Part shown: piece after piece, positions 1-64,000 of the stretch
Numbering within the stretch: position 1 is the first letter of the stretch
Layout: each line of letters begins with the position of its first letter
NCBI RefSeq assembly: GCF_900142675.1
Contig: NZ_FRBS01000005.1
Location: forward strand, 125,134-189,133
DNA length: 64,000 nucleotides
Reading direction: 5' to 3'
From: Shouchella rhizosphaerae
GTDB taxonomy: Bacteria; Bacillota; Bacilli; Bacillales; Bacillaceae_D
Notes under the pieces: model-generated
What the model was told of the DNA's origin: nothing
The model's input: only the letters and a program-made list of their open reading frames with translations
Database searches by the model: none
Position numbers and translations under genes: made by a program

Positions 1-954
1 AACTTCCTGGGGCCCTGAGTCTAGCGTCAACACATTGTAAAATAAATAAGATTCGTTTGGCGTTTGCACATCGTACGTTTCCTTTAGGTCTCGAATGCGC
101 AAACATGTTGGCGACGGAGAAACTTCCCCATCGACTTGATTCGAAAAACGCTCTGACCATTCCATTTCAACGGCGAGTTGGGCAGCCATGACAGCAGCGT
201 TAATGCCTTCCAACGGTTGGCCAACATGCGTTTCCTTGCCGATACAGTAAATGAAGGGGAGCAGCTTTCCTGTTGATCCCGTATAAATGTATTTGTTCCA
301 ATCATTCGGATAAGCAGAAAAATTCGGCTCCGAACAAATGCATGCGTGGAAGTTCCAGCCGTCTTCCTGCATCGCTCTCAATTCATGGATAGCGGCAAAC
401 ATGCCCATCGACAGCTTTTCTTCATCGGGCACGGCGACAAGGCACACATTGGCTTTAGCGTCTTTATCATCAGCGATATCTTGCAAAACGGACAGCTGCA
501 TCGCAAGTCCTGCCTTCATGTCCATACTGCCGCGCCCAAACAAGTAATGGCCAGATTCCAAATCATGGCGGGCGTCCTTGTCAAGATAGCCCTCTTGCTC
601 GGCCAAAAGCTTTTCTCTTAACAAATCAGGGGTAAACGCATCCTCTTTATACATCCCAAAATCATCGACGCCAACAACGTCAAAATGGCTTAACAACATC
701 GTCGCTTTTTTTGTCGTAGGCGCTTTCGCCAATAGCGCGACAACCGCCTCCCGGCCAAGAGAGTCGCCTCTTAAAGGAACGCGTTTAATGTGCTGCGGGT
801 AGGCTTGAAAATAAGGAATCCGCTCTAGCACCGCAACAATGCGGTCAGCCATTTCCCGTTCTTGTGTCGTTCCAGAAATGCTAGGCTGCTTCATTAGCTC
901 CAGCGTCAATTGATAGACACGCTTTGCATGTGGGTACCGTTCTGACATCGCCAT
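1..954 (-). CDS. rocB: RocB-like M20 family peptidase, 5' part (cut by window edge)
   Basis: Metal-dependent M20-type hydrolase resembling RocB of the arginine/ornithine utilisation regulon; the exact reaction of RocB is not settled. The reading frame stays open to base 1, so 318 N-terminal codons are visible of a family usually near 550 residues. Visible M20 features are a metal-ligand segment with LLSHFDVVGVDDFG, a second with FGRGSMDMKAGLA, then PDEEKLS carrying the catalytic and metal glutamates, and YIYTGSTGKLLP, which is close to B. subtilis RocB. The ATG at 954 follows GAGGAAGCGGGG; a second in-frame ATG lies two codons on. The C-terminal half cannot be judged. Confidence 0.85.
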   Translation of the reverse strand, partial: MAMSERYPHAKRVYQLTLELMKQPSISGTTQEREMADRIVAVLERIPYFQAYPQHIKRVPLRGDSLGREAVVALLAKAPTTKKATMLLSHFDVVGVDDFGMYKEDAFTPDLLREKLLAEQEGYLDKDARHDLESGHYLFGRGSMDMKAGLAMQLSVLQDIADDKDAKANVCLVAVPDEEKLSMGMFAAIHELRAMQEDGWNFHACICSEPNFSAYPNDWNKYIYTGSTGKLLPFIYCIGKETHVGQPLEGINAAVMAAQLAVEMEWSERFSNQVDGEVSPSPTCLRIRDLKETYDVQTPNESYLFYNVLTLDSGPQEV

Positions 955-981
955 CCCCGCTTCCTCTATTTTAGTTTGTAG

Positions 982-1016
982 AAAAAACGCAAAGCGGTCT
1001 TCCGCTAAGCGTTTTT
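982..1016 (-). terminator. Intrinsic terminator after the ROK kinase
   Basis: Arms AAAAACGC and GCGTTTTT enclose an inner AGCGG/CCGCT stem. Read on the minus strand the hairpin ends in a T-run. It separates the ROK kinase from rocB. Confidence 0.75.
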
Positions 1017-1039
1017 CTCTGTCGATTTGCCTTGCTTGG

Positions 1040-1933
1040 CTATAGGTTTGTCGACTTAAGCCCCTTTTGTACCAATGCTTGCTTAGCAAGTAAAACAGCT
1101 CCTGTAAGGCCCGCGTCATCGCCGAGTCCTGGAGGCACCACATATTCCTCAAGATCGCCTATTTTTACATAGCCATTGATTTGCGTAGCCAACGCTTGGC
1201 GAATTAGCGGATACAAGTGGCGTTGTTTCATGACGCCTCCTCCTAAAATAACTCGCTTTGGCGACAGTACGTATGTGTAGGTAGCGATTGCTTGGGCTAA
1301 ATAGTATGCTTCCATTTCCCATACTTCGCTCACTTCGGCAAGCTCTACACCGGCTTTGCCCCATCGTCCTTGAATAGCGGGACCCGCAGCAAGCCCCTCA
1401 AGACAATCACCGTGGTACGGGCAATTGCCTTCATAGCGGTCATCTTTATGGCGCACAACAGGGATATGCCCCATTTCTGGATGGCTAAGCCCTTCCAAAA
1501 TCGTCCCATTTACGACTGCGCCAGCGCCAATACCAGTACCGACTGTAATATAGACGCAACTGTCGAGCCCTTTGGCAGCACCGACTGCCGCTTCAGCAAG
1601 CGCAGCTCCATTTACATCAGTTGTAATTGAGATAGGGATGTTCAAATGAGCAAAAGCACCAAGAAGCGAATAACCTGGCCATCCTTTTTTAGGCGTACTT
1701 GCCAATGAGCCGTATGTAGAAGATCCTTTTACAAGATCAAGTGGCCCAAAACTGCCAATCCCTAAACTATCAATTTGTTGTTCTTCAAAAAACGCGATAA
1801 TCTCCGGCATTGTTTCTTGTGGATGTTTGGTAGGAATCGTCAGCTTCGCCAACCACTCGCCTTTTTCGTTGGCGACGCCACACACCATTTTTGTTCCCCC
1901 TGCTTCTAAACCACCATATCGTACTTGTTCCAC
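1040..1933 (-). CDS. ROK family fructokinase (GmuE/YdhR-like)
   Basis: Cytoplasmic ATP-dependent sugar kinase of the ROK family, most like B. subtilis YdhR/GmuE, a fructokinase; phosphorylation of fructose to fructose 6-phosphate is the likely reaction. The N-terminal ATP-binding motif GGLEAGGTKMVCG, the catalytic segment around STDVNGAALAEAAVG, and the zinc/ROK signature GNCPYHGDCLEGLAAGP are visible. The C-terminal PKRVILGGGVMKQ loop also matches. At 297 residues it is full length. The start is GTG at 1933, preceded by AGGGGGAACGAAA. It stands alone, not in a gmu-type glucomannan operon, so the specificity is taken from similarity only. Confidence 0.88.
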   Translation of the reverse strand: MEQVRYGGLEAGGTKMVCGVANEKGEWLAKLTIPTKHPQETMPEIIAFFEEQQIDSLGIGSFGPLDLVKGSSTYGSLASTPKKGWPGYSLLGAFAHLNIPISITTDVNGAALAEAAVGAAKGLDSCVYITVGTGIGAGAVVNGTILEGLSHPEMGHIPVVRHKDDRYEGNCPYHGDCLEGLAAGPAIQGRWGKAGVELAEVSEVWEMEAYYLAQAIATYTYVLSPKRVILGGGVMKQRHLYPLIRQALATQINGYVKIGDLEEYVVPPGLGDDAGLTGAVLLAKQALVQKGLKSTNL

Positions 1934-2097
1934 TTTCGTTCCCCCTGCACTAGAGCTTTTTCTGTTAGTATACCATTCCCTTGCCAGACTCGCAGTGAAA
2001 AGATTGCATCTCAGAAAAACGAACGGTGCTTTCCCCTAACAAAAGACGCAAGTGAAACGAACCGATGCTACCCAATCCATACAGTAGAAACGAAAAA

Positions 2098-2125
2098 GGC
2101 GCTGCTTTTAATGTTTCGCAGCGCC
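2098..2125 (-). terminator. Intrinsic terminator overlapping the stop of the 100-residue gene
   Basis: GGCGCTGC pairs with GCAGCGCC across a 12-base loop; on the minus strand it runs into TTTTTCGTTT. The stop codon of the upstream gene lies inside the loop. Confidence 0.85.
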
Positions 2126-2410
2126 AAGCAACATATCAATACGCATAGCCAACTCAGATTCCGGCACGTCGTAGTCGCCGCCTAGAACGATGCGGTCAAA
2201 CTTATCATTATTTCGCACCATTTCCACATGATAGCGGTCTTCACTCTCTTGTTTGAGGCTAATGACAACCGGCTGGCCTTGACGGGTTTTTACATACAAA
2301 AGCACGCCTTCGTCCATCGGAATGTAGCCTTCAAACTGCCACTCGCTAATAAATTCCTTCCCCTGTGCTTGGATCTGGCTAATGAGTGTTTCTGCAACTG
2401 AGTTCATCAT
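2108..2410 (-). CDS. Conserved hypothetical protein, 100 residues
   Basis: Not recognised. It is a small, acidic, soluble-looking protein without signal peptide or membrane segment; alternating hydrophobic stretches (EGVLLYVKTRQGQPVVISL) suggest a small beta-rich fold. ATG at 2410 follows GGAGGTAGGATAA; a second ATG is adjacent. It has its own terminator overlapping the stop, so it looks monocistronic. It is divergent from the two-component system gene to the right, but nothing in the sequence ties the two together. No function is proposed. Confidence 0.7.
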   Translation of the reverse strand: MMNSVAETLISQIQAQGKEFISEWQFEGYIPMDEGVLLYVKTRQGQPVVISLKQESEDRYHVEMVRNNDKFDRIVLGGDYDVPESELAMRIDMLLGAAKH

Positions 2411-2654
2411 TTATCCTACCTCCACTTACAGTGTACCAGCCACACGTCAATTGAAAAAGGAGGACAAACGACTTCTTTCCACACGGATGGGTTCATCCAT
2501 GGCTATTGGCTCGACGCTAAGAACCCTTATCACGTTTTTCGCGACTTTATGATTCTCGGTTTCCTAGATTTTAAACACCTACAGATGATTGCCCCCTTTT
2601 GCAGGTGGACATGCTATGCTAGAGAGTGAAAAGTGTAAGAAAAGGATGGTTTAT

Positions 2655-3365
2655 ATGTACCATATTTATATAGTCGAGGATGACCAGCAAATTCGCCGGA
2701 TTATGGCTGACCATTTAGAACGGTACGGCTATCGAGTTACATGGGCGGAGAATTTCGAAACGATCAAACAGGAATTTGTGGCGATTCAGCCTGATCTTGT
2801 CTTACTCGATATTAATTTGCCCCTTTATGATGGCTTTTATTGGTGTAGGCAAATCCGTACTGTTTCCAATGCGCCGGTGTTGTTTATCTCTGCCCGGACT
2901 GACGACATGAACCAAGTGATGGCGATTGAGAATGGCGGCGATGATTACATTACGAAACCATTTCATTTAGAAGTGCTACTGGCTAAAGTAAAAAGCGCCT
3001 TGCGCCGATCCTACGGGGAGTACGCCCATGCCCGTGACATCCAGCAAACGGTAAGAGAACTAGACAACCTTTATTTTTACCCTGACCGAAATGAACTCGT
3101 CTATAACGATGCCAAATTGGAATTAACGAAGAAAGAGTTTTTATTGTTCCAACGTTTAGCGGAATCGCCAAATGTGATTGTTAGTCGGGACGAGCTCTTG
3201 GAAACGCTGTGGGATGAAGTTGATTTTGTCGATGACAATACGTTATCTGTAAATGTGACACGACTGCGAAAGCGCCTGCAAGAACTTGGCATCACTAATG
3301 CGATCCAAACGATCCGCGGGCAAGGATATCGGCTGGACGTCAATTGGGGTGGGCGATCCTCATGA
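2655..3365 (+). CDS. OmpR-family response regulator, BceR type
   Basis: DNA-binding response regulator of 236 residues, partner of the histidine kinase that follows. The receiver domain shows the acidic pair in IVEDDQQ, phospho-acceptor Asp52 (LVLLDINLP) and the conserved Lys in YITKPF. The winged-helix domain ends with IQTIRGQGYRLD, typical of OmpR/PhoB. The frame is open upstream to 2589, but ATG 2655 is chosen because AAAGGATGG sits just before it and the receiver domain starts there. Its TGA overlaps the kinase ATG by four bases (ATGA), implying translational coupling. By analogy with BceRS it should activate the ABC transporter genes downstream. Confidence 0.9.
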   Translation: MYHIYIVEDDQQIRRIMADHLERYGYRVTWAENFETIKQEFVAIQPDLVLLDINLPLYDGFYWCRQIRTVSNAPVLFISARTDDMNQVMAIENGGDDYITKPFHLEVLLAKVKSALRRSYGEYAHARDIQQTVRELDNLYFYPDRNELVYNDAKLELTKKEFLLFQRLAESPNVIVSRDELLETLWDEVDFVDDNTLSVNVTRLRKRLQELGITNAIQTIRGQGYRLDVNWGGRSS

Positions 3366-4414
3366 TTCGTACGTTTTTAAAAGACCGTCTAGCGATGATT
3401 TTGTTTTTTTACATGAACACAGGGTTGCTCATCTTGGCGGCATCGTTGTATATGCATATAAGCAATGAACAGATCAACGCGCCAATTGCCTTTTATTTGT
3501 TGTTGTTGACTAGCTTTTTCTTAATTGTATGGCTGGCGGTCGATTATCTCCACCAAAAAACGTATTTAAAGAAATTGCATCGGCTCGCTCATCAAAAAAC
3601 GATAGCTCTTGATTCAAGCTATGAATTGGAGGCCGCCAATCCTCCTTCTCGTGAAGCGCAAGCATGGCTTCGTCTTCATAAGCGAGCACAAGAGGACATT
3701 CAACGAGAAGTGGAGAGGCTTGAACAAGCGCAAAAGCGGCACCAAATGTTTATTAATCAGTGGGTTCACCATATGAAAACGCCTGTTTCCGTCATATCTT
3801 TGCTCATTCAAGAGGGAAAACAAACACTAACTGACAAAGAATGGCTTGACGACATAAGTGCCGAAAATGACCGCTTCCGCCATGGTCTTGAACTGATGCT
3901 CCACCTTGCTCGGCTCGACCACTTTTCTCTCGACTTAAAGGCGGAGCTCGTCGATCCTGCAGCAATTGCTCGGGAGCTCATTAATGAGGAAAAGCGCCAG
4001 TTCATTCGTCGTGGCATTTTTCCAGAACTTGATGCTGAGGAAGCTGAACCCGTCGCTAGCGACAGCAAGTGGCTGCGCGTTGTCATCGCCCAACTTTTGC
4101 ATAACGCCTTAAAATATTCACCGCAAAAGCAACAAGCACGCATCCGTTTTTCATTTAAAAAACAGCATCATCAACTTGAATTTTCAATAGCCGATTCAGG
4201 TGTAGGCATCCCAGCAAAAGATTTGCCCCGTGTGTTTGACCCGTTTTTCACTGGCGAAAATGGCAGACGCTACCAAGAGTCTACAGGAATGGGACTCTAT
4301 TTGGCGCAAACGATCGCCCGGGAGCTCGGCCACAGGCTCTATTTACATTCTGATCCTGGCAAAGGCACGACGGCTACACTTGTTTTTTCTTCAAAGACAC
4401 TTCATCAAACATGA
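3362..4414 (+). CDS. Intramembrane-sensing histidine kinase, BceS type
   Basis: Membrane sensor kinase of 350 residues. Two transmembrane helices (about residues 12-30 and 41-60) are joined by a very short outer loop, the mark of intramembrane-sensing kinases, which read the activity of a partner ABC transporter, not a ligand directly. The phospho-acceptor His136 is in WVHHMKTP; the ATPase domain shows LLHNALKYS (N box), DSGVGIP (G1), FDPFFTG (F box) and STGMGLYLAQ (G2). The start at 3362 overlaps the stop of the regulator gene. The family is well established from BceS, PsdS and YxdK; the inducing peptide cannot be predicted. Confidence 0.9.
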   Translation: MIRTFLKDRLAMILFFYMNTGLLILAASLYMHISNEQINAPIAFYLLLLTSFFLIVWLAVDYLHQKTYLKKLHRLAHQKTIALDSSYELEAANPPSREAQAWLRLHKRAQEDIQREVERLEQAQKRHQMFINQWVHHMKTPVSVISLLIQEGKQTLTDKEWLDDISAENDRFRHGLELMLHLARLDHFSLDLKAELVDPAAIARELINEEKRQFIRRGIFPELDAEEAEPVASDSKWLRVVIAQLLHNALKYSPQKQQARIRFSFKKQHHQLEFSIADSGVGIPAKDLPRVFDPFFTGENGRRYQESTGMGLYLAQTIARELGHRLYLHSDPGKGTTATLVFSSKTLHQT

Positions 4415-4425
4415 CAAAAATGTAA
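4412..4425 (+). promoter_or_regulatory. BceR-like operator and promoter of the ABC transporter genes
   Basis: TGACA-AAAA-TGTAA matches the TnACA-N4-TGTAA motif reported for BceR-type regulators. It overlaps the stop codon of the kinase gene. A TATACT -10 element lies at 4480-4485 with no good -35, as expected of an activator-dependent promoter driving the two transporter genes from 4520. Confidence 0.65.
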
Positions 4426-4519
4426 GCTAAACATAGAATTTTGAAAGCTGATTCAATGGGAAACGCAGTCGTTCTTTTCTATACTGATTACACAAACGTT
4501 GTGATAGGAGGAACGCACG

Positions 4520-5299
4520 ATGTCCATTCTTCAAGTCAAAAATTTAACGAAAACCTATTATCCGAAAAAGGAAGGGCTCGCCTATAAGGCATTGCTCCCT
4601 TTCCAACTTCAAGTAGATAAAGGCGAATTTGTTGGTGTCATGGGTCCGTCTGGCAGCGGAAAAACGACTTTGCTCAATATGTTAGCAACGATTGACAAAC
4701 CGACAGCGGGCGAAATCATCATTAACGGCACCAATCCGGCAACGCTGTCAAACAACAAATTAGCACTTTTTCGCCGCAAAGAACTCGGCTTTGTGTTCCA
4801 GGATTTTAACTTGCTCGACACTTTAACGGTTCGTGAAAATATTTTGCTCCCATTGGCATTGGACAAAGTGCCATACAAAGAAATGGAAAAACGCCTTGCC
4901 AATATTGCAGAATTGCTTAGCATTGCTTCCATTTTGGATAAGCGTACGTCTGAAATTTCAGGAGGCCAGAAACAACGTACGGCATGTGCACGGGCCTTTA
5001 TCCACCAACCGGCAATGGTGTTAGCCGACGAGCCGACAGGAAACCTTGACTCAAAAGCAGCAAGGCAAGTGCTCGATACGCTTACGGCAATGAATAAAGA
5101 ACGGGATGCGACCATTTTAATGGTTACACACGACCCTACAGCGGCCAGCTATTGCGACAGGATCATTTTTATCAAAGATGGCGCCTTTTTCTCCGAAATT
5201 CGCAAAGGTGACCGCCAACAAACATTTTACCAAAACATCTTAGACACGCTTAGCGTTTTAGGGGGCGATTTCCATGAATCTACGCACACTCGCCCGTAG
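4520..5299 (+). CDS. BceA/PsdA/YxdL-type ABC transporter ATPase
   Basis: Cytoplasmic ATPase of a peptide-antibiotic detoxification transporter, 259 residues. Walker A is GPSGSGKTT, the signature ISGGQKQRTACARAF, Walker B MVLADEPTGN and the switch His is in VTHDP. Sequence and length fit the MacB-like, BceA subgroup. The start follows ATAGGAGGAACGCACG. The 3' end overlaps the permease gene by 26 bases. Expression is probably controlled by the regulator/kinase pair just upstream. Known family members give resistance to bacitracin or lantibiotics; which applies here is unknown. Confidence 0.92.
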   Translation: MSILQVKNLTKTYYPKKEGLAYKALLPFQLQVDKGEFVGVMGPSGSGKTTLLNMLATIDKPTAGEIIINGTNPATLSNNKLALFRRKELGFVFQDFNLLDTLTVRENILLPLALDKVPYKEMEKRLANIAELLSIASILDKRTSEISGGQKQRTACARAFIHQPAMVLADEPTGNLDSKAARQVLDTLTAMNKERDATILMVTHDPTAASYCDRIIFIKDGAFFSEIRKGDRQQTFYQNILDTLSVLGGDFHESTHTRP

Positions 5300-7175
5300 A
5301 AACATTACTGGCCACGCCCAACGCTATGCTGCTTATTTTCTAAGTTGCGTGTTCACCGTCATGATCTTTTTTATCTATGCTCAGTTTATTTTTCACCCAG
5401 ACGTCGCCGAGGAAAGCATGCACCAGGTCGTCAAAAACGGCATGGTGGCAGCACAAGTAATCATTGTCTTATTTTCGATCTTTTTTATCGCCTATTCGAA
5501 CAATGTCTTTTTGCAAGTTCGCTCACAGGAATTTGGGCTTTTAACGCTTTTTGGCATGAATAGAAGCCAGTTGCGCTCTCTTGTCTATTATGAGCAAACG
5601 ATTATCTCGATTGTTGCCATCATCTGCGGACTTCTGCTTGGCACGCTTTTCTCGAAATTATTTTTGATGTTCATGACCATGTTGCTTGCTGTCGACGCGC
5701 CGATTACGTTCAAGTTCGTGCCTGTAGCTTATCTTGTAACAGGCGTTGGCTTTTTCTTATTATTCCAGGTTCTCTCGCTCCTTTCATTTTGGAAACTTCG
5801 CAACCAAGAAGTGATTCAAATGCTGAAAGAAGCAAGCAAGCCAAAGATGATGCCAAAGACATCCATTTGGCTCACCGTGCTTACGGTGATTTGCCTTGCA
5901 GCTGGCTATGGGCTAGCTGTCACCACCAACATGATGACCGTCATGCTAACCATGTTTCCAGTATTAGGGCTTGTTGTAGTCGGCACTTATTTTCTCTTTA
6001 CCCAAGGCACAGTAGCGCTTTACAATCGCCTTTACCGCAACAAACGCTCTTTATACTCAGGCACGACTTTAATTACGCGGACAAACATTTTGTTTCGCTT
6101 AAAAGATTACGCACGCATGTTGTTTTTGACATCTGTCATTAGCGCCGTCGTCCTGACAGCCTCGGGAACCGTTTATATGTTTTTTAATGCGATCCTCAAC
6201 GAAGGAATGGGGAATATGCCGTACTCGATTTTCTGGACGGTTGAAGAAACGGACGATGAGGCCGATATTATTACGACCGAAAAGGTTGAATCATTGCTGG
6301 CAGAATACGGCTCTGAAGTCCTGTTTAAAATTGATGAGCAAATGCTTGACGTTGAGTTTACAGGCACGCCGAGCTATTTGAACGAGGAGACGGTATTGTC
6401 TGGTTCAGTCATCTCGGAAAGCACCTTTAACCGTCTCAGCGAAGACATCGGTTTAGAACCTGTTTCATTAGCAGGCAATGACATTATTGCTTTTAGTCAA
6501 GAAGATCTATTTGCCCCCGCTCAATTTGATGAACTGACAATTACGTTTGGCGAGTCTGAGCAAACCTTTACGGATCTTGAAGTACACAATGAGGTTCTGT
6601 TTAGTAGCAATAGCACCTTTATCCTTTCAGACGAAGCGTTTGCCAAAGCGGAGCAGGCCCCCGGCATTCAAACCGAACGTTTCATTGCCTATGAACTCGA
6701 CGATTGGCAAAATGAAACGGACGTATCCGAGGCAATTATGGAAGCAACAGGAGAACATGGTTATATATTGCAAGCTAAGCCATATCAATACCATATGCTG
6801 CTGCAAATGTACTCCTTAGTTCTGTTTATTGGCTTGTTTGTCAGCTTGCTATTCTTCATTGTCCAAGGAAGCATGCTCTATTTGAAATTGTTTACCGATT
6901 TGGCCGATACGAAAAAACAATTGTTTGCCTTAAGCCGGATTGGCTTAACAGACAAAGAAAAGCGCAGGATCTTGGATAAACAAATGGGTTTCCTTTTCTT
7001 TGTACCTGTGCTTGTCGGCAGCGTCCATGCCAGCTTTGCCTATGTGATGCTCAGCAACATGCTCGATGTCAATCTCGTACTAAACGCGATCTTGGTCATT
7101 TCCATTTATGCTGCCTTGCAATTGATTTACTTTTTGATCACGAGACTGCTTTACTTCCGTGCCGCTCTCAACTAA
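5274..7175 (+). CDS. BceB-type ABC transporter permease with large extracellular domain
   Basis: Integral membrane permease of 633 residues, in the normal size range for BceB-like proteins. About ten helices are arranged as in the family: one near the N-terminus, groups of three, and a soluble stretch of about 200 residues (roughly 325-515, acidic, beginning after YMFFNAILNEG) between helices 7 and 8. That outer domain binds the peptide and signals to the kinase in characterised systems. Start at 5274, with AGGGGGCGATTTCC before it, inside the ATPase gene. A terminator follows, so the module ends here. Confidence 0.92.
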   Translation: MNLRTLARRNITGHAQRYAAYFLSCVFTVMIFFIYAQFIFHPDVAEESMHQVVKNGMVAAQVIIVLFSIFFIAYSNNVFLQVRSQEFGLLTLFGMNRSQLRSLVYYEQTIISIVAIICGLLLGTLFSKLFLMFMTMLLAVDAPITFKFVPVAYLVTGVGFFLLFQVLSLLSFWKLRNQEVIQMLKEASKPKMMPKTSIWLTVLTVICLAAGYGLAVTTNMMTVMLTMFPVLGLVVVGTYFLFTQGTVALYNRLYRNKRSLYSGTTLITRTNILFRLKDYARMLFLTSVISAVVLTASGTVYMFFNAILNEGMGNMPYSIFWTVEETDDEADIITTEKVESLLAEYGSEVLFKIDEQMLDVEFTGTPSYLNEETVLSGSVISESTFNRLSEDIGLEPVSLAGNDIIAFSQEDLFAPAQFDELTITFGESEQTFTDLEVHNEVLFSSNSTFILSDEAFAKAEQAPGIQTERFIAYELDDWQNETDVSEAIMEATGEHGYILQAKPYQYHMLLQMYSLVLFIGLFVSLLFFIVQGSMLYLKLFTDLADTKKQLFALSRIGLTDKEKRRILDKQMGFLFFVPVLVGSVHASFAYVMLSNMLDVNLVLNAILVISIYAALQLIYFLITRLLYFRAALN

Positions 7176-7188
7176 AAACTTGCACAAC

Positions 7189-7215
7189 AAGCCCCTGGCG
7201 AATGGCCAGGGGCTT
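7189..7215. terminator. Bidirectional terminator between the Bce module and copA
   Basis: Perfect 11-bp stem AAGCCCCTGGC/GCCAGGGGCTT with a 5-base loop, between convergent genes. A-rich sequence on the left and T-rich on the right allow use from both sides. Confidence 0.85.
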
Positions 7216-7236
7216 GAGCTTTGCTCATTGAATTTA

Positions 7237-7365
7237 TCACTCGTGATGCTCGCTCTCATGAACGTCCGTGCTTTCGAACGGATTGGTTCCAGTTAGCAAA
7301 CCGTAGCCTCCTACTACAAGGATCAAGTAGCATACAGCTGCTAGTATCCAGCGTTTAGTCGTCAT
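7237..7365 (-). CDS. Small membrane protein coupled to copA, 42 residues
   Basis: Not a recognised family. One transmembrane helix of about 20 residues follows MTTKRW; the tail carries acidic residues and three histidines near the end (ESEHHE). The ATG at 7365 overlaps the copA TGA as ATGA, so it is very probably translated by reinitiation after copA. A longer frame exists upstream (to 7467) but would run inside copA; the overlap start is preferred. The His/Glu tail and the coupling suggest a role in copper handling or as an accessory subunit of the ATPase; that is inference. Confidence 0.65.
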
Positions 7366-9791
7366 TGACTGGCAGCTCCTCTCTGTGGCATACGGATTCG
7401 TTGCAACCGCAGGGCATTTGCGACAACGGAGACAGAAGAAAAGGCCATCGCTGCTCCTGCTACCCATGGGGCGAGGAGTCCAGCTGCTGCAATTGGTATT
7501 GCCGCCGAATTGTAGAAAAAGGCAAAAAACAAATTTTGTTTAATGTTGCGCATCGTTTTTTTGCTCATGAGAAACGCATCAGCGACACTGTTTACATCGC
7601 CACGCATGAGCGTGACATCGGCTGTTTCAATTGCTACATCAGCGCCCGTTCCCATCGCCATTCCTACATCCGCTACTGCAAGAGCAGGGGCATCGTTAAT
7701 GCCGTCGCCCACCATTGCTACTCGTTTGCCGTCTTCTTGGAGACGTTTCACTTCATTGCTTTTTTCCTCTGGCAACACACCAGCTATCACATGGTTGATC
7801 CCAACTTCGGCTGCAATTGCTTTTGCCGTTCGCTCATTATCACCAGTGAGCATAATCACTTCAAGCCCAAGTTCGTGGAGGCGTTCCACCGCTTCCTTAG
7901 AGGTTTCCTTCACTGTATCGGCTACTGCAACCAATCCAGCAATGTCTGTACCGATGCTTACCAACATCGCTGTTTTCCCTTGCTGCTCTAATTCTTCCAT
8001 GCGCTCTTCTAATATAGCGTATTCGATTGTTGCCTGTTCCATCAACTTTCGTGTGCCAATATGAATAACAACACCGTCTACTTTTGCGCGTATGCCATAG
8101 CCCGTTAATGCTTCAAACGCCTCAGCCTCCCTTAAGGATATGGCACGATCAGCAGCACCTTGCACAATGGCATTCGCTAATGGATGTTCCGATTCAAATT
8201 CAGCACTTGCCACGATAGCAAGTAGCTCATTCTCGTCTATTCCTTCTGCAGGCACAATGTCCGTTAATTGCGGCGTCCCTTTCGTCACCGTGCCCGTTTT
8301 GTCGAGGACAACCGTTGTAATGGATCGTGTATTTTCCAAATGTTCGCCGCCTCTAAACAACAGCCCTAGTTCAGCCGCTCGGCCGGATCCAGCCATGATC
8401 GAAGTCGGCGTCGCCAAACCTAGCGCACATGGGCAGGCAATCACTAAAATCGTGATAAAAGGAACAATCGCTGCGCGAATATTGCCTGGATCAATGAGTG
8501 TATACCAAATCAGAAAAGTAGCTGCCGCTAGGAGAACGACAACAGGGACAAAAACGCCAGACACCCTATCGGCGATACGTTGAATATCCGCTTTCGACCC
8601 TTGCGCCTCTTCGACCACTTTGACAATTTGCGCAAGGGCTGTATCTTTGCCGACTTTTGTGGCAATCATTCGCAGCGACCCTTGCTTGTTCAGCGTTGCT
8701 CCGATTAGCGAATCGTCTGCTTTCTTGCTGACTGGGAGCGCTTCTCCTGTAATCATCGATTCATCGACGGAAGAGGTTCCGCTTTTTACGTAGCCGTCGA
8801 CGGGAATTTTTTCTCCCGGGCGAATGATGAGTTCATCGCCTGCCTTTACTTCTTCAATCGGCAACTCGACTTCATTGCCATTACGGATCACTCGAGCCGT
8901 TTTCGCCTGCAATCCTAATAAAGTAGAAATCGCTTTGCTTGTTCTTCCTTTGGCTCTTGCTTCAAACCATTTGCCTAGCACAATTAATGTAAGAATGACA
9001 GCGGCTGCTTCAAAGTACAATTCAGGCATGCCAACTTGCCCATTCTGGTACCATTCCCAACCAAGAAAAATGCTGTAAACGTAGGCGACCGACGTTCCAA
9101 GGGCAACAAGGACGTCCATATTGGCGCTTTTATTTGCCAACGCCTTGTACGCACCTTTATAAAAGGGGGCTCCGACAATTAGTTGTACGGGTGTCGCCAG
9201 CGCTAATTGCACCCACGGATTCATGAACATATCAGGCACATATAAAAACGATGTAAATTCGAAATGGGTCACCATCGTCCAAAGAAGTGGCAAGGACAAG
9301 ATCGCTGAAAAAAGAAACAATCCGAAACGCTTTTGGCTTTCTTCTTCTTTAGTGTTTCCTGAACTAGCCGCTTCGCGCTCAAGTTGGTAGCCAAGCTTGT
9401 CAACAACGCGAATCATTTCCTGTTCGTTTGTTTCTGCCTCATTGTAAACAACCGTTGCCCGTTCTATCGCTAAGTTGACGTTTGCCTCTTTGACACCGGG
9501 CATTTTTTTGAGCCGTTTTTCAATTCTCGTTGCACAAGCAGCACACGTCATCCCTTTTACATTGAAAACCGCTTTTTCAAGACGAACGCCGTAGCCAAGC
9601 TTGTCGATTTTCTCGGTAAAGGCGCTCCGCTCGGTTTTGTTGCTGTCATAGGTAATGGTTGCTTTCTCATTCGCTAAATTAACTGTCGCCTGTGAGACGC
9701 CTTCGATCTTGTTGAGTCCTTTTTCAATTCTCGTTGCACAGGCGGCACACGTCATTCCGGTAATCGAAATCGCTGCTTTTTTCTCACTCAT
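7362..9791 (-). CDS. copA: Copper-exporting P1B-type ATPase CopA
   Basis: Cu(I) efflux pump of the cytoplasmic membrane, 809 residues. Two N-terminal heavy-metal domains each carry GMTCAAC (Cys15/18 and Cys83/86). The pump core shows the metal-binding CPC in [12 protein letters not shown], the actuator TGEALP, phosphorylation site DKTGTVT, the HP motif in SEHPLA and [10 protein letters not shown]. Eight helices are expected. Start ATG at 9791 follows GAAGGTGAAATAG. A CsoR-type operator lies in its promoter. Neither copZ nor csoR is adjacent, unlike B. subtilis; instead a small membrane protein gene overlaps the 3' end. Confidence 0.95.
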
Positions 9792-9838
9792 CTATTTCAC
9801 CTTCTCGGCTAAAATGAAGTATCTGTCTAAACGATAAC

Positions 9839-9855
9839 ATACCCTATAGGGGTAT
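9839..9855 (-). promoter_or_regulatory. CsoR-type operator in the copA promoter
   Basis: The pseudo-palindrome ATACCCTATAGGGGTAT matches the CsoR operator of copper genes (C- and G-runs flanking an AT core). On the minus strand it lies between a TTGATA -35 and a likely -10 (TTATCG, 17-bp spacing), so binding would block RNA polymerase; copper should relieve it. Confidence 0.85.
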
Positions 9856-9929
9856 ATCAAGAGAAATGAATCTTTTCTTTCTTCTATACGTACATCATAT
9901 AGACAGAAAAAAACAAGGACGTGAAAGTC

Positions 9930-10820
9930 ATGAATAAAAAGAAACTGATTGTGTTTATTTGTATTCTTTTTGGAATCAGCTTTGGGACAGGGGCGGTATT
10001 TTTGCTGAGCGGTGCCTATAAAAACCCTCTAGTTTTTCAATTATTTGCGATGGTTTATATGCTCTTCCCGTTTGTCAGTGCCGTGATAACGCAAAAAGCC
10101 ATCTTCAAACAACCACTTGCACCTGCTTTGCTATTAAAAGGGCGCTTTTCTCTTTGGTGGGTTCTCGCCGCCTTTTTGCCATTCTTCCTCGTTTCGGCAA
10201 CACTTTTAGTCGCACTCGTTTTCCCAGGAACGAGCCTTTCCTTAACGATGGAAGCCTATTATGCCGCAATGGATGAGTCCACGAGGAATGCCACTGAAGC
10301 TGCTTTTGAAGCGTTGCCATTTCATCCACTATGGATGATGGCCATTAATGCCGTGCTTGCCGGTATCACACTCAATGCACTCTTTGCTTTTGGCGAAGAA
10401 ACAGCTTGGCGCGGCTTGTTGTTGACTGAATTAAAAAGCCTTGGCTTTTGGAAAGCGTCTTTTGCGATTGGCTTGCTGTGGGGGCCATGGCATGCTCCAT
10501 TAACACTGGCTGGACACAATTACCCAAGTACGCCTTTATTGGGGATTTTGATGATGACGGTTTTTTGTATGCTATTGTCCCCGCTTTTGTGTTTTATAAC
10601 GATAAAAGCAAAAACGATCTACCCCGCCGCTTTCTTTCATGGTGTCATGAATGCGACAGCTGGAATTGGACTCATTCTTGTCGCAGGCGGAAACCCAGAA
10701 CTAATCAACGGGATTACCGGCGTTGCTGGCTTTATCGTTTTAGGGTGTATCAACCTCGTTCTTTACTTTTGTACCCGTAAAACGATTAACCAATCGTTTG
10801 CGGACAGCGTTTCTCGCTAA
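9930..10820 (+). CDS. CPBP family intramembrane metalloprotease
   Basis: Polytopic membrane protein of 296 residues with the CPBP/CAAX-protease (Rce1-like) motifs: EETAWRG (motif 1, glutamates and Arg), WGPWHAP (motif 2 His) and FHGVMNA (motif 3 His). About eight helices. The family includes CAAX proteases and bacteriocin-immunity proteins; the substrate is unknown. ATG 9930 is preferred over GTG 9921, because the AAGGACG ribosome site is only two bases from the GTG but 11 from the ATG. It is a single gene between copA (divergent) and a convergent regulator. Confidence 0.85.
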   Translation: MNKKKLIVFICILFGISFGTGAVFLLSGAYKNPLVFQLFAMVYMLFPFVSAVITQKAIFKQPLAPALLLKGRFSLWWVLAAFLPFFLVSATLLVALVFPGTSLSLTMEAYYAAMDESTRNATEAAFEALPFHPLWMMAINAVLAGITLNALFAFGEETAWRGLLLTELKSLGFWKASFAIGLLWGPWHAPLTLAGHNYPSTPLLGILMMTVFCMLLSPLLCFITIKAKTIYPAAFFHGVMNATAGIGLILVAGGNPELINGITGVAGFIVLGCINLVLYFCTRKTINQSFADSVSR

Positions 10821-10892
10821 ATCTGATGGCCAAAGCAGACATGTTTCTGTTCCATCTCACAGTAGCTAGCTGAACATCGACAAAAAAGAAAA

Positions 10893-10924
10893 AAGGCTGT
10901 TGAAATTCATTTCTCAACAGCCTT
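10893..10924 (-). terminator. Terminator of the glucitol-type PTS operon
   Basis: AAGGCTGTTGA/TCAACAGCCTT stem of 11 bp followed on the minus strand by TTTTCTTTTTT. It lies just after the stop of the regulator gene; A/T-rich flanks could also stop the protease transcript. Confidence 0.85.
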
Positions 10925-10932
10925 CATCCGTT

Positions 10933-11871
10933 TTAATGATCCAATAGCATTCGTGCAGTCAGATCATCCGTTATAAGCACGTGTATTAACTTTGCACGAA
11001 GTGCGGCTTTAATCGCTTTGACCTTTTCCTTCCCACTTGCTACACCAATCACAAGAGGAATTTGTTTTACATGGTCTAAATCCATCGAAATGACTCTGGC
11101 ATTCCAATCATTATCAATCGTACAACCGTCTTCTCCGATAAAATTGTAACAAATATCGCCTACGATGTTCTCATACTCGATTACGCCTTTTGTCTGCTGG
11201 AGATAAGACTTCACCATTGTCGAGTGCTCTGGTGTTCCCCCTATGCCGACCATGGCAATATCCGCTTTTGCGCCAATCTCAAAAATCTCTCTAATCGAAG
11301 ACTGATTGACTATGATCTCCTTTGCTTCCTTTGAATCGACTAGTACGGGAGCATGCAACAACTTGCACTTCGCTTTAAGGACATCAGCCAGCTTGGCAAC
11401 AATTTGGTTGGCATGAATGTCGACTCTTTCATGGCCCATTCCACCGACGAGAGGGATGAATTGCACGTTTGGAAAGTGCTGGCTAGATGACAATGCCATC
11501 GCCACTTCATACAAAGTCGTCCCAGAGCTCATGCCAATTGTTTGGCCATCGCGAATCATCCGCAACAAATAATGGCTTGCTGCTTGTCCCATCCGCGCTT
11601 TAGAAGCATCATTTTCGTTGGATTCTACACAAACAACTTCCCGTAATCCATAGCGTTTCTCTACTTTCGATTCCAATCCGGTAAATGGATGTGTGTCGTG
11701 ATCATGAATAATAATCTCTACCACACCCAACTCCCTTGCTTTCGCTAAATACTTTGAAATAAGCGGCCGACTTACACCGATGGCCTGGGCAATTTCCGAT
11801 TGTGTCGCCCCTTCCTCGTAATACATTTGGGCGATTTTTACTAAAAGTCTTCGATCTCCCAAAAGTGACAT
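10933..11871 (-). CDS. SorC family transcriptional regulator
   Basis: DNA-binding sugar-phosphate-responsive regulator, 312 residues. The N-terminal helix-turn-helix (GATQSEIAQAIGVSRPLIS) is followed by the SorC/DeoR-type sugar-binding domain with GMSSGTTLYEVA and IAMVGIGGTPEHS. It is the last gene of the PTS operon, 53 bases after srlB, and likely controls that operon through the CATATG palindromes upstream of the first gene. Such proteins may activate or repress. The effector is probably the phosphorylated PTS substrate, which is unknown here. Confidence 0.9.
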   Translation of the reverse strand: MSLLGDRRLLVKIAQMYYEEGATQSEIAQAIGVSRPLISKYLAKARELGVVEIIIHDHDTHPFTGLESKVEKRYGLREVVCVESNENDASKARMGQAASHYLLRMIRDGQTIGMSSGTTLYEVAMALSSSQHFPNVQFIPLVGGMGHERVDIHANQIVAKLADVLKAKCKLLHAPVLVDSKEAKEIIVNQSSIREIFEIGAKADIAMVGIGGTPEHSTMVKSYLQQTKGVIEYENIVGDICYNFIGEDGCTIDNDWNARVISMDLDHVKQIPLVIGVASGKEKVKAIKAALRAKLIHVLITDDLTARMLLDH

Positions 11872-11924
11872 TTGACCACCCTATCCTGTGGTTTTACATT
11901 ACAAGATTTCCAACTATTATTGTA

Positions 11925-12281
11925 CTACTTAAATGTGATTTTGCTACCCTTTTCTATAACAGGAAATGTATGCGGACTGGCAAACACGGCACCAGGCAAT
12001 ACTTCTTCTTGCGGTTCTGTAAAGTAAATCGAGATGTGGCCCAATGTCCGTAAATTTTCATTTGCAGCCGAACCGACTTTTTCGATTACAAATTCCTGTT
12101 CATCAATAACGAGTGTACCGCCTTCTTTAATGGGGTTGTCTTCAAATTCCCCGTCTACTTGGTGGAGGAATGAAATTTCCTTAAGTTCTGCTGGCGCTTC
12201 CATCCCAAAAAGAATGACGATTTTGTCGTCTGCAAAAGAGGGGGCCATCTGTCCAATTTCTTTTACGATTGTTTGATACAT
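11925..12281 (-). CDS. srlB: PTS glucitol/sorbitol-type IIA component
   Basis: Soluble phosphocarrier of the Gut PTS family, 118 residues, passing phosphate from HPr to the IIB domain. It matches the SrlB family by length and by its beta-rich sequence, including FGMEAPAELKEISFLHQ with the probable active-site His. The start follows TAAGGAGGAAAAAG. It is 12 bases after srlE in the same operon. The family normally serves glucitol, but the operon has no sorbitol-6-phosphate dehydrogenase, so the sugar may differ. Confidence 0.88.
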   Translation of the reverse strand: MYQTIVKEIGQMAPSFADDKIVILFGMEAPAELKEISFLHQVDGEFEDNPIKEGGTLVIDEQEFVIEKVGSAANENLRTLGHISIYFTEPQEEVLPGAVFASPHTFPVIEKGSKITFK

Positions 12282-12293
12282 TCTTTTTCCTCC

Positions 12294-13307
12294 TTAATAC
12301 ATGCCAAAACTAGCTACGTAGGCAATGACAACAGCCAACACGCCTGTAATCAAGCGGCTATACAGGACGGCAGGCACGCCATACTGCACTGTTTCCGGCT
12401 TCGCTTCTCCTAATGATAACCCAACTGGTACGAAATCAGCTCCCACTTGGCCATTAATCGCAAATAAGGCTGGTAACGCAAATTGCGGCGGAATATTCCC
12501 AAGCGCAATTTGGCTACCGATCAAGACACCGATTACCTGGGCAATGACCGCCCCTGGACCTAGCACTGGCGATAAAAACGGCAGCGTGCAGATCATCACA
12601 ATGATGATTAAGCCCCAAATCGAGCTAGCAAGCGGCGACATCGTATTGGCAATCAAATCACCGATACCCGTGTAATTGATAATGCCAATCAACATGCTTA
12701 CAAAAGCCATGAACGGGATGATATTTTTAATAAGCATGTCAATTGAATCACGTCCGGCCTGATAAAATACACCAGTGACTTTTCCGATCCCCTTTGAAAA
12801 ACGCATGAGCCAGTTATCATTTTGGGAACGATGCTCATTTTTGACTTTTTCGTACTCTTCCTTAAATTCTTCTTTATTTGCTGGATTGAAACGATTCTCT
12901 TCCTCTGCAGGGGCTAAATCGTGCTTCTCCTCTGTTGCTTCTGCCAAAGACACTTCTTTCGGTGTAACACCAGAGACGAAAATGTCTTCTTTGATATGTT
13001 TTGCCAATGGGCCTGATGGAGAAGAAGCGAGAATATCAACTGTAGGAATTCGTTTCATTGGGTATAGTCCAATTCTAGCGGTTCCGCCGCAGTCAATCAC
13101 GACACACATCATTTCATCTTCTGGGACTGAATTTTTGAAGCCATCGACTGCTTCTGCCCCAGTCAATTCAGCAATGCGTTGGGCGACAGGGTGAATTCCC
13201 CCGCCTGTGATTGACACGACTTTCGTCTTTTTCCCTTTCGGTTCAATGCGGAGGCCAGTCCCCCACCCGCCTGAGCCTTTGCTGATAAATACGGCTTTAT
13301 ATGCCAT
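12294..13307 (-). CDS. srlE: PTS glucitol/sorbitol-type IIBC (N-terminal half) SrlE
   Basis: Membrane PTS component, 337 residues. The N-terminal IIB part begins [17 protein letters not shown] and holds the probable phosphocysteine in [12 protein letters not shown]; the C-terminal part has several helices ([19 protein letters not shown] onwards). Together with SrlA it forms the split IIC channel typical of the Gut family. Start at 13307 after AGGAGGGGAAACGGC, 17 bases behind srlA. The central linker is longer and more acidic than in E. coli SrlE. Confidence 0.9.
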
Positions 13308-13323
13308 GCCGTTTCCCCTCCTG

Positions 13324-13839
13324 TCACATTCTCTTCATCAGGTATTTTGTGATTTGCTCCGTCAGTAACCCTCTGATCAGCATAACCAGAATACCGACCA
13401 GGAAAAACCGCACTGCTAACTCTGACGTCGAGTACCCTGCTTGTGTCAATCCATTCGCTATGCCGAGATAGACAAACAGCTCCCCAGCGTTTGCGTATGG
13501 AAATAAGGCTGTAACCGGATGCAAAAATGACACGAGCGAATCAAAGAAAGCAGGTTTTTGGCGCTCTTCGACAAAACGCCCAAACGTGTAAGCCATTGGA
13601 TTGGTAAGCAATAGAATCGATAGAATTGGCATAAGGGTGTAACGTAGTAGTGCATATTTTGAAGTGAAACGAATCGCTTTCGTGACCCGTTCCTCCCCGA
13701 TAAATTTAATGAGTGCGTAAGTGAAAGTTAGTAAAACGACTAGCGTTGGGACAATGCCAGTAAGGAGATTCATGAATTGTTCTCCACCTGCATTAAACAT
13801 GCCGATAAAGTGCTCGCCGAACCATTCAATCCAGTCCAT
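13324..13839 (-). CDS. srlA: PTS glucitol/sorbitol-type IIC2 component SrlA
   Basis: Integral membrane subunit of the Gut-family PTS channel, 171 residues and about four helices, close to the usual length of the family. [18 protein letters not shown] and the [12 protein letters not shown] stretch fit SrlA. ATG 13839 is chosen because AAAAGGAGTG lies 6-8 bases ahead, whereas the GTG at 13848 overlaps the ribosome site. It follows gutM by 15 bases and belongs to the same transcript. Confidence 0.88.
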
Positions 13840-13854
13840 CTTTTTCACTCCTTT

Positions 13855-14274
13855 TTAAGAAATCGAGGTCGTTCTCCTCGTCTTTGAAATCGCTGTGAGT
13901 GCTTGCTCGCCAGCCGCCTGTAAGGCCGTTTGCAATGCAGGAGACTTGCGTTTTTTTTCTGAAGTGTGAAGCCTGTCCAACAGCTCGCCCAAGTGCATTC
14001 CTTCGTATTCTTCCATCTCTTTAAACGTAGACAGAATGCTTACCCCTCGCATACACTGGCACTCTTGGATGATGTAAGACTCATCTACTACTAAGAGAAC
14101 GATAGAACCAGGCCCGATTCGACGGCGGGATTGTCCTGAGAAAAGGTGGTACCCCTTTTCCCCTTTATATTTTCCAACTAGTGCTTTCATCGATTTTTGG
14201 TAATAGCGAACTTGGATTGCAGTCAACGCTGATTGAATGAGCAACAGACAGCAAGCAATTAGTACAAGCTTCAT
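13855..14274 (-). CDS. gutM: GutM-family glucitol operon activator protein
   Basis: Small membrane-anchored protein of 139 residues. One N-terminal hydrophobic helix follows MKLVLIACC, then a cytoplasmic domain with GQSRRRIGPGSIVLL and VDESYIIQECQCMRG, typical of GutM, which positively affects gut operon expression in enterics by an incompletely known mechanism. The frame is open to 14322, overlapping the preceding gene, but ATG 14274 has GGAGAAGGTGGAT just before it. It lies between the oxidoreductase and srlA. Confidence 0.82.
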   Translation of the reverse strand: MKLVLIACCLLLIQSALTAIQVRYYQKSMKALVGKYKGEKGYHLFSGQSRRRIGPGSIVLLVVDESYIIQECQCMRGVSILSTFKEMEEYEGMHLGELLDRLHTSEKKRKSPALQTALQAAGEQALTAISKTRRTTSIS

Positions 14275-14290
14275 ATCCACCTTCTCCTTG

Positions 14291-15547
14291 TTATTCAGCA
14301 AATAAATGGTCTTGCAATGCACGCAGTTTCCAAACGGTCGTCATTGTGTCGAGTTCGACATCATCCATCGTTAAAAACTGCCCTTCTTCAATGGCTCGTT
14401 TTGCGACCACATTGCCACTAATTAGGCCAATCGGTATATGGCCATTCCGCTTCATATCCTGATGTGTTTCCAACATGCCTCTTACGCTATAGCCGCCAAT
14501 TCCATCTAGTCTCTCACCTGGCTGAATCGCGCGTTTTGCAACTGCTACGGTTTCAGAAACCGGTGCACCAAGGGGATGAATCGACGTATCATGATGAAGC
14601 ACTGCCTTAGCAATCGTAATGGGTGTTTCTAAGCTTGCCAGATGGTACGGACGGTATAACGTGTAATGCGGTCCATGGTTGGCGTTGACTTTTAACAAGT
14701 AGCGCAGTTCTTCATCTACAGGTTCCAACTCACTTTTGACAATGACGAACACCCCAGGTGCTAAACCGTTTACATATTCTACAACACCAAGTGAATCAAG
14801 GACGCCGCCGTGTTCTTTCAAATCTAGCTTCTTAGCGACATTATCTAAGTTAGCGTCGACTCCATGCATCCCGACTTTATCTGGCACAAGCCCAATCGCA
14901 TTGCTCAATAAATTCATCTCAGCCATTGTCTTCGTGCCATCCTGGAATGCTGCCAGCATATGTGCGCTCATATGTTTCTGTTTGGCTTCCTCTGCACATG
15001 TGTCAGGATTGGCTGTTGGCTTAAGTGGGTTGTTTTTACCTTTTCCTGCTACGACTACTTCTAGTCCCATTGTTTTCGCGAATTCATAAAGTTCTACAAT
15101 TGCTGCCGGCTCGTCCCCTGCTGAACCAGAATAGACAAGACCAGCCGCATCGAACATGCTATGCATATATGATCCGATCGTAATGTCTACTTCAACATTT
15201 AGCAGCACAAGATGCTTTCTTGAACGAAGCGCCTCCAAGGCAATATTGGCACCGACTTCGGGGACGCCCGTTGCATCGACGACCACCTCTACTGTATTTG
15301 ATTGGATAACTGCCCGGTAATCAGAAGAAACAACCGTCTCCACTTTTCTATTTTCTTGAGAACGGTAAAAATCACGGGCTTTTTCTGCATTTTCAATATG
15401 GACATCGCAAATCCCACCAACGACCATTCCTGGGATCCGAGAGATTTGAGAAATTAAACCGAATCCCATTTGACCGGCACCGATTACTCCCACTTTGATT
15501 GGCTGTTGTTGTTTATCACGCTCTTGTAATTCCCGATAAATGGACAT
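14291..15547 (-). CDS. SAF-domain NAD(P)-dependent oxidoreductase, homoserine-dehydrogenase-like
   Basis: First gene of the PTS operon, 418 residues. The N-terminal Rossmann fold has VGVIGAGQMGFGLISQ; the middle resembles the homoserine dehydrogenase-like NAD(P)-binding family (GVPEVGANIALEALRSRKH). The C-terminal third contains an SAF-type domain (AIEEGQFLTMDDVEL). It is the only metabolic enzyme in the operon, so it probably oxidises or rearranges the imported polyol or sugar phosphate. Its reaction is not known to me. ATG 15547 follows CGAGGAGGAAGATGT. A sorbitol-6-phosphate dehydrogenase is absent, making this the candidate replacement. Confidence 0.8.
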   Translation of the reverse strand: MSIYRELQERDKQQQPIKVGVIGAGQMGFGLISQISRIPGMVVGGICDVHIENAEKARDFYRSQENRKVETVVSSDYRAVIQSNTVEVVVDATGVPEVGANIALEALRSRKHLVLLNVEVDITIGSYMHSMFDAAGLVYSGSAGDEPAAIVELYEFAKTMGLEVVVAGKGKNNPLKPTANPDTCAEEAKQKHMSAHMLAAFQDGTKTMAEMNLLSNAIGLVPDKVGMHGVDANLDNVAKKLDLKEHGGVLDSLGVVEYVNGLAPGVFVIVKSELEPVDEELRYLLKVNANHGPHYTLYRPYHLASLETPITIAKAVLHHDTSIHPLGAPVSETVAVAKRAIQPGERLDGIGGYSVRGMLETHQDMKRNGHIPIGLISGNVVAKRAIEEGQFLTMDDVELDTMTTVWKLRALQDHLFAE

Positions 15548-15584
15548 ACATCTTCCTCCTCGTTTTTAGAACGAATCTCCTTTT

Positions 15585-15654
15585 ACATATGTTACACATC
15601 ATGGTATTAGTTTAAATTACGTAACATATGTTACAAGTTATATCATATGATATA
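15585..15654 (-). promoter_or_regulatory. Three CATATG-centred palindromes upstream of the PTS operon
   Basis: GTAACATATGTTAC at 15621-15634 is a perfect 14-bp palindrome. TATATCATATGATATA at 15639-15654 is a perfect 16-bp one, and TTTACATATGTTAC at 15582-15595 is a near copy of the first. Centres are 39 and 19 bp apart. They are the likely operator set for the SorC-type regulator at the operon end. Confidence 0.65.
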
Positions 15655-15680
15655 AACTTATTTGTTATTGTATTCTCTCG

Positions 15681-15694
15681 AGAAAGCGTTGTCA
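15681..15694. promoter_or_regulatory. CcpA cre site upstream of the PTS operon
   Basis: AGAAAGCGTTGTCA matches 13 of 14 positions of the consensus TGWAANCGNTNWCA. It lies beyond the palindromes, about 135 bp from the first start codon, and suggests catabolite control of the operon. Confidence 0.6.
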
Positions 15695-15793
15695 AATCTT
15701 TTTTCAGAAAAAGGACATGATGCTCTTTTCTCTAGCTGTGGCAAAGTGGACCCAAGACTTTTGCTTACTACAAGGAAGGGAATCGTTCTTTAA

Positions 15794-15826
15794 ATAAAAA
15801 AAAGCCGATGCACGCGGCATCGGCTT
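15794..15826 (-). terminator. Terminator of the HPr-like gene
   Basis: AAGCCGATGC/GCATCGGCTT stem with a 5-base loop, then a run of T on the minus strand. It separates the HPr-like gene from the PTS operon, which therefore needs its own promoter. Confidence 0.88.
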
Positions 15827-15831
15827 CTCCG

Positions 15832-16083
15832 TTATTTTCCTTCTAAAAATCTGCTTAATCCTTCAATCGCAGCTTCCTCATCTGCACCTTCGGCAGTCAA
15901 CAACACGTCATCTCCCTTTTGGACAACGATGCTCATTAAGCCAAGAATGCTTTTGGCGTTAATCGTTGAATTTCCTTTCTTAAGGTAGACATCCGCTTTG
16001 TACTGCCCTGCTTCATGGACAAATGCCGAAGCAGCATTCGCATGGAGGCCATGTTCGAGTCCGACCGTAACCGTTTTTTCCAT
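15832..16083 (-). CDS. HPr/Crh-like phosphocarrier protein with altered active-site loop
   Basis: HPr-fold protein of 83 residues. The site phosphorylated by Enzyme I (His14, equivalent to His15 of HPr) is present in EHGLHANAASAF, but Asn and Ala replace the invariant Arg17 and Pro18. Ser45 in NAKSILGLMS matches the HPrK/P target Ser46, and the following hydrophobic helix is intact. B. subtilis Crh, in contrast, lacks the His but keeps the Arg-Pro. ATG 16083 is chosen over 16113 because of GGAGAGAGGTAAAG. It is transcribed alone, directly upstream of the PTS operon. It could act in CcpA control, in phosphotransfer with low efficiency, or in a dedicated pathway; none is shown by the sequence. 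Confidence 0.85.
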   Translation of the reverse strand: MEKTVTVGLEHGLHANAASAFVHEAGQYKADVYLKKGNSTINAKSILGLMSIVVQKGDDVLLTAEGADEEAAIEGLSRFLEGK

Positions 16084-16236
16084 CTTTACCTCTCTCCTTT
16101 CTTCTGGAATCATCTATATGCAGGCTTCACATGAAAATACCGAGGAACAAGAACTTCTTGCGAAAACAGTCATTGTTGCCAAACGGACATCATAAAAATA
16201 AAACAACTGGACAAGAACAAGGAAAGGCGGGATCGT

Positions 16237-16941
16237 ATGAACCAAAAGCAATGGCTTGCCCATATTCAGTCTCTGGAAGTGCTCGTTGAACAAAACGAAC
16301 GAGCACAAGGAGATGAGGGGCAGTGCCTGGAACAGATTCAGCAACTGACAAGCGGGCCGCTGCGTCACTTTTTTCTCCCACGCTATCTGAACACTTGGTT
16401 TGCTTGTGCGATCATTCTATTCCTTTTTTTCTTTCACACGTTATTTGGCAATAGGCTGATCGCTGTATTCCAACTCCTTTCTTTGCCTTTCTTTTTATAC
16501 AAGGCGTTGCTGTTTTTGTCCCTTTTCATTTTAACGCCTCTTTTCCTTTACTTTGCAGGAATGTATGGTATGAACCGACTCATTAAACACAGCCGTTTGT
16601 ATAAGCAAAAACTAGAACACGCAAAGCAACAGTTCGATTCGGCCAAAGCGGCTGCCAGAGAAACACTTCAACAGCTTCTTTCCGAAACCGATATTCCACC
16701 TTACTATTTAAAGCCCTATGCTATCCAAAAATTTAAAACGTATTTCCTTTACCAGCGGGCAGACAACCTGAAAGAAGCCATTAACCTATTTGAAATAGAA
16801 AAGACATTTGAACTCCATCAATACGCCATGTTCCGGTTTCATGGCGAGAAAAAAGCATACCGTGTTTTTGAAAAAGCGCTCCACTTTGAAAAGCACAAAA
16901 AAACTGCTGCGCTTGTGCAAAACCTGAAGAACAACCATTGA
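16237..16941 (+). CDS. Membrane protein of unknown function, 234 residues
   Basis: Not recognised. An N-terminal soluble part of about 50 residues, rich in Gln/Glu, is followed by two or three strongly hydrophobic segments (residues about 53-115, including CAIILFLFFFHTLFG). A long helical, probably coiled-coil, cytoplasmic tail follows (KQKLEHAKQQFDSAKAAARE, then alternating charged residues to the end). The start follows AAGGAAAGGCGGG. It is divergent from the HPr-like gene and converges on the VanZ gene, with a bidirectional terminator between. No operon partner gives a hint. Confidence 0.7.
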   Translation: MNQKQWLAHIQSLEVLVEQNERAQGDEGQCLEQIQQLTSGPLRHFFLPRYLNTWFACAIILFLFFFHTLFGNRLIAVFQLLSLPFFLYKALLFLSLFILTPLFLYFAGMYGMNRLIKHSRLYKQKLEHAKQQFDSAKAAARETLQQLLSETDIPPYYLKPYAIQKFKTYFLYQRADNLKEAINLFEIEKTFELHQYAMFRFHGEKKAYRVFEKALHFEKHKKTAALVQNLKNNH

Positions 16942-17032
16942 TTAAAAGATAAAGACAACAATCACTCTCATGAACGGCTTTATACGGCAGCACACACGAA
17001 CGAATCAGCAAATCCAACGGCACCATAAAACA

Positions 17033-17067
17033 AAGCGGCAGCCTGCGATATCGCTGGGCTGCCGCTT
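17033..17067. terminator. Bidirectional terminator between the membrane protein and VanZ genes
   Basis: Perfect 11-bp arms AAGCGGCAGCC and GGCTGCCGCTT. CTTTCTG follows on the plus strand and TTGTTTTAT on the minus strand; the genes converge here. Confidence 0.8.
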
Positions 17068-17082
17068 CTTTCTGTCTCTTTG

Positions 17083-17646
17083 CTAAGCGCGTTGCCGTTG
17101 CCTGCGTTCCATTCTCGTGCGCGGCTCTTGGCTTACTGGAGGAAGCGTTCGGCTTTGCCTCATTTTTCGAACAGACACCCATACGACTACAAGGAAAATG
17201 CCTGTTATTCCACCTACTGTATCCAATAAAACATCTTCCACTAATGGCGTTCGATCTGGTACAAGCGATTGTCTGTACTCATCGAAGGAAGCATAACCCA
17301 TAACGAATAGGAGTGCGAAAAAACTTGCAAAGCGCAGACGGAAGATGTACGCAAACAACCGGCAAGCCAAAGCGCCAATCACGAAGAAAGAAACAAAATG
17401 GGCCCCTTTGCGCAAGAAAAATTCAACAAACGCTTCTACGCCTGTATGAGCAATGCCAACTGGCCTTCCGCCATAGACAAAAGAAATCTGGCCGATAAAT
17501 GTCTGTTCCAGCCACGACAGCGGCAGCCTGCTAAGGATGCCTCTCATGTCTTGGTTGGCGTATGGGGTGGAGCTTGAATACGCAATAATGCCAATAGCTG
17601 CGGCTAGCAGCATAACAACAACGGCAATTTTAACAAAACGCGACAT
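17083..17646 (-). CDS. VanZ family protein
   Basis: Integral membrane protein of 187 residues with the VanZ-family core FDEYRQSLVPDRTPLVED followed by DTVGGITG, and about five helices. FLRKGAHFVSFFVIGAL is the other conserved stretch. VanZ relatives are linked to teicoplanin resistance in enterococci, but most chromosomal homologues have no known function. The basic C-terminus (RTRMERRQRQRA) is cytoplasmic. ATG 17646 follows AAAGGAGAGGCC and is preferred to the upstream 17661 start. Confidence 0.87.
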   Translation of the reverse strand: MSRFVKIAVVVMLLAAAIGIIAYSSSTPYANQDMRGILSRLPLSWLEQTFIGQISFVYGGRPVGIAHTGVEAFVEFFLRKGAHFVSFFVIGALACRLFAYIFRLRFASFFALLFVMGYASFDEYRQSLVPDRTPLVEDVLLDTVGGITGIFLVVVWVSVRKMRQSRTLPPVSQEPRTRMERRQRQRA

Positions 17647-17917
17647 GGCCTCTCCTTTCACGTTTGCTGGACGTTCCTTTCTCTCTAGGCAAACAACCGA
17701 TCTAATGTCGTTGCCCCATTATAGCCTAAAATCACGAGGCAATGGCGTGAAAAATATCGGGAAACTGTCTAATGATGTTCATTTTGTTTTGGTGATGAAT
17801 CATCCCGCTTAACTTAATGCCCGTGTGTGACTCGGAAGCTTTGCTCGTACCCTTGACTACTTTATGATCATTTTTTATTGCAAATACAATAAAATTCGAG
17901 TAAAATAAACACATTGT

Positions 17918-17939
17918 TTTTGTTGCATTTACAACAAAA
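17918..17939. promoter_or_regulatory. Probable MarR operator upstream of the marR-paiA pair
   Basis: TTTTGTTG-CATTTA-CAACAAAA is a perfect 8-bp inverted repeat with a 6-base spacer, 21 bases before the marR start. A related TTGCAAATACAAT lies about 40 bp upstream. Autorepression by the MarR protein is the simple reading. Confidence 0.6.
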
Positions 17940-17960
17940 TAATACTAAGGAGTTTCAATA

Positions 17961-18413
17961 ATGAAGGACATTCTCCGTGAGATTGGAATGATAGCAAGGG
18001 CATTAGATTCTATTAGCAATATCGAGTTTAAAGAATATGACCTTACAAAAGGACAGTATTTATACCTTGTGAGGATCTGTGAACACCCAGGCATCATTCA
18101 AGAAAAACTAGCCGAGATGATAAAAGTAGATCGTACAACGGCAGCTCGTGCGATAAAGAAACTGGAAAAGAACGGTTTTATTGAAAAGAAGGAAGATGCA
18201 CATAACAAAAAAATTAAAAAACTCTTCCCTACACAAAAAGGGGAGCGTGTGTATCCTTTTATCAGGAAAGAAAATGACTATTCCAATACCGTTGCCTTAA
18301 CAGGATTTTCTGAAAATGAAGCAGATACCCTATTTCAACTGCTACAAAGAGTCAGTAAAAATGTAGAGAAGGATTGGGAATTTGTCAAAAAGGGCAACAA
18401 GAGACATTATTGA
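17961..18413 (+). CDS. MarR family transcriptional regulator
   Basis: Winged-helix regulator of 150 residues. The recognition region reads VDRTTAARAIKKLEKNGFI, with the wing KKEDAHNKKIKKLFPT. Start at 17961 after AAGGAGTTTCAAT. It lies 22 bases before paiA, so the pair is one operon. The inverted repeat just upstream suggests autoregulation. The DNA is more AT-rich and Lys-rich than the neighbouring genes. Confidence 0.9.
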   Translation: MKDILREIGMIARALDSISNIEFKEYDLTKGQYLYLVRICEHPGIIQEKLAEMIKVDRTTAARAIKKLEKNGFIEKKEDAHNKKIKKLFPTQKGERVYPFIRKENDYSNTVALTGFSENEADTLFQLLQRVSKNVEKDWEFVKKGNKRHY

Positions 18414-18435
18414 TTCGTAAAGGGTGGACAAATAA

Positions 18436-18957
<522 letters not shown>

Positions 18958-19129
18958 TCGATCCCCGTTAAACATAAGACGATCGCTTTCTTAATGAGGA
19001 CAGTACGTCACTGAATATGGTCATGTACACGTTTGAATCAACGATGGAAGGACAAAACCATCTATAGGAAATAGCGGAGCTAAGCGCAGGCGTCAAGTGC
19101 TCTCTCGCTCTAATATGGCCGCTGTTTCA

Positions 19130-19176
19130 AAACGGACTGAATCCTAAAAAAATAGATTTCACGATTCAGTCCGTTT
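19130..19176 (-). terminator. Long-stem hairpin, probable terminator of the ABC transporter operon
   Basis: Perfect 14-bp inverted repeat AAACGGACTGAATC/GATTCAGTCCGTTT with a 19-base loop. On the minus strand it ends in CCGTTTTG, a weak T-run. It sits 48 bases after the binding-protein gene. Confidence 0.6.
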
Positions 19177-19223
19177 CGCTTGGCTGCCTCAAATAAGAAA
19201 ACTTTCCTTTCCAGCAATTGTTT

Positions 19224-20192
19224 TTATTTTTCTAGGAAGCTTAAATCAACCAAGCCGTCAATATCCGTTGAGCTCATATTACCTGCCTCATGGGCAATTT
19301 CGGCCATCTCTTGCAATACTTGTTCATTAACGTCAACGGTTGGGAACAACCGCTCCATTGATTGCTCTATTTCTGCTATGTTCAGCTCGTTCCCTGTTTC
19401 TTCCTTGATATGGCTGACAAAAATGCCGGCTGCTTCTTCAGGTTGCTCTTGGACAAACTCAACCGCTTTTTTATGTGCGCGCAAATAGGCCCGTGCTAAC
19501 TCCTCATTGACATCAAGAAAATCATGCGTCGCTACAACAACCGTGTTGGTAGATTCCTCTCCCCAAGCAAACGCATCAGCGTCCAACAAAAAACGAGCCC
19601 CTGTTTGTTCCTCCAAATAGCTGCCCCACGGTTCCTGGGTCGCTGCCGCTGATACGTCCCCTTGGTTAAACAACGTCGACGTATCCGCTGGCGCTTGTGG
19701 AATGAGTTCTACCTCCTCGGCATCAACGCCTGCATCCGCTAAGGCTTTACGGAGCATGACATCCTGCGTCGAACCTAGTGTCGGCACTGCTACCCGTTCC
19801 CCAGCTAAATCGGCAACTGTCTCGACTTCAGCATCCTCACGAACCATTAATACAGCACCGCCATTGACTGCACCAGCAATAATCGAATGGGCCGGATTGG
19901 ACGTATACGTATTCATTGCTGGACCTGGCCCGACTGTGCCGATGTCAATCTCATTTGTCGACATTGCCTCCATAAAAGCGCTGCCGTCTGGAACAGTCAT
20001 CGTTTCAATCGTCGTCTCTTCGCCAAATTCTTCATCAAAATAGCCATTCTCCAACGCAATAATGGTGGCAATATGGGTGAGATTCGGAAAGTAACCAATC
20101 CGAACTTCCCCTTCTGTTGCGCCTTGGCCGCATCCTGCTAAGGCAAGCGTTGCCACACAGGCAAACGCGCCTGCTTTTATGATTCCTTTCAT
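19224..20192 (-). CDS. ABC transporter substrate-binding lipoprotein, sulfonate/nitrate/taurine type
   Basis: Extracellular lipoprotein of 322 residues. The signal peptide ends in the lipobox ALAGCGQG (Cys about 21). The mature part has the SsuA/NrtA-type start RIGYFPNLTHIATIIALENGY and IDIGTVGPGPAMNTY, typical of binding proteins for sulfonates, nitrate or thiamine precursors. It is the last gene of the three-gene minus-strand operon (ATPase, permease, binding protein). The exact ligand cannot be deduced. Confidence 0.88.
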   Translation of the reverse strand: MKGIIKAGAFACVATLALAGCGQGATEGEVRIGYFPNLTHIATIIALENGYFDEEFGEETTIETMTVPDGSAFMEAMSTNEIDIGTVGPGPAMNTYTSNPAHSIIAGAVNGGAVLMVREDAEVETVADLAGERVAVPTLGSTQDVMLRKALADAGVDAEEVELIPQAPADTSTLFNQGDVSAAATQEPWGSYLEEQTGARFLLDADAFAWGEESTNTVVVATHDFLDVNEELARAYLRAHKKAVEFVQEQPEEAAGIFVSHIKEETGNELNIAEIEQSMERLFPTVDVNEQVLQEMAEIAHEAGNMSSTDIDGLVDLSFLEK

Positions 20193-20226
20193 TCCACTCT
20201 CCCCTTCTTTATCGTATATACTTTGT

Positions 20227-21012
20227 TTATAGGCTTGGCTTTAAGCCCCACTTTTTCTGGACAGATCGTTCAGCACGCAAGAACACGAGATTATCCATTA
20301 ACGTGCCAATAATGCCGATGATGATCATGACAGACAAGACAAGATCCATTTGCTGGAGCGAACGCCCCATATTAAGCAAATACCCTAACCCGCCTGAACC
20401 ACCTAGCAGCTCACCAGCCATAATGGCCCGCCAAGCGAAAGCCCAGGCCATCCGCAAACCGGAAATCAAGTGTGGGACAGAAGCGGGCAACACAACAGTC
20501 CGCACGAGATGAGTGCCTGATGAGCCAAGCGTCCGTGCTACATTCAAATACAAGCTAGGCACGTTTTTAAAACCAGTGCTGGCACTTACCGTCATTGTCC
20601 AGGTCGCCCCGATCGTTACAATAAATAAAATCGATGCATTGCCTAAGCCAAACCACACAATCGCTAGCGGGAACCAGACAATGCTTGGAATCGACTGCAA
20701 CGCCGTTACCAAAAAGCCGAGTGTATCATCTACCCATTTGTAGCGGGCAATCAAATAACCGAACAAAAGGCCAAGAGAAATCGCAATGGCAAAACCGATC
20801 AACAACCGTCCGAGCGTGAGGCCCGTTGCTGTTAACATGCGTCCGTCCGCAATGCCATTGATAAGCGTTCCAACTACGGTAACGCCGCCTGGATCATTCG
20901 GCAAAATCAACGGAGGAAAAAGGAAGGTTGGAAAGAAGCCGCTTTTAGATATGATCTCCCATATAGCTATGATCGCCGCGACGAATACGGTCCGTCTTAT
21001 AGCTGTAACCAT
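20227..21012 (-). CDS. ABC transporter permease, SsuC/TauC type
   Basis: Integral membrane permease of 261 residues with about six helices and the EAA-like loop around FKNVPSLYLNVARTLGSSG. It pairs with the ATPase and binding protein beside it. ATG 21012 is preferred, since AAAGGAGGAG stands seven bases before it; the TTG at 21018 is too near. The gene begins inside the ATPase gene (68-base overlap), implying translational coupling. Confidence 0.88.
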   Translation of the reverse strand: MVTAIRRTVFVAAIIAIWEIISKSGFFPTFLFPPLILPNDPGGVTVVGTLINGIADGRMLTATGLTLGRLLIGFAIAISLGLLFGYLIARYKWVDDTLGFLVTALQSIPSIVWFPLAIVWFGLGNASILFIVTIGATWTMTVSASTGFKNVPSLYLNVARTLGSSGTHLVRTVVLPASVPHLISGLRMAWAFAWRAIMAGELLGGSGGLGYLLNMGRSLQQMDLVLSVMIIIGIIGTLMDNLVFLRAERSVQKKWGLKPSL

Positions 21013-21787
21013 CTCCAAACTCCTCCTTTAACACTTTTTCCATCTCGTCTTCAAGTTCTTTCATGATCCTTCTTTCCAAATCAACTAGGTAACTATCTGC
21101 TGGATCACGAGGCAGCGCCGCTTGAACGATAAACTCTTTTTTTATACGCCCAGGTCTTGTCCCCATTAACACAATTCGATTGGAAAGCATGACCGCTTCA
21201 CGGATATTATGAGTAATGAATAAAATCGTTTTGCCTGTCTCTGCCCATATTTCCAACAGTTCTTTATGGAGGACCATTCTCGTTTGCTCATCAAGAGCGG
21301 CAAAAGGTTCATCCATGAGCAAAATATCAGGATCCATCACAAGTGCCCGTGCAATCGCGACACGTTGCTTCATCCCTCCTGATAGCTCATGGGGATAAGC
21401 AGTGGAAAAGTTGCCAAGATGCACCATTTTCAAACCTTCACGTGCCTTTTCCGCACTTTTTTGATTGGAAAAACCTTTTAATTTTAGTCCATACGCGACA
21501 TTTTCGAGCACATTCATCCATGGAAACAAACCTGCTTCTTGGAAAACAACTACACGATCGTTGCCAGGTTTGTTTACTTGCTTCCCATTAACGAACACGC
21601 CACCGCTTGTCGGCGAGTCAAGCCCAGCAATTAAGTTGAGAATCGTCGATTTTCCGCAGCCTGAAGGGCCGAGAAGCGAAACAAAGTCGCCTTCGTTAAT
21701 CGTCATGTCAATATCGTTTAAAACGTGGAGCGTATCGTTTTTGCCTTTGGCAAATGTCTTTTCCACATGGCTAATTTTCACTTGCAT
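20945..21787 (-). CDS. ABC transporter ATPase, SsuB/TauB type
   Basis: Cytoplasmic ATPase of 280 residues: Walker A GPSGCGKST, Q-loop FQEAGLFPWM, signature LSGGMKQRVAIARAL, Walker B ILLMDEPFAALD and switch THNIREAV. FPWMNV after the Q-loop is typical of the nitrate/sulfonate/taurine group. It is the first gene of the operon; its 3' end overlaps the permease gene by 68 bases, giving a charged tail longer than is usual for the family. Confidence 0.92.
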   Translation of the reverse strand: MQVKISHVEKTFAKGKNDTLHVLNDIDMTINEGDFVSLLGPSGCGKSTILNLIAGLDSPTSGGVFVNGKQVNKPGNDRVVVFQEAGLFPWMNVLENVAYGLKLKGFSNQKSAEKAREGLKMVHLGNFSTAYPHELSGGMKQRVAIARALVMDPDILLMDEPFAALDEQTRMVLHKELLEIWAETGKTILFITHNIREAVMLSNRIVLMGTRPGRIKKEFIVQAALPRDPADSYLVDLERRIMKELEDEMEKVLKEEFGDGYSYKTDRIRRGDHSYMGDHI

Positions 21788-21916
21788 CGCGATCCCCCCT
21801 TTAACCTATAAAACCAACATTATTAATAAGGATAGTAACATTTATTCATTTTAATCGAGCGCGCTTTCACCGTCAACGGTTTCATTCCCCTCATTATCGC
21901 CGTAAACGCAAAAAAA

Positions 21917-21940
21917 CCTTGCTAGGACAACCTAGCAAGG
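21917..21940. terminator. Terminator of the glycolate operon
   Basis: Perfect 10-bp stem CCTTGCTAGG/CCTAGCAAGG with a 4-base loop, flanked by six or more A on the left and T on the right, six bases after the glcF stop. Confidence 0.9.
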
Positions 21941-21945
21941 CTTTT

Positions 21946-23277
21946 TTATTGAACCGCTTCTGCAAGTAAGTCGACGATATGGACAGCCTCCATTTTTTGT
22001 TGTAAGCCTTCGCGTTCAATGCCAAGCTTCATTTGCAAAAGGCAGCCAGGGTTCGCTGTGACAACTGTCGTTGCGTCCGTCGCTTTTGTATATTCCATTT
22101 TCCGGTCAAGAATTTGCATCGACATTTCTGACTCAATGATGTTGTAAATACCTGCTGACCCGCAACAACTATCGGCTTTTTCCATTTCGATCACTTCGAC
22201 CCCTTCAATTGCCTGGAGCAACTGCCGGGGAGCAGAGGCTGTTTTCATGACATTGCGTAAATGGCACGAGTCTTGGTATGTGATCCGCTTGGAAGCCAAT
22301 TTCAGCGGCACGCGCTCATGAAAGCCGACTTCTACTAAAATTTGCGAGATGTCTTTCATCTTGGCTGTAAAATCAGCGGCACGCTCAGCGTAATCACGGT
22401 CTTTGCTAAGCAAATGACTATAGTCTTGGAGAAAAGCGCCACAACCGCCAGCATTTGAAATAATAAAATCGGCGCCGCTATCCTCAAAGGCATCAATGTT
22501 TTTGCGCGCCATTTCTTGCGCCTTTGCCTTCTCGCCGCTATGGCCATGGAGGGCGCCGCAGCATCCTTGGCTATCTGGGACGACAATACGGCAACCAGCC
22601 TTTTGCAATAGCATAATCGTGTTTTTGTTGGTTTCATAAAACATCGTATCCATTAAACAGCCTTTGAAAAAAGCAACTGTAGCAACAGGCGCTTGCTCTG
22701 CTTCATATACACGTTTGTGTGCCTTCCGCTCTTTTTGAGGAAGGACGTTTGGCATCGCCCTTTCCATTGCCTGCATGCTCTCTGGAAACAACTTCATAAA
22801 CCCTATTTTCCGGGTAATGTGTTGCAGTCCGCTACGCTGGTAAAAGCCAACAAGGCTCATCGCTTTTTCCATTCGGTTTTGGTGGGGAAACAACCCTTCA
22901 AACACGGTTTTGCGCACCGTTTTGACACCAGCAGAATGGGTGGAATGGTCTTCAAAAATGTCACGGGCTTCTTCAAGCATATGGCCATAGTTCACGCCTG
23001 CAGGACAAACAGGTTCGCACGCGCGACAGCCCAAGCATAAGTCTAAGGAACGTTTGACTTCCTCATCTGGGGCGATCAAACCGTCATGGACCGCTTTCAT
23101 CAGGGCAATGCGGCCCCGAGGCGAGTGTGCTTCTTGATAACCAGTCTCCAAATACGTTGGGCAGTGTGGCAAACAAAACCCACATTGCATGCAGTTAAGG
23201 AGTTCGGTTTCATCCATCCGTTTTGCAAAATCAGCTTGAATCGCCTGCTCCCGTGCCGTCATCTCCACTTGGCTCAT
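21946..23277 (-). CDS. glcF: Glycolate oxidase iron-sulfur subunit GlcF
   Basis: Iron-sulfur subunit of glycolate/hydroxyacid oxidase, 443 residues, like B. subtilis YsfD. Two 4Fe-4S clusters near the N-terminus: CMQCGFCLPHCP and CLGCRACEPVCP. Two CCG-type domains follow (FFKGCLMDTMFYETN with DSQGCCGALHG; YQDSCHLRNVM with ADSCCGSAGIYN). Electrons from GlcD would pass to the respiratory chain. Its ATG overlaps the glcD TGA by four bases. The usual third subunit, GlcE, is absent, as in B. subtilis. Confidence 0.92.
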   Translation of the reverse strand: MSQVEMTAREQAIQADFAKRMDETELLNCMQCGFCLPHCPTYLETGYQEAHSPRGRIALMKAVHDGLIAPDEEVKRSLDLCLGCRACEPVCPAGVNYGHMLEEARDIFEDHSTHSAGVKTVRKTVFEGLFPHQNRMEKAMSLVGFYQRSGLQHITRKIGFMKLFPESMQAMERAMPNVLPQKERKAHKRVYEAEQAPVATVAFFKGCLMDTMFYETNKNTIMLLQKAGCRIVVPDSQGCCGALHGHSGEKAKAQEMARKNIDAFEDSGADFIISNAGGCGAFLQDYSHLLSKDRDYAERAADFTAKMKDISQILVEVGFHERVPLKLASKRITYQDSCHLRNVMKTASAPRQLLQAIEGVEVIEMEKADSCCGSAGIYNIIESEMSMQILDRKMEYTKATDATTVVTANPGCLLQMKLGIEREGLQQKMEAVHIVDLLAEAVQ

Positions 23278-24686
23278 TGGCTCACCACCACCCGTTTTCT
23301 TGTTTCCTTCGCAAACAGTTTTGCCGGGTTCATAATATGGTTTGGATCAATCGCTTGTTTGATCGCGCGCATTAACGCAATCCCTTCCTCTCCTAGCTTC
23401 CATTCCAAATAAGGGGCTTTCATCATGCCGACGCCATGCTCGCCCGTAATCGTGCCGCCAAGTTCGATCGCCTTTGCAAAAATAGCAGCAAATGCTTCCT
23501 CGACTCGGTGCATCTCCTCTTCATCACGGACATCCGTTAAGCACGTCGGGTGCAAGTTGCCATCTCCAGCATGCCCAAACGTACAAATTGTTACGTTGTA
23601 TTCTTTCGCAATCTCGTTAATTGCCCGGACCATATTCGCTACTTCTGAGCGTGGCACTGTTGCATCCTCTAAAATTGTTGTCGGCCGGAGCCTTGCCAGC
23701 GCAGACAATGCTGCACGGCGGGCTGCCGTCAGTTCGAGCGCTTCTTCTTTTGACGATGCGACTTCAGCCGAAAGCGCTCCTTCATTCAAACAAATCTCAG
23801 CTATACGCTGAATGTCCCGTTCCACCACTTCTTTTGCTCCATCTTGCTCAATGAGCAATACGGCCTCAGCATCAGTCGGGAGCCCGATTTCCGCAAAATC
23901 TTCCACCGCTTTTAATGTTGGCTGGTCCAGAAACTCAAGCGTAACGGGAATAATACGGTTGGCAATAATGGAAGAAACGGACCGTGCTGCTGCTTCCATA
24001 TCAGAAAACAAAGCAAGCATCGTCTGTTTCGTCTCCGGCATCGGCACAAGTTTTAATGTCGCTTCCGTAATAACGCCAAGCGTTCCTTCCGCTCCAACAA
24101 GCAAGCGCGTTAAGTCGTAGCCAGCAACGTCCTTCGCCAATTTCCCGCCGGTCCGGATAATATCACCATTAGGCAACACCGCTTCAAGCGCCAACACATA
24201 ATCGCGGGTCACGCCGTATTTTAACCCACGCAAACCACCGGAGTTTTCATTAATGTTGCCGCCAATTGTAGAAATTTTCATCGAACTTGGGTCAGGCGGG
24301 TAGAAAAGCTGCTTTTTTTCAACAGCCTCAATCATATCCAATGTGATAACACCTGGTTGTACGGTTACTGTCAAATTGTCCTCATCAATTTCAAGGATTT
24401 TGTTCATATGTTTGAACAGCAGAACAATGCCGCCTTCTGTCGGCACTGTCCCTGCGCATAAATTTGTACCTGACCCTCTTGGCACAATCGGGATCTTTTC
24501 CCGGTTGCACACTTTGACCACCTCAGCAACTTCCTCGGTCGAGCGCGGCGCGACCACGGCGTCAGGAAGGGCTTGAAAATTTGGGGTAGCATCATAGGAA
24601 TAGACAAGGCGACTCGCCTGAGACGTTTGCACATTGCCATTGCCGACAATGTTCTCCAATTCTTCTGTTATTGCTTGAGACAGCAT
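23274..24686 (-). CDS. glcD: Glycolate oxidase FAD-binding subunit GlcD
   Basis: FAD-linked oxidase of 470 residues, like B. subtilis YsfC. The PCMH-type FAD domain shows PIVPRGSGTNLCAGTVP and STIGGNINENSGGLRGLKYG; the C-terminal domain carries HAGDGNLHP and TGEHGVGMMK, the flavin and substrate histidines of the D-lactate/glycolate dehydrogenase family. It oxidises glycolate to glyoxylate, or a related 2-hydroxyacid. Start at 24686 after GAGGAAGAGGGATGAG, 74 bases after the CdaR-type gene. Confidence 0.93.
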   Translation of the reverse strand: MLSQAITEELENIVGNGNVQTSQASRLVYSYDATPNFQALPDAVVAPRSTEEVAEVVKVCNREKIPIVPRGSGTNLCAGTVPTEGGIVLLFKHMNKILEIDEDNLTVTVQPGVITLDMIEAVEKKQLFYPPDPSSMKISTIGGNINENSGGLRGLKYGVTRDYVLALEAVLPNGDIIRTGGKLAKDVAGYDLTRLLVGAEGTLGVITEATLKLVPMPETKQTMLALFSDMEAAARSVSSIIANRIIPVTLEFLDQPTLKAVEDFAEIGLPTDAEAVLLIEQDGAKEVVERDIQRIAEICLNEGALSAEVASSKEEALELTAARRAALSALARLRPTTILEDATVPRSEVANMVRAINEIAKEYNVTICTFGHAGDGNLHPTCLTDVRDEEEMHRVEEAFAAIFAKAIELGGTITGEHGVGMMKAPYLEWKLGEEGIALMRAIKQAIDPNHIMNPAKLFAKETRKRVVVSQ

Positions 24687-24760
24687 GCTCTCATCCCTCT
24701 TCCTCTTTTGTTCTTAATCTCTTAAGCTTACAAAATCGGAAATCACTTTTCTATAGGAGC

Positions 24761-25876
24761 TCATGCAAAATTATCGCCGTTCGAATCCGCTTTCTTTGTA
24801 GAATCCTCCAAAAACAAATGGGCCAAATAAAAAAGAACAAAATCCTCACTCTTTCGTACATCTAAACCTGTATGCTGTTTAAGCTTTTGAAAACGGTAAT
24901 GGAGTGTGTTGATATGAACATGAAGGGCTTCTGCTGTCCGTTTCAACGATTGGTCGTTCTCTAAAAAAGCAGCCAATGTCCCTAAAAGCTCTTGTTCATC
25001 GCCGACTTTTTTTAAAACCCGTTCAACAAAGCGTGCTTTTGTGTCAGCAGGAATTGCCTCTACACAAAGTTCCAACTTCAACTCATGTTCAAACACGAAA
25101 CGGTTTGTTTTTCTTGCTGCCGCTAAGGCCGCTTGCGCTTCCGCGTAACTCTTCTTAATCTCATCAGGCGGCAACGCCCTTCCGGCTCCTCCCCACCAGC
25201 TCCCGCCAATGGCCAGCGTTTCCGCCAATGTATGGACAGTCGCTTTAAGCGCAGTTTCTGTCTGCGGCGAGCATACAAGCAGAACCTTCTTTCTTTCCCA
25301 CGGGATGGCAATCATCCCTTTTCTCTGTTCACGCCACTGCGCCAAACCGCGCCAGTGGATCGATTCCTCCAATCCTGTCTCAATCAGGACAATTTGTTTT
25401 TCGGTTTGCACATCAAGGGAATGGGCCGCCGCTTGCCGTTTTAAAGGTTCGGTCAGCGCCCCTGCTTCAAGCCACTCTTGCACAAACCCTTGCAGAGCAC
25501 GAGTTTGCCATTGCATTTGTTCCATCATATGGGCTTCCTGAATGAGCAATTCTGTCATCCGCCTTAACAATTCGCCGTACGGCTCCATTTGCTCAGGTTC
25601 TCCCGTTATGCCAATCACCCCTGCTACTTGCTGAAACACGACAATCGGCAAATTAAGCCCTGGTTTGACTCCTTTTAAATGGGTTGCGTCATTGGCTGTA
25701 ATAAGACGTTTACGCCGTTCGGCCATGCATAGGCTGGCGCCTTCATGAAAAGTGCCGACTCGGTTCGGGTCGGTGCTGGCAATAATGTAGCCGTCTCTAT
25801 TGACAATGATGAGATCTTCTTTTATCAATTGCGACGCTTCAGCTATAATTTTTTGTGCAAGCACATCAGTCAGCAA
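24761..25876 (-). CDS. CdaR-type regulator of glycolate oxidation (YsfB-like)
   Basis: Sugar-diacid-recognition type regulator, 371 residues. The N-terminal ligand domain starts near LAQKIIAEASQLI and includes NLPIVVFQQVAGVIGITG. The C-terminus is the PucR/CdaR helix-turn-helix HINTLHYRFQKLKQHTG. The frame runs to 25975, but the TTG at 25876 has AGGGGGCGGCG before it and begins at the family's normal start. It is the first gene of a cdaR-glcD-glcF transcript, the order of ysfB-ysfC-ysfD in B. subtilis, and probably activates it with glycolate or a similar acid as signal. Confidence 0.85.
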   Translation of the reverse strand: MLTDVLAQKIIAEASQLIKEDLIIVNRDGYIIASTDPNRVGTFHEGASLCMAERRKRLITANDATHLKGVKPGLNLPIVVFQQVAGVIGITGEPEQMEPYGELLRRMTELLIQEAHMMEQMQWQTRALQGFVQEWLEAGALTEPLKRQAAAHSLDVQTEKQIVLIETGLEESIHWRGLAQWREQRKGMIAIPWERKKVLLVCSPQTETALKATVHTLAETLAIGGSWWGGAGRALPPDEIKKSYAEAQAALAAARKTNRFVFEHELKLELCVEAIPADTKARFVERVLKKVGDEQELLGTLAAFLENDQSLKRTAEALHVHINTLHYRFQKLKQHTGLDVRKSEDFVLFYLAHLFLEDSTKKADSNGDNFA

Positions 25877-26099
25877 AAATCGCCGCCCCCTTTTGTCATA
25901 GTTATCCTTACAGTTTATCATGCCCAACGATGTTTGGCCTATTTTGCAAACCCTACAGCTCGTCTGCTTGGTCAAACTTTTTAAATAGAAGCCAACATGT
26001 CTTTACAATCACTGTATATACTTATAGCATGTACGCAAAAACATATTTTTCTTTGCCGCCACAACTAAACGATAAACGACTATGCCAGGAGGATAACCA

Positions 26100-27377
26100 A
26101 TGAAAACAAGACGGTTTAGTAAACAAGAAAAAAGCTGGATGCTTTACGACTGGGCGAACTCGGCCTATTCGATTATTGTTACGACAGCAGTGTTTCCACT
26201 CTTTTTTAAAGCGGTTGCAACAGACTCAGGCTTGAGTGACGCTACGTCAACGGCGTATCTCGGCTACACGATTGCGATTGCCACATTCATTTTGGCGATG
26301 CTAAGCCCGATTTTAGGGACGATTGCTGACTACGAAGGCTTGAAAAAACGCTTTTTTGTTTTCTTTTTTTCACTCGGCGCTGGTTCTACCGCTTTGCTCG
26401 CGTTTGTGCCTGGCGATCATTGGATCATTCTCCTGATCCTCTATACAGTGACGGCAGTTGGCTTTGCTGGCGCCAATGTATTCTACGATGCTTTTTTAGT
26501 CGATGTAACCGAAGAAAAACGGATGCATGATATCTCTGCACGGGGCTACGGGCTCGGCTATATCGGCAGCTGCATCCCCTTTCTCATTAGCATTGCTTTG
26601 ATTGTATTGGCACAGTTGGAAATCATCCCACTCTCTTTTTATGCCGCAAGCAAAATTGCATTTTTGATTACGGCCTTGTGGTGGGCTGCTTTCACGATTC
26701 CGATGCTTAAGCATGTGACGCAACGTTACTACAAAAAACGGGAAGCGAGACCGATTGCCAATAGTTTTAAACAGCTTGGGCAAACATTCAAAGAAGTGCG
26801 CCAATACAAACCGTTGTTTTTATTTTTATTGGCCTATTTCTTTTACATTGACGGGGTAGGCACGATTATTCGCATGTCTACTGCTTATGGCAGTGATCTC
26901 GGAATTAGCGCAACCGATTTGTTAATTGTCTTATTTGTCACGCAAATCGTCGCTGCCCCTTGTTCGATTCTTTACGGCAGGCTGTCACAGCGCTTTACAG
27001 GCAAAAAAATGCTTTATGCCGGCATTTGCGTCTATATTGTTGTTTGCGTGTATGCGTTTTTCTTACGGACCACACTTGATTTTTGGATTTTGGCGATGCT
27101 AGTTGCCACTTCACAAGGGGGCATCCAAGCATTAAGCCGATCGTATTTTGCGAAGCTCGTTCCTAAACAGAAAGCAAATGAGTTTTTTGGCTTTTATAAC
27201 GTGTTCGGCAAATTCGCCGCCGTGATGGGCCCCCTCTTGCTCGGACTCACGACGCAATTGACAGGCAATACCAATGCAGGTGTCTTTAGCCTGATCGCAT
27301 TGTTTTTAATCGGCTTTGCTTTGCTAGCAAAAGTGCCTGAACCGAAAGACGAACAGCGCCATTCATACGCTAGTTAA
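26100..27377 (+). CDS. MFS transporter, UMF1 (Atg22-like) family
   Basis: Twelve-helix transporter of 425 residues. The UMF1/YxiO family hallmark WMLYDWANSAYSIIVTT is at the N-terminus, followed by SPILGTIADYEGLKKR and the C-terminal half motif QGGIQALSRSYFAKLVP. Bacterial members have no agreed substrate; yeast Atg22 exports amino acids. Start follows CCAGGAGGATAACC. Alone, divergent from the glycolate operon. Confidence 0.88.
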   Translation: MKTRRFSKQEKSWMLYDWANSAYSIIVTTAVFPLFFKAVATDSGLSDATSTAYLGYTIAIATFILAMLSPILGTIADYEGLKKRFFVFFFSLGAGSTALLAFVPGDHWIILLILYTVTAVGFAGANVFYDAFLVDVTEEKRMHDISARGYGLGYIGSCIPFLISIALIVLAQLEIIPLSFYAASKIAFLITALWWAAFTIPMLKHVTQRYYKKREARPIANSFKQLGQTFKEVRQYKPLFLFLLAYFFYIDGVGTIIRMSTAYGSDLGISATDLLIVLFVTQIVAAPCSILYGRLSQRFTGKKMLYAGICVYIVVCVYAFFLRTTLDFWILAMLVATSQGGIQALSRSYFAKLVPKQKANEFFGFYNVFGKFAAVMGPLLLGLTTQLTGNTNAGVFSLIALFLIGFALLAKVPEPKDEQRHSYAS

Positions 27378-27502
27378 CTACGTTTAAAAAGATGAAGCAA
27401 TTTGACAATCTCCCATCAGAAATCGACAAGAATAAACACGCCTTCTTCTTATAAAACGTGTATGATTTAGCTTGAACAGAATCGATAGAATGGAGACTTG
27501 CG

Positions 27503-28330
27503 ATGGATGTTTGGGAATGGGTTGTTGCCGCTATCCTTGGCCTAGTCGAAGGATTGACGGAATATGCGCCAGTGTCATCAACAGGGCATATGATCATAGT
27601 GGATGATTTATGGCTCAAATCAAGCGAGTTGGTCGGGTCACAAAATGCCTACGTGTTTAAAATTGTGATCCAGCTAGGATCGATCTTAGCAGTGGCGCTT
27701 TTGTTCAAGGACCGCCTCTTGCAATTAGCAGGCTTTAAAAAACAAGCAGCAACACAGAGCGAAGGACGGGGTTTGACGTTAGGAAAAGTTGCCGTCGGCT
27801 TATTGCCAGCTGCAGTGCTCGGTTTATTATTTGAGGACAAAATGGAGTCGATTTTCCATGTTCGCACGGTCGCATTTGCTTTAATTGCTGGTGCTTTTCT
27901 CATGATTGCCGCCGATTTTATAAACAAACGGAACAATAAGAAGAAACAGCAAGTAGACGACATTTCTTACAAACAAGCACTGGCAATTGGGCTATTCCAA
28001 TGCCTTGCCCTTTGGCCAGGCTTTTCCCGTTCTGGCTCAACGATATCAGGCGGTGTTATGCTTGGCTTAACGCACCGAGCAGCAGCAAACTTCACCTTTA
28101 TTATGGCGATCCCAATTATGGTTGGCGCTAGTGCGCTGTCACTGATCAAGAATTGGGACGCCCTTGAGATAAGCTTGCTGCCCTTTTACGCCACCGGCTT
28201 TATTAGTGCCTTTCTCGTTTCCCTTGTGGTAGTGCGGTTCTTTTTAAAGCTGATTAACAAAATCAAGCTTGTCCCGTTCGCGCTGTACCGGATTGCCCTT
28301 GGATTGCTGCTGTTGTTTTTGTTTTCGTAG
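27503..28330 (+). CDS. uppP: Undecaprenyl-diphosphatase UppP (BacA)
   Basis: Membrane enzyme of 275 residues that dephosphorylates undecaprenyl pyrophosphate to recycle the cell-wall lipid carrier; extra copies raise bacitracin resistance. Motif 1 is EGLTEYAPVSSTGH with the catalytic Glu and Ser, and motif 2 is FSRSGSTISGG. About eight helices. The start follows GAATGGAGACTTGCG. It ends in a strong terminator. Bacillus genomes often have several such genes, so this need not be the main one. Confidence 0.95.
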   Translation: MDVWEWVVAAILGLVEGLTEYAPVSSTGHMIIVDDLWLKSSELVGSQNAYVFKIVIQLGSILAVALLFKDRLLQLAGFKKQAATQSEGRGLTLGKVAVGLLPAAVLGLLFEDKMESIFHVRTVAFALIAGAFLMIAADFINKRNNKKKQQVDDISYKQALAIGLFQCLALWPGFSRSGSTISGGVMLGLTHRAAANFTFIMAIPIMVGASALSLIKNWDALEISLLPFYATGFISAFLVSLVVVRFFLKLINKIKLVPFALYRIALGLLLLFLFS

Positions 28331-28338
28331 AAGTCATA

Positions 28339-28370
28339 AGCAAGCGAATGCGTTTAGGCATTCGCTTGCT
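28339..28370 (+). terminator. uppP terminator
   Basis: Perfect 13-bp stem AGCAAGCGAATGC/GCATTCGCTTGCT with a 6-base loop, then TTGTTTT. Confidence 0.9.
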
Positions 28371-28442
28371 TTGTTTTGCCGAAAATCGATTCACTATACG
28401 AGATAACGACCTTTCCGACGCTTGTCTGGTTAAAAGGCGGTT

Positions 28443-29558
28443 TTACAGTTCATCTGAAAAGGTTTGAAGATAGGATCGTTTTAGTGTTTGTAACTTTTTA
28501 AGTATAGTAAAAGAGATGGCTTTATGCAGATCATCTCTTTCCTGATAGTATAATATAATTTCTTCTATCATCTCATCATACTCAAAATAAAGTTCATGTT
28601 CCTCCAATGTTTTCATTAGTTGAAGTAGTGTCTCATCTACGCCACCCTTTACAAATAAGGTTTCGGTAATTGAACACCGTACTATATACTCTTCATTATT
28701 TAAGGACTCTGCTTTCGCTTTTGCTTCTTGTAATAAAGATAGAGCATATTTATAATCTCGTTGTAATCTAAAAAGGATATTTGCTAGATCCCAGCTTGAC
28801 TTCATTCCGGCAACGCTTTCCCGATGATCGCCCGTATTAAGTGCTTGAATAAAGTACTGCCTCGCTTCTTCAAGCTTGTGTTGGCGTGTACGATTCATCC
28901 CTAAGCTACGGAGAACAAGAGCATGTGTAGTAGGAAAAGCTTTTGCTTCAGAAAGCACTGATTGGTAAACAAATTCAGCCTTGTCAAATAAAGAAAGCTC
29001 GGTATTGATTGCGGCTAACAACAATTTGCAGTTTAAAAATTTTTCCTTATTAAACTGTTGCTGTTCAAACAAATCAATCGCTTGCTCAATATAGGCGACC
29101 GCAAAAGTATATTGATCAATACGATAGTAACTTTCTCCTAAACGATAGAAAAACTCGGCTTTTTCGGCTTTATCTTGTATGTGATTAACAAGACCTTCGG
29201 CAATATGATAGAGACGAATGGCTGATTTGTAACGGCCTTGGTAAAACTCTGCTTGTCCATGGACAAAATAGTAGAGGAATTTTAACAGTTTATCATTATA
29301 AAAGTCTTTATCGCGGATAATTTCCAAGTCAGGAAATGCTACCTTTCTTTTTTGAAAATCTTCCATTAGAAGCTGGTATCGGAACATGCCCAAAGAGTAA
29401 AATGATAACACTTTTTCATCATGTATTTCAGTTGTTTCGACAAAGCGTTCCACTTCGTTTTTGAGGGTAATGACTTGTTCCATATCACGAGCAACAATAC
29501 AGCGATACCATTCAACGATTTTTGCACCAAGCATTTCAGGAGCAATGTCAGTTGACAT
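28443..29558 (-). CDS. Rap family TPR protein (response-regulator phosphatase or inhibitor)
   Basis: All-helical protein of 371 residues, the usual Rap length: an N-terminal three-helix bundle (to about residue 70) followed by TPR repeats (for example KAEFFYRLGESYYRIDQ and ALVLRSLGMNRTRQHKLEEA). Rap proteins dephosphorylate Spo0F or block ComA and are inhibited by Phr peptides. No phr-like gene follows: the roughly 110 bases downstream hold only the uppP terminator. The helix FYSLGMFRYQLLMED corresponds to the Rap helix with the catalytic Gln; here the aligned position may be Ser, which would argue for a non-phosphatase Rap, but the alignment is by eye. AT-rich relative to neighbours. Confidence 0.8.
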   Translation of the reverse strand: MSTDIAPEMLGAKIVEWYRCIVARDMEQVITLKNEVERFVETTEIHDEKVLSFYSLGMFRYQLLMEDFQKRKVAFPDLEIIRDKDFYNDKLLKFLYYFVHGQAEFYQGRYKSAIRLYHIAEGLVNHIQDKAEKAEFFYRLGESYYRIDQYTFAVAYIEQAIDLFEQQQFNKEKFLNCKLLLAAINTELSLFDKAEFVYQSVLSEAKAFPTTHALVLRSLGMNRTRQHKLEEARQYFIQALNTGDHRESVAGMKSSWDLANILFRLQRDYKYALSLLQEAKAKAESLNNEEYIVRCSITETLFVKGGVDETLLQLMKTLEEHELYFEYDEMIEEIILYYQERDDLHKAISFTILKKLQTLKRSYLQTFSDEL

Positions 29559-29643
29559 AGGGACATCATCCTTCCAAAGGCATTATTATCCATTGTTACA
29601 AAAAAGGAAAATAAAAGAAACCTTTTCTGCGATTTTCCCAACA

Positions 29644-29668
29644 AAAAAACTGGCCAAGCATGGCCAGT
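29644..29668 (-). terminator. manA terminator
   Basis: ACTGGCC/GGCCAGT stem with 6-base loop, then TTTTTTTG on the minus strand. Confidence 0.85.
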
Positions 29669-29736
29669 CGGAAGATCGTCTACTTATCGTTTCTTATACA
29701 CTTTTAACAAACTCATATGCACAAGCCTTCGTTTTT

Positions 29737-30699
29737 TTATGTGTGGCTTAAAATCGCTTCAATCTGGCCATTGATTTTAAATGACATCGCTTGCACAGGC
29801 AAAATGAAATGGTCTCCTTTGCCAAGCGGATATTTTTTTCCGTTAACGACTAGCTCTCCCTCGCCACTGATGACGCTTACGAGTACATAAGGGGCTTGAA
29901 ACGCTGCCTCCCATTTTCCCTGCACAACTGCTTTATACACCGTAAAAAATTCCGTTGCGACGAGGCGAGTGAGTGTGTGGCTATTGCTTTTTTCAAGTGT
30001 TTCAGTATTTGCTTGGTATGGCGCGTGTGGAATCATCGCAACTTCCTGCGCCTTGTCTAAATGCAGCTCCCGCTTTTTCCCATCTGCCCCTACCCGGTCA
30101 AAGTCATATACGCGATAAGTCGTATCTGAACTTTGCTGCGTTTCCAAAATCACACTTCCAGCGCCAAGGGCATGGATCGTTCCACTCGGCACATGGAAAA
30201 AGTCGCCTGTTTGAATAGGGATGCGGCGAAGGAGCTCGTCCCATCTTCCTGTTTCAACCATTTCTGCAAACTCGGCTTTTGATTTTGCCGTATGGCCTAA
30301 AATCAATTCCGCCCCTTGTTCCGCTTCGACTACATACCAGCACTCAGTCTTTCCGTACGCTTCATGGTCCTCCAATCGCTTCGCTTGCTCGTCATTTGGA
30401 TGGACTTGCACAGATAAATCTTCTCTTGCATCTAATAGTTTCACGAGCAACGGAAACGTTTCGCTCGTTTTGCCGCCAAACAAGTCGCCTTGCTGATCCC
30501 ATAGCTCTGCCAACGTCTTGCCTTTTAGCGGCCCTCTTGCCACTTTGCTTTGTCCATGAGGGTGGGCGGAAATCCCCCAACATTCCCCAGTCCGCTCATA
30601 GGGCAGATGATAGCCGTACGCCGCTAGCTTCTGTCCGCCCCAAATCCGTTCTTGCAAAACAGGCTCTAAAAAAATCGGTTCCGTTTTGGCATGTTCCAT
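29737..30699 (-). CDS. manA: Mannose-6-phosphate isomerase, class I
   Basis: Zinc enzyme interconverting mannose 6-phosphate and fructose 6-phosphate, 320 residues. The metal ligands appear in LSVQVHPNDEQAKRLE and in VPSGTIHALGAGSVILE; ERIWGGQKL at the N-terminus and YRVYDFDR are also typical. The upstream frame extends to 30816, but ATG 30699 has GGAAAAGGGGAAAATGT before it and starts the normal domain. It is monocistronic with its own terminator. Bacillus carries up to three such genes; no mannose transporter is adjacent. Confidence 0.93.
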   Translation of the reverse strand: MEHAKTEPIFLEPVLQERIWGGQKLAAYGYHLPYERTGECWGISAHPHGQSKVARGPLKGKTLAELWDQQGDLFGGKTSETFPLLVKLLDAREDLSVQVHPNDEQAKRLEDHEAYGKTECWYVVEAEQGAELILGHTAKSKAEFAEMVETGRWDELLRRIPIQTGDFFHVPSGTIHALGAGSVILETQQSSDTTYRVYDFDRVGADGKKRELHLDKAQEVAMIPHAPYQANTETLEKSNSHTLTRLVATEFFTVYKAVVQGKWEAAFQAPYVLVSVISGEGELVVNGKKYPLGKGDHFILPVQAMSFKINGQIEAILSHT

Positions 30700-30821
30700 A
30701 CATTTTCCCCTTTTCCGCCTTGATGTTATGTATCGCCCCTCTAGTATAAAACATCTTTGTAGCGAAGATAAGTCCTTGTCGATTAGCGCTATTTTTAATT
30801 GAAACGATAGCCACACAAAAA

Positions 30822-30851
30822 GCCAGCACCCATGAAGAAATGGTTGCTGAC
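30822..30851 (-). terminator. Terminator after the 117-residue gene
   Basis: An imperfect 12-bp stem (GTCAGCA-ACCAT with ATGGG-TGCTGGC) runs into TTTTTGTG on the minus strand. Confidence 0.7.
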
Positions 30852-30870
30852 ATTGAACGGCGGAAGAGAT

Positions 30871-31224
30871 TTATTCCATTGCAACGGTTATGTCCACATT
30901 TTCTTCTTCAATCACAAACGGTTCTTCACGAAAGGCAAAAAAGAAATTGGAATCTGGATCATATTGAAGCGGCTGCCCATCTAACGAAATTGACTTAATC
31001 TCGTGTTCGCTTAGCACTTTTCCAAACAGCACATGAACGCCATCGATAGCAAGCAGCTCATAAGAGAAGTCGCCATCACCAGCAAAATCCCAATCGCTGT
31101 CACTGCTCTCCCAAACATACTCATCCTCTTCTTTTTTAATTGAAACAAACAAAATCCCTGAACCTCTTCGATAAGCGCTCATCTCCTGCTTATCTGATAT
31201 TTGTTCACTTTTAAGCAGTTGCAA
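30871..31224 (-). CDS. Hypothetical protein, start unclear, possibly frameshifted
   Basis: Not recognised. Acidic protein with a beta-rich look (SGILFVSIKKEEDEYVW, YELLAIDGVHVLFGKVL). The open frame begins at a TTG (31224) with no ribosome site, and the first internal ATG (31182) abuts an AGGAG too closely. A good site, GGAGTGGGAACG, precedes an ATG at 31249 in another frame that stops after 12 codons at 31211. One base less there would join MKPISIAVFATA to this protein. Either a frameshift has damaged the gene or the true start is weak. It ends in a terminator. Confidence 0.5.
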   Translation of the reverse strand: MQLLKSEQISDKQEMSAYRRGSGILFVSIKKEEDEYVWESSDSDWDFAGDGDFSYELLAIDGVHVLFGKVLSEHEIKSISLDGQPLQYDPDSNFFFAFREEPFVIEEENVDITVAME

Positions 31225-31379
31225 ACACAGCGATTGATATTGGTTTCATCGTTCCCACTCCTATGCTTTAGTACTCCTTTGGATTTGTATAAATGTTTTT
31301 CATTTAGCTTACAACGAACAAACTTCCAGCCAACAATGTTAGCCGGAAGCCTGTTCCCGTTATCAAAATGCAAAACCAC

Positions 31380-32948
31380 TTAAGATTCGCTTAACTGCCG
31401 GAGCTCGATCCTTCTTATTTTTCCAGAAATCGTTTTTGGCAGTCCGGCTACATATTCAATTGCCCGTGGGTATTTGTATGGGGCCGTTTCACGTTTGACA
31501 AATTCTTGCAGATCTTGTGTCAGCTTGTTTTGATCGTCGGTTGGTCGATTTAGCACGACAAACGCTTTGACAATGTGGCCACGGATTTCATCTGGGCTGG
31601 CGACAACTGCACATTCTTTGACGGCTGGATGTTTCGTTAATGCATCTTCGACTTCGAACGGCCCAATCGTATACCCTGATGAAATGATGATATCGTCACT
31701 TCGTCCTTCAAACCAAAAATAGCCTTCTTCGTCCCGATAAGCACGGTCGCCTGTTAAATAATACGAACCGCGATAAGCTGCTTTTGTCCTTTCGGGATCT
31801 CTGTAATATTCACGGAACAATGCAGGCGCATCTTTATGGACGACAATATCGCCAACCTCGCCAATGCCTGCCTCCTCTCCAGCTTCATTCAATATAACAA
31901 CACCGTTTCCAGACGTTGGTTTGCCCATTGAACCAGGTCGCGCTTCCATGCCAATCATCGTGCCAATTAACAACGTGTTCTCCGTTTGCCCGTAGCCATC
32001 GCGCACCGTAATATCAAATTGTTCTTGAAATGTGGCAATCACTGCTCGATTAAGGGGTTCTCCTGCTGAAACAGCATGTTTGATGCTGCTAAGTTTAAAA
32101 GAGGAAAGCGCCTCTTCTTTCGCCAACATTCGGTATTCAGTCGGCGTCGCGCAAAACACATCAATGCCATATTCATCGATTAATTGCAGATACGTTTTTG
32201 CCTGAAAAGGGCCATCGTAAACAAAGGCAGTCGCCTGCTTGCCGACTACAGATAAAAAGGGACTCCACACCCACTTTTGCCAGCCTGGGGCCGCAGTCGC
32301 CCAAACAAGGTCTCCTGTTTCTACACCGAGCCATTCGGTTGCAGCAGTTTGCAAATGGGCAAAGGCCCAAGCTTGCGTATGGACAACGGCTTTTGGATTT
32401 CCAGTCGTGCCAGACGTATAGGGCAAAAACGCGATTTCCTCTTTATCCATTTCTCGTTCAAAGGAAGCGCTTTCATTTTTCATTCGATCATCCGCATTTT
32501 CCCAGCCGCTCGGCGCTTCGCCAAACACCCATTTTGCAATTAGGCCGTCGGTGCTGCCATCAGAAATTTGGTCGATTTCAGCTGTAAATCCTTTGTAAGC
32601 AAGGACGCCTTTCGCCTGCGAATGGCTAAGCCGGTAAGCCAGATCCTTCGCTCGCAACATCCCTGAACACGGAATGATGACAAAGCCGCCTTTCAAACAA
32701 GCAAGGTAAGCCGCATACGCCTCCGGCACGCGTGGGAAAAGCAACAACACTGGGTCGCCTTTTTTCAGGCCGCTTCGGCTTAAGGCATTTGCGAGCTGGT
32801 TCATCTTTTGGATTAACTCGTCGTACGTCCATTCTAGTTTGTCACCGGCCTCGTTTTGCCAAATAATCGCTTTTTGTGTTCTGATCGCTTCCCGTTCAAT
32901 TGTAGCCGCTACATTATAGCTTTGCGGTGCTTGCAACACCTGTCCCAT
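31380..32948 (-). CDS. mbcS: Acyl-CoA synthetase MbcS-like (AMP-forming)
   Basis: AMP-forming acyl-CoA ligase of 522 residues, close to B. subtilis MbcS (YtcI), which activates branched short-chain acids such as 2-methylbutyrate for branched fatty-acid synthesis. Motifs: P-loop YTSGTTGNPKAVVHT, RDGYGQTENTLLIGT, YLTGDRAYRDEEGYFWFEG, the hinge SDDIIISSGYTIGPFEVED, and the catalytic Lys in PKTISGKIRRIEL. Start follows AGGGGGATTCATCAG. It is single, divergent from a TetR gene. Confidence 0.9.
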   Translation of the reverse strand: MGQVLQAPQSYNVAATIEREAIRTQKAIIWQNEAGDKLEWTYDELIQKMNQLANALSRSGLKKGDPVLLLFPRVPEAYAAYLACLKGGFVIIPCSGMLRAKDLAYRLSHSQAKGVLAYKGFTAEIDQISDGSTDGLIAKWVFGEAPSGWENADDRMKNESASFEREMDKEEIAFLPYTSGTTGNPKAVVHTQAWAFAHLQTAATEWLGVETGDLVWATAAPGWQKWVWSPFLSVVGKQATAFVYDGPFQAKTYLQLIDEYGIDVFCATPTEYRMLAKEEALSSFKLSSIKHAVSAGEPLNRAVIATFQEQFDITVRDGYGQTENTLLIGTMIGMEARPGSMGKPTSGNGVVILNEAGEEAGIGEVGDIVVHKDAPALFREYYRDPERTKAAYRGSYYLTGDRAYRDEEGYFWFEGRSDDIIISSGYTIGPFEVEDALTKHPAVKECAVVASPDEIRGHIVKAFVVLNRPTDDQNKLTQDLQEFVKRETAPYKYPRAIEYVAGLPKTISGKIRRIELRQLSES

Positions 32949-33104
32949 CTGATGAATCCCCCTTTCATTTAGCTATATCATACAGAATATTTCTTATTTT
33001 GGGTAGTTAAACAGGAAAGATCAGGCCTTGTTGCTCATTTTTTTCATTCCAACAAAAAGTGTCCCAAAATGATTTGAATCATTGCTTATGATATGGTAAA
33101 AATA

Positions 33105-33119
33105 TAATGATCGTTCTAT
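33105..33119. promoter_or_regulatory. Repeated TetR-type operator before tetR and before the MFS gene
   Basis: TAATGATCGTTCTAT occurs at 33105-33119 and again at 33691-33705, each just upstream of a start codon (tetR at 33137; MFS gene at 33724). The longer first copy, TATAATGATCGTTCTATA, has weak dyad symmetry. The TetR protein probably binds both. Confidence 0.7.
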
Positions 33120-33136
33120 ATAAATGAGGTGCGAAA

Positions 33137-33664
33137 ATGAGCGAAAAGAAGAAGGCGATTTTAGAAACAGCAGAGCGTTTATTTGATAAACATGGATTTC
33201 ATGCTGTAGGAATGAAACAAATCATTGAAGAGGCTGACGTAGCTTTAATGACTGTCTACAATCACTTTCAATCAAAAGAGCATTTAATTGTCGAAGTGTT
33301 GAAAAGGCGGGAAGAAAGGTATATGGCTTCTTTAAAAAAACACATGAAAAACAGCTCTTCCATTGCCGTTGCCTTGGCCACTGCCCATATGGATTGGCTG
33401 CGGGCCAATGATGCAAATGGCTGTATGTTTCTTCGGGCAAAGGAAGAATATTCATTGCATCCTGATCAAAGCGACATTATTGATTATGCCGACAAACATA
33501 AAAAACAGTTAATGTTATTTATGGTCGAGCAAGGACTTACAAAGCAAGAAGCAATACGCCTTGTCTTATTGTTTGAAGGAGCAACCGCACTTGCAGAGGT
33601 ACTAAATATGGAGGACGTTGCCCAAGAGCTTCATTATTCTGCCGAGCGTTTGTTTGAAAAGTAA
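33137..33664 (+). CDS. TetR family repressor
   Basis: Repressor of 175 residues. The N-terminal helix-turn-helix contains GMKQIIEEADVALMTVYNHF followed by KSKEHLI-type residues. Start follows GAGGTGCGAAA. It precedes a frameshifted MFS gene with the same 15-bp element upstream of both, so it likely controls itself and the exporter. The C-terminal ligand domain gives no ligand. Confidence 0.9.
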   Translation: MSEKKKAILETAERLFDKHGFHAVGMKQIIEEADVALMTVYNHFQSKEHLIVEVLKRREERYMASLKKHMKNSSSIAVALATAHMDWLRANDANGCMFLRAKEEYSLHPDQSDIIDYADKHKKQLMLFMVEQGLTKQEAIRLVLLFEGATALAEVLNMEDVAQELHYSAERLFEK

Positions 33665-33723
33665 GCGGATTGCTTACTTGCCTATAAATGTAATGATCGT
33701 TCTATCTAAAAGGAGTTGAGAAC

Positions 33724-34877
33724 ATGTGGTCCATTGTTTTGCCAAGTCTCGCGATGATTGCAGTGACGTACGCACTGGCTCGTTTCAGCTTCGGGTTATT
33801 CTTGCCAGACATTGCTGCTTCTCTCGATCTAAGCGCAGCAAATGGCGGATTTATTGGCGCACTTGCGTTTGCTTCCTACACACTTGCATTATTTGCATCT
33901 TATCGTTTAATCCGTTATTTCGGGCAATACAACATTATGTTGGCTGCTGGCACAAGCGCTATCGTCGGCATGCTTGGCATTGCGTTTTCGCCAAGCTTCC
34001 CTTATTTGGCCATCGCCGTATTTATCGCTGGGTTAGGTGCGGTCTCGCTTCGCCTGTGTTAAGTCAAGTTGCATACGCCAAACTGCCCTCCAACCAATTA
34101 GATCAAGCCAACACTTGGATCAATAGCGGCACAAGTATTGGTCTCATCATAACCGGGCCTGTTGTATTATTGTTTTCCGAACATTGGCGGTTGTCGTATC
34201 TTATCTTCACGGTTATTGGAATCATTGTCTTAATATGGGCAGCCCGTTCGATTTCCTCTGACCAAAACAAAATGAACCAAGCAACGCAAATTTCAAATTG
34301 GGGTTCTGTACTTGCTAGTGCCAAGTATTTGCTAGTTTCATCTTTCATCATTGGCGCAAGCTCCTCGATTTATTGGACCTTTTCAAAAAGCTACCTAGTA
34401 TCGGTTTCGTTTACAACCGCAAACGAAAGCATTGTCTTTTGGATGGTCATGGGAATTGCCGGCATTTTAGGGGGGATTGCCGGAGGGGTTATTCAAAAAA
34501 TCGGTTTAACTTGGTCTCACCGATTAGCCTTACTGATTATGCTCGCCTCCCTCATCATTCTTCTCTTGCCGAGCCGGATTGCTATTTATGCTTCTGCCAG
34601 TATGTTTGGCAGCTCCTATATTTTTTTAACTGGGTTGTTTATTGTGTTGGCAACCCGTATTTTCCAAAGCTTTCCCTCACTTGGGGTTAGTTTATCGTTT
34701 CTTGCTTTAGGCATCGGACAATCGATCGGCTCTTTTTTCGCAGGTAAAACAATCGAACTAACTTCCTATCCGTTTGCCTTTATCCTTTTCGTCGCGATTG
34801 GCATCATTGCTTTGTTTATACCGGTTGAAAAACGGATGGCAAAGGGGAAGCCAAGGCGTTTAAACGGTAGTGTGTGA
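33724..34877 (+). pseudogene. MFS transporter (YbfB/YjiJ-like) broken by a single-base frameshift
   Basis: The 5' frame (33724-34062) gives a normal MFS N-terminus: ARFSFGLFLPDIAASL, then four helices, ending at GLGAVSLRLC. The remaining helices continue in the next frame from about 34045 (GLASPVLSQVAYAKLP to the stop at 34877). Adding one G at 34041-34042 would restore GLGAGLASPVLSQ, the usual motif, giving about 385 residues. So this is either a recently inactivated exporter or a sequencing error. The ribosome site AAAGGAGTTGAGAAC and the TetR element upstream are intact. Confidence 0.85.
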
Positions 34878-34894
34878 AAAAAGCTATTGAATAG

Positions 34895-34930
34895 CCATAG
34901 CAGCCTGCTTAGGACAGCTGGCTGCTATGG
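34895..34930 (+). terminator. Hairpin after the MFS pseudogene
   Basis: 11-bp arms CCATAGCAGCC/GGCTGCTATGG with a 14-base loop. No T-run follows directly, so termination is likely but not certain. Confidence 0.5.
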
Positions 34931-35100
34931 GCTGAGGATCGTGCCTTTTGTTGTTGAGATTATTCTAGTTGTTTCAGTAAGAACGGTTTCATGCATGAGA
35001 AAGTGATGCAAGTCATTCAATATCCGATTATAATAATTCTTATTCGTCTTCTTCCTTTTCGCATCATCATTTTATCTATATAAAGGAGTGGTGGAAATTT

Positions 35101-35613
35101 ATGAATGCTATGGACAGCCAATCCACTCAAATAAAAATTGAATATCAGTTCACTAGTGACAGAAACGCGATTTCTGATAAACAGAGAAAAGACGTTTCTG
35201 CGATTTTAGATGTCAGTGCCCGATTTAAAATTTTTATCAATGACGACCTTTACTTTGATCAAGCAGAGTTCCCGATTCTCGAGTTTTATACATACTTGTA
35301 TAATTGGAAGCAGGCAATCGATCAGTCTAAAAGAGCGCAGGAGTTTCATTACTATACGTTGGAGTTTGATGAATACGAAGACGGGGCGATTCTCTCTATC
35401 ATTCCTTTTGGCGATAGCGCTAGACTGAAATCGATTTGGGCAGAACAAGCGCTTTATCATGTATTTGACCTAGACTACTTGATTCGAGCGTTTTTAACAT
35501 TAGAGAAAGACTTAAAGCGAGAGATTGAAGCGTATTTTCCTATCAAACTGGATAAATTCATAAAGCATATTCCCGCAATTGTATTTGATTGGAACAGCGG
35601 GGATAGCAACTGA
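35101..35613 (+). CDS. Hypothetical protein, 170 residues
   Basis: Not recognised with certainty. Soluble, acidic and aromatic-rich; blocks such as FKIFINDDLYFDQAEFPILEF and DGAILSIIPFGDSARL suggest an alpha/beta domain of a kind often seen in Bacillus immunity-like or DUF proteins. Start follows AAAGGAGTGGTGGAAATTT; an alternative ATG is three codons on. It stands alone, ended by a strong terminator. No toxin gene is adjacent, so an immunity role has no support here. Confidence 0.7.
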   Translation: MNAMDSQSTQIKIEYQFTSDRNAISDKQRKDVSAILDVSARFKIFINDDLYFDQAEFPILEFYTYLYNWKQAIDQSKRAQEFHYYTLEFDEYEDGAILSIIPFGDSARLKSIWAEQALYHVFDLDYLIRAFLTLEKDLKREIEAYFPIKLDKFIKHIPAIVFDWNSGDSN

Positions 35614-35693
35614 TCAAAGATTAGGCTCTTCTTTATCTTCGCCTCCGAAATCATCACTTATTTACACGGGCTGAAAAAAGCTGACAGTAGGGT

Positions 35694-35730
35694 AAAGAAA
35701 GCAGTTCATTCATAGTGCACTGCTTTCTTT
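35694..35730. terminator. Bidirectional terminator between convergent genes
   Basis: 12-bp arms AAAGAAAGCAGT/ACTGCTTTCTTT followed by further T on the plus strand; A-rich upstream for use by the transporter gene on the minus strand. Confidence 0.85.
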
Positions 35731-35763
35731 TTTTACCATATGGCCCACTCTTTCTTTCAGCAA

Positions 35764-37419
35764 TTAGAAAGGAAAGGAATGAACATTCAATCCCCATAAA
35801 ATCGGCAAAATAAAATAAACCAATAACGGCACAAACGCAATGATAAAGACGTTTAAGAAAAAGCCTGTACGAACCATATCCCCCATTCGGATGTAGCCAG
35901 TTCCGAATACAACCGCATTTGGCGGTGTGCTAACAGGCAACATAAATGCAGCTGAAGTTGCTAGACAAGCTGCCATCATGAAGACAAATGGGTCAGCGTC
36001 AAGAGCAAAAGCAAGGGAACCCATAATTGGATACAACATGGTGGCAGAAGCACCGTTCGACATAAGCTCTGTCATAAAGACAGTAATCGCAACGACAACA
36101 ACTAGAACGACAAATGTTGGCAATACGTTTAAACCAGTTAATTGACTGCCTAAATAGTCTGATAACCCAGTTTGGGTGAAACCTGCAGCGAGCGATAATC
36201 CACACCCGTATAATAAAAAGATACCCCAAGGCAAGTTTTTGCCCGTCTCCCAGTCAAACATCCTTTCGCCCGGCTTGCTTGGCGCTGGCAGTAAACAAAG
36301 CGCAAGCGCTGCAGCAATGGCAATGATGGCATCAGTCAACGTAGGAATAAATTGCACCCAAATAAATGAGCGCGTAACCCACAGAAAAGCAGTCAAAATA
36401 AAAACTACAAGGACAATCTTCTCTTCGGGCGACATACGGCCCAATGCTTTTCGTTCACTTGTCAACAGCTCTTGTCCCCCAGGAAGTTCTTTAAATGGCA
36501 ACTTAAAAGCGACCCGGGTTAGAAACAACCAAATAATCGCCGAAAATAATATGGCTGTCGGCACACCAAACAACATCCATTGACCATACGAGATCTGTGC
36601 CCCGTATAGCTGATCTGCAATCGCCACAAAGATAGCGTTGCTGGGCGTGGCTACCATTGTACTGATACCTCCTACAGAAGCAGCGTAGGCGATAGCCAGC
36701 AACAAAACTTTGCCAAATACATTATCTTTAGAGTCTATATCTATTGACTTATCCTTTGCCATTTTTGATTGCACATGTTGGATTAAGGCAAGCGCCATTG
36801 GAACCATTAACATCGTTGCGGCAGTGTTGGAAATCCACATGGCAAGAAAGCCTGTCGCGGCCATAAACCCTAAAATAATCTGGTTGGTGCTCGTGCCGCA
36901 TATCCCAACAATGTAAAGCGCAACTCGCTTATGCAATCCCCATTTTTCCATTGCAAGCGCAAGCACAAACCCGCCCATTATGAGGAAAATAATATTATTT
37001 GCATAAGGAGCATAGGCCGTTTCCGTCTCCAACGCACCAGTCAGCGGATACAATACAATTGGCAATAGGGAAGCCAATGGAATAGGAACTGCTTCTGTAA
37101 CCCACCAGGTCGCGACCCAGCTCGTTATCGCCAGTGTTGAAATGGCGGCCATCTCCAAGTTTTCCGGACGAAAGAAAAGCTGTATCGCCGCAAATAAAGC
37201 TGGTCCTAATAGTAAGCCAATTCGTTGCCTAGTCGAATAAGCACGCTTTCGAGGCTCAGGAGGCTGCACGGAAGCCACAGGAGAAGGATTGGTTGTTTTT
37301 CCTTCAGAAAGCTTTAACACAAATGACAACGGTTTCAAAAGGCTATTAAATAGATCCTTTACTTGATCATGTTTGGCCCAAAGCCAAGCCCATACTCTAC
37401 GGACATATATAGACGCCAT
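35764..37419 (-). CDS. Sodium/dicarboxylate symporter, SLC13/DASS family
   Basis: Membrane transporter of 551 residues with about eleven to twelve helices and two re-entrant loops. SNTAATMLMVPMALALI is the first Ser-Asn-Thr sodium/substrate motif, and SNGASATMLYPIMGS with STPPNAVVFGTGYI forms the second half. Close to SdcS-type carriers of C4-dicarboxylates. A cytoplasmic N-terminal extension of about 65 residues is longer than in SdcS. It lies 55 bases after a lyase gene on the same strand, so the pair probably imports and cleaves one substrate. Confidence 0.88.
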   Translation of the reverse strand: MASIYVRRVWAWLWAKHDQVKDLFNSLLKPLSFVLKLSEGKTTNPSPVASVQPPEPRKRAYSTRQRIGLLLGPALFAAIQLFFRPENLEMAAISTLAITSWVATWWVTEAVPIPLASLLPIVLYPLTGALETETAYAPYANNIIFLIMGGFVLALAMEKWGLHKRVALYIVGICGTSTNQIILGFMAATGFLAMWISNTAATMLMVPMALALIQHVQSKMAKDKSIDIDSKDNVFGKVLLLAIAYAASVGGISTMVATPSNAIFVAIADQLYGAQISYGQWMLFGVPTAILFSAIIWLFLTRVAFKLPFKELPGGQELLTSERKALGRMSPEEKIVLVVFILTAFLWVTRSFIWVQFIPTLTDAIIAIAAALALCLLPAPSKPGERMFDWETGKNLPWGIFLLYGCGLSLAAGFTQTGLSDYLGSQLTGLNVLPTFVVLVVVVAITVFMTELMSNGASATMLYPIMGSLAFALDADPFVFMMAACLATSAAFMLPVSTPPNAVVFGTGYIRMGDMVRTGFFLNVFIIAFVPLLVYFILPILWGLNVHSFPF

Positions 37420-37474
37420 TCTTGCATTCCTCCTTGCGCAGACGGCTTTGCCGCCTGCTTTTATGGTCCATCAA

Positions 37475-38833
37475 TTAACAAGAAACGGTACGCCACTTTT
37501 GCAGTACCCGTTCCACAAATGTTTCACATAACCCAAGGTAAGTAGCTGGATTGGTATAAGTTTGAATTGTTTTTTCATCCATATAGGCTAATAGCTCTTC
37601 GTTTTCCAGCAAAATCGCTTCAAGCGGCCTATCTTCTTCATATGCTCTCATTGAAGCCTCGTAAATAATATCATGTGCTTTCTGTCTTCCTACATACTTT
37701 CCAAGGCCAAGCATGACATTTTCAGAAACAATCAACCCTTTTGTTATATAGACGTTCTTTTCCATACGGCTTTTATGGACAATTAAATTCTCTAACACGC
37801 CTTGCAGTTGTTCCAACCCGCCACTTGTAAGAATGCATACTTCCGGCAAATACGACCATTCTGTCTGCCAAAATGCCATATCCCGTTCATGTTCTTGAAT
37901 CATACAGTCGAGACCAAGTGATGCCTTTCTACGTACCACGTGGGATAAACTAACAATGTATTCGCATATCATCGGGTTTCGTTTGTGGGGCATGGTGCTG
38001 CTTCCAACTTTACCCATTTCAAATCCTTCTTCTAGCTCGCCAATTTCCGTCCGTTGCAAATTAATGATTTCGTTCGCTATTTTTGCCGTGGTCGCAGACA
38101 GCATGGCGACAATCATACTAAACTCGGCATAATGATCTCTTGCCGCGTGCCAAGTAACGGTAGGCTGCTTTAGCCCCAAAAGACGATTGTACTCCTTTTG
38201 GACGTCCAATCCCTTATCCCCTAAAGAAGCCAATGTACCGGCTGCTCCGCCAAACTGACCAACCAAATAACGCTCGCCTGCTTGTTCCATCCTCTCAATA
38301 TGCCGCCCTATTTCATCTGCCCAAATAGAAACTTTATAGCCAAACGTAATCGGAAGCGCATGTTGGCCGTGTGTACGTCCCGGCATCATTGTGCTCTTAT
38401 GTTCTTCACTCAACTTTAGACAAACGTTTAACAATGCGTTTGCTTGGTCTAACAGTAATTGATGGGCTTCTTTGACCTGCAAGGCCAACCCGGTGTCGAT
38501 GATGTCTTGGGTAGTTGCCCCCCAGTGCACATAACCACCAGCATCCCCTTCACATACTTTTTCTAGCTCGCGAATAACGGTAATGAGCGGGTGTGAGGTT
38601 TCTTTTATTCCTTTACGAATTGTTTCAAAATCCATATTGGCGACAACCGCTTTTTGACTAATTTCATCAGCTGCTTCTTTTGGAATAAGCTTAAGGTTCG
38701 CTTCTGCTCGTGCTAAAGCGACTTCAGCATCAAGCCAGTTTTGCAACAACTTTTCATCCGAAAAAATGGCCCGCATCGCTTCTGTACCAAATTGGTCCTT
38801 TAATAAATGAGAATCGATCGGATTGGAAGGCAT
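37475..38833 (-). CDS. Fumarase/aspartase superfamily lyase (PcaB/EDDS-lyase-like)
   Basis: Cytoplasmic lyase of 452 residues. Superfamily signature GSSTMPHKRNP, with HWGATTQDIIDTG and GRTHGQHALPITFGYK supplying active-site residues. It is nearer the PcaB (3-carboxymuconate cycloisomerase)/EDDS lyase group than adenylosuccinate lyase or argininosuccinate lyase. ATG 38833 is preferred, since AAAGGATG lies nine bases ahead, while the ATG at 38842 touches it. No protocatechuate genes are nearby. Together with the dicarboxylate carrier, a C-N lyase giving fumarate from an N-substituted aspartate is a reasonable guess. Confidence 0.82.
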   Translation of the reverse strand: MPSNPIDSHLLKDQFGTEAMRAIFSDEKLLQNWLDAEVALARAEANLKLIPKEAADEISQKAVVANMDFETIRKGIKETSHPLITVIRELEKVCEGDAGGYVHWGATTQDIIDTGLALQVKEAHQLLLDQANALLNVCLKLSEEHKSTMMPGRTHGQHALPITFGYKVSIWADEIGRHIERMEQAGERYLVGQFGGAAGTLASLGDKGLDVQKEYNRLLGLKQPTVTWHAARDHYAEFSMIVAMLSATTAKIANEIINLQRTEIGELEEGFEMGKVGSSTMPHKRNPMICEYIVSLSHVVRRKASLGLDCMIQEHERDMAFWQTEWSYLPEVCILTSGGLEQLQGVLENLIVHKSRMEKNVYITKGLIVSENVMLGLGKYVGRQKAHDIIYEASMRAYEEDRPLEAILLENEELLAYMDEKTIQTYTNPATYLGLCETFVERVLQKWRTVSC

Positions 38834-38848
38834 TTCAATCATCCTTTC

Positions 38849-38954
38849 TAGTCAAACGTTTTATTTTTATAATCGCTTATTAAAAGGATAAACATAGTCA
38901 AACGTTTTCCTTAAAAAGATCCTATTATAAAAACGCTTTCAATGTCAAGCGTTT
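38849..38954. promoter_or_regulatory. Repeated LacI-type operators between lyase and lacI genes
   Basis: TAGTCAAACGTTTT occurs exactly at 38849-38862 and 38895-38908, each with a palindromic AAACGTTT core. A third element, AAACGCTT-N8-AAGCGTTT, is at 38931-38954. All lie between the divergent lyase and LacI genes; the first overlaps the leader just upstream of the lyase ribosome site. Confidence 0.7.
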
Positions 38955-39074
38955 CTTTTTCTGAATAGTGAATACGATACTTGATCTACAAAAAACAACT
39001 CACGACTAAAGCGTTTCCCATTAGCTACAGGCATTGGTATACTGGAACAAGAATAATAATTGAGGTGCAGCAAA

Positions 39075-40070
39075 ATGGTGACGTTAAAAGAAATCGCTGA
39101 AAAAGCGGGTGTCCACCCTTCTGTAATTTCTAAGGTTGTCAATGGAAAGCCGGTCAGTATTCGAGACGACACACGAAACAGAATTCTAGCGCTATTAAAA
39201 GAACTAAACTACCAACCAAATAAAGCCGCCCAAAATTTAAAAAAAGGCTCTAACCGCGCGATTGGTATGGTAGTTCCCGACTTCTTCAACACAGTTTATG
39301 CGGAAATTATCCATGGTGCCGAAAATATGGCCGCCCAATTGGAGTACACTCTTTTTGTGTACAGCTTAAAGCAAAAAGAGCTGCAAGACGATTACTTGCC
39401 GAGGAGCATCAAACAACAAATTGACGGCATCCTCATTGCCAGCTCTGACATTGACGATTCCGATGTGCTCGCTTTGATGGATGAGCTTCCACTCGTCCTC
39501 GTTAACCGTCTTTCAAAAGGCATTGACTCATATGTTGTCGCCGACGATAGTGGTGGCGCCAAGAAGGCTGTGGCTCACTTATTGGAGCTTGGCCACACAC
39601 AGATTGCCCATATTAGTGGCCCTCTTTATACGGGAACGGGGCTTAACCGTTTTCAAGGGTACCGAGCGGCTTTAAATGAAAAGGATATCCCGTTTCATCC
39701 TGCGTTAATGGTGGAGGCTCCGTACAGCCTGGTTGGCGGCTATAACGCCATGAACGAGCTTTTCAAAGCTCCGGTTCAGCCAACAGCTTTATTTGCTTCA
39801 AACCTCCTTGTCGCAATTGGGGCATTAAAAGCTTGCAACGAACATAACATTCGCGTCCCAGATGACTTGTCCATTGTCACTTTGCACGATGCCGAAATTG
39901 CAGCGATGATGACACCTGCTTTAACGACTGTAAAACTACCTCTTTACGAGATGGGGGAAACCGCAGTTAAGCAGCTAGTCTCCCTTATTGATGGAAATCA
40001 CAAAAAAGGCACGGTCGTTGAAGGGACTGAGTTGATCAGACGAGGCAGCACAAAAAAATGGAAGCGTTAA
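39075..40070 (+). CDS. LacI family transcriptional regulator
   Basis: Regulator of 331 residues. The helix-turn-helix and hinge are in LKEIAEKAGVHPSVISKVV and NYQPNKAAQNLKKG; the periplasmic-binding-like domain includes GMVVPDFFNTVYAEII and LFASNLLVAIGALKA. ATG 39075 follows GAGGTGCAGC. It is divergent from the lyase/transporter operon and likely represses it through the repeated AAACGTTT elements. LacI proteins usually sense sugars, so its use beside a dicarboxylate carrier is slightly unusual. Confidence 0.9.
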   Translation: MVTLKEIAEKAGVHPSVISKVVNGKPVSIRDDTRNRILALLKELNYQPNKAAQNLKKGSNRAIGMVVPDFFNTVYAEIIHGAENMAAQLEYTLFVYSLKQKELQDDYLPRSIKQQIDGILIASSDIDDSDVLALMDELPLVLVNRLSKGIDSYVVADDSGGAKKAVAHLLELGHTQIAHISGPLYTGTGLNRFQGYRAALNEKDIPFHPALMVEAPYSLVGGYNAMNELFKAPVQPTALFASNLLVAIGALKACNEHNIRVPDDLSIVTLHDAEIAAMMTPALTTVKLPLYEMGETAVKQLVSLIDGNHKKGTVVEGTELIRRGSTKKWKR

Positions 40071-40072
40071 AA

Positions 40073-40100
40073 AAACAGTTACACTCTCTTGTAGCTGTTT
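40073..40100 (+). terminator. lacI terminator
   Basis: AAACAG-T-TACA pairs with TGTA-G-CTGTTT, then TTATTT; starts two bases after the stop. Confidence 0.8.
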
Positions 40101-40121
40101 TTATTTAAAGGAATTTGTGTA

Positions 40122-40414
40122 ATGGATATTGAGATCTACGGGTCTTATTTACCGATCCATCACAAAACTCGTTTCTGAGGTTTGCTCAGCGCTTAACCAG
40201 CCGGATTCTGTTAAACCATGGAGCCAGGCAGGTTCTATCGCGTTCGCTTTTTTAACGGTAGTCTTGCTTATACGCTTGGAATTGGCCTTCTTCTATCAGA
40301 AGCTTATGATATGGAAATGCTGTTGCGGCTTTGTCAACTATGAAGCTTGGAGCGCAAGCCGGAATGCCCAGGCATGAAGAAGTAGAGACTTTATTCAAGG
40401 AGGCGCTTGAGTGA
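40122..40414 (+). pseudogene. Remnant of a PfkB/ribokinase-type sugar kinase
   Basis: After AAAGGAATTTGTGTA an ATG opens MDIEIYGSYLP, like a ribokinase N-terminus, but stops at once. In another frame, from about 40230, FFNGSLAYTLGIGLL resembles the GDTFNGALA-type helix. After a further shift, KLGAQAGMPRHEEVE runs to a stop at 40412, matching the C-terminus of ribokinases. Most of the gene is deleted. A kinase next to lacI is a common arrangement, so this may be the lost original partner. Confidence 0.55.
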
Positions 40415-40558
40415 ACTAAATGATTAAACGACCATTGATTCTATAAACAACAGCATGAAAAAGTCATATTTGATAGATGCAGTGAAGATTATGTTTATAA
40501 ATAGGGAAATCCCGCTAAATAAGATTGATTAGCCATTACAAACGGGTTGGTGATTTTA

Positions 40559-41239
40559 ATGATTTTCTTTGATATTGACGGGACGTTGCTTGATCATGAT
40601 TATGCAGAACGGGAAGGAATTCTAGCTTTTTTTCGCACTAACAGTAGTTTTTCTTTTACTCCACAGCAATCAATTGAAACATGGAAACAACTTTCTGAAA
40701 AATACTTTAATAAGTTTTTAGCAAATGAAATGTCATTTCAAGAACAAAAAAGAGCGCGAATGATTGATCTTTTTAAAAAGGTTGAAATGAATTTGACTGC
40801 ACAAGAGGCGGATGATCAATTTGAAGTTTATTTGTCTTTATATCAAAAAAACTGGAAGGTGTACCCAGACGTTGTAGAGGTTTTAAATAAATTGAAACAA
40901 AGACATTTCCCATTAGGGGTTATAAGTAATGGCGATTACCAACAGCAAGTAAAAAAGCTGCAAAAAATAGGAGTAGAAACTTACTTTGATTGCGTTATTA
41001 CTTCAAGCGAAGTAGACGCGGCCAAGCCTGAAAAATCGATCTTCCTTGAAGCATGCTCACAGATGAATATCCCTCCTAAAAGTAGTTATTATATAGGAGA
41101 CCGATTGGAAACGGATGCACTAGGCAGCAATTTGGCTGGAATGACAGGGATATGGTTAAAGCGTAAAAATAGCCAACAATCCCATCCAGAGATTATTACC
41201 ATAAGTTCTCTTAAGGAATTAGTAAACATCTTGCCTTAA
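40559..41239 (+). CDS. HAD superfamily hydrolase (YjjG-like)
   Basis: Phosphatase of 226 residues. Motif I FFDIDGTLLDHD, motif II ISNGDYQQQ, motif III KPEKSIF and motif IV YIGDRLETDALG; the cap domain is helical (C1 type). Nearest to YjjG-type nucleotidases and pyrophosphatase-like HADs that clean up modified nucleotides. ATG 40559 has GGTGA seven bases ahead and is preferred to the TTG at 40547. AT-rich and Lys-rich compared with neighbours, consistent with transfer. Confidence 0.87.
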   Translation: MIFFDIDGTLLDHDYAEREGILAFFRTNSSFSFTPQQSIETWKQLSEKYFNKFLANEMSFQEQKRARMIDLFKKVEMNLTAQEADDQFEVYLSLYQKNWKVYPDVVEVLNKLKQRHFPLGVISNGDYQQQVKKLQKIGVETYFDCVITSSEVDAAKPEKSIFLEACSQMNIPPKSSYYIGDRLETDALGSNLAGMTGIWLKRKNSQQSHPEIITISSLKELVNILP

Positions 41240-41284
41240 TATAATAAGGGATAGTGTTAAAAATATATCTGCTAATATAAAGAA

Positions 41285-41320
41285 ACCTAAGGCAAGGATT
41301 GATTGATCTTCGCTTTAGGT
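41285..41320 (+). terminator. Terminator after the HAD gene
   Basis: ACCTAAGGC/GCTTTAGGT stem (one G-T pair), then CCTTCATGTTTT. Confidence 0.6.
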
Positions 41321-41412
41321 CCTTCATGTTTTATCGATGTTTACAGCATGAGTTTTTTAAACAGCTTTTTATTATAAAATTAGCCCACAAGACGCTTCCC
41401 CGTCTCGTCCCT

Positions 41413-41796
41413 TTAATAACCTTTAGTAACATTCCTTTTCCTTGGCACTAACCCTGTAAGGAGTATCGCTGAGTAGGCCCATAACAGCCATGAGGCAAAC
41501 ATGCGATTCATTTCCGGATCTAAGTTTACGAAGATATTAGCAAAAAACAACAACACGACGACATCGAACAACATCCCCGGCAAAGCAATGAAAACAGCGG
41601 CTTTTTGGCGTTCCCTCCGCTCCAATTTTTTATAGCGATAAACAGGATAAGTCAGACTCAAAATCAACGGAATCACAACTACATACGCAGCAACCAACAA
41701 CAGCGGCTGTTCCAGAGAGAAGAAAAACTGTCCGAAAAAACGAAAAACCGCTGTCGCTCCTAACCATACTAAAAAACCCCATACAAGAAAAAACAA
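41413..41796 (-). CDS. DUF5367-like membrane protein
   Basis: Four-helix membrane protein of 127 residues; FLVWLGATAVFRFFGQFFF near the start and ALPGMLFDVVVLLFFANIF resemble DUF5367 proteins, whose role is unknown. The start is TTG at 41796, nine bases after AAAGGATGTG. It follows a TetR gene by 40 bases on the same strand, so it is probably under that repressor. Small membrane proteins beside TetR genes often deal with envelope or drug stress; that is only suggestive. Confidence 0.72.
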   Translation of the reverse strand: MFFLVWGFLVWLGATAVFRFFGQFFFSLEQPLLLVAAYVVVIPLILSLTYPVYRYKKLERRERQKAAVFIALPGMLFDVVVLLFFANIFVNLDPEMNRMFASWLLWAYSAILLTGLVPRKRNVTKGY

Positions 41797-41836
41797 ACTA
41801 TATCACATCCTTTGGCAGCGAATGAATGTGAAAAGA

Positions 41837-42424
41837 CTAACGGCTTCCCAATTGTTTAGCCAGCAACCTTTCCAGATAGTCGAACACTTTTTTGCCATCG
41901 AAATCTGATCTCATTAAAGACTGTACCGCCAAACCATCTATGAGCGCATTCACGAACACACTGCAGACGTCTGGCGGCATGCCACAACATTCGTCTCCTG
42001 CTAATGCTTGAATTTGTTTTTGGAGAACGTCATTCTCATAGGCCAGTAATCCGCCAATTCGCTCACGAATGTTATGATTGTGCAATCCTGCTGCAACCAA
42101 TGAAAAAAATAACGAGTGATAAGAAGCATCGCTTGAATTCCTTTCATAAGCAGCTTCAAGACCTGCTTTCATCCACTCAATCCCTTGCTGGCCCGTATCC
42201 TCTTTCATCTGTTCCAACCTCTCCCAAGAGGTTTTGCACATATCCTCTACCACTTCAATCATAAGCTGCTCTTTCGTTTTAAAATGGTAGTAAACCGTTC
42301 CTTGCGTCACTCCCGCTCCCTCTGCAACAGCCTTAAGCGTTAACTGATTGATCCCATTCTCGACAATGCACGTTTTAGCCGATTCAATTAAATCTTGCTT
42401 TGTAATTACATTAGGTTCAGCCAT
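41837..42424 (-). CDS. TetR family repressor
   Basis: Repressor of 195 residues. The helix-turn-helix lies in LKAVAEGAGVTQGTVYYHF. The C-terminal domain has a CC pair (DECCGMPPD). A near-ideal 28-bp inverted repeat is just upstream of the start, implying autorepression. It is co-transcribed with the DUF5367-like gene. Confidence 0.9.
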   Translation of the reverse strand: MAEPNVITKQDLIESAKTCIVENGINQLTLKAVAEGAGVTQGTVYYHFKTKEQLMIEVVEDMCKTSWERLEQMKEDTGQQGIEWMKAGLEAAYERNSSDASYHSLFFSLVAAGLHNHNIRERIGGLLAYENDVLQKQIQALAGDECCGMPPDVCSVFVNALIDGLAVQSLMRSDFDGKKVFDYLERLLAKQLGSR

Positions 42425-42441
42425 TTTCGTTCACCACCACT

Positions 42442-42469
42442 ATTTAGTTAGTTATATGACTAACTAAAT
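42442..42469. promoter_or_regulatory. TetR operator, perfect 11-bp inverted repeat
   Basis: ATTTAGTTAGT-TATATG-ACTAACTAAAT, 17 bases before the tetR start codon. Typical of TetR/AcrR operators with TAGTTAGT half-sites. Confidence 0.8.
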
Positions 42470-42586
42470 GATATATGTAGGCAGCTACCGTGTCAACGAT
42501 AGCTACAATTAAAAAATGAATCGGTTGATGCCTTGACTGGCATGGATTCGATAGGATTAAACACAACAACCGGAAAGCGATAGAAA

Positions 42587-42615
42587 AGCCTACTAACCTC
42601 TGGGTTTAGCAGGCT
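42587..42615 (-). terminator. Terminator of the leftward EamA gene
   Basis: AGCCTACTAA pairs with TTAGCAGGCT (one mismatch); on the minus strand it is followed by TTTTC. It lies 17 bases after the transporter stop codon. Confidence 0.7.
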
Positions 42616-42631
42616 CTTTTATCACACACTT

Positions 42632-43546
42632 TTAGCTCACGTTATGGCTGTCAGCCTTATTTAAAGACAATTTTTTCCGACTATCAAATCGAGCGTTGCT
42701 GTAAACGATCCCACCGAGAATAATGAGCACTCCAACCCACTGAGCCCAGCTTATCGCTTCTCCCAGCACTAAAGAAGACATGATAATCACAACCGGCAAT
42801 TCAGATGACGTTAGAATGGTTCCTAATCCCGGACCGACATGCGGCATACCAATTGAAAAGAGAAGCGGCGGAAGGACAACGCCGAATATGCCCAGTGCGA
42901 ATCCATAAGGAAGGATCCCCATTAATACATCTAAGTCAAATAAAAACGTTGGTGGAAATACAATAAATACGGTCAATACGCCTCCTGTGCAAAGAAGAGC
43001 GCTTTTTAAAACGGGAGGCGTGTCCTTTTCAACCGAACCACTCAAAAAAATGAATGTGGAAAAGGATGATGCTGCAAGCATTCCCCAAAAGCTTCCTTGC
43101 CATGATAACGCCAAGTGCTCCTGAAATAGAATATTGGCTGCCAACATGGAGCCAACCAGAAGCAACGCGATGGAAATAAGTTTCCTCTTGGTCGGCTTTT
43201 TCTTATGGAATCCCCACTCTAACAAGGCCCCGATCCAAACAAATTGGAACAAAAACACGATCGCTAGAGAAGCGTTTAAAGTTTGCAAGGCTTGGTAATA
43301 AAATATTCCTGTTAACCCGAATGGAATACCAGATACGATAAGCTTGAAAAATTGTAGACGTGTCGGTTTTTTCATTTTCGTAAAGAACACTGCAAGCCAA
43401 ATAAGCACAACCCCGGAGAGATATTGCCCTCCGGTTACTGCTGACACGGTAAAACCTGCTGCATACGCCAATTTAACAAAAGTAGACAATACCCCGTAAC
43501 TGCAGCCTCCTAAAAAAACAATCAATGCATAGTGCCATAATTTCAT
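42632..43546 (-). CDS. EamA (DMT) family transporter
   Basis: Ten-helix membrane exporter of 304 residues with two EamA repeats: SYGVLSTFVKLAYAAGF in the first, FSTFIFLSGSVEKDTPP at the second, and the end motif AISWAQWVGVLIILGGIVY. EamA proteins export amino acids, metabolites or drugs; the substrate is unknown. The frame is open to 43645, but ATG 43546 is behind AAAGGAGGAAACTGG and starts the first helix. The leader contains a strong promoter and an intrinsic terminator ahead of the gene, so expression is probably controlled by attenuation. Confidence 0.88.
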   Translation of the reverse strand: MKLWHYALIVFLGGCSYGVLSTFVKLAYAAGFTVSAVTGGQYLSGVVLIWLAVFFTKMKKPTRLQFFKLIVSGIPFGLTGIFYYQALQTLNASLAIVFLFQFVWIGALLEWGFHKKKPTKRKLISIALLLVGSMLAANILFQEHLALSWQGSFWGMLAASSFSTFIFLSGSVEKDTPPVLKSALLCTGGVLTVFIVFPPTFLFDLDVLMGILPYGFALGIFGVVLPPLLFSIGMPHVGPGLGTILTSSELPVVIIMSSLVLGEAISWAQWVGVLIILGGIVYSNARFDSRKKLSLNKADSHNVS

Positions 43547-43574
43547 CGCGCCAGTTTCCTCCTTTATTGAACGC

Positions 43575-43610
43575 AAAAAACCACACAATGACCATACGGC
43601 CTTTGTGTGG
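43575..43610 (-). promoter_or_regulatory. Leader terminator/attenuator before the EamA gene
   Basis: On the minus strand CCACACAA pairs with TTGTGTGG, with an inner GGCC/GGTC stem, and TTTTTTG follows; the ribosome site comes about 15 bases later. A terminator in this place must be bypassed for expression. UGUGG earlier in the leader could pair with the CCACA of the 5' arm as an antiterminator. No known riboswitch class was recognised. Confidence 0.65.
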
Positions 43611-43687
43611 CGAAAATAGAAATTGCTCTCTAGAAAAGTCCACAACTTCCCAAATAGGTTTTAGGTAAATTATTCTGTTCCGTTCAT

Positions 43688-43717
43688 AGTATAGGAGCAT
43701 CCTTGGAACATTGTCAA
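43688..43717 (-). promoter_or_regulatory. SigA-type promoter of the leftward EamA gene
   Basis: TTGACA and TATACT on the minus strand with an 18-bp spacer, about 140 bases upstream of the start codon. It gives a leader long enough for the hairpin at 43575-43610. Confidence 0.75.
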
Positions 43718-43837
43718 TTCTTATGTGCGATTTTTAAAATGATATCCTTCATTGGATTATGAGGAGAGTAGCCCAGGAAGTTCCATCCACTTGAAAATTC
43801 GACCATTACTGGATTACTCAAATAGCCAGAAACAGGA

Positions 43838-44206
43838 GAGAACTTCTCAAGTTACGTGCCTCGCCCACACTTTGAGTAACAAAAGCAATCTCCTCCTTCA
43901 ATAGCTTAAAGCTGCTTTCTATACAATGACCAAGAACTAGGCTATTCTAATACAAAAGAAAAATGATCTTGTACCTTTGGGCGGTCGGCTCCTCATGAAC
44001 CGGCTGGTGAAGAGATTTTGACTCGCTCCCCGAACCTGGACGCTTATAAAATACGTAAATTGATTACTAATTTTACAGCAGCTCAATAGAAAGCGAGTAA
44101 AGCGTAAAGGTATGAAATAAAAGGAAAAATTCAAATCCTGGATGTGGGCATGAACAAAAAAATGAAATCGATTACTCTTTGTGCTTGTTTTCTCGTATTG
44201 TTTTAG
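43838..44206 (+). repeat. Degenerate direct repeat, copy A (leader and 18-codon stub of the beta-helix gene)
   Basis: It matches 46128-46490 over its whole length with small indels: shared blocks include GAGAACTTCTCAA, CTATTCTAATACAAAAG, GACTCGCTCCC, CAGCAGCTCAATAGAAAG and AAAGGTATGAAATA. At its end ATG 44150 opens MNKKMKSITLCACF, the same signal peptide start as the intact beta-helix gene, but it stops at 44204-44206 after 18 codons. So it is a truncated duplicate. Confidence 0.85.
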
Positions 44207-44241
44207 TCCTTATCAGATAAATTTGTTAAACTGTTAAGGAC
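44206..44241. promoter_or_regulatory. Inverted repeat upstream of the leader peptide
   Basis: GTCCTTATCAG and CTGTTAAGGAC match at 10 of 11 positions across a 14-base AT-rich spacer. It starts exactly where copy A of the repeat ends. A regulator site for the EamA gene is possible. Confidence 0.45.
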
Positions 44242-44268
44242 CATAACTAAGTAAGGAGTTGAAACAGA

Positions 44269-44322
44269 ATGTTTTATGCACCATTATTTGAGAACGATGT
44301 ACCAGTAGCAATCTCCCGCTAG
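44269..44322 (+). CDS. Putative 17-residue leader peptide upstream of the EamA gene
   Basis: ATG 44269 is preceded by GTAAGGAGTTGAAACAG, a strong ribosome site, and encodes MFYAPLFENDVPVAISR then TAG. The stop codon lies in a run of overlapping inverted repeats, and the transporter gene starts 69 bases later with its own GGAGGG site. The arrangement is like leader peptides that control resistance genes by ribosome stalling. Translation is not proven. Confidence 0.6.
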   Translation: MFYAPLFENDVPVAISR

Positions 44323-44352
44323 CGGAGAGATACTGAAAAGCTACTCTCTCCG
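44312..44352 (+). promoter_or_regulatory. Mutually exclusive hairpins after the leader peptide
   Basis: Hairpin 1 centres on CCGCTAGCGG (44316-44325), extended by TCT/AGA with a bulge. Hairpin 2 pairs CGGAGAGA (44323-44330) with TCTCTCCG (44345-44352). They share bases 44323-44328, so only one can form. A ribosome at the leader stop would block hairpin 1. Confidence 0.6.
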
Positions 44353-44391
44353 TGAGGCATAATAAGCCTAAAAAAACGGAGGGTACAAAAA

Positions 44392-45303
44392 ATGAAACAT
44401 ACATTACTAGGGTCTTTGTTTTTGGTGTTAGCTTCAAGCATTTGGGGTGGCATGTACGTTGTAGTGAAAATTTTAGTGGAGGTTATTCCTCCGGTTGAGC
44501 TTGTTTGGATGCGCTATGTCATTGCACTTGTAGCGTTAGTTATTTTAGGGTTTGTGACCAAACAAAATTGGTCCATCCGAAAAAAACACTTTAGGATTAT
44601 CGTGGCTATCGCGCTTGTAGGATACGTGGTTTCCATTATTGCACAAGAAACAGGAACGATGCTTTCAACGGCACAAATGGGAGCGATTATTACAGCTACG
44701 ACACCCGCTTTTATGGTGTTGTTTGCTAGTGTCATACTAAAGGAGCGATTAACTTTCAAAAAAGCGATGTCTGTAAGCTTGGCTACGTTAGGGGTTATTA
44801 TTATTGTTGGCGTTGATAACCTCAATGTCTCCAGCACACTTGGTGGCATTTCGTTAGTCATCGCTGCGTTAACATGGGCTTTAATGTCAGTCCTTATCAA
44901 ATGTTTACCTAGCGACTACTCACAAATTGTTGTCACAACATACGCGACTTTATTAGCCGTTGTTGTGTTAACACCTTACGTGATACCAAGATTGCTTCAA
45001 TTGGATGTAGCTCAACTCACGAATCCTACGATTTGGGGTGGATTAATCTATTTAGGAGTTATTTCGACTTCACTAGCATTTTTATTATGGAATCGTGGAC
45101 TACAAATGCTTAATGCCTCTAGTGGAGGTGTGTTCTTTTTCTTTCAGCCCGTGGTTGGAGCCTTATTAGGCTGGCTCATATTAGGAGAGACTATTAACAT
45201 AACCTTTTGGCTTGGTTCTCTTCTTATAATCATAGGTGTGTTGTTGGTGATCAAAGACAACCAACAAGAAAAACAAACAATGGAAGAAACAAAACGCGCT
45301 TAA
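44392..45303 (+). CDS. EamA (DMT) family transporter with leader peptide
   Basis: Ten-helix exporter of 303 residues. Repeat 1 begins LVLASSIWGGMYVVVKILV; TTPAFMVLFASVILKERLT and the second-repeat end SGGVFFFFQPVVGALLGW are standard for the family. The start follows ACGGAGGGTACAAAAA. It is only distantly like the EamA gene at 42.6 kb. The upstream leader peptide and alternative hairpins suggest translational or attenuation control, as in inducible resistance genes. It sits between two copies of a 370-bp repeat, followed by a csaA pseudogene. Confidence 0.88.
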   Translation: MKHTLLGSLFLVLASSIWGGMYVVVKILVEVIPPVELVWMRYVIALVALVILGFVTKQNWSIRKKHFRIIVAIALVGYVVSIIAQETGTMLSTAQMGAIITATTPAFMVLFASVILKERLTFKKAMSVSLATLGVIIIVGVDNLNVSSTLGGISLVIAALTWALMSVLIKCLPSDYSQIVVTTYATLLAVVVLTPYVIPRLLQLDVAQLTNPTIWGGLIYLGVISTSLAFLLWNRGLQMLNASSGGVFFFFQPVVGALLGWLILGETINITFWLGSLLIIIGVLLVIKDNQQEKQTMEETKRA

Positions 45304-45320
45304 TCATAGGATGAAAAGAT

Positions 45321-45656
45321 ATGGCAACATTTAATGATTTTCAATAACTAGACATGAGGGTCAGAGAAATCATTCGGACCGAATCATTTCTAAAGCAAGA
45401 AAACCAGCTTACAAGCTTTGGGTTGATTTTGGAGAATAGATAGATGTGAAACAATATAGTGCCCAAATTACAAATTGCTATACCTAGGAAGAGCTTGTCG
45501 GCAAACAAGTAGTAGGTATCATCGATTTCCCTCCAATGAAAGTTGCTGATTTTCGATTTTCAGTTAGAAGTCCTAGTTACGGGTTCTTATTCTGAACAAG
45601 GGATTGTATTAATTTCACCACAACGCCTTGTAAAGAATGGAGATCGAATAGGATAA
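45321..45656 (+). pseudogene. csaA: csaA pseudogene (CsaA tRNA-binding chaperone)
   Basis: Conceptual translation across frames gives MATFNDFQ, stop, LDMRV, then KPAYKLWVDFGE, stop, KQYSAQITNCYT, EELVGKQVVGIIDFPPMKV, SEVLV-type residues, and LVKNGDRIG before TAA at 45654-45656. These follow B. subtilis CsaA (110 residues) from end to end, but stops and frameshifts break it at several places. It keeps the position and terminator of a gene following the EamA transporter. Confidence 0.85.
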
Positions 45657-45660
45657 TAGT

Positions 45661-45689
45661 AAGGTCCGCCTTCTTTATAGGTGGGCCTT
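45661..45689 (+). terminator. Terminator after the csaA pseudogene
   Basis: AAGGTCCGCC pairs with GGTGGGCCTT (G-T pairs included), then TCTTT. It starts five bases after the pseudogene stop. Confidence 0.75.
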
Positions 45690-46127
45690 TCTTTAGTGTC
45701 GCAATTTTGGAAAAGAAACTTAAGTACTCTTTAGTTGGTCCCCAAAACGGGGAAGAAGTTAAGCCTATGAAGAGCACAAGGTATACTAGACTTCGGCCTT
45801 TTTCTTCTTGCCGCTGTTTCTTCTTTTGATTGGTTCTTTGAGAGGGTTGCACCTCTTACATTGGCACGTTCACTTTGGTTTTTTGTTGAATTACTGCTTA
45901 ACCTTGAAATAATATGATTTGAATGGTCATATAAACATCCCCTTTTACTTTTTAATTATAGGAAAGTCCATTAATGGCTGTCCTAAATTTATTACGCTTC
46001 TAAGGTGCCTTAGTACAAGAACAAATCTAATTTTTTTCCTTACTTTTTCTATATAGTTCACTCCAGACTATAAAATCGTTCAAATCTTTTTGTTCTATAA
46101 GTGACAGGATTCTAATTGGCTTCCTAT
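45690..46127. other. AT-rich stretch without a supportable gene
   Basis: No reading frame with a ribosome site and family resemblance was found. The open frame on the minus strand (45577-45852) runs through the csaA terminator and has low-complexity Lys/Gln content, so it is not called. It probably contains decayed DNA. Confidence 0.5.
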
Positions 46128-46490
46128 GAGAACTTCTCAAACTACGTGTTCTCCCTGCACTTTAAGTAGCAAAAGCAATCACCTTCAATAGCTTAAAGCA
46201 CCTTTCTATACAATGACAGAGAACTAGTCTATTCTAATACAAAAGAAAAAGAGCTTGCACCTTTGTTCCTCGTGAACCAGCTAGTGAAAACAGGAACAAG
46301 AGATTATGACTCGCTCCCGAACCTGAACGCTTTTGAAAAAACACATATACAGCAGCTCAATAGAAAGACCGAGTAACGCGTAAAGGTATGAAATAGAAGG
46401 AAAAAAATTCAAAAATCACGGATGTGGTTATCATGAACAAAAAAATGAAATCGATTATTCTTTGGACTTGCTCCCTCGTATTGTTATTAG
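46128..46490 (+). repeat. Direct repeat, copy B (leader and start of the intact beta-helix gene)
   Basis: Partner of 43838-44206. It includes about 300 bases of leader and the first 19 codons of the beta-helix gene. Since copy B leads into an intact gene, it is the likely original or the less damaged copy. Confidence 0.85.
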
Positions 46491-47827
46491 CCAGTGCCGC
46501 TTACTTCAGCACCAAACTATATCCTAGTGACACAATAACTTCGGAGGAGAGGCAGCCAGCAACAGCCGAAACGGAAACAAGAGATTACTATGTCTCACCG
46601 CAAGGCAAAGATACGAATCCTGGAACAATGAATGCCCCGTTTGCCAGTATCCAGAAAGCAATCGAATTAGTCAAACCAGGCGGCACTGTGTTTCTTTTGG
46701 AAGGAGTCTATCACCAAACGGTGAGCATCAATAAATCAGGATCCCCTGACCAAGGTTATATATCATTGCGCAATGTACAGGGACAAACGGCAATAATAGA
46801 CGGCAAGGGCGTAAAGCAAATTGAAGATGGCGTCATTCGTATTGACAATGCCAGCTATGTACGTGTCGAAGGCATTAAAATACGCCATTTTTATACATCA
46901 TCCGCCGATGTCACGCCCGTTGGCATTTATGTGAGCGGTAGCGGCAGAAATATTGAAATGATAGGGAATCGCATCCACGATATGGGAACGAACGCAGATC
47001 AGCGAATAGGAGGCGGTAATGCACATGGCATTGCCGTTTACGGTAACTCGGCAACTTCATTGGAACAGCTTGCTATTATCGAAAATGAGTTATATAACCT
47101 GAAACTAGGGGCAAGCGAAGCGATGGCGGTGAATGGAAATGTAGCCGGCTTTCGAATTGCGCGGAATATCGTGCACGATAACAACAATATCGGCATCGAC
47201 GTCATCGGCTTTGAAGGGACCGCGCCGAATCCTTCGCAAGATCAGGCTAGAAATGGTGTAATTGAAGAAAATCATGTATACAATAGTTCCTCTTTTGGCA
47301 ATCCCGCCTATGGGGAAGATTACTCAGCCGCCGGCATATACGTCGATGGCGGCAAAGCTGTAAAAATTATTGACAATGACGTTCACCACAATGATTTTGG
47401 CATTGAACTGGCAAGTGAGCATGCCGGCGGTGCTACTTCAAATGTAGAGGTATCAACGAACCGCATCTATAACAATCATGGAGCAGGCATTACGCTTGGC
47501 GGCTATGACGAAGATCGTGGAAGGACGGAAAATTGTATCATTAAAGAAAATGAGTTAACAGAAAATAACGCGAAGCATCTTGGTTATGGTGAAATCAATC
47601 TAGCCTTCGACACTAGGAACAATGAATTGCGTAACAACAACATCACTGCAAATGAAGACGGACTAATGATCACAAACGAGTTCACCGAAAATGAAGGAAA
47701 TAGCGTCGACTTTAATCACTATATTAGTAAAAATCAAGCGTATTGGATATGGAAGGATGAAGAGTTTGATGATTTCGCAGTCTATCAAACAGAGACCGGG
47801 AATGACTTGCATTCTGATTTGAACTGA
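46433..47827 (+). CDS. Exported right-handed parallel beta-helix protein
   Basis: Exported protein of 464 residues. A signal anchor (MNKKMKSIILWTCSLVLLL) is followed by a short linker and DYYVSPQGKDTNPGTMNAPF, the DUF1565-type start of PL9-like and related beta-helix proteins. Many coil repeats of the N-x-I-x-x-N type follow (IIENELYN, IARNIVHDN, VIEENHVYN, KIIDNDVHHND). Pectate lyase or another polysaccharide-active function is possible, but catalytic residues cannot be assigned by eye. ATG 46433 is preferred over GTG 46424. Its leader and N-terminus are duplicated at 43.8-44.2 kb. Confidence 0.85.
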   Translation: MNKKMKSIILWTCSLVLLLASAAYFSTKLYPSDTITSEERQPATAETETRDYYVSPQGKDTNPGTMNAPFASIQKAIELVKPGGTVFLLEGVYHQTVSINKSGSPDQGYISLRNVQGQTAIIDGKGVKQIEDGVIRIDNASYVRVEGIKIRHFYTSSADVTPVGIYVSGSGRNIEMIGNRIHDMGTNADQRIGGGNAHGIAVYGNSATSLEQLAIIENELYNLKLGASEAMAVNGNVAGFRIARNIVHDNNNIGIDVIGFEGTAPNPSQDQARNGVIEENHVYNSSSFGNPAYGEDYSAAGIYVDGGKAVKIIDNDVHHNDFGIELASEHAGGATSNVEVSTNRIYNNHGAGITLGGYDEDRGRTENCIIKENELTENNAKHLGYGEINLAFDTRNNELRNNNITANEDGLMITNEFTENEGNSVDFNHYISKNQAYWIWKDEEFDDFAVYQTETGNDLHSDLN

Positions 47828-47932
47828 ATTTAGAAACTATAAAACAACCCGATAGACGCCTAGAATCCTGCAATGGCTCCTTCATGCACCAACTAGAATC
47901 ACACCAACTATACGTGTGCCACGAATCGTAAT

Positions 47933-47971
47933 GGCCAACACCAACGGAGCGAGCAGGCGTTGGTGCTGGCC
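47933..47971. other. Strong inverted repeat without T-run
   Basis: GGCCAACACCAACG and CGTTGGTGCTGGCC match at 13 of 14 positions around an 11-base loop, between two convergent genes. No T-run follows on either strand, so it is only a possible terminator or RNA stabiliser. Confidence 0.5.
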
Positions 47972-48001
47972 TGGAAGTGAAATAATAGGAATTTCATTTA
48001 A

Positions 48002-48523
48002 TCACCCTTCTTTATGTGGAAATAAACGATTATAAGCGGCTAGACAAAGGGGATAATGGTCAACTACCCATTGACTCCTTTTGTCATGCTCATTGTTCAA
48101 ATCGAAGAAGCACCTTTCTTTCGCTTGTCCTGTTGGGTCATTTATCTTAACAAACTGCTCCGCTATTGCTGCGAAAAATAACTGATAACTTGATGGGTAA
48201 GGATAAGGGTAACCATCTTGTCTACTACCTAATAACGTAATCTTTTCATACCCTATTAAAGTTTCCGAACTTATATAAGCTCCCGCCTCTTCTAATACCT
48301 CTCTTCTTAAAGCTTCGACTATCGTTTCACCTTCTTCCATATGTCCTCCTGGAATTTCCCAGCCTCTATTCTCTAACCTCGTTAGTACTAACCGTTCTTC
48401 AAAAAATAATAGACAATGGACTGCGGTGACTAAATGAGTTGCTGGTGGAACATTTGATAACACCATTTGAATGATATTTGGACAAGGTAAACTTTTATTG
48501 TTTAGTTGTTCCTGTATAATCAT
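48002..48523 (-). CDS. NUDIX hydrolase
   Basis: Hydrolase of 173 residues with the full Nudix box GHMEEGETIVEALRREVLEE, which binds the metal and cleaves nucleoside diphosphates linked to another moiety. The N-terminal 40 residues are an extra segment before the domain. ATG 48523 follows AAAGGAGACGAAA and is preferred over 48571. The substrate is not predictable. AT-rich like other genes in this accessory stretch. Confidence 0.88.
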   Translation of the reverse strand: MIIQEQLNNKSLPCPNIIQMVLSNVPPATHLVTAVHCLLFFEERLVLTRLENRGWEIPGGHMEEGETIVEALRREVLEEAGAYISSETLIGYEKITLLGSRQDGYPYPYPSSYQLFFAAIAEQFVKINDPTGQAKERCFFDLNNEHDKRSQWVVDHYPLCLAAYNRLFPHKEG

Positions 48524-48749
48524 TTTCGTCTCCTTTATTCGTATATTTAACGCGCTAGATTCATCATCCACTCATCAAGCCTTTTAATTTTATGTAGGAC
48601 AGTAATGCGTGGGAAATTTCAATAATCGCCTAAAGGTACAAGCAGGATTATAGAATTTTCTAACGAATAAGTACCCCAATTTGATTTTAGAATCGGCAAT
48701 GGCGATCAGCGACAAAGAATTGGAAGTAACTAGAAAGGAGTAGAATATA

Positions 48750-49333
48750 TTGAACAAAGAAAAGAATCATGCGGATGTGATTGGGTACTGCAGCATGCGA
48801 GTTCCAGTTACAAATTTGAAAAAATCAGTCACTTTTATTGTACTGTCTTGGGCTATGAATTGGTTTCAACAGATTATTCGTTTGGAGAAGCACATATTGC
48901 ATTGAAAAACAGAAATGGTCCAGGTATTTTTTTGATGGAAACTAAACCTGAAGATGTCACACAATTGAAGTTTGTCTTTCCTCATTCATTCTTTATCACA
49001 AGCAGCACCGGACATGTGACGATGGTTGAGATATTAACGAATGACTTGCTTGCGTTGCATGAACGGATTAAACAAGCTGGAACCCCTATTGATAAAGAAC
49101 CTATATTTACTAATGATTTCGGTTATTTCACCTTTTATGACCCGGACGGGCACTATATTCGCGCGGTTGAAGAAAGGGGCGTCTATTTCGACTTGAAACA
49201 ACGAATGAGTTCAACACTCAAACGGGATTTGACTGAGCATGAGAATCAGTTGCTATGGGGGCTATGTGAAAAAGCTAGTGTCGAGCAGCAAAAGTTTCTC
49301 AGCTCCATCATCTCAGAAATTCAAGGTTCTTAA
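48750..49333 (+). pseudogene. VOC/glyoxalase-family gene with a one-base frameshift
   Basis: TTG 48750 follows AAAGGAGTAGAATATA and encodes NKEKNHADVIGYCSMRVPV then TNLKKSVTF. The rest of the VOC domain (YCTVLGYELVSTDYSFGEA to the stop at 49333) is in another frame from about 48836. One extra T in the TTTT run at 48833-48836 would join them into a 195-residue protein with the usual RVPVTNLKKSVTFYCTVLGY start. The metal-binding end FTFYDPDGHYIRAVE is intact, and a C-terminal helical extension follows. It may be a decayed gene, a slippage site, or a sequencing error. Confidence 0.75.
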
Positions 49334-49562
49334 GCAGGCGTCGTAAAACAAACAGGCATGCATTCGGAACCGGGCGAAGGCCAAGAGAAAATACCCAATC
49401 AAGGTCTTCTATTCATCGCTCAATTTGACCAGATGCCAACTGTGCAGCTGCCCACTCCACTATCTCTGATGCTCGATTAGCGGAAACAGAAGTCAATATT
49501 GTTTTGACATAACTATGTCTCCTTCTCCAATAGCTGATAATAAATTTCATTATTCTGATGGA

Positions 49563-50273
49563 TTACTTGGGACTAATAACAGTGTTAGCATCCGGAAATG
49601 CTTTCACACGAGTTTTTGGCTCACTTTCTCCTTTGTTCCATTGAAAAAATTCTCGAAAGTATAATGGGACACCTTGAGTTTTAGAAAAGTCCAAACTATC
49701 CATTGCTTGTATATGGATATGAGGTTGAGTTGAATTTCCAGAATTCCCGCAATTAGCGAGATATTCCCCTTCTGAAATATTCTGCCCTTCTTCCACTACA
49801 ATTGAATCTAACTGTAGATGAACAATTGCAATATATAAATCAGAATTATCTGGAGCAATTATTACGTAATTTCCAGCTATTGCTTCCGGGCCTTTACGAA
49901 TTCTATCGGCTTGAGTCAACATATATGGTAACAATGTAAGTAGTGAGCGCCGTGCTTCATGATCAGGTTCGCCATTATGAATGCTTACTACTTTTCCAGA
50001 AACAGGTGAGATAACTGGCTTACCAAATGCATAGAAGATTTCAGGAGACTCGGATCCCAAAAGTGTATTCCAACTTCTTGATGAACTTGTTCGATTCTGG
50101 TCATCAACTGCAATAAAGTCAATTGCGTAACCTACCCCAAACATATCTGTGCCATGACTCGGTATTCGTTGTGCCGGAGTATTGCCCACCATCCATTTCC
50201 CAGTAAAAGGAAGAGATCCAGTTATACCGGGACCATTATCATGTTTTGATATAGTTGCTTCCTTGTTATACAT
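49563..50273 (-). CDS. M23-family (LytM-like) peptidase without signal peptide
   Basis: Protein of 236 residues. SHGTDMFGVGYAIDF gives the first metal His and Asp of the M23 fold and QPHIHIQAMD the HxH motif; GEYLANCGNSGNSTQPH is the usual loop before it. M23 enzymes cut peptidoglycan cross-links outside the cell, but no signal peptide is visible, so it may be cytoplasmic, have another export route, or act on another substrate. ATG 50273 follows GGGAGGGTGATGGT. AT-rich and isolated. Confidence 0.8.
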   Translation of the reverse strand: MYNKEATISKHDNGPGITGSLPFTGKWMVGNTPAQRIPSHGTDMFGVGYAIDFIAVDDQNRTSSSRSWNTLLGSESPEIFYAFGKPVISPVSGKVVSIHNGEPDHEARRSLLTLLPYMLTQADRIRKGPEAIAGNYVIIAPDNSDLYIAIVHLQLDSIVVEEGQNISEGEYLANCGNSGNSTQPHIHIQAMDSLDFSKTQGVPLYFREFFQWNKGESEPKTRVKAFPDANTVISPK

Positions 50274-50931
50274 ACCATCACCCTCCCTATATCGCAGAAT
50301 CAAAAGTACTAAAATTCTTTTTTAATAGACTTATTATTTTACTCATCCTCTTTATGATTACGTTTGCTCTTACTAAAAAATTATAAACTCAATAATAATA
50401 TACCAATAATTAAAATATTTAGCCATCGTGTTCCAACCATCAGCAAGAAAATCAAGTGATGCTATAGGTGCACCATAAGGACAGATACAAGAGCTAAATT
50501 AATATAACCCAAGAACAGACAATTATAATAGAATTGATTTTAAACCAAGTTGAACTTGTAATTGATATCTTATAAACAAGTCTTCGCCAAACAAAGGTAA
50601 TAGTGAAGAACGACAACAATTGGAAGGATCAGTATGGATATCACAGTTTCGATCATGAAAAAATGTCTACTGCCTCAGGGAATGATTGTGCAGTCCAGCC
50701 ATGCTTTCAAGTTTGTCAGCAATACAGCATACGGGTACAAAGTTAGCTTTATTTGATTTTATGTATTGGTTTAATCATTTGTTAATTTACTGGTCTCTTA
50801 ACTACTTAACACCGGGGGTTGGCATCTTATGAAACTGTCTAATTCTGTGTTGATACCATAATACTTCTCCATCGTATGGTAAAAGACTTTGAAGAAAAGA
50901 CCCTAGAACGAATCAACAACACCCCCCAAAA
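50274..50931. other. AT-rich intergenic stretch, one weak small ORF
   Basis: About 650 bases with no clear gene. The only item noted is a 47-codon frame starting with GTG at 50603 and ending at 50746, preceded by AAAGGTAATA, with three Cys near the end. No promoter or mobile-element end was identified with confidence. Confidence 0.5.
50603..50746 (+). CDS. Possible small Cys-containing peptide, 47 residues
   Basis: GTG start with AAAGG seven to ten bases ahead. The N-terminal half is polar (KNDNNWKDQYGYHSFDHEK) and the C-terminal half contains NDCAVQPCFQVCQQ. The leader/core look is reminiscent of a ribosomally made modified peptide, but no modification enzyme or transporter is next to it. 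It could be chance. Confidence 0.25.
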   Translation: MKNDNNWKDQYGYHSFDHEKMSTASGNDCAVQPCFQVCQQYSIRVQS

Positions 50932-50953
50932 AAGAGCGCCAGCCGACGCTCTT
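50932..50953 (-). terminator. Terminator of the GH88/ABC operon
   Basis: AAGAGCG/CGCTCTT stem with an 8-base loop, followed on the minus strand by TTTTTTG; 25 bases after the binding-protein stop. Confidence 0.85.
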
Positions 50954-50977
50954 AGTATCCTTACATCCCTACTCTTC

Positions 50978-52303
50978 CTACCGCCCTTCAATCCACTCCA
51001 TGCTTTCCTGTTGCGCTTCCTCCAAGGCTTGTTCTACCGACATCGTGCCGGTTAAGGCGCCTTCGGTTTTTGCTTGCAAAATGTAGCGTGGCTGGGAGGA
51101 GGCCCATGGATAGCGGGGTGTGACGGCGTTGGTCATCGCTTCGAGGACGGGTTCCATTAGCTCCATCTCCTGGATGCTTTCCCATTCGGCTGCCTGTTTG
51201 ATGACAGGGGTAGCCCCCCATTCTTCCCATAGAAAGCGCTGGAAGTATTCGCTTGCGCTGAACTTAATAAATTCCCAAGCTAGGTCTTTGTTTTTGCTCG
51301 TTTTTCCGATTGCGAGCGGGCTGCCGGAAAACATGCCGCCGACGCCGTTTTCATTTTTAAAGTTTTGCACAATCGGGAAGCGGTCTTGCAAACTTTGAGC
51401 GTAAATGGTTTTTAAGTTGCCGTTTCCTTGGTTGATGCCAATGGCGATATTGTTGCTAGGCGTCAGCCACCGCTCATTGCCTTGGCCGTTAATAAAGCTT
51501 TTTGGCATGTAGTCGGCGAGCTCAACCATCGCTTTGAGCGCCTGTTTCATTTCGGGCGAGTCGAAGTGCAGCTCAATGTCTTCCCAGCGTTGGCCTGTGC
51601 CCCATTCGCCGCCAAAGCCTTCCATAAGATTGGCGAGCGTTAAAGCAGTGTCGTTTGTGCCGGGAAAGTAAATGCCGTAGTTTTGTTCACCTGTGACTGG
51701 ATTTTCGCCTGTCATTTGCTTCGCTTTGTCGATCACTTCTTCCACTGTCGGGTAATCGGAGAGTGGCTCGACGCCCCATTGTTCAAACAATAGCTTGTCG
51801 TATTGGATGAAACGGCCGTCCCCAAGTACTGGCAGGGAGTAAATTTGTGGTGTGTCATCGTCTGGACCGAATACTTTCCAGCCTTCGACCAAGTTGTCGT
51901 TATAGACGCCTAAATCAAAATCGTCGTCTTCTTCAATGAATGGTTCGAGTGGTTCTACCAAACCTTGGGCGGCAAAATCGTTGACGCCTGGCATTTGGTA
52001 GACGTCGGCCTGGCTCCCGGCAATCATTGCTTGTGTATTGGCGACATAGTTGCTCCATGGCATCATGATGAATTCAATCGTAACGCCTGGATGAAGCCGT
52101 TCAAATTCTGCTTTTGCAGCATGGAAACCGGTCGCTTTTTGGCCTGTAATCGGATCTGTTGTATCTTGCATCTTAAAATCGCCAATCATCGCGACGGTCA
52201 AGTCTGCGTTTTCACTCGGGGCATTTTCTGTTTCCGTTTGCGGCGCACAACTGGCGAGCATCACCAACGAACAGGCTGCCACATGTGTAATCAATCGCTT
52301 CAT
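50978..52303 (-). CDS. Sugar ABC transporter substrate-binding lipoprotein
   Basis: Extracellular lipoprotein of 441 residues, family 1 of solute-binding proteins. The lipobox is MLASCAPQ (Cys about 19). The mature domain has FERLHPGVTIEFIMMPW and GGMFSGSPLAIGKTSKNKD, typical of oligosaccharide-binding proteins. Last gene of the operon GH88 enzyme, two permeases, binding protein. It likely binds unsaturated uronate-containing oligosaccharides, given the GH88 gene. Confidence 0.9.
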   Translation of the reverse strand: MKRLITHVAACSLVMLASCAPQTETENAPSENADLTVAMIGDFKMQDTTDPITGQKATGFHAAKAEFERLHPGVTIEFIMMPWSNYVANTQAMIAGSQADVYQMPGVNDFAAQGLVEPLEPFIEEDDDFDLGVYNDNLVEGWKVFGPDDDTPQIYSLPVLGDGRFIQYDKLLFEQWGVEPLSDYPTVEEVIDKAKQMTGENPVTGEQNYGIYFPGTNDTALTLANLMEGFGGEWGTGQRWEDIELHFDSPEMKQALKAMVELADYMPKSFINGQGNERWLTPSNNIAIGINQGNGNLKTIYAQSLQDRFPIVQNFKNENGVGGMFSGSPLAIGKTSKNKDLAWEFIKFSASEYFQRFLWEEWGATPVIKQAAEWESIQEMELMEPVLEAMTNAVTPRYPWASSQPRYILQAKTEGALTGTMSVEQALEEAQQESMEWIEGR

Positions 52304-52316
52304 TTTTGCAGTCCCC

Positions 52317-53168
52317 CTATTCTTTTAAGCCACTAAGGGCAATGCTTTGGATAATATAGCGCTGCAAGCAAACAAATACGATAATAATAGGCACAACGCT
52401 CATCGTAGCCAGCGCCATCGTCATCCCCGCCAATGCCGTTCCGTTCTCTAACGAAAAGCTGGCGAGAAAGAGGGGAATCGTCTGGAGTTGTTCCGAATTT
52501 AAGACAACGAGCGGCCACACAAATTCATTCCAGTTGCCCATAAATGACAAGATGAGGAGTGTCGCTGTAATCGGGCCGGCCAGCGGCGCGTAAATTTGAA
52601 AAAATGTTCTGAATTCACTAGCGCCGTCAATCGACGCGGCTTCCCGCAAACTGTCAGGAATTTGGTCAAAAAATTGTTTGGTAAGAAACACGCCTAGGCC
52701 ATACAAAATTGAAGGCAAAATGACTGGCCAAAATGTATCGAGCAAGCCAACATGATTAAACATCGAATACAGCGGGATAAGCCGCGCTTCAATGGGCACC
52801 ATCATCGTCGCAAGCACAACAATAAACAACAGCTTTTTCCCTTTAAAGCGCCCTTTTGAAAAGGCATAGCCCCCTAATAACGCGGCTGACACTTGTAAAA
52901 CGACAGAACCAAACGTCACCAATCCTGAATTAAGATAAGCACGGAAAATGCGGCCATTTTCAAATACCAATTCATAGTTAAAGATCGAAAACAAATCAGG
53001 AATGAAGCTTGGCGGGAACGGAACTTGAATATTGGCCATTCGGTCAAAGCTAATGCTCACCATCCATACAAAAGGAGCGATGACGAGCAGCGCGCAAACA
53101 AAAAGAAAGACATAGATCACGATTTGAGCAACACGCCGGTTTGTTTGTTGGCTTTGGGCCAATTTCAT
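52317..53168 (-). CDS. Sugar ABC transporter permease, MalG type
   Basis: Six-helix permease of 283 residues with the EAA loop LREAASIDGASEFRTF. The ribosome site AGGAGGGG lies only two bases from the ATG at 53168; the TTG two codons later (53162) has better spacing and may be the true start. It is 6 bases after the MalF-type gene, same operon. No ATPase gene is in the operon, so a shared MsmX-like ATPase must be used. Confidence 0.9.
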   Translation of the reverse strand: MKLAQSQQTNRRVAQIVIYVFLFVCALLVIAPFVWMVSISFDRMANIQVPFPPSFIPDLFSIFNYELVFENGRIFRAYLNSGLVTFGSVVLQVSAALLGGYAFSKGRFKGKKLLFIVVLATMMVPIEARLIPLYSMFNHVGLLDTFWPVILPSILYGLGVFLTKQFFDQIPDSLREAASIDGASEFRTFFQIYAPLAGPITATLLILSFMGNWNEFVWPLVVLNSEQLQTIPLFLASFSLENGTALAGMTMALATMSVVPIIIVFVCLQRYIIQSIALSGLKE

Positions 53169-53174
53169 CCCCTC

Positions 53175-54086
53175 CTATAGTTTCAAGCGCGTCAGCTTGA
53201 GGTTCAGTACTGTAAATGCAAGAATGATGAGAAACAGCAATACCGTGATGGCAGAGGCAATGCCAAATTCAAACCCGCCAAAGCCCCGCTCATAAATGAG
53301 GGCGACCATTGTCTGCAAGGAACGGCTGGGGCTGCCCCCTGGACCGCCAAGGACAAACACTTCTTGGAACCGCTGTAACCCAGAAATCCAGCCCATAATA
53401 AACAGAAAAGCGAACGTGCCTGCCATGTTCGGAATCGTGATAAACAGCCATTGTTGCAAACTGGAGGCGCCGTCGATTTCAGCAGCTTCATACAATTCCG
53501 GTGAAATCGCCTGCAAATTGGCCAAACAAATAATAATGACAAAGCCGAGCCAATGCCAAACAGCCAGCAAAATGACGCCTGCTTTTGAAGTTGATGGATC
53601 AGATAGCCATGGGGAAGTTGGCAAGCCGAACATGTCTAAGAAATGGTTAATGAGGCCGACTTCCGGTTGGAGCACAAACATAAAAATCATCGCAGCAGCA
53701 ACGATTGACGTGACATTGGGCAAGAAAAACAACACTTTAAACATGCTTTGAAATCGTTTAATGCGATTGATCATGCAGGCGAGGACAAACCCGGCTGGAA
53801 TCGCTAGCAGCAGCTGAAAAAAAGCAATATAAAACGTATTGTAGACCGCATTCCAAAATGCACTTGAACTTAAAACACGTTGATAATTGCCTAAACCGAT
53901 CCATGTCTCGATCGTCCCGTTTGAGCGGTAAAAACTCAAACGGAACGATTCAAACACGGGATAAAGAATAAAACAAGCAATTCCCAATAACGTTGGCAAC
54001 AAAAACAAATACCATGTGAGCGTTGATTTTGCGGCTTTATTTCGGCGTGTCTGTAGTTGGACACTCTCCCCCATTTTCGCTTTCAT
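53175..54086 (-). CDS. Sugar ABC transporter permease, MalF type
   Basis: Six-helix permease of 303 residues. The EAA loop is LYEAAEIDGASSLQQW; the first helix begins STLTWYLFLLPTLLGIACF. ATG 54086 is preferred over 54134, because AAGGGGGCC precedes it and the earlier start would overlap the GH88 gene. It pairs with the MalG-type permease. Confidence 0.9.
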   Translation of the reverse strand: MKAKMGESVQLQTRRNKAAKSTLTWYLFLLPTLLGIACFILYPVFESFRLSFYRSNGTIETWIGLGNYQRVLSSSAFWNAVYNTFYIAFFQLLLAIPAGFVLACMINRIKRFQSMFKVLFFLPNVTSIVAAAMIFMFVLQPEVGLINHFLDMFGLPTSPWLSDPSTSKAGVILLAVWHWLGFVIIICLANLQAISPELYEAAEIDGASSLQQWLFITIPNMAGTFAFLFIMGWISGLQRFQEVFVLGGPGGSPSRSLQTMVALIYERGFGGFEFGIASAITVLLFLIILAFTVLNLKLTRLKL

Positions 54087-54112
54087 CCATTTCTGGCCCC
54101 CTTTTCTTTGAA

Positions 54113-55222
54113 TTAGAAAATCCGCCGTTGCCAACCGTTTCGTTTTGCAATCGCTTCAGCAAAGAAATAATCACCATAAATGAGAGAGACGTTTATGTCG
54201 CGGCCTTGTGGGGCATTACCTGTTGCCTTCGTCAAGATCGCCTCGCTCTCGTCACTCGCCAAATAGTGGGTGCTCAGCGATTGCAATATCTTTTCTGCCG
54301 CCCGCCGGTACATTCGTTTTTCTCGCTGTGGCACTTGTGCTTCGATTTCAAGTAAGCCAGAAGCGGCGATGGCTGCGGCGGAACTGTCACGTGGCTCCTC
54401 TTCTTCCCCGCCACAGCGAAAATCCCAGTACGGCACATTGTCTTCTGGCAGTGCTGCAAGAAAAAAGTGGGCAATTCGTTTAGCTGCATGCAAATAGGCG
54501 CGCTTCCCTGTGTGGCGACAGGCGTTGGCAAAGCCATACAACGCCCAGGCGTTCCCCCGGCTCCATGCTGAGTCAGGTCCGTATCCTTGGCCGCCAATGG
54601 ACTCGATAAATTCCCCTGTATGGGAGTTAAAAGAAAGGATATGGCTTGTGCTGCCATCGTCGCGGACGCCCCATTGCAACGTTGTATTAGCGTGTGCTGA
54701 GGCGATCTGTCCGTAGCTCGGATCATTGGTGACGCGGCTGGCCCAATAAAGCAAAGAAATGTTCATCATGCAGTCAATAATGGCCCAGCCTTTTTTGTCG
54801 TCACCATTCCACGCTTTAATAAAACCGCCAATTGGATTGAACCGCCCTGCCAAATAATTTGCTGCCTTCAAGCCGATTCGGAGCCCGTCTTCGCTTCCCG
54901 TCTGTTCGTACTCCATCACCGCCGTCAATAAAAATTGAAAGCCCACATCGTGGTGCAAGATGATTGGATGTTCTTGGAATGCTTCCTCGATTTTCCGTGA
55001 CCAACCTTCTGCTTGATTTTTAAAGAAAGCATTGCCTGTCACATCATGCATCAGCCAAAGCAAACCAGGGTAAAAGCCAGAAGTCCACCAGCTAACAGGC
55101 ATATCGTCGTACCGCCCGCTGCTATCTGATGCATGTGGTGAACGATTCTCCATTTGCTTGGCCATCCTTGTGATGCGTTGTTCCAATTCATCGATGGCGA
55201 TGATGTGTTGTACTGTTTCCAT
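54113..55222 (-). CDS. GH88 unsaturated glucuronyl hydrolase
   Basis: Cytoplasmic glycoside hydrolase of 369 residues, closely following the Bacillus sp. GL1 unsaturated glucuronyl hydrolase along its length. Asp92 (LHHDVGF) and Asp150 (AIIDCMMN) match the two catalytic aspartates of that enzyme; DSAWSRGNAWALYGFA and RDSSAAAIAASGLLEI are also conserved. It releases the delta-4,5-unsaturated uronic acid left at the non-reducing end by polysaccharide lyases. ATG 55222 follows GGAGGGAGTCAA; the upstream open frame is not coding. First gene of the ABC operon, with a cre-like site ahead. Confidence 0.92.
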   Translation of the reverse strand: METVQHIIAIDELEQRITRMAKQMENRSPHASDSSGRYDDMPVSWWTSGFYPGLLWLMHDVTGNAFFKNQAEGWSRKIEEAFQEHPIILHHDVGFQFLLTAVMEYEQTGSEDGLRIGLKAANYLAGRFNPIGGFIKAWNGDDKKGWAIIDCMMNISLLYWASRVTNDPSYGQIASAHANTTLQWGVRDDGSTSHILSFNSHTGEFIESIGGQGYGPDSAWSRGNAWALYGFANACRHTGKRAYLHAAKRIAHFFLAALPEDNVPYWDFRCGGEEEEPRDSSAAAIAASGLLEIEAQVPQREKRMYRRAAEKILQSLSTHYLASDESEAILTKATGNAPQGRDINVSLIYGDYFFAEAIAKRNGWQRRIF

Positions 55223-55246
55223 TTGACTCCCTCCTTTTGATACACA

Positions 55247-55260
55247 TGATAGCGCTTCCA
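55247..55260. promoter_or_regulatory. cre-like site before the GH88 operon
   Basis: TGATAGCGCTTCCA matches 12 of 14 positions of the CcpA consensus. It lies in the short gap between the GH88 operon and the divergent AraC gene. Confidence 0.5.
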
Positions 55261-55327
55261 CCAATGAAAAAATCATGATACAATGGAAAGAAATATTGTT
55301 TTGTTGCACAAAAGGAGTGCGGCAGCG

Positions 55328-56209
55328 ATGACAAAAAAGCCGTTGTTCCAGCAATGTCCCCAAAGCTCCGAAGCGCTTGATTGGCATCATAAGAAGCTGT
55401 TTTATCCGACTGATTACAATGGCTATTACCATTGGCACCAAGGTTGTGAATTGCTCATTGTATTTGACGGAGCCGGCAGCGTCGTTGTGAACCAGCAAAT
55501 GTCGCCAATCAAAAAAGGCATGCTTTTTTTCTTCCAGCCCTTTCAATTGCACCATGTTGCGCCTGCTTCGGCTGCTCCATATGAACGGGCAACGCTACAT
55601 TTCGATCCATTGCATGCCGAAAAGCGCCTAACAGCTTATCCGGCGATGGCCCAATTTTTCCGTCAATTGAAAAACGGCTACAACCAAGATCCGTTTATTG
55701 ATTTTTCTGAAGACTACTTTTACATTCGCTCTTTATGCGACATGCATGACAAAATGGCTGAAGCAGCTTCGATCAACGAACGGGCTGAACGGGAAGAGTT
55801 GCTCTTGATTCAACTGCTCAGTTACATGCAGCATCAGCTAAAGGGACGGCCTCCTACAAAGAAGCTCCGCCACATTCATTACGCCGAACGGATTATGGGC
55901 TGGATTGAAGACCATTTAACGGAACCATTTAATCTGTCGCTACTGGCACAGGACTTGTATTTGTCCAAGTCGTATGTTTCTAAAGTGTTTCGCCGTGAGA
56001 CGGGAAGTAGCATTACCGACTATTTAACAGCGCGGCGCATGAAAGAAGCGTGCCACCTTTTGCAAACGACGAGCTTGCCTATCGACGAAATTAGCCAGCG
56101 TATCGGTTTAACGAATGTCTCGTATTTCATCCAAATGTTCAAGCGCAAAACCAATGCAACGCCGCACCAATACCGCTTGTCTATGAATACAGACAACAAC
56201 CACGTATAA
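55328..56209 (+). CDS. AraC family transcriptional regulator
   Basis: Regulator of 293 residues. The N-terminal cupin-type domain has HWHQGCELLIVFDGAG; the C-terminal AraC domain has two helix-turn-helices (LAQDLYLSKSYVSKVFRRE and IDEISQRIGLTNVSYFIQMF). ATG 55328 follows AAAGGAGTGCGGCAGCG. It is divergent from the GH88 operon and is the obvious activator for it. Confidence 0.9.
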   Translation: MTKKPLFQQCPQSSEALDWHHKKLFYPTDYNGYYHWHQGCELLIVFDGAGSVVVNQQMSPIKKGMLFFFQPFQLHHVAPASAAPYERATLHFDPLHAEKRLTAYPAMAQFFRQLKNGYNQDPFIDFSEDYFYIRSLCDMHDKMAEAASINERAEREELLLIQLLSYMQHQLKGRPPTKKLRHIHYAERIMGWIEDHLTEPFNLSLLAQDLYLSKSYVSKVFRRETGSSITDYLTARRMKEACHLLQTTSLPIDEISQRIGLTNVSYFIQMFKRKTNATPHQYRLSMNTDNNHV

Positions 56210-56299
56210 GTAAGAATCGAAAATCCCCAACAATAGATCAGCTAAACCTACCCATGAAGACTACACTGTTTGTAAGCGCAAACAAAAGGAGAGGGTTTA

Positions 56300-57460
56300 A
56301 TGGATCAAGTGCGGATCGGTGTGATTGGCGTTGGCAATATGGGTAGCGCCCACGCTGCTTACTTAGTAGAGGGAAGCATAAAAGGCGCATGTCTTGGCGC
56401 ATTATTGGAAGAAGATGGAGAGCGAGCCAGTGCCGTGCAACAACATTTTGGCGACAACGTGCCTGTATTTACAAATGAAAGCGATTTCTTTCACGCCAAT
56501 GTCGTTGATGCCGTCCTGATTGCCACGCCACACTACAGCCACTCACGCCTTGCTGAGCAAGCCTTTGCCGCAGGCCTGCACGTCCTGTGCGAGAAGCCTG
56601 CCGGCGTATACACGCGCCAAGTACGAGAAATGAATGAAGCGGCTCAAAAAAGCGGACGTGTGTATTCTTTAATGTACAATCAACGGACAAAGCCGATTTA
56701 TCTAAAGCTTAAAGATTTGATCCAATCGGGCGAACTAGGGACGATTCGGCGAATGAACTGGATCATTACCGATTGGTACCGCTCCCAAAGCTATTATGAC
56801 TCAAGCAGTTGGCGCGCCACCTGGCCAGGCGAGGGCGGCGGCGTCCTCATCAACCAGTGCCCACACCAATTAGATTTATGGGGCTGGCTGATTGGCATGG
56901 AACCTAACCGAATCCGTGCTTTTTGCTCATTTGGAAAATACCGCGATATTGAAGTGGAGGATGAAGTGACCGCTTATATGGAGTACGAAAGCGGTGCGAC
57001 CGGTGTGTTTATTACGACAACAGCAGAAGCTCCAGGGACCAACCGCCTTGAAGTGACTGGCACAAAAGGAAAAGCGGTTATTGAAGGCGAAACGCTGTCT
57101 TTTTGGCAGTTGCGGACGCCAGAGCCCGTGTTTAATGCATCCTATAAAGGTGGTTTTGGCGCTCCAGAACATTGGAAAATTGATATCCCTGTCGCTGGCG
57201 CCGAAACGGGGCACCAAGGCATTACCCAAAATTTTGTCGATGCGATTTTACATGGCGTTCCACTAATCGCCCCAGGCGAGGAAGGCATTCAAGGCCTGAC
57301 GTTATCCAATGCCATGCATTTATCAACGTGGATCGACAATTGGGTCGAACTCCCATTAAATGAAGCCCTTTATGAGCAAAACTTAAACGAACGAATCCGC
57401 AACTCTCCAGGAAAAACGGTCACAACCAATCAAACGTTGGATGTACGAAAAAGCTACTGA
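56300..57460 (+). CDS. Gfo/Idh/MocA family oxidoreductase
   Basis: NAD(P)-dependent sugar dehydrogenase of 386 residues. Rossmann motif GVIGVGNMGSAHAAY, the family's EKP in LCEKPAGVY, and the catalytic-His helix in GGGVLINQCPHQLDLWG. Start follows AAAAGGAGAGGG. First of a three-gene operon (two oxidoreductases and an AraC gene, with 11-base and minus-4-base spacing). The sugar is unknown; a uronate-derived or inositol-like ring is possible from context. Confidence 0.9.
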   Translation: MDQVRIGVIGVGNMGSAHAAYLVEGSIKGACLGALLEEDGERASAVQQHFGDNVPVFTNESDFFHANVVDAVLIATPHYSHSRLAEQAFAAGLHVLCEKPAGVYTRQVREMNEAAQKSGRVYSLMYNQRTKPIYLKLKDLIQSGELGTIRRMNWIITDWYRSQSYYDSSSWRATWPGEGGGVLINQCPHQLDLWGWLIGMEPNRIRAFCSFGKYRDIEVEDEVTAYMEYESGATGVFITTTAEAPGTNRLEVTGTKGKAVIEGETLSFWQLRTPEPVFNASYKGGFGAPEHWKIDIPVAGAETGHQGITQNFVDAILHGVPLIAPGEEGIQGLTLSNAMHLSTWIDNWVELPLNEALYEQNLNERIRNSPGKTVTTNQTLDVRKSY

Positions 57461-57471
57461 GGAGGAAAACG

Positions 57472-58563
57472 ATGAACAAGCAAAATGGGATGAATTATGC
57501 GCCAAAAGGAAAACCAAACAAAGTCGTCAATAAAGACGAATTTCGCTTTTCTGCAATCGGGCTTGACCATGGACATATATACGGTATGTGCAATGGCTTG
57601 CTTGAGGCGGGGGCAACGCTTGTGTCTGTGTACGACCCTGATCCTAAAAAAGTCGCTGCTTTTGTTGACACCTATCCAAATGTGCAAGTGGCTGGTAGCG
57701 TTGCCGATATTCTTAGCGATGAAACAATCGCTTTAGTTGCCGCGGCAGCGATCCCATCTGAGCGGGCCGCCCTTGGCATTCAAGTAATGGAAAGCGGTAA
57801 AGACTATTTTACAGACAAAACGCCGTTTACATCGCTTGAGCAGCTTGAACAGGCAAAAGCAACCGTTGAGCGGACTAAACAAAAATACATGGTTTATTAC
57901 AGCGAGCGCTTGCATGTCGAATCGGCAGTATTTGCAGGCGATTTAATCCAGCAAGGAGCGATTGGCCGCGTTTTGCAAGTAACCGGGTTTGGACCGCATC
58001 GGCTTAACGCCCCAAGCCGTCCAAAATGGTTTTTCCAAAAAGAGAAGTATGGCGGCATTCTTTGCGACATCGGCAGCCATCAGATCGAGCAATTCCTGTA
58101 TTTTTCCGGGGCCCGCGACGCGACGGTGCTTCACAGCAAAGTCGCCAATTATGCCAATCCTGATTACCCTGAACTTGAGGATTACGGCGATGCGACGCTC
58201 GTCGGTGACAATGGCGCGACGCACTTTTTTAAAGTAGATTGGCACACGCCAGACGGGTTAAGCACATGGGGAGATGGGCGGACGTTTATTACAGGGACAG
58301 AGGGGACAATCGAACTGCGCAAGTATGTCGATGTCGCTCGTGACAATGGTGGCGACCATCTCTATCTGGTTAACAAAGATGGTGAACAGCATTTTGCTTT
58401 ATCGGGGAAAGTCGGGTTTCCGTTTTTTGGCGAATTGATTTTGGATTGCCTAAACCGGACGGAACACGCGATGACGCAAGCCCATGCTTTTAAAGCAGCG
58501 GAGCTGTGCTTACGCGCCCAAGCACAAGCTGAGCGTATGATGCCATCGGAGCAAACAACATGA
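57472..58563 (+). CDS. Gfo/Idh/MocA family oxidoreductase, second copy
   Basis: Oxidoreductase-like protein of 363 residues, clearly different from its neighbour. The nucleotide-binding start is AIGLDHGHIYGMCNGLL, without the normal GxGxxG, and the usual EKP is DKTPFTS. The His helix is present as GGILCDIGSHQIEQFL. An N-terminal extension of about 25 polar residues precedes the fold. These changes suggest altered cofactor binding or substrate. Start follows GAGGAGGAAAACG. Confidence 0.85.
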   Translation: MNKQNGMNYAPKGKPNKVVNKDEFRFSAIGLDHGHIYGMCNGLLEAGATLVSVYDPDPKKVAAFVDTYPNVQVAGSVADILSDETIALVAAAAIPSERAALGIQVMESGKDYFTDKTPFTSLEQLEQAKATVERTKQKYMVYYSERLHVESAVFAGDLIQQGAIGRVLQVTGFGPHRLNAPSRPKWFFQKEKYGGILCDIGSHQIEQFLYFSGARDATVLHSKVANYANPDYPELEDYGDATLVGDNGATHFFKVDWHTPDGLSTWGDGRTFITGTEGTIELRKYVDVARDNGGDHLYLVNKDGEQHFALSGKVGFPFFGELILDCLNRTEHAMTQAHAFKAAELCLRAQAQAERMMPSEQTT

Positions 58564-59411
58564 GCGGCGCACTTGTGCAAACGCCAACATTGAATTTCAA
58601 CTACAAAGAAGACCATAAAAATGAACGGACGCTTTCCTTTCACTCTCACGAACAAGCAGAAATCTTTTATTTTCATGAAGGCAAATGCACGTACTTAATT
58701 GGCGATCAAATTTTTTCCCTTGCCCCTGGCGATATCATTTTAATGAATGGCTTGACACTTCATTGCCCAAAGCTGTATCACGGCCATCCTTATGTCCGCT
58801 CAACGATTCACTTTGACCACCGTTTTTTTCAGGAGGTGTTTCAAGCATTGGGTGACGACCACGCCCTTTTGCCATTCGCCCAAGTGAAGCCAGTGCGCCT
58901 CTCTTTTACTGGGGGCAGCCGCCAGCAATTGGAACAGCATCTAGCCCAGTTACATGATAGCCAAAAGCGGGGCGGCCCTATGGCTGCGCCCCGCTTCCAG
59001 TTAGCTTTTATGGATCTGCTTCTTTATCTTTGCTCCTATTGGGGCACGTCACAGAACGAGCTCCCTAAGGGGGAAATGAGCCAAAAAGAAAAGACCGTCC
59101 AAGCGGTCGTCTCCTTTATCGAAAGCCATTATCATGAACATCTCGGCCTTGAAACGATAGAAGAGGCACTTCACGTTAGCAAATACCATCTGTCGAAAGT
59201 GTTCAAAGAAATGACAGGCGTAACGATTTTTAAATATTTGTATCAGCGGCGAGTCAACCAAGCGAAAATTGAACTTCTCGTAAGCGACGCCAGCATTACT
59301 GATATTTGCTACCAAGTTGGCTTTCATTATCCATCCCATTTTACAAAAGTGTTTAAACAATTCACAGGCATCACGCCTGCTCAATACAAGCGCCAAAGCA
59401 TGTCTGGCTAA
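58560..59411 (+). CDS. AraC family transcriptional regulator, second copy
   Basis: Regulator of 283 residues: cupin-like N-terminal domain (HSHEQAEIFYFHEGKCTYLI) and two helix-turn-helices at the end (IEEALHVSKYHLSKVFKEM; ITDICYQVGFHYPSHFTKVF). Its ATG overlaps the stop of the upstream dehydrogenase gene (ATGA), so it is co-translated. It may control this operon or the nearby second ABC transporter operon. Confidence 0.9.
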   Translation: MSGALVQTPTLNFNYKEDHKNERTLSFHSHEQAEIFYFHEGKCTYLIGDQIFSLAPGDIILMNGLTLHCPKLYHGHPYVRSTIHFDHRFFQEVFQALGDDHALLPFAQVKPVRLSFTGGSRQQLEQHLAQLHDSQKRGGPMAAPRFQLAFMDLLLYLCSYWGTSQNELPKGEMSQKEKTVQAVVSFIESHYHEHLGLETIEEALHVSKYHLSKVFKEMTGVTIFKYLYQRRVNQAKIELLVSDASITDICYQVGFHYPSHFTKVFKQFTGITPAQYKRQSMSG

Positions 59412-59428
59412 GCATTGGCTTAGCCAGA
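59403..59428. terminator. Hairpin between convergent araC and isomerase genes
   Basis: TCTGGCTAAG/CTTAGCCAGA, 10-bp arms, 6-base loop; it overlaps the araC stop. T-runs are weak. Confidence 0.6.
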
Positions 59429-59440
59429 ATACACTCGTCG

Positions 59441-60199
59441 TTAAAGCTGTGCCGCCAATTGCTGTAAGTTGGCGAGGCTTATGCGCAAGCTGTCCATCGG
59501 GTCCCTTTTGCATACATCTTGTTCGACAACATACCACTCTACTCCATTTTGTTCGCCCCATTGCAAGATCGGCAAAAAGGGAATCGACCCTTCTCCGACT
59601 TCGGCAAATGTCTCTTCCTCATCTTTCGTCATATCCTTCAAGTGGATCATTGGCATTCGCCCGCTGTACGTCTGAATAAATGTATATGGATCGCGGCCGC
59701 CTTTTTTAACCCAGTAGACGTCAATTTCAGCTAGAATGCGGTTATCTTGGCTCGGTTCAAGCAAATAGCTAAGCGCATCTTGCCCATCGATCGTTGTCTC
59801 AAACTCGAAAGCATGGTTATGGAAACCGATTTGAAAATCAGGTGCCTGTTGCGCCACGTTATTTAGTCCTTCCTTAACGGCCCGGTACCCTTCCTCCGTC
59901 CGCAGCTCTTCAGGCAAATATGGGCAGAACAAAGCGTTTGTCCCGTATTTCTGTGCCTCTTTCAGTACAAGGTCAAGCTCATTCGTCAAGCGAGCAAACG
60001 GCACATGCATTCCGGCAGCAACCACATTGTTAGCCTTTAAATGGTAAGCGACTTCATCTTGGTCATAGCCTGCTGGCAACCCTGACAATTGCAGCCCTTT
60101 ATAGCCCATTTGTGCAAGCTCTTTAAAAACTGGGCCAATGCCGACTGTTTTTAACTGTTCACGAACAGTAAATACCGTTACTGCAAGTTTTTCGTTCAC
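59441..60199 (-). CDS. Sugar phosphate isomerase/epimerase family protein
   Basis: TIM-barrel protein of 252 residues of the xylose-isomerase-like superfamily. Metal-ligand segments are visible: QIGFHNHAFEFE, ILAEIDVYWVKKGG, MIHLKDMTKDEE, and EWYVVEQDVCKRDP near the end. Members include inosose dehydratase, 3-dehydroshikimate dehydratase and hydroxypyruvate isomerase. Start is GTG at 60199 after AGGGGGCGATACGG. It lies 97 bases after the MalG-type permease gene, perhaps in the same transcript. Confidence 0.87.
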   Translation of the reverse strand: MNEKLAVTVFTVREQLKTVGIGPVFKELAQMGYKGLQLSGLPAGYDQDEVAYHLKANNVVAAGMHVPFARLTNELDLVLKEAQKYGTNALFCPYLPEELRTEEGYRAVKEGLNNVAQQAPDFQIGFHNHAFEFETTIDGQDALSYLLEPSQDNRILAEIDVYWVKKGGRDPYTFIQTYSGRMPMIHLKDMTKDEEETFAEVGEGSIPFLPILQWGEQNGVEWYVVEQDVCKRDPMDSLRISLANLQQLAAQL

Positions 60200-60296
60200 C
60201 CGTATCGCCCCCTATGCTTCTACTATAGGCGATTCTAGCCACACGCGCTTGTTCTTCGTTGTGTAAAACCGCGTTTTGTTTTTCCCTCATTGTGGT

Positions 60297-61133
60297 TTAG
60301 CCTTTGATGCCTGTAAACGTGATCCCGCGAATAAACGTTTTTTGCATAAAGAAGAATAACACGATAATCGGCAACGTCATCAGCGTCGAAACGGCCATCA
60401 TCATATGCCACTGAGAACCTTGTTGGTTTTGGAATTGCTGGAGCCCGAGCGACAATGTATAGGCCGCTTCATCAGTCAAGTAAATAAGCGGTCCAAGAAA
60501 ATCAGTCCACGCCGCCATAAATTGGAACAGCGCGACTGCTAACACAGCAGGCTTGGCTAATGGAAACATGATTTGCCAATAAATGCGCCATTCGCTGGCC
60601 CCATCAATTTTTGCAGCTTCCCGTAATGTGTCAGGAAGGCCTTTAAAAAATTGCCGCAACAGAAAAATCGAAAAAGGGATACCGAAAAAAGCTGGCACAA
60701 TCAATGGCAAGTTTGTTCCCACCCAACCTAACTGGTTAAAAAGCAAGAAAAGCGGAATCATCGTCACCTGTGTCGGAATCATCATGACGCCAATCGTAAT
60801 CGCAAACAACGTATTGCGGCCACGCCACCGGAGCTTTGCAAAACTATAGGCTACAAGCGGGCAGGAAAGAACGACTCCGAGTGTGCTAAGTCCTGTAATA
60901 ACGGCAGTGTTCCATGTGTATGTCCAAAACGGAATATACTTCGTTGCTTCAATATAATTCTCCCATTGGAAAGGCTGCGGCAAAAATTCTGGCGGAAACG
61001 TAAAGACTTGCGTAATCGGCTTAAAAGAAGTAGACACCATCCACACAAACGGAACTAAAAACAAAATCGATGCAAGAATTAAAATGGTATGAGCGTAGAT
61101 GCTTTTTAATCGTTTTTTTGCCAATGTGTTCAT
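60297..61133 (-). CDS. Sugar ABC transporter permease, MalG type (second system)
   Basis: Six-helix permease of 278 residues; EAA loop LREAAKIDGASEWRIY, N-terminal VPFVWMVSTSFKPITQ. Start follows TAGGAGGTGCCGC. It is 10 bases after the MalF-type gene in an operon of dehydrogenase, binding protein and two permeases. No ATPase gene is present. Confidence 0.9.
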   Translation of the reverse strand: MNTLAKKRLKSIYAHTILILASILFLVPFVWMVSTSFKPITQVFTFPPEFLPQPFQWENYIEATKYIPFWTYTWNTAVITGLSTLGVVLSCPLVAYSFAKLRWRGRNTLFAITIGVMMIPTQVTMIPLFLLFNQLGWVGTNLPLIVPAFFGIPFSIFLLRQFFKGLPDTLREAAKIDGASEWRIYWQIMFPLAKPAVLAVALFQFMAAWTDFLGPLIYLTDEAAYTLSLGLQQFQNQQGSQWHMMMAVSTLMTLPIIVLFFFMQKTFIRGITFTGIKG

Positions 61134-61143
61134 GCGGCACCTC

Positions 61144-62070
61144 CTAATCGCCTTGGTAATGGACCCATCGTTTTGAACTCCAAAAAACGATGGCCGTCAA
61201 TGCCATAATGATGACAAATAAAATCCATGCCATTGCCGATGCATAGCCCATCCGGAAATAACTAAACGCGTTGTCATACAAATACATGACGTAAAATGTC
61301 AATGAATCAGCAGGGCTTCCAGAACCTTGTGTCATCGTATAAGGCAGTGTAAATTGCTGGAAAGCGCCGATAAAGCCCATCACCAAATTGAAGAAAATTA
61401 CAGGCGTCAACAACGGCAGCGTAATATAAAACGTCTTTTGCAGAAAGCTTGCGCCATCCACTTCCGCTGCTTCATAGTACTCTTGCGAAATATCGCTTAG
61501 GCCAGCCAAGTAAATGATAACCGCTTGTCCAATCCCCCAGAGCGACATCAAGATCAATGCCGGTTTTGACCAAAATGTGCTGCCAAGCCAAGGCGGCCCT
61601 TGTATGCCGAACCAGTCTAGAACAGCGTTGACCAACCCGAATTGTGGATTTAACAGCCAAATCCATAAGATTGCCAATGCAACATGTGGAACAAGAGTCG
61701 GCAAAAAGAAAATCGTCCGGTACACAGCCATGCCACGCACCCGCATATTCAGCACCATCGCCAAAGCTACGCCAAAAATAATGCTCAGGGGCACGAATAG
61801 AACAGCAAAATAAATGGTATTGTAAATCGAAATCCAAAACAACTCGTCTTGAAACAACTCGCGGTAATTAGCCAAGCCAATAAATTTGCCGCTTTGCAAA
61901 ATGCTGTAATCCGTAAAACTGTAATATATTGAAGAAATCAAAGGGTATGCGAAAAAAAGCAAAAGCCCAATGATCCAAGGCAACGCAAACAGCCAACCAG
62001 CTAAACTTTCATTCGAACGCTTGCGGCTTACCCGTACGCTCGGTGCCTTTCCCGTTTCCAATTTTGCCAT
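61144..62070 (-). CDS. Sugar ABC transporter permease, MalF type (second system)
   Basis: Six-helix permease of 308 residues; EAA loop YYEAAEVDGASFLQKT, first helix in GWLFALPWIIGLLLFFAYP. Start follows AGGAGGGTGGAAG, 11 bases after the binding-protein gene. Confidence 0.9.
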   Translation of the reverse strand: MAKLETGKAPSVRVSRKRSNESLAGWLFALPWIIGLLLFFAYPLISSIYYSFTDYSILQSGKFIGLANYRELFQDELFWISIYNTIYFAVLFVPLSIIFGVALAMVLNMRVRGMAVYRTIFFLPTLVPHVALAILWIWLLNPQFGLVNAVLDWFGIQGPPWLGSTFWSKPALILMSLWGIGQAVIIYLAGLSDISQEYYEAAEVDGASFLQKTFYITLPLLTPVIFFNLVMGFIGAFQQFTLPYTMTQGSGSPADSLTFYVMYLYDNAFSYFRMGYASAMAWILFVIIMALTAIVFWSSKRWVHYQGD

Positions 62071-62081
62071 CTTCCACCCTC

Positions 62082-63386
62082 CTAATTTTCCTCTTCGGCC
62101 ACTTTTTTAGCGACTTTGTCAAGCAACGCCTGGGGCTCATCTCTGCCGTGGATCGCATACTCCACTGCCCTGTCGAGCTCGTTCCATAGCAATTGCCCGC
62201 TTGCAATCGGAGGCCGCGAATTCGAATCCGGCAAAATATCAATAAATTCTTTCATAATCGGATCATCGCCATACAGTTCTTCATTGACCGTATCAATCAC
62301 CGACATTTGGTGATCCATTTCGTTGAACGTACGCTGTCCTTGTTCGCTGCCGAAATATTTCATAAATTCCCACGCCTCTTCAGCGTGTTTGGCTCCTTTC
62401 GGAATGATCAGCGACATCCCTCCTGACCAGGTCGCAAAATTGTCGCCTGTTGGCGTAGGGACAGGGGTCACCCCGTAATTTAAATCAGGATTGTATTGAT
62501 TAATGGTAGAGATCGAGAACGGGCCATCGACTTTCATGCTATAAATTTCTTGAATAAAGGGGTCCATCTCATTGCTTCCTTGGGCCGTGTCAAAACTTGT
62601 GACTGTCGCTGCGTCATACTTGTCGGCAATTGAAACGAGCCATTCCAGCGCTTCGACATTTTTCGGATGATTGATCGTCAACTCGCCTGTCTCAGGTTCG
62701 TAAAAATCGCCGCCGAATGCCCACGCCCACGTGTAAAACCACCCTTGCGCCGTCCATGGCACCATACCAAGCTCCTGGACGCGCCCATCTTCAATCGTTG
62801 AAAGCTTTTCAATCGCCTCTTCTAATTCATCAATCGTTGATGGCGGATGATCAGGATCTAGCCCCACTTCCATAAAGCGGTCTTTATTGTAAAAAAGCAG
62901 CCTTGAATCGGTTGTGAGCGGCATGGCATAAATGTCGCCCTCGTAAGTCGATTCTTCAACAGCATAGTCATAATAAATCCCCATATCGTAGTGATCGGCT
63001 TCAATAAAAGGCGTCAGCGGTTCAAGGGAATTCTCTGCCGCATATTGAGCGACTTTGAAACGGTCGAAATGGGCAAGATCAGGTGGATTGCCGCCAGCAA
63101 TTGCTGTCAAAAGCCGCTGGTCGTCTCCTTCAGAAGAGGCGCTATAAATCGGTTGCACAAAAATGTCGTCCTGGCTTTCATTAAAGTCAGAAGCCACCTG
63201 TTCGATGGCTTCCAGTCCTTTTCCAGTATAATTGTGCCAATAAGTGACCGTCGTCCGTCCTTCGACGGTAATCACTTCTTCCTCAAGCTCTTCTGTACCC
63301 GTGTCTGTGCTGCTGCATGCCGTTTGAACAGTCGCGACTGCCGCCAAAAGACCGACCCATTTCAAGGAACGAAAACGAATAGACAT
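62082..63386 (-). CDS. Sugar ABC transporter substrate-binding lipoprotein (second system)
   Basis: Lipoprotein of 434 residues. The lipobox is VQTACSST (Cys about 24). The mature part starts with an acidic linker, then RTTVTYWHNYTGKGLEAIEQ and ANPPDLAHFDRF-like residues, typical of family 1 sugar-binding proteins. ATG 63386 has GGAGGTGCCAATC ahead and is preferred over 63401. It follows the partial dehydrogenase gene by 14 bases. Confidence 0.9.
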   Translation of the reverse strand: MSIRFRSLKWVGLLAAVATVQTACSSTDTGTEELEEEVITVEGRTTVTYWHNYTGKGLEAIEQVASDFNESQDDIFVQPIYSASSEGDDQRLLTAIAGGNPPDLAHFDRFKVAQYAAENSLEPLTPFIEADHYDMGIYYDYAVEESTYEGDIYAMPLTTDSRLLFYNKDRFMEVGLDPDHPPSTIDELEEAIEKLSTIEDGRVQELGMVPWTAQGWFYTWAWAFGGDFYEPETGELTINHPKNVEALEWLVSIADKYDAATVTSFDTAQGSNEMDPFIQEIYSMKVDGPFSISTINQYNPDLNYGVTPVPTPTGDNFATWSGGMSLIIPKGAKHAEEAWEFMKYFGSEQGQRTFNEMDHQMSVIDTVNEELYGDDPIMKEFIDILPDSNSRPPIASGQLLWNELDRAVEYAIHGRDEPQALLDKVAKKVAEEEN

Positions 63387-63400
63387 GATTGGCACCTCCA

Positions 63401-64000
63401 TTAATTGGTCGTCGCAGGTACATTGGCCTCATCAAAATAAATGGTTTTGCCTGTTTTCGCTGATTGATAAATCGCTTCCAAAATTTCACTGACAACAAGC
63501 GCTTGTTCCGCTTTCACGAGTGGCTCCGTGCCGTTGCGAATCGCCTCAATCCAAAGGCGCGCTTCCTTGTCTGCTTGGCTTTCCGCCCCGCCTTCATAAT
63601 AGGCGACTCCGCCAGCGTTTAAGTCAGGCTTCGTTACGTATAGGCGGCTTAATTTTTCACCGTTAATCCGCAAGCCGTCACGCATATCTGCGCCTGCTTT
63701 CGTGCCACACAACGTCGTTTTCGCTTCATCGACATCAAGCGTATTGAGGGCCCAGCTTGCCTCTAATGTAATCGTTGCGCCATTTTCCATCGTAATAAAG
63801 GCAAATGCCGAATCTTCAACGGTAAACTCTTTTGGATCCCACGGGCCAAAAGCATTGGCCGCATTTTCTGTATTCGACAGCTTGTAGTAAACATTGCCGA
63901 CAACACTTTTAACGTTGTAGTTATTCATCGTCCATAACGTCAAATCAAGGGCATGGGTACCGATGTCAATTAACGGGCCGCCCCCTTGTTCCTCCTCGTT
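63401..64000 (-). CDS. Gfo/Idh/MocA oxidoreductase, 3' part (cut by window edge)
   Basis: C-terminal 199 codons of a sugar dehydrogenase; the frame is open to base 64000. The catalytic helix GGGPLIDIGTHALDLTLW is visible near the edge, followed by the beta-sheet domain (FAFITMENGATITLEASWAL). The N-terminal NAD(P) domain lies beyond the window. The first gene seen of the second ABC operon; ends 14 bases before the binding-protein start. Confidence 0.88.
   Translation of the reverse strand, partial: NEEEQGGGPLIDIGTHALDLTLWTMNNYNVKSVVGNVYYKLSNTENAANAFGPWDPKEFTVEDSAFAFITMENGATITLEASWALNTLDVDEAKTTLCGTKAGADMRDGLRINGEKLSRLYVTKPDLNAGGVAYYEGGAESQADKEARLWIEAIRNGTEPLVKAEQALVVSEILEAIYQSAKTGKTIYFDEANVPATTN

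Follow-up and report, generated by a model that had tools for sequence, protein, structure and literature searches.

A Gut-family PTS operon with a DXR-II-type oxidoreductase as a putative route for methylerythritol catabolism

In this work, we examine a six-gene operon in a 64-kb window (the whole stretch of Shouchella rhizosphaerae DNA analysed) that probably serves the uptake and breakdown of a tetritol with a methyl branch, with 2-C-methyl-D-erythritol (ME) as the most likely substrate, via MEP and DXP. Its Gut-family PTS (SrlA/SrlE/SrlB) would take up ME and phosphorylate it to MEP, after which the oxidoreductase (DRL), probably with NAD+, would convert MEP back to DXP. In most relatives, an E1/E2/E3 complex would then split DXP in a CoA- and NAD+-dependent reaction that yields acetyl-CoA and glyceraldehyde 3-phosphate, while in some others an aldolase II/TIM-like module seems to be used for the splitting. 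We infer substrate, direction, cofactor and splitting reaction from the gene content, protein family, fold, residues and co-occurrence observed. The DXR reaction favours MEP, which counts against the reverse direction. Listings and abstract openings of the open-licence literature yielded no description of ME or DXP catabolism by such operons.

The unit runs on the minus strand from 15547 to 10933 in the order DRL-GutM-SrlA-SrlE-SrlB-SorC (Table 1), and all six genes, including the leading oxidoreductase, lie where the initial annotation had placed them, with matching families. Profile matches cover the Gut-family PTS subunits EII-GUT, EIIBC-GUT and PTSIIA_gutA; SrlE also matches NF049924 (528 bits, cut-off 400), and the regulator falls under the cut-off of NF053881 (240 bits, cut-off 420). 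GutM likely starts at the ATG at 14274, judging from its translation, the listed GTG-started reading frame extending to 14322. Profile searches of the six proteins found no enzyme family besides the oxidoreductase, in agreement with its earlier description as the operon's only metabolic enzyme and probably its central one. A promoter-like site and a hairpin terminator after SorC bracket one transcription unit; since shuffled DNA gives similar numbers of these sites in the same scan (8 found vs 9.2 after shuffling; 7 vs 5.6), only position speaks for these two. The HPr/Crh-like gene upstream (15832-16113) was rejected as an operon member, given the hairpin terminator at 15830-15798 between it and the operon, although several relatives have HPr-like genes close to DRL or E1 genes. 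Neither Rfam nor tRNA scanning of the 64-kb window gave a match. Three relatives (L080, L081 and L083) share the gene order, and many others carry this gene set in partly rearranged form, so the set is not a chance assembly.

Table 1. Positions of operon genes and putative signals in the window
Feature	Position	Strand	Detail
DRL, DXR-II-type oxidoreductase (NAD-binding, DRL_cat, SAF)	14291..15547	-	418 aa; PF21135 8e-61
GutM-like protein	13855..14274	-	PF06923 3e-26
SrlA-type PTS EIIC	13324..13848	-	PF03608 (EII-GUT) 1e-75; NF049923 207 bits, cut-off 150
SrlE-type PTS EIIBC	12294..13307	-	PF03612 3e-73, PF07663 1e-46 (EIIBC-GUT)
SrlB-type PTS EIIA	11925..12281	-	PF03829 (PTSIIA_gutA) 5e-37
SorC/DeoR-type sugar-binding regulator	10933..11871	-	PF04198 (Sugar-bind) 5e-65
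Promoter-like TTGACA-17-TACAAT	15667..15695	-	11/12 consensus match only
Terminator-like hairpin past SorC, unit end	10892..10925	-	terminator scan
Palindrome GTAACATATGTTAC, proposed SorC operator 1	15621..15634	.	perfect copy
Palindrome, second copy, proposed operator 2	15582..15595	.	2 mismatches; 39 nt from first
Cre-like site overlapping promoter-like site	15681..15694	.	1 mismatch

Judged by sequence and predicted fold, the oxidoreductase is a full-length DXR-II/DRL-type enzyme (DXP reductoisomerase-like, MEP pathway), so its chemistry is not as unfamiliar as the initial annotation had it: the tested DXR-II family members make MEP, and three Bacillus species as well as Listeria are tabulated under DXR-II (PMC3847144). 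A DRL_cat domain (PF21135, 205 bits, cut-off 27) lies between an NAD-binding domain (24.7 bits, cut-off 24) and the SAF domain noted earlier (34.3 bits, cut-off 21). The NAD-binding domain is the part of the earlier homoserine-dehydrogenase-like label that stands; the catalytic domain of that enzyme was not found in the protein (NF004976, 28 bits, cut-off 205), which rules out homoserine metabolism. Homology to the Brucella abortus DRL structures 3upl and 3upy spans residues 3-416 (E~1e-99; 38-39% identity), and the AlphaFold model, weak at residues 300-304 (pLDDT < 50), matches 3upl with a TM score of 0.92-0.93 by query length, the next listed fold reaching 0.45. All five sites tied to DXR-II, namely K191, K193, T229, H250 and R320 in Brucella numbering (PMC3847144), are kept, whereas in the same alignment, less sure at 27-30% identity, 12 DLO-like loci (L062-L073) lack K191, T229 and R320.

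The window enzyme thus shares full-length homology, domains and key residues with Brucella DRL, but the window gene is placed in a Gut-PTS operon, its genome also encodes canonical DXR-I, and the residue after strand beta-2 is Asp instead of Ala. This residue is the NAD/NADP selector in Rossmann folds, and the Asp suggests NAD+ in place of NADPH. Among the matches listed, Asp occupies the position in 90 of 91 DRLs linked to PTS, E1, kinase or aldolase genes (duplicates between sets included), and an acidic residue does so in all 12 alphaproteobacterial DRLs; seven unlinked Tissierellia-type DRLs have Asn or Ser. Three ispD/F-linked and eight other unlinked DRLs likewise carry Asp, so the residue does not track direction cleanly.

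The gene-neighbourhood search proposed in the initial annotation led to the pathway proposed here. An order-level sample of 299 genomes gave 45 DRL_cat matches; in addition to the window locus, 39 of these were analysed together with flanking DNA, and five weak ones (64 to 111 bits) were left out. Every DXR-II-type locus in this sample (27/27) has Gut-PTS genes no more than 11 kb away, against none of the 13 distant DRL_cat loci analysed, after subtraction of a spurious 64-aa 'SrlE' piece in L133. A subfamily of TPP-dependent E1/E2/E3 complexes, traced by E1beta, occurs in 24 of 26 DRL genomes versus 2 of 273 others, and among SrlA-bearing genomes in 24/26 with DRL versus 0/14 without; these statistics ignore relatedness, the E1beta matches covering 20 of 116 genera. 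A wider scan of 587 relatives kept the best 79 loci among the matches listed, a ranked rather than a fair sample, in which 22 lack a PTS gene at a distance of up to 6 kb, some being cut by contig ends. Plasmids contributed 88 records with a match, of which 14 were opened, chosen by hand. Ten of the 12 opened alphaproteobacterial plasmid loci carry a DRL-E1a-E1b-E2 block and two lack the E1 block; in eight of the ten, a PTS or ABC transport with a sugar kinase would provide uptake. Across relatives, uptake modules (Gut PTS, MFS with an FGGY kinase, ABC with a PfkB kinase) would be exchangeable. Some DRL operons also carry a divergent PTS together with MDR and 2-hydroxyacid dehydrogenases, which, like the loci without a nearby PTS gene or without the E1 block, counts against the ME reading.

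SorC would sense the pathway and bind paired GTAACAWATGTTAC sites, the predicted operators. The palindrome pair recurs in relatives with a spacing of 38-40 nt, and a genome-wide search found the perfect copy only at the operon, plus two copies with one mismatch. As a lead to an unlinked splitting enzyme, palindrome copies elsewhere in the window genome were uninformative, a control pattern giving no fewer matches. The cre-like site over the promoter-like site makes catabolite repression possible; the consensus pattern matches 17 times in the window versus 6.9 expected.

The splitting step, in which the window genome departs from most relatives, counts against the ME reading. Neither the dedicated E1beta subfamily (at E<=1e-150) nor the TIM-like module (over the cut-off) has a match there, and the best E1a, 48% identical, belongs to an acetoin-dehydrogenase-like operon. 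Both acetoin and DXP are methyl acyloins, and pyruvate and acetoin dehydrogenase reportedly form 1-deoxyketoses, going by the title of a cited paper. Acetoin dehydrogenase (AcoABCL) has the same E1a/E1b/E2/E3 make-up as the set beside DRL in relatives, but the DRL-linked E1beta forms its own subfamily, at most 51% identical to the acetoin-dehydrogenase-like E1beta of the window genome, and curated models call the DRL-linked complex pyruvate dehydrogenase. NCBIfam so names the E1a of L053 (397.7 bits, cut-off 393.85), and the complex could therefore simply be pyruvate dehydrogenase. It may also serve other substrates, since the E1beta subfamily occurs in two genomes that have no DRL (G155 and G211), and two of three B. 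pumilus-like genomes have genes for a Gat-like PTS permease and an MDR dehydrogenase next to the E1 operon (neighbours checked by Pfam for the L201 MDR and L204 Gat permease only).

A splitting module would not be needed if the PTS imported apiitol (2-C-hydroxymethyl-erythritol) and DRL converted its phosphate to D-xylulose 5-phosphate, which could flow into the pentose phosphate pathway without any additional enzyme. This would explain why no such module is seen in the operon itself, in its closest relatives (L080, L081 and L083) or elsewhere in the window genome; in a Ligilactobacillus plasmid locus, moreover, tkt and fsa accompany the DRL and PTS genes. We nevertheless consider apiitol unlikely: it leaves the E1beta subfamily in nearly all DRL genomes unexplained, DRL and SrlA of the window share 74-80% identity with their counterparts in E1-linked loci (L053, L054, L058 and L059), suggesting one substrate, and the DXR-II members tested make MEP (PMC3847144).

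Isoprenoid genes bear on a different reading, in which the PTS recovers ME as MEP for isoprenoids, while DRL does no more than keep MEP and DXP in balance for thiamine and vitamin B6. DXR-I in the window genome makes a MEP pathway able to use such MEP likely. Among 35 DRL genomes hand-picked from the 79 loci listed (L083 left out; several are MAGs, in which the absence of a gene may reflect incomplete sequence), IspG and DXR-I are both absent in ten, both present in 12, and IspG is present but DXR-I absent in 12; where neither or both occur, isoprenoid synthesis should not depend on DRL. The ten genomes with neither make salvage improbable, as do the accompanying E1/E2/E3 complex and the location beside a polyol PTS, both of which suggest carbon catabolism. 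DXP/MEP chemistry itself seems to be kept in the window DRL's subfamily, since DRL kin (55-60% identity) adjoin ispD and/or ispF in three Peptoniphilaceae-type genomes, one of them with DRL-ispD-ispF in a row.

Slightly less probable again is that DRL simply dehydrogenates the phosphate of a linear polyol (sorbitol or one of its relatives). The Gut PTS classically imports glucitol, and the window operon shares SrlA, SrlE, SrlB, GutM and a regulator with sorbitol (srl/gut) PTS operons, but where these have SrlD it has DRL, which could replace it; as the initial annotation had observed, reading-frame and profile searches found no sorbitol-6-phosphate dehydrogenase gene in 10933-15547. Such a gene does exist elsewhere in the genome, but inside a separate srl operon (SrlD, NF009050, 425 bits, cut-off 307). 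In a quick tree, the window-operon SrlA groups with DRL-linked SrlA, outside the clade of the srl-operon SrlA and SrlA from ten DRL-less genomes. The tree placement and the second operon rule out a plain sorbitol operon and bear out the earlier suspicion that sorbitol is probably not the substrate, and the DXR-II residues kept in DRL likewise speak against a linear polyol. The quick trees (DRL, SrlA, E1beta) comprise hand-picked rows, 70, 50 and 36 in size, with long branches; the DRL tree leaves out the DXR-II sequences of PMC3847144.

The least probable reading, a second biosynthetic DXR placed in a PTS operon by chance, fits the alternative MEP-pathway role given to DXR-II in the literature (PMC3847144), the kin beside ispD/ispF and, among the matches listed, the 12 of 35 genomes with IspG but no DXR-I, yet it sits poorly with PTS linkage at all 27 order-level loci, with hosts that have both IspG and DXR-I or neither (22 of 35 among the matches listed), and with the nesting of ispD/F-linked and unlinked Tissierellia-type DRLs inside PTS/E1-linked clades in the quick tree.

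Beyond the window, we see an even chance that ME catabolism of this kind represents an undescribed pathway of Bacillota, Chloroflexota, Actinomycetota and Alphaproteobacteria, in which the first steps of the MEP pathway run in reverse, from ME to acetyl-CoA and glyceraldehyde 3-phosphate, with exchangeable uptake and splitting modules, DXR-II being originally catabolic and its isoprenoid use derived, more than once. The literature describes DXR-II as a second isoprenoid-synthesis enzyme of patchy distribution; the one trait found behind that distribution is over-representation among animal pathogens, and an active copy comes even from a species in which neither MEP nor mevalonate genes turned up (PMC3847144). 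A 2026 review repeats this view in passing (PMC13001223). A catabolic role, if true, would explain why DXR-II persists beside DXR-I or without the MEP pathway, and is directly testable with one substrate. Methylerythritol comes from plants, microbes and atmospheric isoprene oxidation. The same role would provide a biological sink for it, as well as an NAD-type reductoisomerase for engineering.

The oxidoreductase that opens the operon (DRL) is a DXR-II/DRL-type enzyme, resembling the Brucella DRL in sequence, fold and DXR-II residues. Its catalytic part matches the Pfam family DRL_cat (8e-61), and its sole PDB sequence matches at E≤0.001 are the Brucella entries 3UPL/3UPY, over residues 3-416. 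The AlphaFold model (mean pLDDT 87.5, with a weak stretch at residues 300-304) aligns to 3UPL with a TM-score of 0.92-0.93 by query length, the next-best fold among the 50 listed reaching 0.45. Furthermore, the DXR-II residues K191, K193, T229, H250 and R320 are retained, as are G121, E174, F178, Y322 and V351 (sites from passages of PMC3847144). The same passages count 53 DXR-II members, including Bacillus clausii, B. halodurans, B. pumilus and Listeria, with MEP production verified for 11 of them.

Family profiles identify DRL, GutM, SrlA, SrlE, SrlB and a SorC-type regulator, in this order, with a promoter-like site ahead of them and a hairpin terminator behind, both found by sequence scan, which bears out the six-gene Gut-PTS operon with an SAF-domain oxidoreductase described in the initial annotation. 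A palindrome, GTAACATATGTTAC, lies between the promoter-like site and DRL, with a second copy (2 mismatches) 39 nt off. Allowing up to 2 mismatches in the 250 bp upstream of DRL, and binning kin by DRL identity, we found it in 14 of 19 close kin (at least 70%, window counted), 6 of 18 at 60-70% and none of the 26 examined below 60%, against 4 of 837 control upstream regions. Paired copies spaced 38-40 nt (3 mismatches allowed) precede DRL in 10 of the 19 close kin, and some loci (e.g. L059, L120, L125) also carry copies with 2-3 mismatches upstream of E1a, a gene of the complex discussed below. A nearby HPr/Crh-like gene has its own terminator downstream; its product retains the active-site His, but the Arg-Pro that usually comes right after it is replaced, the stretch reading HANAA.

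Coordinates of features in the window and in loci of relatives
Feature	Sequence	Coordinates	Strand
DRL operon	window	15547-10933	minus
HPr/Crh-like gene	window	15832-16113	minus
Small protein with CxxC pairs	L209	9479-9826	
PTS-free DRL lineage member	L132	2802-5351	

An unranked order sample of 299 genomes held 45 DRL_cat matches in 42 genomes; at a threshold of at least 43% identity to the window DRL, 27 of the loci (window included, in 26 genomes) were of DXR-II type. Gut-PTS genes lie within 6 kb of DRL in 24 of the 26 besides the window. One exception (L035) has its PTS about 10.5 kb off in the same genome, past an E1 operon (L208), and the other (L052) is cut by a contig end, at which the first 27 residues of an SrlA are recognised (3e-5). 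The neighbourhood search suggested in the initial annotation thus places a Gut PTS within 11 kb of all 27 loci, counting the window, L035 and L052. Neither PTS nor E1 genes occurred at any of 13 distant DRL_cat loci fetched (27-36% identity).

Many relatives also carry a TPP-dependent E1/E2/E3 complex, the proposed splitter of DXP, whose E1 genes are linked to DRL in 18 of the 26 DXR-II-type loci besides the window. The E1beta subfamily (E≤1e-150) occurs in 26 of the 299 genomes: in 24/26 DRL genomes versus 2/273 others (Fisher p 6e-31) and, among 40 EII-GUT genomes, in 24/26 with DRL versus 0/14 without (p 5e-9), both p-values ignoring relatedness. The latter comparison indicates that the complex tracks DRL rather than the PTS. 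Three genomes (L055-L057) have E1beta, though over 200 kb away from DRL; the DRL segments of two of them match exactly those of B. safensis and B. altitudinis loci. The DRL genomes without the subfamily are the window's own and G201, which carries an aldolase II/TIM-like/YjbQ set (L060).

In the best 79 loci of a ranked scan of named genomes, a number of which stop at contig ends, the stretch within 6 kb of DRL contains PTS genes in 57 (58 by automated count, one spurious), E1 genes in 28, and an aldolase II gene, a TIM-like gene or both in 11; all three modules are absent from 5 of the 49 loci with 8 kb either side. DRL has an MFS transporter and FGGY kinase as neighbours in L035, in L133 and on the Priestia plasmid L193, sharing the stretch with E1-E3 genes in L035 and L193 and with E2 and E3 only within reach in L133. 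DRL-E1a-E1b-E2 form a row in 10 of 12 alphaproteobacterial plasmid loci examined, accompanied by a Gut PTS that includes an enzyme I of its own in four (L195, L212, L215, L216), by an ABC transporter and sugar kinase in four (L192, L213, L214, L217) and by neither, in the immediate vicinity, in two (L197, L219); L196 and L218 lack the row and have sugar ABC genes upstream. PTS uptake phosphorylates polyols, and its interchange with permease plus kinase suggests that the intermediate is phosphorylated, like MEP.

Other gene sets accompany these loci. Aldolase II, archaeal-type TIM-like and YjbQ genes near DRL (L060, L098, L104, L111, L135, L145) may form an alternative splitting route. A small conserved protein of about 115 aa with CxxC pairs and no Pfam match is encoded near DRL or E1 genes in L209 and a cluster of 12 named loci. 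In L082, L096, L101 and L249 the DRL operon has a divergent Gut PTS and two further enzymes, one a zinc alcohol dehydrogenase, the other 2-hydroxyacid dehydrogenase-like (these two identified by Pfam in L249 only), and perhaps serves a second polyol. Galactitol-type PTS permeases near the same E1/E2/E3 operons in L201, L203, L204 and L206 (Pfam in L204 only; look-alikes elsewhere) hint that another polyol feeds the complex. In the Thermovorax genome (L247), a second DRL has a Gat-like PTS and two MDR dehydrogenases beside it, along with a transaldolase-family protein.

That the DRL operon is the sorbitol operon is ruled out by a second Gut locus in the window's genome, comprising SrlB, SrlE, SrlA, GutM, a SorC-type regulator and a sorbitol-6-phosphate dehydrogenase exceeding its curated cut-off. 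The substrate is therefore probably not sorbitol, as the initial annotation suggested, the dehydrogenase being present, but in this separate locus. In a quick SrlA tree of hand-chosen rows, covering 10 of the 14 DRL-less EII-GUT genomes, a fully supported set of 12 unites this srl operon with those 10 and a second copy from G260; no DRL- or E1-linked SrlA among the tree rows falls within it. The genus has four other genomes in the order sample, none with a match to DRL_cat or EII-GUT.

A role in isoprenoid synthesis fits some relatives. By curated equivalog models, DRL, ispD and ispF are consecutive genes in Kallipyga (L117), and an ispF or ispD gene lies no more than 3 kb from DRL in L109 and L110; all three genomes have IspG and no DXR-I, the canonical DXP reductoisomerase, above cut-off. 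In a quick 70-row tree with several weak forks and L117 on a long branch, these DRLs and unlinked Tissierellia-type ones nest within PTS/E1-linked clades. Across 35 hand-picked genomes, IspG and DXR-I are both absent from 10 and both present in 12; IspG occurs alone in 12 and DXR-I alone in one (L092). Two DRLs are present in each of three IspG-only genomes, those of Anaerococcus (L106), Thermovorax (L113) and Anaerosalibacter (L132); the other nine have one each, that of Hakubella (L156) being E1-linked. A PTS-free lineage (L246, L139 and one L132 copy) adjoins an HI0933-type flavoprotein (Pfam in L139 only) and is a candidate biosynthetic DXR-II. The window's genome has one DRL and a canonical DXR-I (1e-165), so DRL is not its only DXR.

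One position differs from the Brucella enzyme: strand beta-2 of the modelled window DRL ends at residue 47 and is followed by Asp48, against Ala then Arg in Brucella. An acidic residue here is a well-known mark of NAD(H)-using enzymes. Asp fills this column in 90 of 91 DRLs linked to PTS, E1, kinase or aldolase genes (two sets pooled, duplicates counted), the lone exception (L132_4062) adjoining a second DRL; the residue is Asp or Glu in all 12 DRLs from alphaproteobacterial loci and, in seven unlinked DRLs of Tissierellia type, Asn or Ser, with Arg or Asn next. Asp also occurs in 11 DRLs without linked genes, including the three ispD/F-linked ones, some at loci that end early, which speaks against a simple reading of this residue.

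DXR-type enzymes turn DXP into MEP, and DXP (CH3-CO-CHOH-R) is an acyloin like acetoin. The E1/E2/E3 and aldolase II/TIM-like modules were both looked for in the window's genome and neither was found; the lone candidate splitting enzyme found there is an acetoin-dehydrogenase-like operon (L078). As precedents, a mutant pyruvate dehydrogenase E1 lifts DXP about 20-fold in E. coli without DXS and DXR (a passage of PMC3424233), and pyruvate and acetoin dehydrogenase form 1-deoxyketose, according to the title of a cited work. A catabolic route for 2-C-methyl-D-erythritol (ME) or DXP was not found described in the literature searched, mostly open-licence with few subscription papers; ‘PTS’, ‘catabol’ and ‘polyol’ are absent from the main text of PMC3847144, as are words starting ‘catabol’ from passages of two later papers mentioning DXR-II (PMC13001223, PMC10663253). 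From the DXR and PTS chemistry, the acyloin nature of DXP and the E1 precedents, we infer the substrate, direction and, from Asp48, cofactor of the DRL operon: ME would be taken up as MEP, which DRL would convert, probably with NAD+, to DXP, to be split into acetyl-CoA and glyceraldehyde 3-phosphate or, more speculatively, in the aldolase variant, isomerised and then split into dihydroxyacetone phosphate and acetaldehyde.
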